This document shows positions 1 through 39,132 of a stretch of 39,132 bases of DNA, piece after piece. The notes below the pieces were generated by a model. That model saw only the letters and a program-made list of their open reading frames with translations. It did not search any database and was not told the DNA's origin. Origin of the DNA: an uncultured bacterium. GTDB taxonomy: Bacteria; Bacillota; Clostridia; Lachnospirales; Lachnospiraceae. The stretch covers positions 1 to 39,132 of the forward strand of contig CAMSTY010000032.1 of assembly GCA_947063875.1 (NCBI GenBank), written 5' to 3'. The stretch's first letter is position 1; every line of letters starts with the position of its first letter. Position numbers and translations under genes: made by a program.

Positions 1-66
1 GCAACCCAGGGAACCCTTTTTCCATAGCGTACCTCTCAAAATTACAGAAAAAAAGCAAATAACCTA

Positions 67-95
67 TTGTAACTCGAGCATAATTATGGTACAAT
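67..95 (+). promoter_or_regulatory. sigma-A promoter of the toxin-antitoxin pair
   Basis: TTGTAA (67-72), a 17-bp spacer and TACAAT (90-95) form a good vegetative promoter about 30 bp before the antitoxin start. Bases 1-66 upstream contain no gene that I can support. Confidence 0.7.
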
Positions 96-105
96 TATGG
101 CCATA
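96..105. promoter_or_regulatory. palindrome after the -10 box, possible antitoxin operator
   Basis: TATGGCCATA is a perfect 10-bp palindrome lying over the expected transcription start; a second 8-bp palindrome, ATAATTAT, lies at 80-87 inside the promoter. Phd/YefM-family antitoxins usually repress their own promoter through such palindromes. The assignment as operator is inference. Confidence 0.35.
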
Positions 106-123
106 TAAAGGAGGTGCACCGAC

Positions 124-384
124 ATGCCGCAGATTATCCCGATAAAAGAACTGAAGAACACCTCAGAGATATCCGAATTGTGCCATAAGACGGAAGGACC
201 GATTTTTATTACAAAGAATGGATATGGAGACATGGCGATTATGAGTATGGAGATTTATGAGAGCATGGCACAGCAGCTTGCGATGTATCAGGAATTGGAA
301 CTGTCCGGAAGACAGGCGGAAGAAGGGCAGGTAAGAGGCGCCGGAAAGTCTCTGGCGGAGATGAGGGCAAAGTATGGGATATAA
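124..384 (+). CDS. type II antitoxin, Phd/YefM family
   Basis: An 86-residue protein with the layout of Phd/YefM antitoxins: an N-terminal DNA-binding part beginning MPQIIPIKELKNTSEI, the family-typical FITKNGYGDMAIMS strand near residues 28-42, and a C-terminal acidic/helical tail (about residues 50-86) of the kind that wraps the toxin. In the family the N-terminal dimer represses the operon and the tail neutralises the toxin. A strong ribosome site (AAGGAGGTG) lies 6-8 bases before the ATG. It overlaps the downstream toxin gene by 11 bp, the usual antitoxin-first arrangement. Length is typical. Family assignment is firm; the exact target of the partner toxin cannot be read from sequence. 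Confidence 0.88.
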   Translation: MPQIIPIKELKNTSEISELCHKTEGPIFITKNGYGDMAIMSMEIYESMAQQLAMYQELELSGRQAEEGQVRGAGKSLAEMRAKYGI

Positions 385-688
385 GCTGGTGATTACCAGG
401 CGGGCGGAGGAACTGCTTGACGGCCTGGTGAACGATCTGTTGTTTGATTTGGGGAACGAGCCGGCGGCTGCCCGCCTCCTGGGCGGAGTTGGGGATATAT
501 ACAGCCGCCTGGAACAGAACCCGCTGCAGTTTCCGGCAAGCCGTGACAGGTATCTGTCCCACAAGGATTATCGGGAGGTCCTTGTGCCGGGGATGGGATA
601 TCGGCTGGTATTTTGCGTAAGGGAACGAACCGTCATCGTGCTGGGGATTTTTCACCAGTTGGAGAATTTCCAGGGAAGAGTGATGTAG
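374..688 (+). CDS. type II toxin, RelE/ParE superfamily
   Basis: A 104-residue basic protein starting inside the antitoxin gene (11-bp overlap), so translation is probably coupled. It opens with the strand-helix pattern of the RelE/ParE fold (YKLVITRRAEELLDGLV), followed by a helical hairpin and C-terminal strands (YREVLVPGMGYRLVFCVRE, VIVLGIFHQLEN). The ending resembles the 'YRLvY.v....i.vl.ifH' core of the superfamily. Members are either ribosome-dependent mRNA interferases (RelE) or gyrase inhibitors (ParE); the sequence alone does not separate the two. The pair sits directly before recA but has its own promoter and a probable weak terminator, so it looks like an independent module. Confidence 0.85.
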   Translation: MGYKLVITRRAEELLDGLVNDLLFDLGNEPAAARLLGGVGDIYSRLEQNPLQFPASRDRYLSHKDYREVLVPGMGYRLVFCVRERTVIVLGIFHQLENFQGRVM

Positions 689-712
689 AAGAATGTGGTA
701 AAAAATGATTCG

Positions 713-730
713 AGGGCTGTTCAGCCTTTT
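713..730 (+). terminator. weak terminator after the toxin gene
   Basis: AGGGCT/AGCCTT hairpin with a four-base loop followed by TTTT, about 25 bp after the toxin stop. The stem is short and contains a G-U pair, so it may be leaky. The rest of the 689-849 gap shows nothing else recognisable. Confidence 0.4.
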
Positions 731-849
731 ATCCGGCATTTCGCCAGGCTTTCAGGAATGTTAGAGAATACGGGATTGTTGCGTTCACAGGGAATCTGTG
801 GGCAGTAATACAGAATTGGATCGCGGCATGGGAAAAGTGCAAAAAAGAG

Positions 850-878
850 TTGACTTTTAAAGGAGAATGTACTATGAT
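850..878 (+). promoter_or_regulatory. recA promoter
   Basis: TTGACT (850-855), 17 bp, TATGAT (873-878). Transcription should start near 885, so the ATG at 867 cannot be the recA start and the ATG at 918 is preferred. Confidence 0.8.
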
Positions 879-890
879 GAAACAAGGAAA

Positions 891-904
891 AGAACATTTG
901 TTCG
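891..904. promoter_or_regulatory. LexA (SOS/DinR) box
   Basis: GAACATTTGTTC (892-903) matches the Gram-positive LexA box GAAC-N4-GTTC exactly, and the flanking G at 904 also fits the extended CGAAC-N4-GTTCG form. It lies just downstream of the predicted transcription start, where bound LexA would block RNA polymerase. This makes recA SOS-inducible (family knowledge plus position). Confidence 0.85.
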
Positions 905-917
905 CATGGAGGGTATA

Positions 918-1994
918 ATGAATAAGGATGATAAGTTAAAAGCGTTAAGCGCCGCCATTACACAGATAGAGAAGTCTTATGGCAAGGGTTCGATCATGAA
1001 GCTGGGGGATTCCAGTAAGAATATGAATATAGAGACGGTTCCCACAGGTTCCCTTAGCCTGGATATTGCTTTGGGACTGGGAGGAGTGCCTAAGGGGAGG
1101 GTGATTGAGATCTACGGACCGGAGTCCAGCGGTAAGACTACCGTAGCGCTTCATATGGTGGCAGAGGTTCAGAAGAGAGGCGGCATCGCCGGCTTTATTG
1201 ATGCCGAGCATGCCCTGGACCCGGTATATGCGAAGAATATTGGTGTGGACATTGATAACCTGTATATTTCACAGCCGGATAATGGGGAGCAGGCCCTGGA
1301 GATTACTGAGACCATGGTCCGTTCCGGCGCTGTGGATATTGTGATTGTGGACTCTGTGGCAGCGCTGGTTCCCAAAGCGGAGATTGACGGCGAGATGGGG
1401 GATTCCCATGTGGGCCTCCAGGCGAGACTGATGTCCCAGGCGCTGCGGAAACTGACAGGCGTGATCAGCAAGTCGAACTGTTCCGTTATTTTTATCAATC
1501 AGCTGCGCGAGAAGGTGGGCATTATGTTTGGCAATCCGGAGACTACCACCGGGGGGCGCGCGCTGAAGTTTTATTCTTCCGTCCGTCTGGATGTGCGCCG
1601 GAAGGAGGCTTTAAAGCAGGGAGGGGAAGTGATTGGCAATCACGTCTGTGTTAAAGTAGTGAAGAACAAGATTGCCCCGCCTTTTAAGGAGGCAGAATTT
1701 GACATTATGTTCGGCAAGGGGATTTCCCGGGAAGGTGATATTCTGGATCTGGCTGCCAAGGAGGATATTATTGACAAGAGCGGCGCCTGGTACGCATACA
1801 ATGGCGCCAAGATCGGGCAGGGCCGCGAGAACGCCAAGAATTATCTGAGGGAGAACCCGGCAGTCTGCGCGGAGGTAGAACGCAAGGTGCGGGAGCATTA
1901 TGGCCTCCAGGGTGACGTGGTAGTGCCAGAGAGTGTTCCGGAAGCTGCGGAAATTCCGGCAGATTTGGCATCGCCGGATAAAGATGATGAATAA
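918..1994 (+). CDS. recA: recombinase RecA
   Basis: DNA strand-exchange and SOS co-protease protein acting on the nucleoid. The 358 residues from the ATG at 918 (GGAGG five bases upstream) match the usual RecA length. Visible motifs are the N-terminal helix ([20 protein letters not shown]), Walker [10 protein letters not shown], Walker [12 protein letters not shown], loop L1 ([12 protein letters not shown]), loop L2 (NPETTTGG) and the signature [14 protein letters not shown]. The C-terminus is acidic (ASPDKDDE), as usual. A LexA box overlaps the start of the transcript. The gene end overlaps recX, so the two are probably translated from one mRNA. A longer in-frame start at 867 lies upstream of the predicted transcription start and has its Shine-Dalgarno only one base away, so it is rejected. 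Confidence 0.98.
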
Positions 1995-2514
1995 CCGGAA
2001 GAAGGAGAGTGGATACCGTCAGACCTCCGGGCGGTGGAATTCAGATGTACAAGAGCCGGAAGAACCTTCTGAGATTCCGCGAAGGAAGCCGGCCCGGGAC
2101 TGTGCTCTTACCCTGCTGGAATACCGCGACCGTACGGAGCAGGAGATGCGCGGGAAGCTGAAGGAGAGGGAGTACGGGGCGGAAGAGATTGAGGAAGCTA
2201 TCGCTTTTCTGAAAGAATACCGCTATATTGACGACGGTGAGTATGCCCGGAAGTATATCCGGACTCATTCCAGCCGCAAGAGTGTCCGGCGTATTCGCGG
2301 GGAACTGGGGCAGAAAGGAATCGAGGGGGAATTGATCGAAGCCGGACTTGCAGAGGAGCCGGTAGATGAAGAAACTCAGATTGCTGCATGGATTCGGAAA
2401 AAAGGATATACTCCCGGGGAATATCTGGAGGCGGATCAATATCGGAAACTGGTGGCCGGACTAGCGCGGCGCGGGTATTCTTTTGATACGATTCGGCGGG
2501 TGATGGACAATTAA
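1984..2514 (+). CDS. recX: RecA regulator RecX
   Basis: A small, charged, all-helical protein that in characterised species binds RecA filaments and limits their activity. About 176 residues, made of three-helix repeats: [45 protein letters not shown] and the C-terminal [15 protein letters not shown]. The [10 protein letters not shown] and YIDDGEYA segments are the RecX hallmarks. The start is uncertain: ATG at 1984 or 1987, overlapping the recA stop, is the best choice by synteny and coupling, though the ribosome site is poor; an upstream in-frame ATG at 1933 lies well inside recA and adds a basic segment not usual for the family. recA-recX adjacency supports the call. Confidence 0.9.
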
Positions 2515-2519
2515 TATAC

Positions 2520-2548
2520 TTGACATAGTGCACAAAACAGTTTAAAAT
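2520..2548 (+). promoter_or_regulatory. rny promoter
   Basis: TTGACA (2520-2525), 17 bp, TAAAAT (2543-2548), immediately after the recX stop and about 50 bp before the rny start. A strong vegetative match. Confidence 0.75.
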
Positions 2549-2597
2549 TGAGATGTTGTATTCATGTACAATGAAAACTAAATAAGGAGGTGCTCCT

Positions 2598-4166
2598 GTG
2601 TCAAAAACAGCGATGTCAACCGGTATAATGTTAGTTGTTTTTATCATTGTGCTGGTAGTTGTGGCATTTATTATCTGGAAACTCGCAATCAACCACCGGA
2701 TTAAGACGTATGAAAGCAAGGTTGGGACCGCAGAGGAAAAAGCCAGAGAAATAATAGATGAAGCGCTAAAGACGGCAGAGACAAAGAAGCGAGAAGCTCT
2801 CCTGGAGGCGAAGGAAGAGTCGATTAAGACTAAGAATGAGCTGGATAAAGAAACAAAAGAAAGAAGGGCAGAGCTTCAGCGTTATGAGAGACGCGTACTG
2901 AGCAAGGAAGAGAATTTAGACAAAAAAGCAGAGAACATGGAAAAAAGGGAGGCAGGCATTGCCGCCCGGGAAGAGGCGCTCAACAAGCGTAATACGGAAG
3001 TAGAAGCATTGTATGAGAAGGCACTGCAGGAGTTGGAACGGATTTCCGGACTGACGACAGAACAGGCAAAAGAGTATCTTTTGAAGTCTGTGGAAGAAGA
3101 GGTCAAGCATGATACCGCCCGTCTGGTGAAGGAACTGGAAAGCAAAGCGCGGGAAGAGGCGGACAAGAAGGCCAAAGATTATGTGGTGACAGCCATTCAG
3201 AGATGTGCGGCAGACCATGTAGCGGAAACTACAGTTTCTGTAGTTCAGCTTCCTAACGATGAGATGAAAGGTCGTATTATTGGACGAGAGGGACGAAATA
3301 TTCGGACTTTGGAGACCATGACAGGTGTGGAATTGATCATTGATGATACGCCGGAAGCGGTGGTATTGTCAGGATTCGATCCGATTCGGAGAGAAGTTGC
3401 CAGGGTGGCTCTGGAACGTTTGATTGTGGATGGGAGGATTCATCCGGCTAGGATCGAAGAGATGGTTGAGAAAGCGCAGAAGGAAGTAGAAGCCAATATG
3501 CGGGAAGATGGGGAAGCTGCCACTTTGGAGGTAGGAATACATGGAATTCATCCGGAGTTGGTAAAGCTGCTGGGAAAGATGAAGTTCAGAACCAGTTATG
3601 GACAAAATGCATTGAAGCACTCAATGGAGGTTGCCCAGCTGGCTGGTTTGCTGGCTGCTGAAGTTGGGGCAGATGTCCGTCTGGCTAAGCGTGCTGGTTT
3701 GTTACATGATATTGGTAAATCGATTGACCATGAGGTGGAAGGGTCTCACGTACAGTTGGGCGTTGATTTGTGTAGGAAATACAAGGAATCGGCGGTTGTG
3801 ATCAATTCCGTAGAGTCCCATCATGGCGATGCGGAACCGCAGAGTCTGATTGCCTGCATTGTCCAGGCGGCCGATACGATATCGGCTGCGAGGCCCGGTG
3901 CAAGAAGAGAGACTCTGGAAACATACACGAACAGGTTAAAACAGCTGGAAGATATCACAAATTCCTTCAAAGGAGTGGATAAGTCTTATGCCATTCAGGC
4001 TGGCCGAGAGGTTCGTATCATGGTAATTCCGGAACAGGTGAATGACGATGACATGATTTTGATGGCTCGTGATATTTCTAAACGTATTGAAAGCGAATTG
4101 GATTATCCTGGCCAGATTAAAGTGAATGTAATTCGGGAATCCCGTGCCACAGACTACGCCAAGTGA
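2598..4166 (+). CDS. rny: ribonuclease Y
   Basis: Membrane-anchored endoribonuclease that starts bulk mRNA decay in Firmicutes. 522 residues, the usual length. Order of parts: an N-terminal membrane segment (about residues 11-30, [16 protein letters not shown]), a long charged coiled coil (about 35-205), a KH RNA-binding domain with the loop [15 protein letters not shown] (about 222-240), and an HD domain with [10 protein letters not shown] and the metal-binding HDIGK pair (about 338-375). The start is a GTG at 2598 behind GGAGGTG. The Shine-Dalgarno AGGAG (2585-2589) is followed after three bases by its exact complement CTCCT (2593-2597), so the ribosome site may be partly hidden in a small hairpin. 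It follows recA-recX but has its own promoter and a strong terminator. Confidence 0.96.
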
Positions 4167-4183
4167 TTTTGAATACAAAAGAG

Positions 4184-4228
4184 TGTCTGAGATCCATCAA
4201 AAAAGAGGGTGGGTTTCAGGCATTTTTT
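4184..4228 (+). terminator. terminator of rny
   Basis: Arms 4184-4198 and 4208-4222 can form a 15-bp stem including four G-U pairs, followed by six T. It lies 18 bp after the rny stop. Confidence 0.8.
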
Positions 4229-4308
4229 GTCTGTAACGGATGAAAACAGGAGTTGATTAAGGAAAAACTTACAATTTTTGTTCAATGATTACAAAATAGG
4301 GAATTGGC

Positions 4309-4337
4309 TTGACAGCGGAGTTATTTTGTAATAAAGT
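4309..4337 (+). promoter_or_regulatory. promoter of the cell-wall-binding-repeat protein gene
   Basis: TTGACA (4309-4314), 17 bp, TAAAGT (4332-4337). The -35 is perfect and the -10 matches four of six bases; about 50 bp before the GTG start. Confidence 0.55.
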
Positions 4338-4387
4338 GAAAGAAAAGTTGATGAAACAATGAAGTATGAAAAGAGGGAGGGCAATAC

Positions 4388-5365
4388 GTGTATAACTGGA
4401 AAAAAGTATGTGGGGCAGTGTTGGTGGTGACCATGCTGACAGGAATGCTGACGGTTCCATCTTTTGCAGCGAAAAGAAAAAAGATTACCTCAGTCAATGT
4501 AAACATAGAGTCACGCATTGGTCTGGGCGTGAGGTATGGGGAAGAGGAAATTGAGATTGATGTTCGCGGCCGTAATTATACGTATGATTATTACGAGATT
4601 GAGAACTTTGGATTTGAATGGATGGAGGAGGACGTCCCGGAGATTACGATTTATCTGCGCGCCGATGAGGGGTATTATTTTTCTTTGACAAAGGCAAGCG
4701 CTGTGAAACTGACTGGCGCTACTTATGTCAAGGCCACCAAACAAGACTCTTCAGAGACATTGGCGCTTCGGGTGAAATTGCCGTCGATGCAGGAGATGGT
4801 GGGGACGGAGACGGAAGTGGTATTGACGGAGGGCGGCTATGCCAGCTGGGAGGCGATACGCGGAGCGGGTTCTTATGAACTTCGTCTGTACCGGAACGGA
4901 ACAGGTATCGGTGCAACGTACCAGAGTACGGATCAGTTATTTTATGATTATACGGATCAGATGAGTAAACCGGGTACTTATCAGGTAAAAGTGCGTGCCA
5001 TCAACAAGCAGAACCAGGAAAGCAAGGGCGATTGGATGGAGTCAGAGTCGGTTACCATATCCCAGGAGATGGCGGATGCGATCCGCAATGGTTCCGTGGA
5101 AGGCCTTCCTGTCAAGGGTGAGTGGAAAAAGGAAGGGGACCGCTGGTGGTATCAGCATGAGGACGGGACCTACACAAAGAATAATTGGGAGTATATTGAT
5201 AAGGAATGGTATCTTTTTGATGAGGATGGTTATATGCGAACCGGCTGGGTGGAATGGGAAGGAGAGCGATACTATTGCCATGACGAGACCGGGGAAATGC
5301 TGAAAGACACCACTACCCCGGACGGATATATTCTCGATGGCAACGGTCATTTAAAGAATCGTTAA
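4388..5365 (+). CDS. secreted protein with C-terminal cell-wall-binding repeats
   Basis: 325 residues from a GTG at 4388 with AGGGAGG seven bases upstream. Parts: a signal peptide (basic start, hydrophobic core AVLVVTMLTGMLTV, cleavage near SFAA-KR, residue 27-28), a beta-rich segment with many Asp/Glu/Tyr (about 33-130), a fibronectin-III-like domain (about 138-220: ASWEAIRGAGSYELRLYRNG, GTYQVKVRAINKQNQESKG), and three or four aromatic repeats (about 243-325) of the choline/cell-wall-binding type: GEWKKEGDRWWYQHEDGTY, WEYIDKEWYLFDEDGYMRTGW, WEGERYYCHDETGEML. Such repeats normally hold proteins on the envelope. No catalytic domain is visible, so it is probably structural or adhesive. It converges with the M23 peptidase gene; the two coding regions overlap by 4 bp. 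Confidence 0.8.
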   Translation: MYNWKKVCGAVLVVTMLTGMLTVPSFAAKRKKITSVNVNIESRIGLGVRYGEEEIEIDVRGRNYTYDYYEIENFGFEWMEEDVPEITIYLRADEGYYFSLTKASAVKLTGATYVKATKQDSSETLALRVKLPSMQEMVGTETEVVLTEGGYASWEAIRGAGSYELRLYRNGTGIGATYQSTDQLFYDYTDQMSKPGTYQVKVRAINKQNQESKGDWMESESVTISQEMADAIRNGSVEGLPVKGEWKKEGDRWWYQHEDGTYTKNNWEYIDKEWYLFDEDGYMRTGWVEWEGERYYCHDETGEMLKDTTTPDGYILDGNGHLKNR

Positions 5366-6474
5366 TCAATAGCAATATCCTGACTTTTGGCCCCGCCGGG
5401 AATGGTGGGGTCTTTCATTTGCCAGACCCGATAGTATTCCTTGCTTTCCTGGTTTTTAACTGTTTCCGAGCGGTTCATGACAAGAAATTTTGTAAGTTCG
5501 TAGCAGTCAATCCAGATTTCGTGGTTTCCATCCTTTTGAGATTCATCAAAGATCAGCTGCAGGCCGAAATGAAGATGGGGTTCCTCAATATTGTTGGTAT
5601 TTTCCGTACGGCTGTAGCCGGTTCGGCCCAAGTAGCCGATCACATCCCCGGCCTGGACATAACTGCCCTCTTTGAGGGTCTTGTGATAGGGATAATTTTT
5701 TCGCAGATGGGCGTAATAGTAATACCGCTTTTTGTCGAAACTGCGGATACCAAGCCGCCAGCCACCGTACTGATTCCAGCCGATTGCTTCAACGTAGCCG
5801 GACTCCACTGCGATTACCGGGGTTCCCACTTGTCCTAGGAGGTCATGTCCTAAGTGCTGACGTTTGAATCCGTAACTGCGTGAGGCTCCAAAATCATCAA
5901 AATCCTGATAGGGATAATTTTTGGCAATGGGGGAAAATGCCTTTAATCCGTATTTGGTAACCCAGACAGGTTCTCCGGTGGCCTCATCCGGGATCTGTAT
6001 CTCATAGACGCCTGTCATGCCGCCCAAAACAGCGCCATAGGCCTCCAGATAATAAGGATAATATTTCATATCTTTTGTCAACTCTTCCATAACGGCGCCC
6101 TGCTGCAATTTTTGAATCAACTCTTCCAGATCATCCGGCTTATAATGAGAAAAATCCCCGCCGTAACGTGCACCGAGATAAGCGAGCAGCTCCAGCCAGT
6201 TGAAATGCAGTTCCTGGCCATAACTGTCCACATCAAATCGCAGCGCCTGACGCATGGCTTCTGCATTCACGTCAAAATCCCCCCATTTGATAAAATCTTC
6301 TGCATTGGAACTGCTTGCCGGAGAATCCTGGGAAACAACTTCTAATGATTGGCCATCAGGCCGGGAAGGCAAAAAAAGGGGCAGAAGTCCAACTGCAAGA
6401 ACAAACAAAAAGATAAGTTCAGATAAAACCAATAATGCTGCGTATCGATCATGCCACTTAAACTTCATAAACAT
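5362..6474 (-). CDS. membrane-anchored M23 (LytM/lysostaphin-type) metallopeptidase
   Basis: Predicted peptidoglycan endopeptidase or a regulator of one, held on the outer face of the membrane. 370 residues from the ATG at 6474 (GGGAG upstream; the ATG at 6468 is equally possible). An N-terminal membrane segment (LLVLSELIFLFVLAVGLLPLFL) is followed by a helical spacer (about 40-200) and the M23 domain (about 225-335). Zinc ligands are visible: H-x-x-x-D in RQHLGHDLLG and H-x-H in EPHLHFGLQL, with a further YYAHL histidine. All catalytic positions are kept, so it is probably active. In-frame codons continue to 6603 but run back through a stretch without a signal-like sequence. A metallo-beta-lactamase-fold gene lies directly upstream on the same strand. 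Confidence 0.87.
   Translation of the reverse strand: MFMKFKWHDRYAALLVLSELIFLFVLAVGLLPLFLPSRPDGQSLEVVSQDSPASSSNAEDFIKWGDFDVNAEAMRQALRFDVDSYGQELHFNWLELLAYLGARYGGDFSHYKPDDLEELIQKLQQGAVMEELTKDMKYYPYYLEAYGAVLGGMTGVYEIQIPDEATGEPVWVTKYGLKAFSPIAKNYPYQDFDDFGASRSYGFKRQHLGHDLLGQVGTPVIAVESGYVEAIGWNQYGGWRLGIRSFDKKRYYYYAHLRKNYPYHKTLKEGSYVQAGDVIGYLGRTGYSRTENTNNIEEPHLHFGLQLIFDESQKDGNHEIWIDCYELTKFLVMNRSETVKNQESKEYYRVWQMKDPTIPGGAKSQDIAID
5389..5416 (+). terminator. terminator embedded in the convergent gene
   Basis: GGCCCCGCC (5389-5397) pairs with GGTGGGGTC (5404-5412), two G-U pairs included, then TTTCATTT. It ends the plus-strand transcript but lies inside the last codons of the minus-strand M23 peptidase gene, where it encodes Asp-Pro-Thr-Ile-Pro-Gly-Gly. 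Confidence 0.55.
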
Positions 6475-6606
6475 TCCTTCTCCCATGAAATCATAATTCT
6501 GCATGCAGCAATATATGCAGAAGGGAGAGAGGTTTATGTACAAAAAGGCCGTAGCATTGATCAAACAGCCGTGCATTCCGGGCGATTGCCGCGAAATTGG
6601 CAATCG

Positions 6607-7413
6607 TTACAGCGGGATAATTTCTCCGTCATCAGGAACATTCAGATTGCCGTTATAAAACTGACGGCCTTCTGCCAGGTAAAGTTCCTTGCGGTGAAGG
6701 ATGGACTTGTCTTCGGTATGCCAAAGGATCAGATTCGGAATAGAAAGCTGTGCTGCCAGTTCGCAGGCATCCTTAACCGTGCTGTGATGTTTTTCATAAG
6801 GTTTAAAGCGTTCACGTTCATGATAGAGGCAGAAAGCTTCATGAAGCAGCCAGTCGCTATGTTCGACATAAGGCTTGCAGACCGGGTTGTAGGGTTCATC
6901 GCCTGCACAGGTCAGGCAGCGGCCGTTAGCCAGTGTAGTTGTAAAGCCGAACTGTTTCGCTTTGGTAGAGTGAATATCAAAAAAGGTCACGTCATAATCC
7001 AGAATATGCCTGGTTTCCCCGTCCTGGACGGCAATCAGGTGAATGCGGTCCCCAATGGTTTGATACAATTTGCCTTGGAGGGTCAGACGGCAGAACGTAT
7101 CAATAGTAGGGGCCAGCTGTTCGTGGCAGTAAATATTCAGATCACCCTCATAGGAACCGGATCGGATACGGGTGGCAATAAAACGAACCATCCAGACAAT
7201 ACCCAGAAGGTGGTCCGTATGTTCATGAGTGACAAAAATGTGATGAATCTGCTCAAAGGGTACCTGCATATCTTCCAGAATTCGCAGAATGCCATTGCCG
7301 CCTCCGGCGTCAACCATAAAAAACTGATCCGAGTTGTCACGGATGGCAAAACAGGTGTTATAGCAACGGGTGACGGCGGCATTGCCGGTGCCAAATACAT
7401 ATAGCTGTTCCAT
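6607..7413 (-). CDS. metallo-beta-lactamase-fold hydrolase, RNase Z-like
   Basis: 268 residues with the metal site THEHTDHLLG (H-x-H-x-D-H, about residues 62-71), a further ligand region GDEPYNPVC (about 171-179), HEAF (about 191) and a late histidine in LILWHTED. The N-terminal MEQLYVFGTGNAAVTRCYNTCFAI and the general order of ligands resemble ribonuclease Z and its relatives, but the long RNase Z exosite arm is not seen, so I do not call tRNA 3' processing. The likely role is a cytoplasmic phosphodiesterase of unknown substrate. GGAGG lies eight bases before the ATG. The gene starts just after a terminator that follows tRNA-Val, so it is read either by readthrough or from an internal promoter that I cannot identify. 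Confidence 0.75.
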   Translation of the reverse strand: MEQLYVFGTGNAAVTRCYNTCFAIRDNSDQFFMVDAGGGNGILRILEDMQVPFEQIHHIFVTHEHTDHLLGIVWMVRFIATRIRSGSYEGDLNIYCHEQLAPTIDTFCRLTLQGKLYQTIGDRIHLIAVQDGETRHILDYDVTFFDIHSTKAKQFGFTTTLANGRCLTCAGDEPYNPVCKPYVEHSDWLLHEAFCLYHERERFKPYEKHHSTVKDACELAAQLSIPNLILWHTEDKSILHRKELYLAEGRQFYNGNLNVPDDGEIIPL

Positions 7414-7437
7414 AACGAAAACCTCCGGATAATATTT

Positions 7438-7482
7438 AAAAATCCGATAAAATGCACAAAATAAAAGTACATTTTACCGGAT
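7438..7482 (-). terminator. terminator after tRNA-Val
   Basis: On the minus strand, ATCCG-G-TAAAATG pairs with CATTTTA-T-CGGAT (12 bp around a single mismatch) and is followed by five T. It directly follows the tRNA 3' end. Confidence 0.75.
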
Positions 7483-7485
7483 GGA

Positions 7486-7558
7486 TGGAGACAATAGGAC
7501 TCGAACCTACGACCCTCTACACGTCAAGCAGATGCTCTCCCAGCTGAGCTATATCTCC
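7486..7558 (-). tRNA. tRNA-Val (GAC)
   Basis: A 73-nt cloverleaf: acceptor GGAGATA/TGTCTCC, D stem GCTC/GAGC, anticodon stem TCTGC/GTAGA with loop TTGACGT (anticodon GAC), and a T loop GGTTCGAGTCC. The 3' CCA is not encoded. Confidence 0.93.
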
Positions 7559-7567
7559 ATGGGCAAT

Positions 7568-7596
7568 ATTATAAGCGAAAAGGAGATATTTGGCAA
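7568..7596 (-). promoter_or_regulatory. tRNA-Val promoter
   Basis: On the minus strand, TTGCCA (7596-7591), 17 bp, TATAAT (7573-7568), nine bases before the tRNA 5' end. Confidence 0.8.
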
Positions 7597-7631
7597 GTGG
7601 TTTTTCTTGCATAAAGTTTAAAAAAATTTTA

Positions 7632-7661
7632 TTGTGCAATATTGACAAAATATGGTACTAT
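7632..7661 (+). promoter_or_regulatory. possible fbp promoter
   Basis: TTGTGC (7632-7637), 18 bp, TACTAT (7656-7661). A perfect TTGACA at 7642-7647 is too close to this -10 and has no better partner, so the promoter choice is uncertain. Confidence 0.35.
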
Positions 7662-7724
7662 AGTTTTAGGTTCGGAAATAAGCACTGGCAGGAGAAGGGC
7701 CGGTGATAAGCATGGGAGGGTAAT

Positions 7725-9668
7725 ATGAGAGATCTGGCATATTTAAAGTTGTTGGGAAAGGACTATCCAAGCGTGAAGGCGGCGTCCAGTGAGATTATCA
7801 ATCTGGTGGCGATTTGTGGATTGCCGAAAGGGACGGAGTATTTTTTCAGTGATCTGCATGGGGAATATGAGGCGTTTATTCATTTGCTCCGCAGTGCATC
7901 CGGAATTATCCGCGAAAAGATCCGGGACACTTTTGGGTATATTATTCAGGAAGAAGAGGAAGTGGAACTGGCGAACCTGATTTATTATCCGGAACGGAAC
8001 CTGTCCAGGTTCAGGCAGGTGGGGAAGGTTACGGAAGACTGGGAGCGGATTACCATTTACCGGCTGGTGCAGATTTGCAAGGAGGTGTCTTCTAAGTATA
8101 CCCGTTCAAAGGTGCGCAAGAAGATGCCCAAGGAGTTTGCCTATATTATTGATGAACTGCTTCATGTGGATTATAACGAGGACAATAAGCGGGTGTATTA
8201 TGACGAGATTATCCGCAGCGTGATTGACACGCAGGTGGCGGAGTCTTTTATTGTGGCGCTGTGCAACCTGATTCAGAATCTGACCATTGACAGCCTGCAT
8301 ATTATCGGGGACATTTTTGACCGGGGGCCGCGGGCGGATATTATCATGGAGGAACTGATGGCCTTCCATGATGTCGATATTCAGTGGGGGAATCATGATA
8401 TTTCCTGGATGGGGGCGGCCACCGGCAACGAGGCCTGTGTATGTAACGTATTGCGGATTGCCATCAGCTACAACAGTTTTGACGTGCTGGAGGATGGCTA
8501 TGGCATTAATCTGCGGCCGCTTTCCATGTTTGCCGCACGGGTCTATAAAGATGACCCCTGCTCTCGTTTCACGCCAAAGATCCTGGATGAGAATATTTAC
8601 GATGTGGTCGATCCGGGGCTGGTAGCCAAGATGCACAAGGCGATTGCGGTGATCCAGTTCAAAGTGGAGGGACAGATCATCAAGCGTCATCCGGAATATG
8701 AGATGGAGGACCGCCTGCTGCTGGAACATGTGGATTTTAAGAATGGCACGGTAAATGTGGCGGGAAAAGGGTATCAGATGCTGGATACGGATTTTCCGAC
8801 TGTCGATCCCGCAGATCCTCTGAAGCTGACAAAGGAAGAACAGGAACTTTTGCACACTTTGGTTCTTTCTTTTAAGCACAGCGGACTTTTGCATAAGCAT
8901 ATCCGCTTCCTGTATTCCAATGGCGCGCTTTACAAATGCTACAACGGCAATCTTTTGTATCATGGCTGTATTCCCATGAAGATTGACGGAAGTTTTGAGG
9001 CGATGAACTGTGACGGGGAACTTCTCAGCGGCAGGGCGTTGATGGATTATATCGCGGAAGAGGTGCATAAGGCATATTTTCTTAAGGAGGATGACCCGGA
9101 GAAGAGGGATGCCGTAGATCTGATGTGGTATCTCTGGTGCGGGGCCAAATCGCCGGTGTTTGGCAAAGAGCGGATGACGACCTTTGAGCATTATTTTATA
9201 GAGGATAAGGCGACCCATCGGGAGCGGATGAATCCCTATTATCAGCTGAGCCAGAAGGAAGAGGTATGCGAACGGATCCTGGCGGAATTTGGCCTTTCCG
9301 GAGAGGGGACGCATATTATCAACGGCCATGTGCCGGTAAAGATTAAAGACGGCGAAACGCCGGTAAAGGCGGGAGGCAGGCTGTTTATTATTGATGGCGG
9401 GCTTTCCAAGGCATATCAGAGGCATACCGGAATTGCGGGTTATACTTTAATTTACAATTCTCATCATTTGGCATTGGCAGAACATAAACCTTTTGATCCG
9501 AAAAAGGAAAGCACTCCCAAAGTTTCCATTGTAGAGAAAATGAAAAACCGCGTTATGGTGGCGGATACGGATGGGGGAGTAGAACTGCGCAGCCGGATTG
9601 AAGACCTGAAAGAACTGGTGACGGCTTATCGCCGGGGAGATATTAAGGAACAGAGATCAGAAACTTAA
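7725..9668 (+). CDS. fbp: fructose-1,6-bisphosphatase, class III
   Basis: Gluconeogenic enzyme converting fructose-1,6-bisphosphate to fructose-6-phosphate in the cytoplasm. 647 residues, usual for the large class III form of Firmicutes, which uses a calcineurin-like metallophosphatase fold. Metal-site motifs are visible: SDLHGEYEAF (about 42-51), GDIFDRGPRAD (about 196-206), WGNHDISWMG (about 222-231), and the late INGHVPVKIKDGETP (about 535-549) followed by FIIDGGLSKAYQ. GGGAGG lies six bases before the ATG. A DUF1700 gene begins 11 bp after the stop, and both appear to end at one terminator. There is no sign of damage. Confidence 0.96.
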   Translation: MRDLAYLKLLGKDYPSVKAASSEIINLVAICGLPKGTEYFFSDLHGEYEAFIHLLRSASGIIREKIRDTFGYIIQEEEEVELANLIYYPERNLSRFRQVGKVTEDWERITIYRLVQICKEVSSKYTRSKVRKKMPKEFAYIIDELLHVDYNEDNKRVYYDEIIRSVIDTQVAESFIVALCNLIQNLTIDSLHIIGDIFDRGPRADIIMEELMAFHDVDIQWGNHDISWMGAATGNEACVCNVLRIAISYNSFDVLEDGYGINLRPLSMFAARVYKDDPCSRFTPKILDENIYDVVDPGLVAKMHKAIAVIQFKVEGQIIKRHPEYEMEDRLLLEHVDFKNGTVNVAGKGYQMLDTDFPTVDPADPLKLTKEEQELLHTLVLSFKHSGLLHKHIRFLYSNGALYKCYNGNLLYHGCIPMKIDGSFEAMNCDGELLSGRALMDYIAEEVHKAYFLKEDDPEKRDAVDLMWYLWCGAKSPVFGKERMTTFEHYFIEDKATHRERMNPYYQLSQKEEVCERILAEFGLSGEGTHIINGHVPVKIKDGETPVKAGGRLFIIDGGLSKAYQRHTGIAGYTLIYNSHHLALAEHKPFDPKKESTPKVSIVEKMKNRVMVADTDGGVELRSRIEDLKELVTAYRRGDIKEQRSET

Positions 9669-9678
9669 GGAGACAAGA

Positions 9679-10182
9679 ATGAACAGAGAGGAATTTCTGC
9701 AGGGGCTGACAAAAACCCTTACTGGTGAGGTGCCGCCAGAAATTGTGAGAGAAAATCTGCGGTATTATGAGGAATATATCCGTGCAGAGATGAAGAAAGG
9801 CCGTTCTGAGAACGAGATTATGGAGGAGCTGGGAAGTCCCCGGCTGATTGCCCGTACGATTATCGATACGACTCCAGGAGGGGGCGGCGGAGCCTACGAG
9901 GAGGAACGTTTTGACGGCCATGCGGATCAGGGCAGATCCGATTCCGGTGTTTTTTCCGGGGCAGGCAGGATGGACAGGGGGTATCAGCAAAGCGGCGGCA
10001 TTCATTATTATGACTTGAATAAATGGTACTGGAAGCTTCTGGGACTTATTATTGTGATTGTAACGATTACCTTGGTTTTGATGGTAATTGGCGGTATTTT
10101 GAGCCTGGTGATTCCGCTGCTGCCGGTGATTGCATTTGCGGTATTGATTATGTGGCTGCTGCGGGGCGGATTCGGGCAATAG
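9679..10182 (+). CDS. DUF1700-family membrane protein with HAAS-type N-terminus
   Basis: 167 residues. The N-terminal helical part (about 1-65: MNREEFLQGLTKTL, NLRYYEEYI, NEIMEELGSPRLIARTII) is the typical DUF1700/HAAS module, found in proteins usually paired with PadR regulators. A Gly/Asp-rich linker follows (about 66-108), then two adjacent hydrophobic segments (about 116-138 and 142-160), giving a small integral membrane protein. No PadR gene is next to it here; instead it follows fbp by 11 bp. Its role in this setting is unknown; an envelope-linked signalling or anchoring role is inference from the family. Confidence 0.75.
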   Translation: MNREEFLQGLTKTLTGEVPPEIVRENLRYYEEYIRAEMKKGRSENEIMEELGSPRLIARTIIDTTPGGGGGAYEEERFDGHADQGRSDSGVFSGAGRMDRGYQQSGGIHYYDLNKWYWKLLGLIIVIVTITLVLMVIGGILSLVIPLLPVIAFAVLIMWLLRGGFGQ

Positions 10183-10218
10183 AATGTGGCTGGTAGTGGC
10201 TGGGCGTGCGGGATTTCC

Positions 10219-10267
10219 AAAAAGGCGTTTGTGCAATGGATTTGCATAGGCGCTTTTTTGTTTCTTT
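10219..10267 (+). terminator. terminator of fbp-DUF1700
   Basis: A long stem, AAAAAGGCGTTTGTGCAA against TTGCATAGGCGCTTTTTT with a few G-U pairs, followed by a T-rich tail. It lies about 40 bp after the DUF1700 stop. Confidence 0.85.
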
Positions 10268-10353
10268 TTTTAATCAGAAAGCTCTCAAAATGTTCGAAAT
10301 ATCTGTCCGGCAGTATTAATTTTTAAAAAAATGTAAATTTTTCTTCAATTGGG

Positions 10354-10382
10354 TTGACGAGGAAATGTTTTAATTGTATAAT
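10354..10382 (+). promoter_or_regulatory. promoter of the NlpC/P60 gene
   Basis: TTGACG (10354-10359), 17 bp, TATAAT (10377-10382). A strong vegetative promoter with a roughly 75-nt untranslated leader. Confidence 0.85.
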
Positions 10383-10409
10383 GCAAGTGTAACAAATTTA
10401 ACATTTACG

Positions 10410-10432
10410 TAATAATTAGAAATCAATTATTA
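10410..10432. promoter_or_regulatory. AT-rich inverted repeat in the NlpC/P60 leader
   Basis: TAATAATT (10410-10417) and AATTATTA (10425-10432) are perfect 8-bp inverted arms around a 7-base spacer, about 20 bases into the predicted transcript. This could be a regulator site; the function is not known. Confidence 0.4.
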
Positions 10433-10463
10433 AAAAACAGATAGTAAAGATTGGAGAAAAAGG

Positions 10464-11111
10464 ATGAGAAAAGTCGGATTATATCTAACTGCGATGATGA
10501 TGACTGCGGGAGTCATGATGTGGAAAACACCGATTCTTTCCTATGCGGAACCAATCGTGGTAGAAGCGAATACGGTTGAGGAAGAAGAGATAGAGGATGC
10601 GACGGCCGGCTCTCCGGTGATGGAATCAGCAAAGGGAGACGATGCGTCAGAGTCCGGGCCGGATCTTGCCGTCCAGGAGCGGATTCAGGCTAAGGCACAG
10701 GCGGAGGCAGAGGCACGGGCGGCTCAGGAAGCGGCAGAGCGGACTGCGGAAGTGCGGAAGAATCTGGTAAGTTATGCGTTGCAGTTTGTGGGAGGCCCTT
10801 ACCGGGCAGGTGGGAATGATCCCCATACAGGTGCGGATTGCTCCGGATTTGTGAAATATGTGATGCAGAACGGAGCCGGCATCGGCATGAACCGCTCTTC
10901 TGCCAGCCAGGCGACTCAGGGAAAGGCGATCAGTGCAAATCAGATGCAGCCCGGAGATCTGATTTTTTATGGAAACGGCTCACATATCAATCACGTAGCA
11001 ATGTATATCGGCAATGGCCAGATTGTACATGCTTCTACTTACAGTACGGGAATCAAGGTTTCCGAATGGAATTATCGGGCGCCGGTCAAGATTGTCAGCA
11101 TGCTGGGATGA
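10464..11111 (+). CDS. secreted NlpC/P60 peptidoglycan peptidase
   Basis: 215 residues. A signal peptide (about 1-28, ending LSYA) leads to an acidic, alanine-rich helical segment (about 30-95, AQAEAEARAAQEAAERTAEV), probably a spacer or coiled coil, and a C-terminal NlpC/P60 domain (about 98-215). The catalytic Cys is in GADCSGFVKY, the His in SHINHVAMYIGNGQIVHAS, and PGDLIFY is the usual domain motif. Such enzymes cut gamma-D-Glu-diaminopimelate bonds in stem peptides during wall growth or separation. No wall-binding domain (SH3, LysM) is present. The gene stands alone between its own promoter and a strong terminator. Probably active, as all motifs are intact. Confidence 0.9.
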   Translation: MRKVGLYLTAMMMTAGVMMWKTPILSYAEPIVVEANTVEEEEIEDATAGSPVMESAKGDDASESGPDLAVQERIQAKAQAEAEARAAQEAAERTAEVRKNLVSYALQFVGGPYRAGGNDPHTGADCSGFVKYVMQNGAGIGMNRSSASQATQGKAISANQMQPGDLIFYGNGSHINHVAMYIGNGQIVHASTYSTGIKVSEWNYRAPVKIVSMLG

Positions 11112-11156
11112 GGCGGTTGAAGGCAGACGATCCAGATTAAATGAATAGAAAGAAAG

Positions 11157-11189
11157 AAAAAGCCAGGCAGGGGAGCTGCCTGGCTTTTT
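11157..11189 (+). terminator. terminator of the NlpC/P60 gene
   Basis: Perfect 9-bp stem GCCAGGCAG/CTGCCTGGC with loop GGGAG, A-tract before and TTTTT after, so it could work in both directions. Confidence 0.92.
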
Positions 11190-11217
11190 GAGGGGAGTAT
11201 AAATAATTAATAAGGCT

Positions 11218-11250
11218 GAAGAAATTGATTTAAGGGAAATCAGTTTCTTC
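11218..11250. repeat. second hairpin downstream of the NlpC/P60 terminator
   Basis: 14-base arms 11218-11231 and 11237-11250 (GAAGAAATTGATTT against AAATCAGTTTCTTC, one G-U pair) around AAGGG. There is no clear T tract, so it is either a weak backup terminator or a structured element. The rest of the 11112-11342 gap is AT-rich with no gene. Confidence 0.5.
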
Positions 11251-11342
11251 TATTTGATTATACTAAATCTATATACAAAAAGCAAATGGAAATCATATTA
11301 AAAAGTGTCGTTTAAAAAATTGAACGAAAATTATCGGGATGA

Positions 11343-11372
11343 TGAATAATTGATTCGGAAAAAGCCATACTA
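11343..11372 (+). promoter_or_regulatory. forespore sigma-G-type promoter
   Basis: TGAATA (11343-11348), 17 bp, CATACTA (11366-11372) matches the Bacillus sigma-G consensus (GHATR / CATNHTA) at every defined position. It lies about 42 bp before the start of the small Asn/Gln/Ser-rich protein; no sigma-A promoter is evident here. Sigma-F promoters are related, so dual recognition is possible. Confidence 0.75.
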
Positions 11373-11414
11373 CTCCTGTAACAAATCTAATGAATAAACC
11401 AGGAGGTATCAGTC

Positions 11415-11585
11415 ATGAGAGACAATTACAATGACATGGATAACAGCAAGAACAGCAGCCGCAACTGCAATCGCAACAGCAGCCAGAACAGCAATCAGAA
11501 CAATAGCCAGAACAGCAATCAGAACAACAGCCAGAACAGCAGCCGCAACAACAATCAGAACAACAGCCAGAACAACAACCGCTAA
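11415..11585 (+). CDS. small Asn/Gln/Ser-rich protein, probable forespore-expressed spore protein
   Basis: A 56-residue protein from an ATG with AGGAGG eight bases upstream. It begins MRDNYNDMDNSKNSSRNC and then consists almost only of Asn, Gln, Ser and Arg in loose repeats of SQNSNQNN. It has no hydrophobic core and must be unfolded or aggregation-prone. I do not recognise a named family. The sigma-G-type promoter, tiny size and Asn/Gln/Ser composition resemble gamma-type small acid-soluble spore proteins, which act as amino-acid stores for germination; this is an inference, since the gamma-type sequence repeats and protease site are not recognisable. It carries five Arg but only three acidic residues beyond the first ten, so it would be basic rather than acidic. 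A hairpin terminator follows. Confidence 0.75.
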   Translation: MRDNYNDMDNSKNSSRNCNRNSSQNSNQNNSQNSNQNNSQNSSRNNNQNNSQNNNR

Positions 11586-11606
11586 GCGCTGTGCTTGTCT
11601 GGGCAG

Positions 11607-11630
11607 GCATCTGAGAACAGGATGCTTTTT
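11607..11630 (+). terminator. terminator of the small spore-type gene
   Basis: GCATC/GATGC stem, extended by TG/CA across a bulge, followed by five T; 22 bp after the stop. Confidence 0.65.
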
Positions 11631-11658
11631 GGAAAATTGAACACGAGAAAGATAGAAG

Positions 11659-11686
11659 GCCGTCCTGGGACAAGGGACGGCTTTTC
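11659..11686 (+). terminator. second hairpin terminator
   Basis: Perfect GCCGTCC/GGACGGC stem with a nine-base loop, followed by TTTT. It insulates the small spore-type gene from the rhodanese gene. A TATAAT at 11691-11696 directly after it may be the -10 of the rhodanese gene, with only a poor -35. Confidence 0.75.
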
Positions 11687-11727
11687 TACATATAATAGTA
11701 GTAAAACGAATAAACAGGCGGAAAATA

Positions 11728-12033
11728 ATGTGGTATATAATCAGTACGGCACAGTTGGAGCAGTATCTGGATGAGAACAGATGGATTTATCTGGTGGACA
11801 TGAGAGACTATGCCTCTTATGCAAGGTCTCATATTCAGGGGGCAGTGAATATACCGGATGAGGAATTTTGGGGGCGGGTGGGAGAATTGCCTACGGATCG
11901 CCTGATCATCCTGTACTGTTACCGCGGGCCGAGAAGTATGCTGGCAGCAAGGCAGCTGGCCAGCTATGGATACCAGGTTGCAGACATTTGCGGCGGGATT
12001 GAGGCGTACAGGGGCAAGTACCTGGTGCGGTGA
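11728..12033 (+). CDS. rhodanese-like domain protein
   Basis: 101 residues forming one rhodanese domain and nothing else. Visible features are LVDMRDYASYARSHIQGAVNIP (the CH2A-type D-x-R and H-I-x-G-A segment) and the active-site loop YCYRGPRS, whose Cys (about residue 67) is kept; LASYGYQVADICGGIEAYRG is the typical C-terminal part. Single-domain rhodaneses carry sulfur as a persulfide. The six-residue loop CYRGPRS is of the sulfur type rather than the longer Cdc25 phosphatase type. The partner is unknown; the neighbours (spore-type gene, phosphoesterase) give no pathway hint. Confidence 0.85.
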   Translation: MWYIISTAQLEQYLDENRWIYLVDMRDYASYARSHIQGAVNIPDEEFWGRVGELPTDRLIILYCYRGPRSMLAARQLASYGYQVADICGGIEAYRGKYLVR

Positions 12034-12047
12034 GAGGGATTTTTTCG

Positions 12048-12076
12048 TTGACAACCGTATAACCAGGCTATAAAAT
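12048..12076 (+). promoter_or_regulatory. promoter of the YfcE-methyltransferase-protease group
   Basis: TTGACA (12048-12053), 17 bp, TAAAAT (12071-12076). A strong vegetative promoter 44 bp before the phosphoesterase start. Confidence 0.8.
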
Positions 12077-12119
12077 AGAAATATTAAATAACCGCACAAG
12101 GGATAAGGAGAACAGCGGA

Positions 12120-12680
12120 ATGAAATATATGTTTGCGTCGGATATCCACGGTTCTGCGTGGTACTGCCGGAGGCTTTTGGAGGAATATCGCCGGTCTGGT
12201 GCAGACCGGCTGATTTTGCTGGGGGATCTTTTATACCATGGCCCGCGCAACGACCTGCCCAGAGAATATGCGCCGAAGGAAGTGATTGCCATGTTGAATG
12301 CGCTGAAGGCTGAGATCTGCGCAGTCCGTGGGAATTGTGAGGCCGAGGTGGACCAGATGGTATTAGAATTTCCGGTGATGGCAGATTATGCACTTTTGGC
12401 ATTGAATGGACTGACCTTTTATGCAACGCATGGGCATGTGTATAATCAGGAACATTTGCCGCCGATGAAAGCGGGGGATATTCTGATTCATGGACACACA
12501 CATTTACTAAAGGCAGAACCGGCCGGTTCTGTGTATGTACTGAATCCGGGATCTGTGTCGATTCCCAAGGGCGGCAATCCGGCCAGCTATGCGGTGCTGG
12601 AAGAAAAACAGTTCCGTATTCTGGATTTTGATGGAAATGTCATAAAAGAACTGGAACTTGTAAGCGGATCAGAAAGGTAA
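12120..12680 (+). CDS. yfcE: YfcE-type metallophosphoesterase
   Basis: 186 residues, the length of E. coli YfcE, a manganese phosphodiesterase active on artificial phosphodiesters. Calcineurin-fold metal motifs are visible: SDIHG (8-12), GDLLYHGPRN (about 36-45), GNCEAEVD (about 78-85), THGH (about 103-106) and the final GHTH (about 125-128) followed by LNPGSVSIPKGGNPASY. All ligand positions are kept. The physiological substrate is unknown. A THUMP RNA methyltransferase gene follows after only 3 bp, so the two are co-transcribed. A second, shorter paralogue lies at 16041-16529. Confidence 0.88.
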   Translation: MKYMFASDIHGSAWYCRRLLEEYRRSGADRLILLGDLLYHGPRNDLPREYAPKEVIAMLNALKAEICAVRGNCEAEVDQMVLEFPVMADYALLALNGLTFYATHGHVYNQEHLPPMKAGDILIHGHTHLLKAEPAGSVYVLNPGSVSIPKGGNPASYAVLEEKQFRILDFDGNVIKELELVSGSER

Positions 12681-12683
12681 TAT

Positions 12684-13856
12684 ATGGAAGATAAAGTTTA
12701 TGAATTGATGGCGCCTTGCCATTTTGGCATGGAAGCAGTGCTGAAACGGGAGATTCTGGACCTGGGATATGAGATTACCCAGGTGGAGGATGGCCGCGTA
12801 ACATTTCTGGGGGATGCAAAGGCGGTTTGCCGCGCGAATATTTTTCTTAGGACCACGGAGCGGGTACTGATCAAGGCAGGAAGCTTTCATGCGACCAGTT
12901 TTGAGGAATTGTTTCAGGGGACGAAGGCGATTGCCTGGGAGGATTTTATCCCGCCGGATGGAAAGTCCTGGGTAAAAAAGGCGGGATCTGTGAAAAGCAA
13001 GCTTTTTAGCCCGACCGATATTCAGTCAGTGATGAAGAAGGCAATGGTGGAGCGTATGAAAGCCGCTTACCACACAGATGTGATTCCGGAGACGGGAAGC
13101 AGCTATCCTCTGCGGGTATTTCTATACAAAGACCAGGTGACGGTGGGGCTGGATACGACGGGCGAGTCCCTGCATAAGAGAGGTTATAGAAAGCTGACCA
13201 GTAAGGCGCCGATCGAAGAAACCCTGGCGGCGGCGCTGATTATGCTGACTCCGTGGAAAAAAGACCGCATTCTGGTGGACCCGTTCTGCGGAAGCGGGAC
13301 ATTTCCCATTGAGGCGGCGATGATGGCGGCAAATATAGCGCCGGGGATGAATCGTTCTTTTCTGGCGGAAGACTGGAAGGAGCTGATTCCCCGCAAATGC
13401 TGGTATGAGGCGATGGATGAAGCCGCCGAACGGGTGGATGACACGGTGACGGTGGATATCCAGGGATATGATGCGGACGGAGATATCGTCCGATCCGCGC
13501 GGGCGAATGCAGAAGCGGCGGGGGTTGGACATTTAATCCACTTTCAGAAGCGTCCGGTGGCGGAACTCAGCCATCCGAAAAAATACGGGTTCCTCATCAC
13601 CAACCCGCCTTATGGAGAGCGAATCGAGGAGAAAAGCAATCTGCCGGCGCTTTATACCCAGCTTGGAGAACGCTACCGCATGCTGGATTCATGGTCGGCA
13701 TATATCATTACCGCATATGAGGACGTGGAGAAATATATCGGGCGCAAGGCAGATAAGAACCGCAAGATTTACAACGGAATGATGAAAACCTATTATTATC
13801 AGTTTCTGGGGCCTAAGCCGCCCAGACGGAATACGGCCAATGCAGAGAATGATTAA
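12684..13856 (+). CDS. THUMP-domain class I RNA methyltransferase (RlmL/YpsC type)
   Basis: 390 residues. The N-terminal ferredoxin-like/THUMP part (about 1-165: ELMAPCHFGMEAVLKREI, VTFLGD, ANIFLRTTERVLIKAGSF, QVTVGLDTTGESLHKRGYR) binds RNA, and the C-terminal Rossmann methyltransferase carries DPFCGSGTFPIEAA (SAM motif I, about 195-208) and the catalytic NPPYGERI (about 310-317). This is the layout of the N-terminal half of E. coli RlmL and of B. subtilis YpsC, which makes m2G in 23S rRNA; the exact target base here is inference. It starts 3 bp after the phosphoesterase and its end overlaps the papain-like lipoprotein gene by 17 bp. Confidence 0.9.
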   Translation: MEDKVYELMAPCHFGMEAVLKREILDLGYEITQVEDGRVTFLGDAKAVCRANIFLRTTERVLIKAGSFHATSFEELFQGTKAIAWEDFIPPDGKSWVKKAGSVKSKLFSPTDIQSVMKKAMVERMKAAYHTDVIPETGSSYPLRVFLYKDQVTVGLDTTGESLHKRGYRKLTSKAPIEETLAAALIMLTPWKKDRILVDPFCGSGTFPIEAAMMAANIAPGMNRSFLAEDWKELIPRKCWYEAMDEAAERVDDTVTVDIQGYDADGDIVRSARANAEAAGVGHLIHFQKRPVAELSHPKKYGFLITNPPYGERIEEKSNLPALYTQLGERYRMLDSWSAYIITAYEDVEKYIGRKADKNRKIYNGMMKTYYYQFLGPKPPRRNTANAEND

Positions 13857-15375
13857 GCGAATCTGGCGCTGGGGCATCCTGGGGGCAGCGGTTCTTTTGA
13901 TGTGCGGATGTGTTTTTTCACGGAAGGATATTGCGCAGAGTGATGGGGAGAGCAGAGACGTAGAGGAAGGCGAAAGCGGGGAGGCGGCAAAACAGACGCC
14001 GGAAGATTCTGAAGAGGCTGTCACTGAAGGGGGAGAGCCGGTGAAAGAAGAGGGGGAGAAGGGGCAAGAGCCAAAAGAGGACTGGAGAGGGCATTTGCCG
14101 CAGCTGGCGGGCGAGACGCTGAAAACGCTGAAAGAGAGAAAACGGTGGCTGCATCAGGAGCAGATCCGGCGGCTTCTTGAGGAGGATCAGGTCCTGCCGG
14201 CACGGTATGATGCACGGGAGGAAAGACGGACGGCGCCGGTGGAGGATCAGAAAGACCTGGGGACCTGCTGGGCATTTTCTTCGCTGACTGCATTGGAGAA
14301 TGCGTTGCTTCCGCAGGAGATGTGGGATTTTTCCGAGGATCATATGTCTCATAACCCCAACTTTATTTTAGGACAGGAAAACGGGGGGGAATATACGATG
14401 TCCATGGCGTATCTTCTGTCATGGCAGGGTCCTGTGACGGAGGAGGAAGATCCCTATGGCGACGGCGTTTCTCCGGAAGGGTTGATGCCGGTGAAACATG
14501 TCCAGGAAATACGCATTTTGCCAGAGAACGATCATGAGATGATTAAACGGGCGGTGCTGGCCTGCGGAGGCGTGCAGAGTTCTTTGTACACGACATTGCA
14601 GAACAGCAGGAGCCGGTCCAAACATTATAACCCGGAGACGAATGCGTATTGTTATCCGGACTCGACAGCCCCTAACCATGATGTGGTAATTGTAGGATGG
14701 GATGATGATTTTCCCAAGGAGGCTTTTAAGACGGAAGTCGAGGGAAACGGGGCCTTTCTGTGCGAGAACAGTTGGGGCACGGAATTCGGGGAAGAGGGAT
14801 TTTTTTATGTCTCTTATTATGACGGCAATCTAGGTAAGACCAATATTGCCTATACCTGTGTGGAGGAACCGGATAATTATGACGCCTTATATCAGAGCGA
14901 CCTGTGCGGCTGGGTAGGCCAGCTGGGTTACGGAGAAGAAACGGCGTGGGCCGCCAACGTATATACGGCGCGTCAGGCGGAGGCGGTGGTGGCAGCAGGA
15001 TTCTATGCCACGGGAGAGGATACGGATTATCAGATCTATCTTTTGCGCCATGCGCCGGAGGACCCCAGAGAGGCATTGCAGGAACGTACGGATTTATTGG
15101 CAGAGGGAAGGTTAAGGCAAGCCGGATATTATACCATTCCGCTGAAGGAAGAGGTTTTGGTGGAGGAAGGGGAGCGGTTTGCGGTGATCATCCGCCTGAG
15201 CACGCCAGACGCCGTTCATCCGATTGCGGTCGAATATGATGCGGGGGATGGAAAGTGCCGGGCAGATTTGACGGATGGAGAGGGGTATATCAGTTTTGAA
15301 GGGATGCGGTGGGAAAGAGTGGAAGAAAAGCAAAACTGCAATATCTGCCTAAAGGCATACAGCTGTTTCCGGTGA
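13840..15375 (+). CDS. papain-family (C1) cysteine protease lipoprotein with lectin-like domain
   Basis: 511 residues. A basic start and hydrophobic segment end in a lipobox-like LLMCGC (Cys 24), so it is probably a lipoprotein outside the membrane. An acidic linker (about 30-95) leads to a C1 protease domain: oxyanion Gln and catalytic Cys in EDQKDLGTCWAFSSLTALEN (about 132-151), His in NHDVVIVGWDDDF (about 283-295) and Asn in ENSWGTEFGEEGFFYVSYYD (about 309-328). The triad is complete. A beta-rich C-terminal region (about 345-511, AANVYTARQAEAVVAAGFYAT) fits the lectin-like domain attached to many clostridial C1 proteases. The start is either 13840 or the ATG at 13849; both overlap the methyltransferase gene. 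Substrate unknown; peptide scavenging or surface processing is inference. Confidence 0.85.
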   Translation: MQRMIKRIWRWGILGAAVLLMCGCVFSRKDIAQSDGESRDVEEGESGEAAKQTPEDSEEAVTEGGEPVKEEGEKGQEPKEDWRGHLPQLAGETLKTLKERKRWLHQEQIRRLLEEDQVLPARYDAREERRTAPVEDQKDLGTCWAFSSLTALENALLPQEMWDFSEDHMSHNPNFILGQENGGEYTMSMAYLLSWQGPVTEEEDPYGDGVSPEGLMPVKHVQEIRILPENDHEMIKRAVLACGGVQSSLYTTLQNSRSRSKHYNPETNAYCYPDSTAPNHDVVIVGWDDDFPKEAFKTEVEGNGAFLCENSWGTEFGEEGFFYVSYYDGNLGKTNIAYTCVEEPDNYDALYQSDLCGWVGQLGYGEETAWAANVYTARQAEAVVAAGFYATGEDTDYQIYLLRHAPEDPREALQERTDLLAEGRLRQAGYYTIPLKEEVLVEEGERFAVIIRLSTPDAVHPIAVEYDAGDGKCRADLTDGEGYISFEGMRWERVEEKQNCNICLKAYSCFR

Positions 15376-15432
15376 GGGCCGGCGAAAGAGGATGCGCACA
15401 GGCAAAAGAGGAATAACACACGGAGGAAGATT

Positions 15433-16041
15433 ATGAGACACAGAATCATTTTTGCGACAGGAAACGCAGGGAAAATGCGGGAAATCCGGCTGATCCTGGG
15501 AGATTTGGGCTGTGAAATCCTTTCCATGAAAGAAGCAGGCGCCGAACTGGATATTGTGGAAGACGGAAAGACATTTGGCGAGAATGCTGAGATTAAAGCG
15601 AGGGCGGTTTGGAAACGCACCGGGGATATTGTGCTGGCGGATGATTCCGGGTTGGTAGTGGATTATATAGGAGGAGAGCCGGGTATTTATTCGGCGCGGT
15701 ATATGGGGGAAGGCACCTCTTATGAAATCAAAAACCAGAATATTATCGACCGCCTGAAGGAGGCCGAGGGAGAGCAGAGGAAAGCGAGATTTGTCTGCAA
15801 TATTGCGGCAGTGCTGCCGGACGGGCGGGTGATACACACGGAGGCGACAATGGAAGGGGTGATTGCCAAGGAACCTGCGGGGAGCGGCGGCTTTGGTTAT
15901 GATCCGATCCTTATGATTCCGGAATACGGGGTTACATCGGCGGAACTGACGATTGGGCAGAAGAACCGGATCAGCCATCGGGGCAAGGCGCTGGAGGCGA
16001 TGAAGGGAGAATTGAAGCGAATTCTGGGGGAGGAATTCTGA
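15433..16041 (+). CDS. rdgB: XTP/dITP diphosphatase (RdgB/HAM1 family)
   Basis: House-cleaning pyrophosphatase that removes dITP, XTP and related nucleotides from the pool. 202 residues, the usual length. Motifs: FATGNAGKMREI (N-terminal phosphate-binding loop, about 5-16), DDSGLVVDYIGGEPGIYSARYMGE (about 71-94) and GSGGFGYDPI (about 152-161). An AGGAAG ribosome site precedes the ATG. Its stop overlaps the start of a YfcE-like phosphoesterase in a TGATG arrangement; the same pair of genes is adjacent in Bacillus (ysnA-ysnB). Confidence 0.95.
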   Translation: MRHRIIFATGNAGKMREIRLILGDLGCEILSMKEAGAELDIVEDGKTFGENAEIKARAVWKRTGDIVLADDSGLVVDYIGGEPGIYSARYMGEGTSYEIKNQNIIDRLKEAEGEQRKARFVCNIAAVLPDGRVIHTEATMEGVIAKEPAGSGGFGYDPILMIPEYGVTSAELTIGQKNRISHRGKALEAMKGELKRILGEEF

Positions 16042-16529
16042 TGAAAATACTGATTGTGAGTGATACGCATCGCAAGGATGATAATTTGAAAAAAGTAATT
16101 GAGGAACAGGCGCCGCTGGATATGCTGATTCATCTGGGAGACGCAGAAGGCAGTGAGAACCTGATCGGGGAATGGGTCAATGAGGGATGCCGCCTGGAGA
16201 TGGTTATGGGCAATAATGACTTTTTCTCTTCCCTGGAACGGGAGATTGAGCTGGAACTTGGCCCTCATCGGATTCTGCTGACCCATGGACATTATTATAA
16301 TGTATCATTAGGGGTGGAAGGCCTTTGCCAGGAGGCGCTGGACCGGGATTGCGATATTGCAATGTATGGCCATACCCACCGCCCGTTCCTGGACCAGCGG
16401 GGAGGGGTGACGATCCTGAATCCGGGCAGCCTTTCTTATCCAAGGCAGGAGGGGCGTAAACCATCGTATATGATTATGTATATGGAGGAGGATGGAAGCG
16501 TGCGTTTTGAACGCAACTTCTTGTCCTAG
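16041..16529 (+). CDS. YfcE/MJ0936-type metallophosphodiesterase
   Basis: 162 residues, translationally coupled to rdgB (TGATG). Metal motifs are SDTHRKDDN (7-15), HLGDAEGSEN (about 31-40), GNNDFFS (about 57-63), THGHYYNV (about 78-85) and GHTHRPF (about 108-114) followed by LNPGSLSYPRQEGRKPSY. It is close in size to MJ0936 and B. subtilis YsnB, small nuclease/phosphodiesterase-like proteins of unknown physiological substrate. Co-expression with the nucleotide pyrophosphatase suggests a linked clean-up function, which is inference. The stretch from 16530 to 16725 after the stop contains no gene that I can support. Confidence 0.87.
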   Translation: MKILIVSDTHRKDDNLKKVIEEQAPLDMLIHLGDAEGSENLIGEWVNEGCRLEMVMGNNDFFSSLEREIELELGPHRILLTHGHYYNVSLGVEGLCQEALDRDCDIAMYGHTHRPFLDQRGGVTILNPGSLSYPRQEGRKPSYMIMYMEEDGSVRFERNFLS

Positions 16530-16725
16530 CGGCCGGCAAGGCATATGGGGTCTGGAAGATCTGGACCTGGAGGACGGAGACTGGGAGACTCCGGATATGT
16601 GCTTTGCCGGTGGAAACGGACAGAATAATGAATTGGTGAAACTATGGTGGAAACTGGTTCAGAGGCTTAATAAATTATTTCGGAAAAAAAGAAAAGATTT
16701 TTAACCAGAATTTAGAAAAATATGA

Positions 16726-16754
16726 TTGACAAAATGGAATGATTGTTATATAAT
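16726..16754 (+). promoter_or_regulatory. promoter of the tRNA-Pro/tRNA-Gly cluster
   Basis: TTGACA (16726-16731), 17 bp, TATAAT (16749-16754): a perfect consensus promoter, about 56 bp before tRNA-Pro. Confidence 0.9.
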
Positions 16755-16810
16755 ATTTTTTGCGTTGGTCAACAATCGTTGGTGATGCAGGATGACGGCA
16801 TTCCATATTT

Positions 16811-16885
16811 CGGGGTGTGGCTCAGTTTGGCTAGAGCGCCTGGTTTGGGACCAGGAAGTCGCAGGTTCGAATCCTGTCACCCCGA
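16811..16885 (+). tRNA. tRNA-Pro (TGG)
   Basis: 75-nt cloverleaf with acceptor CGGGGTG/CACCCCG, anticodon stem CCTGG/CCAGG and loop TTTGGGA (anticodon TGG), T loop GGTTCGAATCC. The CCA end is not encoded. Confidence 0.94.
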
Positions 16886-16906
16886 TTGAATTGAATATTT
16901 TATTTT

Positions 16907-16977
16907 GCGGGTGTAGTTCAATGGTAGAACACCAGCCTTCCAAGCTGGATACGTGGGTTCGATTCCCATCACCCGCT
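16907..16977 (+). tRNA. tRNA-Gly (TCC)
   Basis: 71-nt cloverleaf with acceptor GCGGGTG/CACCCGC, anticodon stem CCAGC/GCTGG and loop CTTCCAA (anticodon TCC), T loop GGTTCGATTCC. The CCA end is not encoded. An integrase-like fragment ends five bases after its 3' end. Confidence 0.94.
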
Positions 16978-16981
16978 TTTT

Positions 16982-17191
16982 TTATGCGGATTGCAAATGC
17001 AAGGTTTTTGTAAAACCAAGGGTTTGCAATTTTTTATACCCGGTTTCGACAAGGCTATACTTTGCCAAAGAAACATCTTTTTGTCCGTCTTTTATCCGTT
17101 CTTCCTTATCCGCCATGAGGTGCCTGTATACGGATTTCATCACATGGCCGGTTTCCCATCCTTTCGTTTCTATAATATCTGCCTCTGACAT
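16982..17191 (-). pseudogene. C-terminal remnant of a tyrosine recombinase (integrase)
   Basis: A 69-codon frame whose GWETGHVMKSVYRHL segment resembles the last catalytic box of phage/ICE integrases, with the Y-x-H of the nucleophile tyrosine, followed by the charged tail ADKEERIKDGQKD usual for Gram-positive integrases. The frame is blocked by a stop seven codons upstream of the ATG, so the remaining some 300 residues, including the Arg-Lys-His-Arg box, are missing. Its stop codon is five bases from the 3' end of tRNA-Gly, a standard integration target. I read it as what is left of an integrated element. The match is short, so another DNA-binding fragment is possible. Confidence 0.5.
16990..17035 (+). 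terminator. terminator after the Pro/Gly tRNA cluster
   Basis: Outer arms ATTGCAAA (16990-16997) and TTTGCAAT (17023-17030) enclose a second hairpin GGTTTT-TGT-AAAACC; T-rich tail after 17030. It overlaps the 3' end of the minus-strand integrase remnant. Confidence 0.6.
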
Positions 17192-17246
17192 ATTTAACGT
17201 GCTTATTTTTCATCTTCTTTAAACTTTTGCTTTTTACTGACAACCA

Positions 17247-17447
17247 TTGGCCAATTCGGAGGTAAACACAGATTCGGCGGCAGATATGGTAACTCTTGCT
17301 GATGTGGATTTTGGGAAGTACCGCAGAAAAAACGATAGGAGGGCAGTCAAGAAAAACGGCACAATGCCATCATGGCTGAATCTTGAAGCCGAAAAAGCAG
17401 GAGTGAGTTTTTCGGCAATATTGACGGCAGCACTCAAAAGCGGGTGA
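17247..17447 (+). pseudogene. truncated HicB-family antitoxin remnant
   Basis: A 66-codon frame from a TTG, with no ribosome site. The part from VTLADVDFGKYRRKND through RRAVKKNGTMPSWLNLEAE to FSAILTAALKSG matches the C-terminal end of HicB antitoxins: the 'vDvDf..Yr' strand, the 'vkk..t.P.WLn..AekagvnfS..L..AL' ribbon-helix-helix. A stop codon lies three codons upstream of the TTG, so the N-terminal RNase-H-like half (about 70-90 residues) is gone, and no HicA toxin gene is present. Together with the integrase fragment this suggests a decayed mobile element between the tRNA cluster and the symporter gene. Expression of the fragment is unlikely. Confidence 0.65.
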
Positions 17448-17499
17448 AAAATTCAAAGCTAATCTGTCATACTTCTTTTTAGGAAACGCAGACATACAA

Positions 17500-17550
17500 A
17501 AATCCGGCGAAACGTATTCTTGGATATTTTCTGTACGTTTCACCGGATTT
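17500..17550. terminator. bidirectional terminator after the symporter gene
   Basis: Arms AAATCCGG-C-GAAACGTA (17500-17516) and TACGTTTC-A-CCGGATTT (17534-17550): 16 pairs around one mismatch. Five A on the left give a T tract for the minus-strand symporter transcript; the right flank is T-rich too. Confidence 0.85.
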
Positions 17551-17575
17551 CTATTTGTTTTGTCTGGATTACCGT

Positions 17576-19066
17576 TTATTCACTGGCATCCAGTTCTGCT
17601 ATCTGAGTTTTTTGGATTTCAGGGAAGGCAGACAGCATGGGCTCTGTATCCAGTCCGCGAATCCGGCGGTCCACATAGTTTTTGGTGATCTGACAAACAA
17701 CAGGAGAAAGCGATAATACACCAATCAGATTGGGGATTGCCATCAGTCCGTTGAAAGTATCGGACAAATCCCATGCCAGATCCAGACTCATAGTGGCCCC
17801 ACAAAGGATAAATATAATGAAAATGATCCGATAGGCAATAATCGCTCCCGGCCCGAACAGGTATTCAAAGGCTTTAGAACCATAATGGCTCCATCCCAAC
17901 ACGGTAGAAAAGGCGAACAGCAGGATGGCGACGGCGATAAATGCAGGGCCTGCCTGTCCGAATACCTTGGCAAAGGCCTCGCCCACCAGTGCGGAACCTT
18001 CTGCCTCGCTGATAACGGTACCAGTATTCAAATCGACAAGACCAGAGGTCAGCACGGTCAGCGCAGTCAGGGTACAGACGACGATGGTATCGGCAAATAC
18101 CTCGAAAATACCCCACATGCCCTGACGGACCGGCTCGCGGACATTGGAACTGGAGTGAACCATAACAGAAGAACCAAGGCCGGCCTCATTGGAGAAAACG
18201 CCTCGCTTCATCCCCCAGGTCAGGGCCATCTTAATACCAGCGCCTACAATACCTCCGCCAATGGCTTTCATGGCAAAAGCGCCTTTGAAAATGGAAACCA
18301 ATGCGGGAACCAGTTGTCCGGCATTCACAGCACACAGGATCAATGCACCGATGATATAGAAAACTGCCATAAAGGGAACCAGCTTTTCTGTCACGGATGC
18401 GATACGTTTGATACCCCCTAAGATTACCAATCCCGCCAAAATCATAAGAATGATACCGGTGACAATATTGGGAATGCCAAAAGCCGCCTTCATGTTGCCG
18501 GCGATGGAATTGATCTGGCTCATGTTGCCGATGCCAAAGGAAGCCATCAGACAAAAGATTGCGAAAAGGACAGCCAGGATGGCGCCTACCTGTTTCATGC
18601 CTTTTTTAGAGCCGAGACCATCCTTCAAATAGTACATGGCGCCTCCGGACCATTCGCCTTTGCTGTTTTTCTTGCGATAATAAATACCCAGAACGTTTTC
18701 GGAGTAGTTGGTCATCATTCCGAAGAAAGCCACGATCCACATCCAGAAAATCGATCCGGGGCCGCCAAAAAGCAGTGCGGATGATACGCCTACAATGTTG
18801 CCGGTGCCGATCGTAGCGGCAAGCGCCGTACACATGGATTGGAACTGAGTGATGGACTGGTCGCCCTTTTCCGTGTGCTGGGTGATGTGCTTGTCTGTGA
18901 AGATACTGCCCAGAGTGTGTTTCATCCAATATCCGAAATGGGAGATCTGGAATACCTTGGTCAGAACAGTCATCAGGATTCCGGTGCCTACCAATAGAAC
19001 CAGCATGGGGATTCCCCAGACAAAATTGTTGACAATACTGTTGACATTTGCGATTATTTCAACCAT
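17576..19066 (-). CDS. AGCS-family sodium:alanine/glycine symporter
   Basis: Membrane transporter importing alanine or glycine with sodium. 496 residues from the ATG at 19066, with AGGAGG six bases upstream; an in-frame upstream extension to 19210 crosses the leader hairpins and is rejected. About ten to eleven hydrophobic helices are visible. Family segments are TALAATIGTGNIVGVSSAL (about 73-91), FWMWIVAFFGMMTNYSENVLGIYYR (about 99-123), WGMKRGVFSNEAGLGSSVMVHSSSN (about 280-305) and FAFSTVLGWSHYGSKAFEYLFG (about 385-406). It has its own promoter, a leader with an intrinsic terminator before the coding region (see 19144-19178), and a strong terminator after it, so it is a single-gene unit probably controlled by attenuation. 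Confidence 0.93.
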   Translation of the reverse strand: MVEIIANVNSIVNNFVWGIPMLVLLVGTGILMTVLTKVFQISHFGYWMKHTLGSIFTDKHITQHTEKGDQSITQFQSMCTALAATIGTGNIVGVSSALLFGGPGSIFWMWIVAFFGMMTNYSENVLGIYYRKKNSKGEWSGGAMYYLKDGLGSKKGMKQVGAILAVLFAIFCLMASFGIGNMSQINSIAGNMKAAFGIPNIVTGIILMILAGLVILGGIKRIASVTEKLVPFMAVFYIIGALILCAVNAGQLVPALVSIFKGAFAMKAIGGGIVGAGIKMALTWGMKRGVFSNEAGLGSSVMVHSSSNVREPVRQGMWGIFEVFADTIVVCTLTALTVLTSGLVDLNTGTVISEAEGSALVGEAFAKVFGQAGPAFIAVAILLFAFSTVLGWSHYGSKAFEYLFGPGAIIAYRIIFIIFILCGATMSLDLAWDLSDTFNGLMAIPNLIGVLSLSPVVCQITKNYVDRRIRGLDTEPMLSAFPEIQKTQIAELDASE

Positions 19067-19081
19067 ACTTTTCCTCCTGTA

Positions 19082-19100
19082 ACCCTGCTTTGCGCAGGGT
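19082..19100 (-). promoter_or_regulatory. hairpin just before the symporter ribosome site
   Basis: ACCCTGC/GCAGGGT, perfect 7-bp stem with a five-base loop, ending five bases before AGGAGG. Its CCCTGC sequence recurs in the upstream leader terminator, so alternative pairings are possible. Confidence 0.5.
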
Positions 19101-19143
19101 GATTCGATGATAAAATGTCCGGCGCGTGCAGATTTTGCGGAAT

Positions 19144-19178
19144 AAAAAAGCAGGGGGAACCCCCTTGGTCCCACCTGC
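19144..19178 (-). terminator. leader terminator (attenuator) upstream of the symporter
   Basis: On the minus strand GCAGG-T-GGGA pairs with TTCCC-CCTGC and six T follow, all about 80-110 bases before the start codon, so it must be overcome for expression. The 5' arm contains GGTGGGACC (19175-19167), identical to the core of the T-box motif GGTGGNACC. A T-box stem I with specifier loop is not recognisable, so I do not call a riboswitch class. Confidence 0.6.
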
Positions 19179-19218
19179 CCCATTGCAAATGATCGTTTCT
19201 GCGTTTGCACACCTTAAT

Positions 19219-19247
19219 AAAGTAGCATAGCAGACAAAAAAAGTCAA
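19219..19247 (-). promoter_or_regulatory. symporter promoter
   Basis: On the minus strand TTGACT (19247-19242), 17 bp, TACTTT (19224-19219). This gives a leader of about 145 nt. Confidence 0.5.
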
Positions 19248-19275
19248 GAAAAAATAGATTATAAGCAAAAAGTAC

Positions 19276-19304
19276 TTGCTTTTTGGCCCGTACTATGATA
19301 GAAT
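19276..19304 (+). promoter_or_regulatory. promoter of the Arg-His-Leu-Gln tRNA cluster
   Basis: TTGCTT (19276-19281), 17 bp, TAGAAT (19299-19304), about 28 bp before tRNA-Arg. Confidence 0.65.
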
Positions 19305-19332
19305 GTAATCCGTCGTTAAGTGACGAAGTTTT

Positions 19333-19406
<74 letters not shown>

Positions 19407-19442
19407 TTGTGCGTGGACGGGGGACCGTGGCGCCGTATATAT

Positions 19443-19517
19443 GGTGGGTATAGCGCAGTTGGTTAGCGCGCCAGATTGTGGCTCTGGAGGCCAAGGGTTC
19501 GAATCCCTTTATCCACC
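19443..19517 (+). tRNA. tRNA-His (GTG)
   Basis: Cloverleaf with acceptor GTGGGTA/TATCCAC, anticodon stem CCAGA/TCTGG and loop TTGTGGC (anticodon GTG). The extra G at 19443 opposite C 19517 is the G-1:C73 pair special to tRNA-His. No encoded CCA. Confidence 0.94.
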
Positions 19518-19601
19518 TTAAATGATTCCTTCGGGAATTTTTTTTTACAATGGACTAAGGAATGGATGCCGGATGGCATTGCTTTCCAGGATTTAAAATA
19601 T

Positions 19602-19680
19602 GCGGGTGTGGCGGAATGGCAGACGCACCAGCCTTAGGAGCTGGCGGGAGACCGTGCAGGTTCAAGTCCTGTCACCCGCA
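19602..19680 (+). tRNA. tRNA-Leu (TAG)
   Basis: 79-nt type II tRNA with acceptor GCGGGTG/CACCCGC, anticodon stem CCAGC/GCTGG and loop CTTAGGA (anticodon TAG), and a short variable arm CGGGAGACCG. No encoded CCA. Confidence 0.92.
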
Positions 19681-19693
19681 TCATAAAAATTAT

Positions 19694-19766
19694 TGGGCTA
19701 TCGCCAAGCGGTAAGGCACAGGACTTTGACTCCTGCATCTCGCTGGTTCGAATCCAGCTAGCCCAG
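19694..19766 (+). tRNA. tRNA-Gln (TTG)
   Basis: 73-nt cloverleaf with acceptor TGGGCTA/TAGCCCA, anticodon stem CAGGA/TCCTG and loop CTTTGAC (anticodon TTG). No encoded CCA. The 19767-20010 stretch after it is AT-rich; I see no clear gene or strong promoter in it. Confidence 0.93.
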
Positions 19767-20010
19767 CTTGGGGAATCTTTTATATTTTATAGTATAAAAG
19801 GTTCTTTTTCTTTGTGCTTTTCCTGGTACAATAAAGACAGATTAACAAATGATTCCTTATGTAATCGACAGACCCATCAGACGCCGGCAAGCAAGCGGAT
19901 GGTTTTTTCTGTTTTCATAAATTTCTCACATTCCCAACAAAATCCAAACACATTTATTATTTATGATAAGGACAACGAAACGAAAGAACTGAAAGAACCG
20001 GAGGAAGACA

Positions 20011-20730
20011 ATGACACAGAACATATTCAGACGCTATGAGAAAAAATATAAAATAACCAGAGAGCAGTACCAGGAACTGATCAGCCGGATGATCACAAAA
20101 GTGATTCCGGAGCAGTACGGGAAACATACGATCTGTAATGTATACCTGGATACGGATGACTTTCAACTGATCAGGAATTCTCTGGAAAAGCCTCCTTATA
20201 AAGAAAAGCTGCGGCTGCGCAGTTACGGAACGCCAAAAGCAGAGGATTTGGTGTATCTGGAACTAAAGAAGAAGTATGACGGTGTCGTATACAAGCGGCG
20301 GGTAATGATGAATTATTCCGACGCATACAGATACCTCTATCAGGGGGTTCTGCCGCCGATGGATAACCAGATTCTGAGGGAAATTGATTATGCGCTTCAG
20401 TTTTACCAGGCGTGCCCGGCAGTATATCTGGCATATGAACGTCTTGCATTTTATGACCGGGAAAACCCGGAACTTCGGATTACCTTTGATATGGATATTC
20501 GGGCCAGAAAGTATGCTCCGGAATTGCATAGGGGTACGTACGGAACCATGTTTCTGGAAAAGGGGACTCTATTGATGGAGGTCAAAATCCCGGGGGCAAT
20601 GCCGGTGTGGATGAGCCAGTTGTTTTCAGAGTTGGAGATTTATCCGATTTCTTATTCTAAATACGGGACCTATTATCAGGAATACATCATGAAAAATGAA
20701 ATGGAACAAGGAGGGGAAATCTGTGCTTAA
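20011..20730 (+). CDS. VTC-domain protein (polyphosphate polymerase-like)
   Basis: 239 residues covering one VTC domain, the tunnel-shaped catalytic fold of yeast polyphosphate polymerase Vtc4. Basic tunnel motifs are visible: FRRYEKKYKIT (about 6-16), YLDTDDFQLI (about 46-55), EKLRLRSYG (about 67-75), VYLELKKKYDGVVYKRR (about 82-98), and acidic metal-site candidates in LLMEVKIPGAMPVW (about 189-202) with a final YSKYGTYYQEYI. GGAGG lies before the ATG. No membrane segment or SPX domain is present. It overlaps the following DUF4956 gene by 8 bp and heads a three-gene operon. Polyphosphate synthesis is known for eukaryotic members; for the bacterial operon type the activity is inference. Confidence 0.85.
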   Translation: MTQNIFRRYEKKYKITREQYQELISRMITKVIPEQYGKHTICNVYLDTDDFQLIRNSLEKPPYKEKLRLRSYGTPKAEDLVYLELKKKYDGVVYKRRVMMNYSDAYRYLYQGVLPPMDNQILREIDYALQFYQACPAVYLAYERLAFYDRENPELRITFDMDIRARKYAPELHRGTYGTMFLEKGTLLMEVKIPGAMPVWMSQLFSELEIYPISYSKYGTYYQEYIMKNEMEQGGEICA

Positions 20731-21400
20731 CAGTATTTTATCAAATGCATCTGCGGCTTCCGTGGAGCCAGGAGAGTTTCTGGTATGTATGATGGCTTCC
20801 CTGTGTCTGGGGGCCGGACTTGCGAAGATCCATGTCTGTCAAAATCAGACGACAAAGAATTTTGTGCTGACTCTGGTAATGCTGCCTGTGATTGTGCAGA
20901 CCGTGATTATGCTGGTCAATGGAAACCTGGGGACAGGAGTGGCAGTAATGGGAGCGTTCAGCCTTGTCCGTTTTCGTTCGGCGCCGGGGAATTCCCGGGA
21001 GATCAGCAGTATTTTTCTGGCAATGGCGATTGGACTGGCAACAGGTATGGGATATCTGACGGTAGCGTTGGCGCTGCTTTTGGCGGCCGGACTGGTGACG
21101 TTGCTGGCAATCCGGCTTCCGTGGGGCCGCAAGGCAAACGGGGAAAAGGAACTGAAAGTGACGATTCCGGAAAACCTGGATTATCAGGGGATCTTCGATG
21201 ATTTGTTCCGCAAATACACAAATCAGGCGGAATTGATTCGGGTGCGGACTGTGAATATGGGAAGTCTGTATGAACTGCAGTATCATATCCGGCTGAAAGA
21301 GGAACGCCTGGAGAAGGAATTTCTGGATGAGGTTCGCTGCCGTAATGGAAATTTGAATCTGGCCTGTGGCAGAGTTCCAGTGGGGCGGGAGGAATTGTAA
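20723..21400 (+). CDS. DUF4956-family membrane protein
   Basis: 225 residues from a GTG at 20723, chosen because AAGGAGGGG lies six bases upstream and because the ATG at 20696 lies inside the VTC gene. Three or four hydrophobic helices occupy about 12-140 (FLVCMMASLCLGAGLA, FVLTLVMLPVIVQTVIMLV, IFLAMAIGLATGMGYLTVALALLLAAGLVTLLAI) with the conserved-looking GVAVMGAFSLVRFRSAPGN between them; the C-terminal about 85 residues form a soluble ferredoxin-like part (ELKVTIPENLDYQGIFDDL). DUF4956 genes are commonly found next to VTC-domain genes, as here; a transport or scaffold role for the operon product is inference. Confidence 0.85.
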   Translation: MLNSILSNASAASVEPGEFLVCMMASLCLGAGLAKIHVCQNQTTKNFVLTLVMLPVIVQTVIMLVNGNLGTGVAVMGAFSLVRFRSAPGNSREISSIFLAMAIGLATGMGYLTVALALLLAAGLVTLLAIRLPWGRKANGEKELKVTIPENLDYQGIFDDLFRKYTNQAELIRVRTVNMGSLYELQYHIRLKEERLEKEFLDEVRCRNGNLNLACGRVPVGREEL

Positions 21401-21444
21401 AAAAGGAAAAACAAGGTGAAACGGACATAGATATGGAGGAAAAG

Positions 21445-23271
21445 ATGAGAAAAACGAAAAAATACCGATTGGCCATAGGACTGGTTATTGGGATATTGGC
21501 ATCACAAACTGCCGGTTGTGGACAGAGTGCAGATATATCGCGGACGTCTGCCGGAAGTCCGGCGTCAGCGGAGCAAATAACTGCGGGCCCGGGTGAAAAT
21601 GAAAACAACGGCGCCGGTCAGGTTTCTGAGGCGATCGGGCGTGATGAACAGACAGATGCGAATGGCCGGATAACCGTGACAGCCGTGCTGGGAGAAGGCG
21701 GCGAGAAAACGATTTCTTATGAACCGGAGGATTTGGTAAGCGAATGGGAAGAGGGCGCTGCGGTTTTGATTGAACTGACAGGGGACGGGATCGTGGCAAA
21801 GAATGCCAATGTGGCTGTGTCCGGGCGTACGGCAGTGATAAAACAGGGGGGGATTTATGTAGTATCTGGTCAGATGGAGGAGGGACAGCTGCGCATTGAG
21901 GCAGGAAAAGGGGAGATTGTCCGTTTGATTCTGAACGGAGTAGAATTGTCGAATGGGAATACCTCTCCCATTTATGGGGCGGAAAAGTGTAAGGTGGTGC
22001 TGACGCTGGCTGACGGAACGACAAATATTATCCGGGACGGCAGTGAGTATCGGTTTGAGACGGAAGGGGAAGACGAGCCGGATGCCCCGATTTTCACAAA
22101 AGGGGATCTGACAATCAACGGAACCGGGGAACTGCAGGTCTATGGAAATTATCGAAGCGGAATCCGCAGCAAGGATAATCTGAAGGTAATATCAGGAAGG
22201 ATTGCCATTGAGGCGATGGATGATGGACTCAAGGGCAGGGATTCGGTGATTATCCGGAATGGCACGCTAAAGATTCAGGCGGTGAAGGATGGAATCAAAT
22301 CGAATCAGGATGAAGATCCGAAGAAAGGCTTTATCTGGATTGACGGCGGCGAGATTAGCATTGCAGCAAAGGATGACGGCATCCAGGCGGAGACGGCGCT
22401 GATTGTCTGCGGCGGGAATATCCAGGTAACGGAGAGCCAGGAAGGGCTGGCCGGGAAGACGGTGGATATTCTGGGAGGAGTGGTGAAAGCGGTCACAGAA
22501 GACGATGGGATCAACGCGGCAATCTCCGTGGATACCGAACAGGAAAAAATGGAGAACCAGGAGGGGGTATATATCCGGATTGCCGGCGGGGAGATCTGGC
22601 TGAACGCAAAAGCGGATGGCATAGATTCCAACGGGGATCTGTATCTGGAAGGCGGGGGCCTGTATTTAAGCGGCCCGGTGAGCCGCGGAGACGGAATCTT
22701 TGACTATAATGGAAAGGCATCGATTACGGGTGGGACTGTATTTGCGGCAGGAAGTTCCGGAATGATGCAGAGCTTTGGAGAGGACTCTGCCTCCAATTAT
22801 CTGGTGATACATTGGGAAGAGAGCCAGGAAGCAGGAAGCCGGGTCCAATTGTCAGATGGGTCAGGTTCGGTACTGGGAGAATATGCGCCGGAGAAAGAAT
22901 TTGATACCATGATTATCTCGGTTCCCGGGATGGAAGAAGGAAATGTGTACTATGTGAAAGCCGGAGAAAAAGAGGAAAACACAATTGAGATCACTGTGAC
23001 AGGGCGGGAGACGGTTTATGGGACTTCTGCCGGCCGGGGAATGGGAGGCCATGGGCCTGTAGGCAGGGGAGGGGGATTTGGAGAAAGACGTCAGGGAAGC
23101 GGTGCACCTCCGGAACTGCCGGAGGGCGCTGAAAGAGGCGCTCAGAAAGAAGGCCGCCCGGAACTGCCGGAGGGCGCTGAAAGAGAAGGCCGCCCGGAAT
23201 TGCCGGAGGGCGAGGAGCCGTCAAATGGCCGCAGAAGCACTCCTCCCAGTGAGTCTACATCTTCTTCCTGA
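21445..23271 (+). CDS. carbohydrate-binding lipoprotein, Cthe_2159 (DUF4353) type
   Basis: 608 residues from the ATG at 21445, placed five bases after GGAGG (the ATG at 21433 contains that ribosome site and is rejected). A lipobox SQTAGC ends the signal peptide. After a low-complexity linker, about residues 120-500 form parallel beta-helix rungs with repeated Asp-rich turns: LTINGTGELQVYGNYRSGIRSKD, GRIAIEAMDDGLKGRDSV, LKIQAVKDGIKSNQDED, GEISIAAKDDGIQAETAL, VKAVTEDDGINAA, IWLNAKADGIDSNGDLY. This matches the calcium-binding cellulose/pectin-binding Cthe_2159 family. The C-terminal some 60 residues are Gly-rich and contain RPELPEGAE repeats. Its last 130 bp overlap the convergent ABC ATPase gene. 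Confidence 0.87.
   Translation: MRKTKKYRLAIGLVIGILASQTAGCGQSADISRTSAGSPASAEQITAGPGENENNGAGQVSEAIGRDEQTDANGRITVTAVLGEGGEKTISYEPEDLVSEWEEGAAVLIELTGDGIVAKNANVAVSGRTAVIKQGGIYVVSGQMEEGQLRIEAGKGEIVRLILNGVELSNGNTSPIYGAEKCKVVLTLADGTTNIIRDGSEYRFETEGEDEPDAPIFTKGDLTINGTGELQVYGNYRSGIRSKDNLKVISGRIAIEAMDDGLKGRDSVIIRNGTLKIQAVKDGIKSNQDEDPKKGFIWIDGGEISIAAKDDGIQAETALIVCGGNIQVTESQEGLAGKTVDILGGVVKAVTEDDGINAAISVDTEQEKMENQEGVYIRIAGGEIWLNAKADGIDSNGDLYLEGGGLYLSGPVSRGDGIFDYNGKASITGGTVFAAGSSGMMQSFGEDSASNYLVIHWEESQEAGSRVQLSDGSGSVLGEYAPEKEFDTMIISVPGMEEGNVYYVKAGEKEENTIEITVTGRETVYGTSAGRGMGGHGPVGRGGGFGERRQGSGAPPELPEGAERGAQKEGRPELPEGAEREGRPELPEGEEPSNGRRSTPPSESTSSS
23107..23217. repeat. in-frame tandem repeat at the gene overlap
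   Basis: Three imperfect copies of a 36-bp-type unit (core CCGGAACTGCCGGAGGGC): 23110-23136 plus spacer, 23152-23187 and 23188-23217. On the plus strand they encode RPELPEGAE-type repeats, and on the minus strand (from 23142) a Ser/Gly/Pro tail of the ABC ATPase. Confidence 0.85.
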
Positions 23272-23810
23272 TGGGTGGCTACAATCAGGAGACGCCCGGC
23301 TGTTTTTTCCTTAACATAGTCAATCACCTGCTGACGGGTGGCATCATCCAATCCGGTGAAGGGTTCATCCATCAGGATTCCGCAGGAGGGTGCAAGCAGG
23401 CTGCGGACAATGGCAACCCTGCGTTTCATGCCGCCGCTGAGAGTGGAGACCGGACGGGTGAGGGATTCTGAGGGAAGCAGGCGGCAAAGTTCCTCTGCGA
23501 TCTGGCGCCGGCTCAGGATTTTGCCGGCGGCAAGCCGTACGTTGTCAATAGGAGTGAAGGATTCGCAGAGCCGGTTTTCCTGAAAGACCGCAGTAAGGCC
23601 ATAGCCGGGGGACGGTTCCAGAGAGAAGGAGCCATGATCCGGCTGTTCCAGTCCCAGCAGGATACGGAACAGGGTGGTTTTGCCAATGCCGGAGGCGCCC
23701 ATCAGGCAGTAGACACAGCCGGAATCCAGGGTGAGATTCAGGTCCTGCCATACGGACATTTCCCCATAGGCTTTAGAAAGGCTGCGGATTATAAGCTGAA
23801 ACGGAAGCAT
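23142..23810 (-). CDS. ABC importer ATPase (SsuB/TauB type)
   Basis: 222 residues; energises the neighbouring permease in the cytoplasm. Motifs: Walker A GASGIGKTT (about 38-46), Q-loop VFQENRL (about 75-81), signature LSGGMKRR (about 123-130), Walker B GILMDEPF (about 144-151), H-loop VATHQEED. The AGGAG site is seven bases before the ATG. It is last in a permease-ATPase order and overlaps the permease by 22 bp. The domain itself ends near LGGVLLRPFDG; the last 25 or so residues (SSPSGNSGRPSLSAPSGSSGRPSF) are read from the antisense side of the plus-strand gene's tandem repeat and look like an accidental extension. Substrate not determinable from the ATPase. Confidence 0.87.
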   Translation of the reverse strand: MLPFQLIIRSLSKAYGEMSVWQDLNLTLDSGCVYCLMGASGIGKTTLFRILLGLEQPDHGSFSLEPSPGYGLTAVFQENRLCESFTPIDNVRLAAGKILSRRQIAEELCRLLPSESLTRPVSTLSGGMKRRVAIVRSLLAPSCGILMDEPFTGLDDATRQQVIDYVKEKTAGRLLIVATHQEEDVDSLGGVLLRPFDGSSPSGNSGRPSLSAPSGSSGRPSF

Positions 23811-24547
23811 AGACGGACTCCTCTCTCCAATAGCATCAGAAACAGTTTTTCAAACAAGGCGCTGACCGCAATGATTACGATGGTCCAGGCAAACAGATCT
23901 GCAGTGCTTAGGTAAATCTTGGACATATATAGCTTCTCGCCTATTGTGTGAGAAGGGACACCGATAACCTCGGCAGCGATTCCCGATTTCCAACTCATGC
24001 CCAGAGCGATGCGGCAGCCGCCGATCAGATGAGGGAGAAGCGCCGGAAGGTAGATGCAGCGAATCCGCTCTGCCAATGGGACGGAGAAGACCTGAGCCAT
24101 TTCCAGAAGCTTTCGGTCCGTGCTTTTCAGTCCGGTGAGGGTATTGACATAGAGGATGGGAAAGACCACCAGAAAGGAGATCAGGACAGACAGGTTGCCG
24201 GAACCGATCCAGATCAATGCCAGAATGACAAAGGCGGCTACCGGCACGGATTTCATCAACAGAACCATTGGCTCCAGAAATTCCCGAAAAAGGGGAAAAC
24301 GGTATGCCAGGCTCCCGGCCGTCACTCCGCAGAGAAATGCCGCCAGAAATCCCAGGCTGATTTTTCCAAAAGAGCTGCCCACCGACAGCCAGAAGCCGGG
24401 GGTGGGCAGCAGGGAGCCGAGGGCCAAAAGTACGTCACAGGGCCCCACAAGCACGATGGAATTGTGAATCAATTCTGCAAGGATCTGCCACAGGGCGGTC
24501 CAGAAAAGAAAAATTCCGATTTTCCGGAAGGAAAAGGCTTGAAACAT
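23789..24547 (-). CDS. ABC importer permease (SsuC/TauC type)
   Basis: 252 residues with six predicted membrane helices. The cytoplasmic coupling segment is LEMAQVFSVPLAERIRCIYLPALLPHLIGGCRIALGMSWKSGIAAEVIG (about 148-196), the EAA-type loop where the ATPase docks. MSWKSGIAAEVIG followed by IGEKLYMSKIYLST is typical of the nitrate/sulfonate/taurine permease branch. AAGGA precedes the ATG. It lies 12 bp after the binding-protein gene and overlaps the ATPase gene by 22 bp, so the three form one unit. Confidence 0.88.
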   Translation of the reverse strand: MFQAFSFRKIGIFLFWTALWQILAELIHNSIVLVGPCDVLLALGSLLPTPGFWLSVGSSFGKISLGFLAAFLCGVTAGSLAYRFPLFREFLEPMVLLMKSVPVAAFVILALIWIGSGNLSVLISFLVVFPILYVNTLTGLKSTDRKLLEMAQVFSVPLAERIRCIYLPALLPHLIGGCRIALGMSWKSGIAAEVIGVPSHTIGEKLYMSKIYLSTADLFAWTIVIIAVSALFEKLFLMLLERGVRLCFRFSL

Positions 24548-24559
24548 GGGGGTTCCTTT

Positions 24560-25672
24560 CTACTCGCAGAAATAAAAGTTATCTTCTGGCAGCTTGCCAC
24601 CGACAGAAGCGGGATCTTGCTCATACAGTACCTGCAGGTAGCCGCTTAAGGCCGATTTCATTTCTTCTCCTGTCAGGCAGGTGATATTGCAGTAGGGAAG
24701 CGCCTTTTTGGCCACGGGGGCTTTTTCGATAATCCCCAGGGCGGCAGTCAATTCGGCGGCTGCATCCGGATTGGAATTTGTAAATTCTGCGGAGGTCTGA
24801 TGTTCCGCCAGGAAAAGAGCCACGGCGTTGGGGTTCTCATCCAGGAAGGGGCGGCGTACAATCGTGACGCCGGTCACCAGGCGACTGCCGCTGCCATCCT
24901 GTACCTTTTCCCATTCCTCTGTCAGGTCCAACACGATTTTCAGGGCCTCATTCTGGGCGCAGGCCGCCGTCACAAAGGGCTGGGGAAGCAGGCCGATGGC
25001 ATCTGGCTGTTCCTTTAAAAGGGCGGCAACTTCAGCTGGCTCGGATTTGAATTCCAGAGTCAGGTCACTGTCGGACAGGCCATTTTGGGACAAAAGATAA
25101 CGGAAAACATAATCCGGGGTGGTGCCCTTACCGGTCATATAGATGGTCTTGCCTCTCAGATCCCCGATGCTTTGAATGGAATCATCAGAAGCCACAATAT
25201 CCAAAACCCCCAGGGTGTTGATATCGATTACTGCGATATTGCCCTGGGTTTTATTGTATAATACGCCTGCCACATTGGCGGGAACCAGGGCGATGTCCAG
25301 ATCTTCGGCAGCCACCTTGGCCAACAGCTCATCGGCAGCGGTGACCATGGTAAATTCATATTGGTTGCCGGCTTCCCCCCTTTCGGAGAGATCCATCAGA
25401 TGAACCAGTCCGATAGAGGTGGGGCCCTTCAAAGAGCCAACCCGGAGGGTCACATCCTCAGGAACTATCGAGGCATCTGTTTCCGCAAAAGCAGCAGCTT
25501 CCGTAAAAGCGGCAGCCACCTTGGTCAACAGCTCATCGGCAGCTGTGGATTCTTCAGCAGAAGATCCGGCGGCCTCTGGGGTAGCGGAACCTTCCAACCC
25601 CTGACTGCCAAAGCAGCCGGTCAAAATCCCGGCCATAGCCAGAATTCCCAGAATAAAACCTGTTTTTTTCAT
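24560..25672 (-). CDS. ABC importer substrate-binding lipoprotein (NMT1/SsuA-like)
   Basis: 370 residues from the ATG at 25672; an in-frame ATG at 25705 overlaps the upstream gene and adds a charged segment before the signal peptide, so it is rejected. Lipobox ILTGC. An Ala/Glu-rich linker (about 22-60) is followed by a periplasmic-binding fold beginning VTLRVGSLKGPTSIGLVHLMD (about 62-82) and DIALVPANVAGVLYNKTQGNIAVID (about 116-140), TIYMTGKGTTPDYVFRYLL and IGLLPQPFVTAAC. The order resembles the NMT1/THI5-SsuA group; the ligand is not predictable (sulfonate, nitrate-type anion, thiamine precursor or other). The linker contains a copy of the segment TAADELL-KVAA that also occurs in the core fold. 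Six bp after the MBL-hydrolase gene. Confidence 0.84.
   Translation of the reverse strand: MKKTGFILGILAMAGILTGCFGSQGLEGSATPEAAGSSAEESTAADELLTKVAAAFTEAAAFAETDASIVPEDVTLRVGSLKGPTSIGLVHLMDLSERGEAGNQYEFTMVTAADELLAKVAAEDLDIALVPANVAGVLYNKTQGNIAVIDINTLGVLDIVASDDSIQSIGDLRGKTIYMTGKGTTPDYVFRYLLSQNGLSDSDLTLEFKSEPAEVAALLKEQPDAIGLLPQPFVTAACAQNEALKIVLDLTEEWEKVQDGSGSRLVTGVTIVRRPFLDENPNAVALFLAEHQTSAEFTNSNPDAAAELTAALGIIEKAPVAKKALPYCNITCLTGEEMKSALSGYLQVLYEQDPASVGGKLPEDNFYFCE
25308..25548. repeat. direct repeat inside the substrate-binding-protein gene
   Basis: About 36 bp at 25308-25343 and again at 25512-25547, differing at two positions, with copies about 204 bp apart. The repeat encodes TAADELL(A/T)KVAA in both places: once in the folded domain and once in the N-terminal linker. 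Confidence 0.85.
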
Positions 25673-25677
25673 AATAC

Positions 25678-26718
25678 TCAATCCTCTCTTTCTGCGATTC
25701 TCCAAAAAAGGATCTCATCCTCCCAGGTCCGGGCAATCTCCCCTTTGTCATACAAATATTCCAGGCAGGAGAAGGTCTTGGAAATGATCATCTTGGTCTG
25801 CATCAGATCCTTCCACCCATATTCATCCTCAGCGCCATAGGCCAGGAAGGCAATTTCCCGGGTGGTCATGGCCCGGTCAGCTGACCGTACAATCTCCCGG
25901 ATGGTATCCAGCTTTTTGCGGTAGGCAGCCAGAATCCCGGCGGGAACCGTGCCGTTGCAGCGATAAGGGCGATTGTGGGAGGGATGGATCGTGTATCCGG
26001 CATAAAGCTTTTGGAATTCCTCCAGGGAATTGAAATAATAGTCCAGAAGATGCTCATCCGGATAAGCAGTGGCAACAATCGGGACAATGCCGTCAATCAG
26101 CTGGTCAGCGGGGAATACCAGCCGGTGCTCTTCATCCACCAGTCCCATTTGCCCGAAGGTATGGCCTTTTAGGTGGATAGCCTTCAGGTGATAGTTGCCA
26201 TAGCGGAACATCATACCCTCTGTGATGGAGACATAGCGGTAATTTTTGATCTCATTAAACATAGAATCCCGGGTTTCCTGCTGGATGAGCCGGTTCAGTT
26301 CCATAAAACGGTTCCAGAGGACCGGAGTACGTTTTTGCGTGACTCCAACCGTAGCCAGGACATGGACCTGTTCTTCCAAGGCCTGAGGGTTGTTGTTGTA
26401 ATACAGGCAGTCATAAGCATGGCGGTCTTCTTCCGGATTCATAAAGATCCGGGCGCCCCGGTCTGCATAGAAGTTGGCAAGACCGGTATGGTCATGGTGC
26501 TTATGGGTCAGGAAAATATCCAGATCGTCATAACGAATCCGGTGCTTTACCAGCAGATTATCCATAATTTTTTTATTTTCTGCTGTCCGAAAGCCAGTAT
26601 CAATCATCAGGCTTCGGCAGCTGTCATTACCAGGAAACAGAAAAATGTTGATCAGGCTGGACTGCCTAGCGCCATTGGAGAGCTGAATCTGGAATAATCC
26701 GGGATAAATTTCGGTCAT
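25678..26718 (-). CDS. metallo-beta-lactamase-fold hydrolase with C-terminal helical domain
   Basis: 346 residues. The metal site is THKHHDHTGLANFY (H-x-H-x-D-H, about 70-83), with HLKGHTFGQMGLVD (about 184-197) and PADQLIDG (about 204-211) supplying the other ligands, and a late HPSHNRPYR (about 244-252). The C-terminal about 85 residues (REIVRSADRAMTTREIAFLAYG, TFSCLEYLYDKGEI) look like the winged-helix-type domain of LACTB2-like hydrolases. A GGAGG site lies somewhat far (13 bases) from the ATG. It is the first gene of the minus-strand unit with the ABC importer, so it may act on the imported compound; this is inference. Confidence 0.8.
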   Translation of the reverse strand: MTEIYPGLFQIQLSNGARQSSLINIFLFPGNDSCRSLMIDTGFRTAENKKIMDNLLVKHRIRYDDLDIFLTHKHHDHTGLANFYADRGARIFMNPEEDRHAYDCLYYNNNPQALEEQVHVLATVGVTQKRTPVLWNRFMELNRLIQQETRDSMFNEIKNYRYVSITEGMMFRYGNYHLKAIHLKGHTFGQMGLVDEEHRLVFPADQLIDGIVPIVATAYPDEHLLDYYFNSLEEFQKLYAGYTIHPSHNRPYRCNGTVPAGILAAYRKKLDTIREIVRSADRAMTTREIAFLAYGAEDEYGWKDLMQTKMIISKTFSCLEYLYDKGEIARTWEDEILFWRIAERED

Positions 26719-26821
26719 GGTTGTTATTTCGCCTCCTTAGAGTGGCAACGGCTGCTTTTGGGAAAACAGGCGCATATAAGTTAGGGTATGGTTGAACATG
26801 CAGGTTTTGCAGTTCGTTACG

Positions 26822-26850
26822 ATTATAGCAGTTTTTTGATGAGAAGTAAA
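26822..26850 (-). promoter_or_regulatory. promoter of the MBL-hydrolase/ABC importer operon
   Basis: On the minus strand TTTACT (26850-26845), 17 bp, TATAAT (26827-26822), directly after the EamA gene stop. It leaves a leader of about 100 nt in which I recognise no known riboswitch. Confidence 0.6.
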
Positions 26851-26862
26851 ATAATATTTCTC

Positions 26863-27756
26863 TCAATTCCCGGTGCAGGGTTTTAACTGTAATCCAATCA
26901 ACCCCAGAATAAACGTGGCGGTTCCTCCGATGATGTAGATACTGATTCGCTCATGGAAAAACAGCACCCCCCAGAGAATTGCAAAAATTGCCATCGTGCT
27001 CTGGACAATCGGCACCATATAAAAAGGGACCAGAAGGATTGCGCGGGCGTTGAGATAAAAGCCGATTCCGGTAATAAAGCCAAACATCAGGATTCCTGCG
27101 AGACAGCCAAGGCCTGGCCGAATGCCAACCAGGTCCCCGCCTGCGATGCCGGGAATCAGCGGCGTGAATGCCAGCAGCGCAGATACCGCGAAAATGGATA
27201 AATTGCTGTCAATAATTTCCATGCGGTCGGCGATCATCTTTTGTGAGAGGACATGGCAGCCGGCACAGAAGCCAGAGAGGATGAATAGTCCGGTCAGCAG
27301 AATGTTGTCCTGAAAAAAGGTTTCCAGGGACCGCCCGTTCCAGGAGATACATAAGACCCCCGTCATACACAAAAAGATGCAGAAAAGCTTTCGGGGAGGC
27401 AGCTTTTCTTTGAACAAAAGTACACTGGACAGGGTGAGAAAGACGGTCTGGGCAGGCTGGGTCACGATATTGCCATAGGAGGGACCATGGGAGAGGGCGT
27501 AGTTTTCTGTCAGATAAGCCACCCATTTTGAAACAGCGCCGAAAAGGACCCATCCGGCTGCCAGGCGTGCTGTGACGAAAAAATCCTGACGAAAACGCTG
27601 ACGTTTGATCGTCTTCAGCAGCAGAAGAAAAAACACCCCCACGGCGAAGCGGAAAAAGGTGATGTAAGCCGGGCCAAAATATGGGCTGATCAGTTTTACA
27701 CAGGTTCCTCCGAAGCTGAACATCAATGCAACGCATAAAAGGTAGACATATCCCAT
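26863..27756 (-). CDS. EamA/DMT-family transporter
   Basis: 297 residues with ten predicted membrane helices in two five-helix EamA repeats (about 5-140 and 150-290). Typical segments are FSFGGTCVKLISPYFGPAYITFFRFAVGVFFLLLL at the start, YGNIVTQPAQTVFLTLSSVLLFKEKLPPRKLFCIFLCMTGVLCI at the end of repeat 1, and VPIVQSTMAIFAILWGVLFFHERISIYIIGGTATFILGLIGL at the end of repeat 2. DMT carriers export or import small metabolites; the substrate cannot be read. AGAGG lies nine bases before the ATG. It has its own promoter and is separated from the ABC operon by that operon's promoter. Confidence 0.88.
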   Translation of the reverse strand: MGYVYLLCVALMFSFGGTCVKLISPYFGPAYITFFRFAVGVFFLLLLKTIKRQRFRQDFFVTARLAAGWVLFGAVSKWVAYLTENYALSHGPSYGNIVTQPAQTVFLTLSSVLLFKEKLPPRKLFCIFLCMTGVLCISWNGRSLETFFQDNILLTGLFILSGFCAGCHVLSQKMIADRMEIIDSNLSIFAVSALLAFTPLIPGIAGGDLVGIRPGLGCLAGILMFGFITGIGFYLNARAILLVPFYMVPIVQSTMAIFAILWGVLFFHERISIYIIGGTATFILGLIGLQLKPCTGN

Positions 27757-27849
27757 GGAAATTTCCTCTCTTTTCTTGTTTTCGTTAATGTAATTTATGA
27801 CAGTCCCATATATGGAAAAAGTGTTACAGGCGTGAACTGCCTGCGGGAT

Positions 27850-27877
27850 AGTATAGCATATTTTTTCGGTAAATCAA
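27850..27877 (-). promoter_or_regulatory. promoter of the EamA gene
   Basis: On the minus strand TTGATT (27877-27872), 16 bp, TATACT (27855-27850), giving a leader of about 87 nt with a CAGGC/GCCTG hairpin. It is divergent from the TetR promoter. Confidence 0.45.
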
Positions 27878-27935
27878 AATAACTTTTCCCAATTGTGCAG
27901 AAAATGTAAAAATTATAAATTTTTCCTAACCTCTA

Positions 27936-27964
27936 TTGACAAAGTGACAGGGTGTCATTATAAT
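27936..27964 (+). promoter_or_regulatory. promoter of the TetR-RND efflux operon
   Basis: TTGACA (27936-27941), 17 bp, TATAAT (27959-27964): perfect consensus, and therefore expected to need repression (see operators). Confidence 0.9.
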
Positions 27965-28001
27965 GAGTGACAGATTGTCACCAGAAAGTGACAACTTGTC
28001 A
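27945..28001. promoter_or_regulatory. three TGACA-N3-TGTCA operators
   Basis: Perfect inverted repeats at 27945-27957, 27968-27980 and 27989-28001, each TGACA, three variable bases, TGTCA. The first fills the -35/-10 spacer; the other two lie at and after the transcription start. Centres are 23 and 21 bp apart, about two helical turns, so bound dimers would sit on the same face. The likely ligand is the TetR-family protein encoded just downstream (inference). Confidence 0.85.
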
Positions 28002-28067
28002 TAATTCCCAGGAGAGTTCTCAAAAACGGGAAGGATGGGAAGAGGCAGGGGGAGAGGAGGAGAAGTT

Positions 28068-28706
28068 ATGCCAACGGAACGGTTTAACCGGTTGCCTGAG
28101 GCAAAAAGGCAGGCGATACGAGAAGCGGCATTGAAGGAATTTGCCAGAGTGCCTTTTGACAAGGCGTCTATTAACCAGATTATCCGGAACGCAGACATTT
28201 CCCGGGGCAGTTTTTATACATATTTTGTAGATAAGCAGGATATGGTGGAGTTTTTGCTCAGGGACACGTTTGAAGAGATGCAACTGCTTTGTAAAGAGGA
28301 GCTGGATAGAAACGGCGGAGATTATTTTGCCATGGTGGAGGAGCTGTTTGAGTTTTTTACCAAAGAACTTCGCAAGAATCCGGATATGGTGAATATTGCC
28401 CGCAATATCTTCTCTAACAAAGAGAATAATGAACTGATAGGGATGCAGAACTGGCCCTGTCCGGACAATATGGCATCGCCCGGCAGTCCGGCCAGATGGA
28501 TGTACGAGCATCTGGACAGGGAACGTTTCCGCTTTGAGTCGGTGGAGGCTTTTTCGTCTTTGGCGATTCTGGCCATGTCGGCCCTGACAGTCGCTCTGAA
28601 GCAGTATTACGAATATCCACAGAAGCTGGAGAATATCCGTGAAATGTTTAAAAGATCGCTGGATATTTTAAAATACGGGGCATGCAAGACGCCGGAGAAA
28701 TCCTGA
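28068..28706 (+). CDS. TetR-family transcriptional regulator
   Basis: 212 residues from the ATG at 28068, with GGAGGAG about eight bases upstream; an in-frame ATG at 28035 would add a Gly/Arg-only segment made of the purine-rich leader and is rejected. The N-terminal helix-turn-helix (about 10-55: LPEAKRQAIREAALKEFARVPFDKASINQIIRNADISRGSFYTYFVDKQDM) is a classic TetR domain; the all-helical C-terminal part (about 60-200) is a ligand-binding domain of unrecognised specificity. It is the first gene after a consensus promoter overlapped by three identical palindromes, which points to autorepression and control of the efflux genes behind it. Confidence 0.92.
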   Translation: MPTERFNRLPEAKRQAIREAALKEFARVPFDKASINQIIRNADISRGSFYTYFVDKQDMVEFLLRDTFEEMQLLCKEELDRNGGDYFAMVEELFEFFTKELRKNPDMVNIARNIFSNKENNELIGMQNWPCPDNMASPGSPARWMYEHLDRERFRFESVEAFSSLAILAMSALTVALKQYYEYPQKLENIREMFKRSLDILKYGACKTPEKS

Positions 28707-28753
28707 CGGAAAACGGTAAAAAAAGAAGATCAAAGAGGTAAGAGGAGACAGTA

Positions 28754-29857
28754 ATGAATAAAGGAGTAATTATTGCAGGAATTGTCGTTGTGACACTGGG
28801 CGCTGCCGTGATTGTGCCTAGAGTCCTGAAGCCGAAGGCAGTACTGGAGGAAGCGCCCATACCGGTGGTAGAGGCAGAGGCGCCGAAGCCTGGGGACATT
28901 GTGCTGTATCGGAACCTGGTGGGTACGGTGGAGCCGTCGGATGTGGTCTACATATATCCCAAGGCGGCAGGTGAGATCCTGGATGTGTTTGTAAAGGCGG
29001 GAGACGTGGTTACGGAGGGGCAGGCAATCTGCAAGATTGACACCAAACAGGTGGATTCAGCCCGGCTTAGTATGGAAGCGGCAAGGACAGCCATGGATAA
29101 CGCCAACAGCAACCTCTCCAGGCAGCAGGCTCTCTTTGCGGCAGGCGATATTGCTTCGGCCGTTTATGAGCAGGCAGAGATGCAGGCGAAAAGCGCCCGC
29201 ATCCAGTATGACCAGGCGAAGCTGAATTATGATTATCAGATGGAATTCAGCAATATTACGGCCTCTATCAGCGGAGTAGTGGAACAGTGTGATGTGGAAG
29301 TCCATGACAATGTGGCGCAGCAGTCGTTGATCTGTGTGATCTCCGGCGAGGGCAGCAAAGCCATTACCTTTTCCGTGACAGAGAAAGTCGTGGACCAGAT
29401 GCAGGTGGGAGACAGGGTGACTATTGAGAAAAATGGAAAGGAATATCAGGGCAGCGTGACAGAGATCAGCAGTATGATTGATGCGGCCACCGGTTTGTTT
29501 AAGATCAAGGCTTCCGTGGAAGACGGGGACGCTCTGCCCACCGGCTCGGTAGTCAGCCTGTTTGTGGTTTCTGACCGGGCGGACCAGACCATGAGCATTC
29601 CTGTGGATGCGATCTACTATACGGGCGGGGATGCTTATGTGTATACCTATGATAACGGGACTGTCCACCATATTCCTGTGGAGGTGGGAATCTATGATTC
29701 CCAGAGAGCGCAGATCCTGTCCGGAATCGACGGGGATGACTTGGTGATCACTACATGGAGCTCGGAACTTCTGGAGGGAGCCAAGGTACGGCTGCCCGGA
29801 GAGGAATCCCCAAAAGATGATGGAAACCAGCAGACAGAGAGTGAACAGGCAGAGTAG
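28754..29857 (+). CDS. RND-type membrane fusion (adaptor) protein
   Basis: 367 residues. An N-terminal membrane anchor (about 5-22, VIIAGIVVVTLGAAVIV) leads to a first half of the lipoyl domain (YPKAAGEILDVFVKAGDVVTEGQAICKID, about 76-104), a helical hairpin (about 105-160, with NLSRQQALFAAGDIASAVYEQAEM at its tip), the second lipoyl half (NITASISGVVEQCDVEVHDNVAQQSLICVIS), a beta-barrel domain and a membrane-proximal domain ending ILSGIDGDDLVITTWSSELLEGAKV. In Gram-negatives this protein joins the RND pump to TolC. The hairpin tip segment AALFAAGDIAS resembles the R-L-S docking tip region only loosely. AGAGGAG precedes the ATG; the RND gene starts 14 bp later. Confidence 0.92.
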   Translation: MNKGVIIAGIVVVTLGAAVIVPRVLKPKAVLEEAPIPVVEAEAPKPGDIVLYRNLVGTVEPSDVVYIYPKAAGEILDVFVKAGDVVTEGQAICKIDTKQVDSARLSMEAARTAMDNANSNLSRQQALFAAGDIASAVYEQAEMQAKSARIQYDQAKLNYDYQMEFSNITASISGVVEQCDVEVHDNVAQQSLICVISGEGSKAITFSVTEKVVDQMQVGDRVTIEKNGKEYQGSVTEISSMIDAATGLFKIKASVEDGDALPTGSVVSLFVVSDRADQTMSIPVDAIYYTGGDAYVYTYDNGTVHHIPVEVGIYDSQRAQILSGIDGDDLVITTWSSELLEGAKVRLPGEESPKDDGNQQTESEQAE

Positions 29858-29871
29858 GAGGAGATGCAGCT

Positions 29872-32800
29872 ATGGGATTAACAAAATCAGTCCTCAAAAG
29901 GCCGGTCACGACAGTGCTGGTGATTCTGTGCCTGATTGTATTTGGCCTGCAGTCCGTGTTGTCGGCGAAGATGGAACTTATGCCTACCATGGATATGCCG
30001 ATGCTGATCATTGCTACCGTATATCCGGGAGCGAGCCCGGAGGATGTCAATGATCTGGTGACTACGGAGATTGAAGCTAATATTGGTTCTTTGAGCGGCG
30101 TGGACACGATTCAGTCCATGTCCATGGAAAATATGTCCATGGTGGTCATTCAGTATGATTACGGCAAGGACATTGATGAAGCTTATGATGATCTGAAGAA
30201 AAAGATGGATGTGCTGGAAGCCCAGCTTCCGGATGACTGCCAATCGCCAGTGGTGGTGGAACTGAACCTGGACGATATGGCGTCCGTGTATCTGTCGGTG
30301 AATCACAAGACGGAGCCGAACCTTTACAACTATGTGGACAACAAGGTGGTTCCGGAACTGGAAAAGATTACCACGGTCACGGATGTGGATGTGAGCGGCG
30401 GCCAGGAGGAATATATCAAGATTGAACTGATTCCGGAGAAGTTGCAGCAGTATCATCTGAATATGAATTCCATTTCCTCCGCCATCGGCGGGGCCAATTT
30501 TACATACCCGGCAGGAGATACGATAGTGGGCGGACAGCAGCTGTCCGTCAGCGCCGGAATCGAGTACGATACCATGGAACTGTTGAAAAAGATTCCGATT
30601 CCCCTGGGAAATGGAAATGTGATCTATCTTGAGGATGTGGCAAATGTCCGCAATTCCTTAAAGGATGCCACCGGTGTGGCGCGATATAATGGAAGAGATA
30701 CGATTTCCATCGGAGTGAAAAAGCAGCAGAGCGCCACAGCCATGGAGGTGTCAAGGGAGGTCAACCAGGTGATCAAAGCCTTGCAGGCTGCGGATGAAAA
30801 TCTGGAGATTGTGGTGGTCAATGATACCAGTGACTCCATCCAGTCCTCCTTAAAGAGCGTGATGCAGACCATGGCCATGGCTGTTTTGGTGTCCATGGTG
30901 ATCATATTCCTGTTCTTCGGAGAGATAAGGGCGTCCCTGATTGTAGGAACCTCCATCCCGATCTCGATTCTGGCGGCGTTGATCCTGATGCAGGCTCTGG
31001 GTTTTACCTTAAATGTAATCACCTTGAGCAGCCTGGTTCTGGGCGTCGGCATGATGGTGGATAACTCCATTGTGGTTCTGGAAAGCTGCTTTAGGTCCAC
31101 CAAAGGAAAGGGGATCGTGGGATACCGGGAGGCCGCCCTGGAGGGCAGTGCGGTAGTGCTTCAGTCCATTATCGGCGGTACGGCTACCACCTGTGTGGTA
31201 TTCCTGCCTCTGGCTCTTCTGGAAGGAATGACCGGGCAGATGTTCAAGCCTCTGGGCTTTACTATTATTTTCTGTCTGCTGGCTTCTTTGGTCAGCGCCA
31301 TGACCATAGTGCCCTTGTGTTATTGTGTGTTCCGGCCTCAGGAGAAGGACAGTTCCCCCGCGGGATGGATTCTTTCCAAAATGCAGGATGGGTACCGCAA
31401 AATGATGCAGGTGGTTCTTCCTAAGAAGATTACGGTTGTGGTTCTCTCGATCGCTATGCTGGGAGGCTCGATCTGGATGGCAACCCAGCTTCGTATGGAG
31501 TTGATGGTGGCAGATGACACCGGAACCATCAGCGTCAGCATTGATACCCGTCCAGGCCTTAAAGTGGATGAGACGGATAAGATTTTACGGCAGGTGGAGG
31601 CGATCGTGTCCCAGGACCCGGATCTGGAGTCCTACATGCTGACTTCCGGCGGCAGCGGCATGAGCATGGGCGGCACCGGAGCCACACTGACTGCCTACCT
31701 GCTGGATGACCGCAAGCGGGAGACAGACCAGGTTGTAAAAGAATGGAAACCCTTGCTGAACCAGATTGCAGGCGCTAATATATCAGTAGAGGCTTCTTCT
31801 TCCATGACCATGATGTCCTCTTCCGGCGGAGTGGAATATATCCTGCAAAGCACACAGTACGATGAGCTGAAAGAGGTTTCCGATCAGGTTGTAAATGAAC
31901 TTCTGGAATATGATGAGGTGACAAAGGTGCACAGCACCCTGGAAAATGCGGCGCCGGTTGTGAAACTGGATATTGATGCGGTGAAGGCGAATGCGGAAAA
32001 TATTACCCCGTTGCAGATTGCAGGTTCCGTCAGCAATATGTTAGGCGGAGTCGAGGCCACCACGTTGGAGGTAAACGGCGATGATATCAGTGTTATGGTG
32101 GAGTATCCGGATGATGAGTATGATACCATTGATAAGCTGAAGGGAATTGTTCTGACCAATAATGCGGGCGCTTCCGTGGCCCTGACAGACGTGGCAGATG
32201 TTGGTTTTAAGGACAGTCCGGCAACCATCAGACGGTCGGACCGGCAGTATCAGGTGACGATCACTGGCGATTTGCAGACTGACGACCCACGTCTGATTGA
32301 CGAGATCGAAAACAAACTTTATGACGAGGTGGTTTCAAAGTATATGAGTCCTACGCTCTCCCGGGCGGTCAACAGTATGGATGAAGCTATGGCCAGGGAG
32401 TTCGGCAACCTGTTTGGCGCTATCGGCACAGCGGTATTTCTGGTGTTTGTAGTTATGGCGGCCCAGTTTGAATCACCGAAATTCTCTATCATGGTGATGA
32501 CGACCATTCCTTTTGCTTTGATTGGTTCTTTCGGACTTTTGTATCTGACGGATGTGCCGATTAGTATGGCTTCCTTGCTGGGTTTTCTGATGCTTTCGGG
32601 GACGGTGGTGAATAATGGTATTCTCTACGTGGATACGGTGAACCAGTACCGGCAGGGGATGGATCTTCACACGGCACTGATTGAGGCGGGAGCCACCCGT
32701 CTGCGGCCGATTCTTATGACAACGCTGACTACGATCGTGGCTATGATTCCTATGGCTATGGCATATGGCGACAGCGGGAAGAGCATGCAGGGACTGGCCC

Positions 32801-32913
32801 TGGTGGATGTGGGTGGATTGGTTGCGTCCACGGTTTTGGCGTTGGTTATGCTGCCGGGGTATTATTTGTTGATGAGTGGGCGTAGGAAGAAAAAGGGGGT
32901 TAGCTATGATTGA
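29872..32913 (+). CDS. RND-superfamily efflux permease (HAE1-like)
   Basis: 1013 residues, close to AcrB length, with the duplicated RND layout: TM1 near 12-30, a large extracytoplasmic domain (about 40-325), TM2-7 (about 330-530), a second large domain (about 545-835), and TM8-12 (about 845-1005). Family segments: TVYPGASPEDVNDLVTTEIE, GVGMMVDNSIVVLESC in TM4 and LSGTVVNNGILYVDTVNQYRQ in TM10. Compared with AcrB, Asp407 is kept (D397), Asp408 is Asn (N398), and Lys940 is Asn (N914). The pump exports small molecules using an ion gradient; the altered relay may mean a different coupling. It forms one unit with the adaptor gene; the TolC-like genes follow after a 305-bp gap with unusual structure. 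Confidence 0.94.
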   Translation: MGLTKSVLKRPVTTVLVILCLIVFGLQSVLSAKMELMPTMDMPMLIIATVYPGASPEDVNDLVTTEIEANIGSLSGVDTIQSMSMENMSMVVIQYDYGKDIDEAYDDLKKKMDVLEAQLPDDCQSPVVVELNLDDMASVYLSVNHKTEPNLYNYVDNKVVPELEKITTVTDVDVSGGQEEYIKIELIPEKLQQYHLNMNSISSAIGGANFTYPAGDTIVGGQQLSVSAGIEYDTMELLKKIPIPLGNGNVIYLEDVANVRNSLKDATGVARYNGRDTISIGVKKQQSATAMEVSREVNQVIKALQAADENLEIVVVNDTSDSIQSSLKSVMQTMAMAVLVSMVIIFLFFGEIRASLIVGTSIPISILAALILMQALGFTLNVITLSSLVLGVGMMVDNSIVVLESCFRSTKGKGIVGYREAALEGSAVVLQSIIGGTATTCVVFLPLALLEGMTGQMFKPLGFTIIFCLLASLVSAMTIVPLCYCVFRPQEKDSSPAGWILSKMQDGYRKMMQVVLPKKITVVVLSIAMLGGSIWMATQLRMELMVADDTGTISVSIDTRPGLKVDETDKILRQVEAIVSQDPDLESYMLTSGGSGMSMGGTGATLTAYLLDDRKRETDQVVKEWKPLLNQIAGANISVEASSSMTMMSSSGGVEYILQSTQYDELKEVSDQVVNELLEYDEVTKVHSTLENAAPVVKLDIDAVKANAENITPLQIAGSVSNMLGGVEATTLEVNGDDISVMVEYPDDEYDTIDKLKGIVLTNNAGASVALTDVADVGFKDSPATIRRSDRQYQVTITGDLQTDDPRLIDEIENKLYDEVVSKYMSPTLSRAVNSMDEAMAREFGNLFGAIGTAVFLVFVVMAAQFESPKFSIMVMTTIPFALIGSFGLLYLTDVPISMASLLGFLMLSGTVVNNGILYVDTVNQYRQGMDLHTALIEAGATRLRPILMTTLTTIVAMIPMAMAYGDSGKSMQGLALVDVGGLVASTVLALVMLPGYYLLMSGRRKKKGVSYD

Positions 32914-32935
32914 GGAAGGTTCCTGGCGGGGGTCC

Positions 32936-33031
32936 GCGGCTGAGGGATAAGAGAACACCTTCAGACGCGCTCTCGCTCGGAGTGCCGACGTGGCCCCGCG
33001 GTCTTCAGGCGTTCTCTTATCCCTCAGCTGC
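32936..33031. repeat. 96-bp three-tier hairpin element between RND and TolC-like genes
   Basis: Outer arms 32936-32956 and 33011-33031 pair at 20 of 21 positions. Inside, CCT (32958-32960) pairs with AGG (33007-33009), then AGAC-GCG (32963-32969) with CGC-G-GTCT (32997-33004), and the centre holds TCGG-AGTG-CCGA. The whole is far more GC-rich than its surroundings and starts 22 bp after the RND stop. No T tract follows, so it is not a normal terminator; a repeated mobile hairpin is one possibility. Confidence 0.85.
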
Positions 33032-33138
33032 TGCGTCCCTGGCTTGCTCTAAGGATGTAAGGGCGCAATAGGAGTAGAGGGTTTAATAAAGTAAAGGGGG
33101 TAATGAGAACAGAGGGTATAAGGATAAAGGGAAAGGCA

Positions 33139-33171
33139 GGGGGGGGGGGCTGTAATAGGGGCGGGATGGGG
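33139..33171 (+). promoter_or_regulatory. G11 tract in a G-quadruplex-type motif
   Basis: Eleven consecutive G (33139-33149), then GGGG, GGG and GGGG separated by 8, 1 and 2 bases, satisfying the pattern for a four-stranded G structure on the mRNA-like strand, about 48 bp before the first TolC-like gene. No clear sigma-A promoter is visible in the 33032-33218 stretch, which is otherwise purine-rich. Confidence 0.7.
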
Positions 33172-33218
33172 TTGGTGCATGGATGGCGGCTGGGGAATAG
33201 AAAGGAATGTGAGGCGGA

Positions 33219-34388
33219 ATGAGAGTCGGGAAGTATATTGTTGTGTGTGGTATGGTTCTGGCGGTGGCCGGTGCTGTGCCGGTGGCGGCGTATGGTGCTA
33301 ATCCGGAGTTTGCGCGGTCGGAGGGGGAATGGGCTAGGCTGAGGGATGATGTGCTAGAGTATGATGAGATTGAGGGGTTGATTGCGGAGTATAATGCTAC
33401 GGTGCAGACGAATCAATTGGATTTGAATGAGTTTAAGAAGAAGTATGGCAATACTAAGGAGGATGTATCGGCGAAGTATCGGGATATGGCGAATGAGATT
33501 TATGCTAGTGTGGAATATCCGGATGCGGATGAGCCGACTTATGGTTATGTGGTGGCTTCTGTATTGATGGCGGAGGTTCAGGCGAAGAACCTGGAGCAGC
33601 AGGCGGATGATAACCTGGAAGACAGTGAGATTATTTATCTGAATTATAAGCAGGCGGAGAAGACGCTGGTGACAGTGGCGCAGAGTAATATGGTGAATTA
33701 TGCCAAAGGCTTGCTGCAGCTGCAGCAGGCGGAGCTGGCATTGAGGCAGGCACAGACAGCGATGGCAACGGCTGATGTCCGCCGTGCCAATGGATTGGCA
33801 ACCCAAGTGGATGTGCTCAATGCTCAGGAGGCACGGATGACGGCAAACCGCAACCTGGATTCTGCCCGGTCGGCGATTGAGAATGTCCGTCAGAAATTGC
33901 TGGTTATGCTGGGATGGAAGTATGATGCCCAGCCTGAGATCCGGGATATTCCGAGAGCAGACAAAAACCGGATTGCCGGGATGAATCCTCAGGAGGATAA
34001 AGCGGCGGCGATAGAAAATAATTATGCTCTGAAGGTCAATAAGAAGAAGCTTGCCAATGCTGACAGTCCGAATACCATAGAGAGCCTTACCAAAACGATT
34101 GCTGATAATGAGCAGAAGATCGGTTCGTCTCTGGTGACGAATTATCAGAATGTATTGACAGCGCAGCTGGCTTATGATCAGGCGGTGGCAGAGTTGGAAT
34201 TGGAAAACAGGAATCTGCATTCTCTGGAGATTAATTTCCAGCAGGGGAATGCCAGTCGGACGGAACTGGAAAATCAGCAATATGCGGTACAGAACAAACA
34301 GCTTGCCTTGCAGATTGCCGATATGAATCTGTTTCAGGCTATGGAGACTTATGACTGGGCAGTGAATGGACTTGCGAGTGTTTCGTAG
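33219..34388 (+). CDS. TolC/OEP-family-like secreted helical protein 1
   Basis: 389 residues. A signal peptide (about 1-26, GMVLAVAGAVPVAAYGA) without lipobox. The body has the two-fold repeat of outer-membrane efflux proteins: YDEIEGLIAEYNATV near the start, the long helix with RRANGLATQVDVLNAQEARMTANRNLDSARSAIENVRQKLLVMLGW (about 188-235), and in the second half FQQGNASRTELENQQYAVQNKQLALQIADMNLFQAMETYDW (about 345-385). In TolC each half also has two beta strands of the membrane barrel; here the matching places (about 90-110, YPDADEPTYGY, and about 285-300, NADSPNTIES) are short linkers. It follows an RND pump and adaptor in a probable monoderm. Ribosome site GAGGCGGA is weak. Confidence 0.8.
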   Translation: MRVGKYIVVCGMVLAVAGAVPVAAYGANPEFARSEGEWARLRDDVLEYDEIEGLIAEYNATVQTNQLDLNEFKKKYGNTKEDVSAKYRDMANEIYASVEYPDADEPTYGYVVASVLMAEVQAKNLEQQADDNLEDSEIIYLNYKQAEKTLVTVAQSNMVNYAKGLLQLQQAELALRQAQTAMATADVRRANGLATQVDVLNAQEARMTANRNLDSARSAIENVRQKLLVMLGWKYDAQPEIRDIPRADKNRIAGMNPQEDKAAAIENNYALKVNKKKLANADSPNTIESLTKTIADNEQKIGSSLVTNYQNVLTAQLAYDQAVAELELENRNLHSLEINFQQGNASRTELENQQYAVQNKQLALQIADMNLFQAMETYDWAVNGLASVS

Positions 34389-34403
34389 TCAGGAGGAAAC
34401 GAG

Positions 34404-35624
34404 ATGGGCAGGAATCAGGAATGGATGAACCCGGGCGTGATGCGGATTTCCAAGGCGGCAATGGTTCTGGCAGCTGTTTTGGCGGTCGGAGTATGTCCGG
34501 CGCAGGCAGCGCCGACCGGGCCGGGGGCGCCTCCCGAGGCAGAACGTTATGACGCGGCGACCTTGGCCAGATTGCAGGATAACCGGATTGAATATGATGA
34601 GATCCCGGATTTGGTTCATGAATATAATCCGGATATTTCTAAGGCGTGGGATACGTATCAGAACAGTAAGGAAGATTATGCCGGCATTGTGACGGAACTG
34701 GAGAGTCAGTATCCTGCTGTGAAGGAGACGGCTGACGGGTATATCTCGGCTGGCCGCCTGACGGGAAGCAAGCTGCTGACCTCAACCGGGCATCAATTGG
34801 ATAGGGGATTTCAGGGTGTGATTCAGGGAATGCGGGATACGGTCAACGGCTGGGATACCAATCAGCGAAATACGAGTGCGCTGCGGAGGGCAGAACGCCA
34901 GGTGACAGCCGGAACGCAGAGCGCGATGATCGGCTACGAAACGATCCGGCAAAACATAGCTACCCTGGAGACCATGGTGCTGCTTTATGAACAACAGGCG
35001 GATATGACGAACCGGATGGCGGCGTTGGGGATGGCTACTGGGACAGACCTGGCAGGGGCTAACAGCAGCTTGCTTGCCGCGCGTTCCCAGCTTGCCGCTC
35101 TCAGCAGCCAGCAGGAGAGCGTGAGAAGGACGCTGTGCATGCTGCTTGGATATGATCCGGATTCCAATCCGGAGATTTGCCCGATTCCGGAGTTTGATAT
35201 GAGCAGGCTGGAAGGGATGAATCTGGAACAGGATACCATAAAGGCGATTGGCAATAACCAGACCTTGATTGCACAGCGGACTTCCGCAAAAGGGAATACC
35301 AATGATCAGGTAGCGGCGAGAAGCCGGATGATCGAGGAAGGAGACCAGAAGCTCACGATTGAGATGCAGCGGCTCTATCAGGATGTGCAGGATAAGAAGG
35401 CCGCTTATGAGGCGGCGCAAACGGGATTTGAGGCGGCAAAACTCAGCCATCAGGCGGCAGAGAGGCAATATCAGCTGGGGTTGCTGTCCCAGACGCAGTA
35501 TATCGGGACGCAGATTTCCTATTATCAGAAGAAGGCAGAGAAGGAGTCTGCGAATCTGAGCCTTCTGCAGGCGATGGAGACGTATGACTGGGGCGTGCTG
35601 GGGTTTGCGACGGTCAGCGACTGA
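34404..35624 (+). CDS. TolC/OEP-family-like secreted helical protein 2 (paralogue)
   Basis: 406 residues starting 15 bp after its paralogue, with AGGAGG seven bases before the ATG. Signal peptide about 1-36 (KAAMVLAAVLAVGVCPAQAA), no lipobox. It shares with protein 1 the opening EYDEIPDLVHEYNPDIS, the mid-helix MAALGMATGTDLAGANSSLLAARSQLAALSSQQESVRRTLCMLLGY (about 210-255), and the ending LLQAMETYDWGVLGFATVS. The second-half helix has YQLGLLSQTQYIGTQISYYQKKAE. As in protein 1, the beta-barrel positions (about 95-120 and 300-315, AKGNTNDQVAARS) are short and polar. TolC works as a trimer of such two-fold repeats; two different paralogues could mix or serve different roles. It converges with spoIIR, 20 bp away, with no obvious terminator between. 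Confidence 0.8.
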   Translation: MGRNQEWMNPGVMRISKAAMVLAAVLAVGVCPAQAAPTGPGAPPEAERYDAATLARLQDNRIEYDEIPDLVHEYNPDISKAWDTYQNSKEDYAGIVTELESQYPAVKETADGYISAGRLTGSKLLTSTGHQLDRGFQGVIQGMRDTVNGWDTNQRNTSALRRAERQVTAGTQSAMIGYETIRQNIATLETMVLLYEQQADMTNRMAALGMATGTDLAGANSSLLAARSQLAALSSQQESVRRTLCMLLGYDPDSNPEICPIPEFDMSRLEGMNLEQDTIKAIGNNQTLIAQRTSAKGNTNDQVAARSRMIEEGDQKLTIEMQRLYQDVQDKKAAYEAAQTGFEAAKLSHQAAERQYQLGLLSQTQYIGTQISYYQKKAEKESANLSLLQAMETYDWGVLGFATVSD

Positions 35625-35644
35625 GGAAGGCTATGTTTCGCTTT

Positions 35645-36337
35645 TCAGGACTGGGGAGCAAATGCGCCTGTTTTGGGAGGGTTCAAAGTAAGATGGGGGA
35701 AAAGGCGGAAGCGAATCTGAACCTCGGGACGGTTGTCCTGAAGCGCGAGGTAGCCTTCTTCCCCTAATTCCCGCTGGAGCAGGCGGGCGCTTTCCTGGGG
35801 GACGGCGGTACAGGCGGCGTCGACAAAGCAAAACTGAGGATAAAGCACGCACCACCAGTTATGCCCGCTGCCTTTTCCTAAGGTGATGCGGGCGGCGTCG
35901 TAAAAGCCGCAGGGGAAAACCAATTTTCCATATCTGCGGGTAGGGAAATAGCAATGAGTAAGCTGGAGGCTGGTGCGGTAATCAAAACCGCGTTGCTTTA
36001 AGTAATCATCGGCAAGCTGTTCGATTTCCTTTTGGTTTTCGGACAGGCAGCTGATGGTGTCCTGCTTGTCGGGATATTCGGGAAGGTGTTCCTTCAGATA
36101 GTCGAGAACCAGGCTGCGTACTTCCAGCTTGACCTGCTGATCGGCGGCATTGTCGCTGTCGGCCAGGATGTGGAAACGCAGAACAGAAGGAGACAAGCTT
36201 GCGGCCAGGTCTTCGCGCTGTTTTTGAAGCTTTCCCTGAGAAAGCAGCATTGCAAACAGAAAGCATCCCATGGAAATTGCCAGATAAAGCTGCCAGGGTT
36301 TGCCGGTGTGCGGGAATCGTTTAGAAATACCATTCAT
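35645..36337 (-). CDS. spoIIR: stage II sporulation protein R
   Basis: 230 residues from the ATG at 36337 (GAGGAG upstream); in-frame codons to 36481 run through the upstream region and are rejected. SpoIIR is made in the forespore under sigma-F and is secreted to trigger processing of pro-sigma-E in the mother cell. An N-terminal membrane/signal segment (about 18-33, YLAISMGCFLFAMLLSQ) is followed by the family core: LSPSVLRFHILADSDNAADQQVKLEVRSLVLDYL (about 49-83), Q...D..LKQRGFDYRTSLQL, FPTRRYGKLVFPCGFYDAARITLGKGSGHNWWCVLYPQFCF (about 143-183). The YDAARI..G.G.GHNWWCVLYP block is diagnostic. I could not find a convincing sigma-F promoter upstream. Confidence 0.93.
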   Translation of the reverse strand: MNGISKRFPHTGKPWQLYLAISMGCFLFAMLLSQGKLQKQREDLAASLSPSVLRFHILADSDNAADQQVKLEVRSLVLDYLKEHLPEYPDKQDTISCLSENQKEIEQLADDYLKQRGFDYRTSLQLTHCYFPTRRYGKLVFPCGFYDAARITLGKGSGHNWWCVLYPQFCFVDAACTAVPQESARLLQRELGEEGYLALQDNRPEVQIRFRLFPHLTLNPPKTGAFAPQS

Positions 36338-36507
36338 TTTTATCTTCTCCTCAAAAAATCTTGTTTTTTTAATTCCACTTTCAATTATTGACAGATATGA
36401 TATAATTAAACGTAGCAATTGAGCGGTGCGGTTATTTTTATGGAAATGAGAGGCGGCGCTGCGGGGACTTTTGCAAAACAATAAACTCTAAAAAGGAGAA
36501 TCCTCAC

Positions 36508-37575
36508 ATGTCCAAAAAAAGAATTGCAGTCTTGTTTGGCGGCCAGTCATCGGAGCATATCGTGTCCTGTATGTCGGCAGCGAATGTGATTGAACAAATA
36601 GATACCCTTCGTTATGAACTGCTGCTGATCGGCATCACTGAAGCCGGCCGCTGGCTGAAAGTGGAATCCGTAGAGGACATCCGTTCGGATACCTGGCGTG
36701 AAAGCCAGACGGAGGCCGTTATTTCTCCGGATGCTACAGAAAAATGCGTGATTCTGACAGAGGGCGGAAAAAGCGAACGAGTGAAAATTGACGTTGTATT
36801 TCCCATTCTGCACGGGCCTTACGGAGAAGACGGGACGGTCCAGGGATTATTGGAACTGGCGCAGATTCCATATGTGGGAGCGGGGGTTTTGTCATCGGCT
36901 GTTTCCATGGATAAACTTTACACCAAGCTGGTGGTAGATAGTATCGGAATCCGCCAGGCTGCTTATGTCCCGGTTTTGGTATGGAGGCTGCGCAAAGATC
37001 CGGATGCCGTCATTCGACAGATCGAAGAAAAACTTCCTTATCCTATGTTTGTAAAACCAGCCAATGCCGGTTCTTCCCGGGGGGTCAGCAAAGCAGAGGA
37101 CAGGGAAGCGCTGCTGGCCGGCTTAAAAGAGGCGTCCCGGCATGACAGCAAGATTTTGGTGGAAGAAGCGATTGTGGGCCACGAGATCGAGTGCGCTGTT
37201 CTGGGAGGCGGTGAGAAGCCGGTTATGTCCTCCGGCGTGGGAGAGATCCTGGCAGCCGCAGAGTTTTATGATTTTGACGCAAAATATTATAATGAAGAAT
37301 CGCGCACCGTAATCGGGCCGGAACTGCCGGGCGATTCGGCGGCGCGCGTCAAAAAAGCAGCAGAACAGATTTTTAATGCAGTGGATGGTTACGGACTGGC
37401 ACGGGTGGATTTCTTTGTGAAAGAGGACGGAGAGGTGATCTTTAACGAGATCAATACCATGCCCGGATTTACGGCTATCAGCATGTACCCCATGCTCTGG
37501 GAGGCGATGGGTCTGTCGAAACGCCTGCTGATTGATAAATTGATCCTGCTGGCATTTGAGCGCAAGCCAAGATAG
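36508..37575 (+). CDS. ddl: D-alanine--D-alanine ligase
   Basis: Joins two D-Ala with ATP for peptidoglycan precursors, in the cytoplasm. 355 residues, normal length. ATP-grasp motifs: N-terminal AVLFGGQSSEHIVSCMSA (7-24), HGPYGEDGTVQGLLEL (about 100-115), PMFVKPANAGSSRGVSKA (about 179-196), the omega-loop region AEFYDFDAKYYNEESRTVIGPEL (about 250-272), ARVDFFVKEDGEVIFNEINTMPGFTAISMYP (about 296-326). The Tyr-bearing omega loop fits D-Ala-D-Ala, not vancomycin-type D-Lac, ligases. AAAAGGAG lies before the ATG. A glutamate racemase follows after 26 bp, another wall-precursor enzyme, so an operon is likely. It is divergent from spoIIR. Confidence 0.96.
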   Translation: MSKKRIAVLFGGQSSEHIVSCMSAANVIEQIDTLRYELLLIGITEAGRWLKVESVEDIRSDTWRESQTEAVISPDATEKCVILTEGGKSERVKIDVVFPILHGPYGEDGTVQGLLELAQIPYVGAGVLSSAVSMDKLYTKLVVDSIGIRQAAYVPVLVWRLRKDPDAVIRQIEEKLPYPMFVKPANAGSSRGVSKAEDREALLAGLKEASRHDSKILVEEAIVGHEIECAVLGGGEKPVMSSGVGEILAAAEFYDFDAKYYNEESRTVIGPELPGDSAARVKKAAEQIFNAVDGYGLARVDFFVKEDGEVIFNEINTMPGFTAISMYPMLWEAMGLSKRLLIDKLILLAFERKPR

Positions 37576-37601
37576 AGGAAAAGAGAAAGAGGACGAAAGC
37601 G

Positions 37602-38420
37602 ATGGACAGAAATGCACCGGTGGGAGTGTTTGATTCCGGAGTAGGCGGTCTGACGGTAGCGCGGGAGATTATCCGGCAGATTCCGGAAGAACGGATTATC
37701 TATTTCGGGGACACGGCCCGGCTTCCCTACGGAAGCAAGTCTCGGGACACCATAATCCGTTATTCCCGCCAGATTATCCGTTTTTTGCGGACAAAGGAGG
37801 TTAAGGCAATCGTCATTGCCTGCAATACAGCCAGTTCCTATGCCCTGGACACGGTACAGGCGGAGACGGATATTCCCGTGATCGGAGTGATTAATGCCGG
37901 TGCCCGTACAGCGGTACAGGCAACCCGCAACAAAAAGATTGGCGTAATTGGAACCGAAGGTACAATTGGCAGTGGTATTTATACAGAGGTGATGCAGCGG
38001 ATGAAGCCGGATATCGAGGTGTTTGGCAAACCTTGCCCGTTGCTTGTGCCATTGGTGGAGGAAGGCTTATTACATGATTCCGTGACCGATGAGATCGCCT
38101 CCCGCTATTTAAGCGGATTAAAGGGAAAATATATCGATACCCTGGTGCTTGGCTGCACCCATTACCCGCTGCTGCGTTCCACGCTGCAACGGCTGCTGGG
38201 GGATGAGGTGACGTTGGTGAACCCTGCCTATGAGACGGCGCTGGAGTTGAGGGGGCTTTTAAAACGCAATCAGCTGGAAAGAGAGGGCGATGCCTCCCCT
38301 GAGGAAGAAAAATATCAGTTTTATGTCAGTGACCTGGCAGACAAATTTACCAGCTTTGCCACTGCGATCCTGCCGGGCCAGGTGAAGGAGACCAGAAGAA
38401 TCAATATTGAGCAATACTGA
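37602..38420 (+). CDS. murI: glutamate racemase
   Basis: Cytoplasmic, cofactor-independent racemase supplying D-glutamate for peptidoglycan. 272 residues. The two-cysteine catalytic pair is visible in VIACNTASSYA (about 71-81) and LGCTHYPLLRS (about 184-194); the N-terminal GVFDSGVGGLTVAREI and YFGDTARLPYGSKS (about 35-48) are the standard substrate loops. It lies 26 bp after ddl and 35 bp before a DUF1934 gene; all three appear co-directional and probably co-transcribed. Confidence 0.97.
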   Translation: MDRNAPVGVFDSGVGGLTVAREIIRQIPEERIIYFGDTARLPYGSKSRDTIIRYSRQIIRFLRTKEVKAIVIACNTASSYALDTVQAETDIPVIGVINAGARTAVQATRNKKIGVIGTEGTIGSGIYTEVMQRMKPDIEVFGKPCPLLVPLVEEGLLHDSVTDEIASRYLSGLKGKYIDTLVLGCTHYPLLRSTLQRLLGDEVTLVNPAYETALELRGLLKRNQLEREGDASPEEEKYQFYVSDLADKFTSFATAILPGQVKETRRINIEQY

Positions 38421-38455
38421 ACCATCAAAGCGGATGACGTAGAAGGGAAAAGTAT

Positions 38456-38902
38456 ATGACAAGAGACGTTCTGATCAGAATCAGCGGCCTGCAGGCCCTG
38501 GATGGTGAAACACATGATGTGGAAATAATCACGACAGGAGACTATTTCTTTAAAAACGGAAAACACTATGTGATCTATGATGAGGTGATGGAGGGTCTTG
38601 AAGGAAGTGTGCATAATACAGTGAAGATTACCCGGAACCGGATGGACATCCAGAAAAAAGGCGCGATCGGCTCCCACATGGTATTTGAACTGGATAAAAA
38701 GAGCCAGACCCGCTATGCAACGCCGCTGGGAGATATGATTGTGGATTTCACTACGACGCGGATTGACTTGGATGAGCAGGAGGATAATATCAAAGTGCTG
38801 GTAGATTATTCCCTGGGGATTAACTATCAGCATATCTCAGACAACAGCATCATGATGGATATCAGTTCCCGTCAGAAGACGCAGCTTCGGCTGCGCAAAT
38901 AG
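38456..38902 (+). CDS. DUF1934 (YwiB-like) protein
   Basis: 148 residues, probably one small beta-barrel domain of the DUF1934/YwiB family: DVLIRISGLQALDGETHDVEIITTGDYFFKNGKHYVIYDEVMEGLEGSVHNTVKI at the start and SQTRYATPLGDMIVDFTTTRIDL then VDYSLGINYQHISDNSIMMDI at the end. There is no signal peptide. The function of the family is not established; a calycin-like fold is suggested for relatives. In Firmicutes these genes often lie near murI or arginyl-tRNA synthetase, as this one follows murI. Confidence 0.88.
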   Translation: MTRDVLIRISGLQALDGETHDVEIITTGDYFFKNGKHYVIYDEVMEGLEGSVHNTVKITRNRMDIQKKGAIGSHMVFELDKKSQTRYATPLGDMIVDFTTTRIDLDEQEDNIKVLVDYSLGINYQHISDNSIMMDISSRQKTQLRLRK

Positions 38903-38986
38903 GGCAGGCCGGCCATGCCCTCGAGTCCCGCTCTTTGCCCGGCAGGTTAGAGGCGTGCAGGAAATTTCAATATAACCCGTTACATG

Positions 38987-39017
38987 CCAGGCAGGTAGTA
39001 AAATCCGCCTGGTTTTT
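38987..39017 (+). terminator. terminator of the ddl-murI-DUF1934 group
   Basis: CCAGGC-A-GG pairs with CC-GCCTGG and five T follow. It lies about 85 bp after the DUF1934 stop. From there to the window end (39132) the sequence is AT-rich and I see no gene. Confidence 0.75.
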
Positions 39018-39132
39018 GAAAATCGGAATCTGTTTCTCATAAAATCTGTATTTCTGCTATTCCATTCTTACATGACTTAATATGAATTATCAAATGTCAA
39101 TTTCCACCAAACTCCTATCTTCTGTTCCAGTA

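What the first reader, a model, noticed from the sequence alone, without database searches (positions are those of the whole stretch)
33219..35624. Two tandem TolC-like proteins, apparently without beta-barrel strands, beside an RND pump in a monoderm
Seen: two paralogous secreted proteins with both halves of the OEP/TolC helical repeat (R.xGxxTxxDVLxAQ-type helices; a shared YDEI start and QAMETYDW ending) directly behind a membrane-fusion protein and an RND permease. Where TolC carries its outer-membrane strands, both have only short polar linkers. Known: TolC spans an outer membrane and docks to the adaptor. Everything else in the window (SpoIIR, RNase Y, sigma-A and sigma-G promoters, class III FBPase) indicates a Gram-positive spore-former. 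Inference: a barrel-less helical tunnel may carry the pump's exit channel through the thick peptidoglycan, or the proteins may form a hetero-oligomer. This would be an efflux architecture that I do not know to be described.
Basis: partly seen in the sequence, partly recalled or inferred. Interest (0 to 1): 0.88.

Follow-up and report, generated by a model that had tools for sequence, protein, structure and literature searches.

The report
Paired wall-type TolC exit ducts
A bacterium predicted to have a single membrane carries an export-pump gene set whose exit-tube proteins lack the usual outer-membrane anchor and come as two different partners that stay side by side in almost every relative examined, hinting at an export duct through the cell wall.

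Summary
Window 33219-34388 (A) and 34404-35624 (B) are OEP/TolC-type proteins (Pfam PF02321 over cut-off) behind a TetR, an adaptor (MFP) and an RND permease. AlphaFold2 models (mean pLDDT 89.3, 88.1) are helical with no barrel strands; the 44 best PDB matches of each are outer-membrane factors. No Omp85 or LpxC was found in the genome.

Part of the idea is in print: TolC-like proteins with a beta-barrel omission in monoderm Firmicutes pump operons (Stubenrauch 2022, PMC8809574), one operon with two.

What I did not find in print is that the pair is a rule. In 75 of 77 named loci a second OEP directly follows; the other two run into N or a contig end. A tree splits them into two old clades, alpha and beta; 34 of 35 pairs have one of each, swapped-order and pump-less pairs included. 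Alpha and beta co-vary (partial r 0.62) almost as adaptor and permease do (0.75); partial correlations with the pump are at most 0.17. OEP-linked adaptors have short AcrA-size hairpins; 17 of 20 without a neighbouring OEP have long ones.

Best reading: alpha and beta jointly form a barrel-less exit duct into the wall. Stoichiometry, duct and location are inferred. New variant of a known kind.

The parts
28035..28706 (+). TetR-family regulator, first gene of the cluster
   Evidence: TetR_N 41.1 bits and TetR_C_19 47.1 bits, both over cut-off
28754..29857 (+). Membrane-fusion (adaptor) protein with a short AcrA-size alpha-hairpin
   Evidence: TIGR01730 177.2 bits over cut-off 94.9; 79-residue hairpin segment
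29872..32913 (+). RND permease, 1013 aa
   Evidence: ACR_tran PF00873 678.9 bits over residues 5-1001
32936..33031 (.). Inverted repeat in the 305-bp gap between permease and OEP-alpha; nature unknown (mobile or terminator-like), not needed for the claim
   Evidence: 31-nt arms, 87% complementary, 34 nt apart; partial copies, 71-82% identical, on C10 and C40 of the same genome
33219..34388 (+). OEP-alpha: barrel-less TolC-type protein with a signal peptide (by eye), 389 aa
   Evidence: PF02321 25.4 bits; AlphaFold2 pLDDT 89.3, pTM 0.82, no strand of 3 or more residues; Foldseek's 44 best PDB hits are outer-membrane factors; alpha clade
34404..35624 (+). OEP-beta: second barrel-less TolC-type protein with a signal peptide (by eye), 406 aa
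   Evidence: PF02321 55.6 bits; AlphaFold2 pLDDT 88.1, pTM 0.77, no strand of 3 or more residues; Foldseek's 44 best PDB hits are outer-membrane factors; beta clade

Best explanation
The cluster encodes an HAE-1-like RND efflux pump of a single-membrane bacterium related to Lachnospiraceae. The permease takes up substrate and passes it into the adaptor ring, whose short hairpins dock tip to tip on a TolC-type helical duct. That duct has no outer-membrane beta-barrel and is made from two obligate, anciently duplicated subunits, alpha (33219-34388) and beta (34404-35624). It carries substrate away from the membrane into or through the cell wall (peptidoglycan and S-layer). Shown by computation: OEP membership, helical OEP fold, absence of strands in the models, no match to Omp85 or LpxC, near-constant pairing, separate alpha and beta clades, alpha-beta covariation. 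Inferred: that alpha and beta touch, that they share one mixed ring (more likely) or stack end to end (less likely), that the complex forms a conduit, where it sits, and what it exports.
For: Fold. Lost strands: helix lists; tip-to-tip spacing 149-151 in 76 alpha rows and 139-157 in 75 beta rows against 218 in TolC. No OM machinery found. Pairing: 29 of 29 loci with both MFP and RND in the fetched family set have two OEP genes, the first in pieces in L046 and L047; in 75 of 77 named loci a second OEP directly follows the first, in L096 the second gene begins but runs into N, and L146 ends with its contig. Two old clades: split supported 100/99, 34 of 35 pairs with one member on each side, gene order swapped in one group; with outgroups the alpha+beta clade is 100/99, beta 94/74, alpha only 66/26. 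Pairs stay together with no adaptor or permease in the fetched stretch: L058, L062, L064, L072, in the tree, and L116 and L132; and beside genes that look like MacAB-type ABC genes by eye: L071, L102. Covariation: partial r alpha-beta 0.62 (5-95% bootstrap range 0.53-0.68), MFP-RND 0.75, the four cross terms between -0.08 and 0.17; 58 of 89 loci after removing near-duplicates. Adaptor type: 94 of 94 adaptors examined at OEP-linked RND loci have a 79-80 residue hairpin segment; 17 of 20 at loci without a neighbouring OEP have 178-303 residues, and the 3 exceptions come from genomes that carry OEP pairs elsewhere.
Against: No complex was modelled: only single chains could be folded, so oligomer, stoichiometry and duct are unproved. 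Adaptor-facing tip motifs are not outstandingly conserved (alpha repeat 2 is more variable than about 80% of equal windows; the best, beta repeat 2, is only in the most conserved 14%), and a strict pattern of the adaptor docking motif fails in 17 of 97 short-hairpin adaptors. Alpha alone is weakly supported as a clade (66/26), and one pair (L060) has both members on the alpha side. Plain (not partial) correlations of alpha and beta with adaptor and permease are 0.40-0.55, as shared ancestry would give, and the alpha-beta signal can come from the two genes moving together as a unit; that the permease, also adjacent, shows no partial correlation with alpha argues against mere adjacency but does not exclude it. 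In other clostridial families 8 of 20 fetched loci show a single OEP with an RND pump (L188-L190, L193, L194, L203, L204, L206), and two Lachnospiraceae-family loci have a single OEP (L056, L073), so one subunit can suffice in relatives. 5 of 28 genomes with a pair have no SLH match.
Confidence: 0.62

Rival explanations
1. Alpha and beta form two separate homotrimers that are alternative ducts for the same pump, for example for different wall states or substrates.
For: Each protein has both OEP repeats and could trimerise alone, as TolC does; single-OEP pumps exist in other Clostridia (8 of 20 loci).
Against: Alternatives are normally lost or moved apart over time; here the second gene is next to the first in 75 of 77 named loci, with the other two not readable, and also in pump-less pairs, and the two covary strongly.
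Confidence: 0.2
2. The two channels stack end to end, one docked to the adaptor and the other as its extension, to reach through a thick wall.
For: With the barrel gone the distal end is free; both keep long helices of 54-58 residues; a wall is thicker than one TolC body (general knowledge).
Against: No test of end-to-end contact was possible; the helical insert at the distal end is among the least conserved parts of beta and of average conservation in alpha, which is not what a docking face would show.
Confidence: 0.13
3. The proteins are not ducts: they are coiled-coil cell-wall or S-layer proteins that reuse the OEP fold, co-regulated with a pump.
For: Genomes with a pair are rich in SLH proteins (23 of 28 against 51 of 271; relatedness of the genomes not controlled); a C. 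difficile TolC-like protein is reported in the secretome with S-layer proteins (PMC8809574, section 8 read).
Against: Consistent neighbourhood with adaptor and RND genes, and AcrA-size adaptors where an OEP is present.
Confidence: 0.1
4. The pair is recent redundancy or an assembly artefact without function.
For: Tandem duplicates are common in bacteria.
Against: Many separate assemblies, deep divergence (window A and B 29% identical), mostly intact frames, and two separated clades.
Confidence: 0.02

Closest known systems
TolC-like proteins of monoderm Firmicutes (Stubenrauch et al. 2022, PLoS Biol, PMC8809574)
   Same: OEP repeats, signal peptide, operons with adaptor and pump, an omission in the beta-barrel of the modelled C. 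difficile homologue, no BAM; proposed S-layer location. One L. gingivalis operon is noted as having two putative TolC-like proteins; if that is Lachnoanaerobaculum gingivalis, a locus of the species is L129 here.
   Different: The passages read treat the protein as one component. They do not report two conserved clades, a pairing rule, swapped gene order, pump-less pairs, alpha-beta covariation, or the short-against-long adaptor contrast; 'tandem' and 'hetero' occur 0 times in the main text. Figures and supplementary files were not seen.
Outer-membrane factors of Gram-negative tripartite pumps (TolC, OprM, CmeC, CusC)
   Same: Two OEP repeats, long helical body, tip motif, adaptor and RND partner; the 44 best PDB matches of each model.
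   Different: No beta-strands in the models, no OM marker found in the genome, second repeat shortened (tip-to-tip 151 or 150 against 218 residues), two co-conserved subunits in place of one.
OEP-less MacAB-like pump Spr0693-0694-0695 of Streptococcus pneumoniae (PMC5768738; abstract and 12 of 17 passages seen)
   Same: A pump plus adaptor in a Gram-positive; the adaptor alone forms a nanotube proposed to lead substrate to the peptidoglycan.
   Different: ABC type and no OEP. In this window a short adaptor is combined with two OEP-type proteins.
HAE-1 RND multidrug permeases (AcrB, MdtB, MexB)
   Same: Full-length ACR_tran match.
   Different: Below the cut-off of every NCBIfam model shown (25 of 27; 610.7 against 1250 bits for the best), so no named drug-pump subfamily applies.

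Membership tests
Outer membrane factor (TolC/OEP) family | Pfam OEP profile over the curated cut-off | tested here: met
   25.4 and 55.6 bits against 22; 74 of 76 alpha rows and 73 of 75 beta rows match at E 1e-3
Outer membrane factor (TolC/OEP) family | Two OEP repeats making a long helical body | tested here: met
   AlphaFold2 helix pattern and Foldseek matches to TolC and OprM
Outer membrane factor (TolC/OEP) family | Beta-strands that form an outer-membrane barrel | tested here: not met
   No strand of 3 or more residues; tip-to-tip distance 67-68 residues shorter than in TolC
Outer membrane factor (TolC/OEP) family | Residence in an outer membrane | tested here: not met
   No Omp85 and no LpxC match in the 92%-complete genome; LptD not searched; localisation itself not testable
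Outer membrane factor (TolC/OEP) family | Homotrimer docked to an adaptor hexamer | not testable with these tools
   Only single chains could be folded
Tripartite RND efflux system | Linked genes for permease, adaptor and exit duct | tested here: met
   Window genes 28754-35624; the same order in 62 of 77 named loci
Tripartite RND efflux system | AcrA-type short hairpin with the R-L-S docking motif | tested here: inconclusive
   Size met in 94 of 94 OEP-linked adaptors examined; a strict motif pattern in 80 of 97 short-hairpin adaptors. The motif definition is recalled
Monoderm Firmicutes TolC-like proteins (PMC8809574) | S-layer or SLH proteins in the same genome | tested here: inconclusive
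   Own genome has 2 SLH matches; 23 of 28 pair genomes positive, 5 negative

The most novel reading that the evidence does not exclude
A TolC-type exit duct built from two different, co-dependent subunits that has lost its membrane barrel and works as a wall conduit: a two-subunit, outer-membrane-free class of tripartite (here four-component) pump, recurrent in Lachnospiraceae and with a possible second, separate origin in other Clostridia (L195, L197-L202).
Probability: 0.48. Interest if true: 0.82.

Novelty: new variant of a known kind. Interest (0 to 1): 0.64.

Why it matters
How single-membrane bacteria move pump substrates past a thick wall is open. A near-constant two-subunit duct without a barrel gives a concrete, testable candidate, separates the conduit role of TolC from its membrane anchor, and would be the first hetero-oligomeric outer-membrane-factor-type channel known to me (from memory, not from a search). 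The contrast between short adaptors with OEP pairs and long adaptors without a neighbouring OEP suggests two evolutionary answers to the same wall-crossing problem in one bacterial family. It also means that an OEP or TolC annotation in a gut Firmicute need not be a sign of contamination or of an outer membrane.

Tried and rejected
Recent duplication or artefact: rejected by two deep clades across many genomes. Natural alpha-beta fusion: the one apparent candidate (1467-aa frame in L096) is a run of N in the assembly. OEP proteins with an extra part (about 720 aa, L063): seen, but the family search for them failed on one bad reference and was not repeated. S-layer as the only home: association found (23 of 28 against 51 of 271), but 5 pair genomes lack SLH matches and genome relatedness was not controlled; C. 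difficile-type CW_binding_2 has no match in the own genome and is present in only 3 of 299 family genomes. Tip conservation as proof of docking: not supportive enough. Profile alignment to TolC to map the lost strands: only the first tip region aligned, 95 columns for alpha and 57 for beta, so spacing was counted instead. VIA-align was not available. Paper searches on the theme; no paper on a conserved TolC pair was seen in those listings (searches showed 10 of 15 and 10 of 99 papers). The library holds open-licence papers only. Of PMC5007114 I saw two passages; it does not contain the word TolC in its main text.

Choices that bear on counts: the 42 loci are the window, its sister locus and 40 stretches picked by hand from the OEP matches, so 'RND with OEP' is selected there, while 'two rather than one' is not. 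L055, L057, L059, L063 and L077 gave no full-score OEP and are not in the tree. The adaptors of loci with only a partial adaptor frame (for example L098, L152) were not counted. The 20 OEP-less RND loci are 20 of at least 24 in a capped list; L159 ends 203 bp after its permease, so its neighbour cannot be seen, though its genome has no OEP match. Of the 17 genomes with long adaptors, 16 have no OEP match and one (G023) has a match below the cut-off. In one search, 22 rows (11 pairs) were left out to save time, and the alpha and beta labels came. Alignments A3 and A4 leave out L096 and L153; A4 also lacks L146. The 28 pair genomes are those in which I fetched a pair; the other 271 may hold some that I did not fetch.
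Full report
WHAT IS THERE. The window holds a cluster on the + strand: TetR regulator (28035-28706), adaptor (28754-29857), RND permease (29872-32913), then two OEP proteins, A (33219-34388, 389 aa) and B (34404-35624, 406 aa). Pfam and NCBIfam support each part. A and B both pass the OEP cut-off and are 29% identical to each other. By eye both start with Sec-type signal peptides; a lipobox-like pattern occurs in only 2 of 76 alpha and 2 of 75 beta rows, so no lipid anchor is likely. SpoIIR (minus strand), D-Ala-D-Ala ligase and a glutamate-racemase-like protein lie just downstream. The genome (3.49 Mb, 92% complete) has a second MFP-RND-OEP-OEP cluster on contig C57 and no match to Omp85 or LpxC, so an outer membrane is unlikely.

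STRUCTURE. With alignments of 76 alpha and 75 beta sequences, AlphaFold2 gave mean pLDDT 89.3 and 88.1. Both models are helical, with no strand of 3 or more residues. In repeat 1 the place of TolC's strands is taken by helices (alpha 80-97 and 108-131; beta 76-120 and 123-152); in repeat 2 it is a tight turn (alpha 281-283, beta 294-299). The two tip motifs lie 151 (alpha median) and 150 (beta median) residues apart against 218 in E. coli TolC. Foldseek nevertheless puts outer-membrane factors in the first 44 places of the PDB for both models, best E 1.1e-6 and 2.1e-6, TM-scores mostly 0.4-0.6 with large rmsd, so the fold is the OEP fold but the fit is loose. The titles of a few of these rows (5azo, 5azp, 5azs, 5ng5, 9tg4) do not name the chain; I take them as OprN, OprJ or TolC from memory and from their lengths. 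By sequence alone only one weak PDB match appears, VceC at E 0.17, for A.

THE PAIR IS A RULE. In 299 genomes of the family, OEP matches occur in 54 (48 over cut-off). I fetched 40 of those stretches plus the sister locus. All 29 loci with both MFP and RND have two OEP genes behind them; the first is in pieces in L046 and L047. Two loci have a single OEP (L056, L073) and no RND. An alpha-profile scan of named genomes kept 77 loci, with titles such as Lachnospiraceae, Clostridiales, Hungatella, Lacrimispora, Lachnoanaerobaculum and Enterocloster; four loci come from MAG records titled Paenibacillaceae. In 75 of 77 a second OEP directly follows the first. In L096 the second gene begins and runs into N, with another alpha-beta pair beyond it; L146 ends with its contig. 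The exact order MFP-RND-OEP-OEP is seen in 62. The two sets overlap.

TWO OLD SUBUNITS. A maximum-likelihood tree of 72 OEPs (35 pairs, 2 singles) has one 100/99 split. One side (alpha) holds the first gene of 24 loci and the second gene of a swapped-order group; the other (beta) holds their partners. 34 of 35 pairs have one member on each side; in L060 both fall on the alpha side, the first at a short basal branch. With outgroups from other clostridial families (24 pairs kept, labels), alpha+beta form a 100/99 clade, beta 94/74, alpha only 66/26, and L060 then splits like the swapped group. Single-OEP RND systems (L188-L190) branch just outside. A second tandem-pair lineage (L195, L197-L202) sits apart, which suggests a separate duplication; L195 lies beside genes that look MacAB-like by eye. 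In that set of 20 loci from other families, 8 show a single OEP with an RND pump.

THE PAIR IS A MODULE. Pairs also sit beside ABC-type genes in L071 and L102 (by eye). Distance-matrix covariation over 58 of 89 loci gives partial r 0.62 for alpha-beta and 0.75 for MFP-RND, while alpha-MFP, beta-MFP, alpha-RND and beta-RND are 0.15, 0.10, -0.08 and 0.17; the plain correlations of these four are 0.47, 0.55, 0.40 and 0.53. The permease lies next to the first OEP yet has no partial correlation with alpha, so adjacency alone does not explain the result.

ADAPTOR CONTRAST. RND permeases are commoner than OEPs: PF00873 in 247 of 299 family genomes, 172 over cut-off. I took 20 loci with a permease of about 1000-1040 aa and no Pfam OEP match beside it; none shows an OEP by my own profiles, with L159 uninformative because its contig ends 203 bp after the permease. 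Their adaptors differ: 17 of 20 carry a 178-303 residue, coiled-coil-looking segment, while all 94 examined at OEP-linked RND loci have 79-80 residues. The three short exceptions (L172, L173, L174) come from genomes G119, G228 and G033, which have OEP pairs elsewhere. I infer that a long adaptor replaces the duct and that a short one needs it, in cis or in trans.

WALL OR S-LAYER. SLH proteins occur in 74 of 299 family genomes; among the 28 genomes with a fetched pair 23 are positive, against 51 of 271 others (Fisher odds ratio 19.8, p 2e-11). Relatedness is not controlled, and G114, G178, G185, G244 and G269 are exceptions. The association fits the published S-layer idea (PMC8809574) but does not make an SLH protein a requirement.

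MECHANISM. Most likely the permease and the adaptor ring feed a helical duct to which both alpha and beta contribute, and the duct ends in the wall. A mixed ring is preferred because both proteins keep a recognisable first-repeat tip motif, though tip conservation is not strong. Stacked or alternative homotrimers remain possible. Substrate is unknown; the TetR regulator and permease class suggest toxic small molecules (inference).

NOVELTY. TolC-like proteins with a barrel omission in monoderm pump operons are known (PMC8809574: section 8 and passages read, figures not held). The long review PMC8277102 (12 of 21 passages shown, from the first 300,000 of 747,799 characters) showed nothing of this kind. 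No paper on a conserved two-subunit OEP duct was seen in nine searches of an open-licence library. I therefore file it as a new variant of a known kind.

Noticed in passing
L155-L171: OEP-less RND pumps of the family have adaptors with very long, coiled-coil-looking segments (178-303 residues), perhaps self-sufficient wall conduits.
   Followed up: partly
e.g. G155:C11, G265:C1, G145:C8: A frequent class of RND permeases in the family lies in frames of about 1250-1400 aa whose best match to ACR_tran starts only near position 198, which suggests a large insertion or a diverged N-terminal porter region.
   Followed up: no
L063:6109-8271 and similar frames of about 690-720 aa: A longer OEP-like protein with an extra C-terminal part, between genes of unknown function; weak OEP profile score.
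   Followed up: no
L195, L197-L202: A second tandem OEP pair type in other clostridial families, in L195 with MacAB-like genes (by eye); looks like a separate duplication.
   Followed up: partly
window 32936-33031: Inverted repeat with 31-nt arms between permease and OEP-alpha; partial copies, 71-82% identical, on contigs C10 and C40 of the same genome.
   Followed up: partly
G000:C57 (L037): The same genome carries a second full MFP-RND-OEP-OEP cluster.
   Followed up: yes
L077 (G129) and L009 (G287): Much stronger OEP matches (E 1.1e-29 and 1.6e-21) on contigs of 33.5 and 4.7 kb; possibly contaminating Gram-negative DNA in these assemblies (a guess).
   Followed up: no
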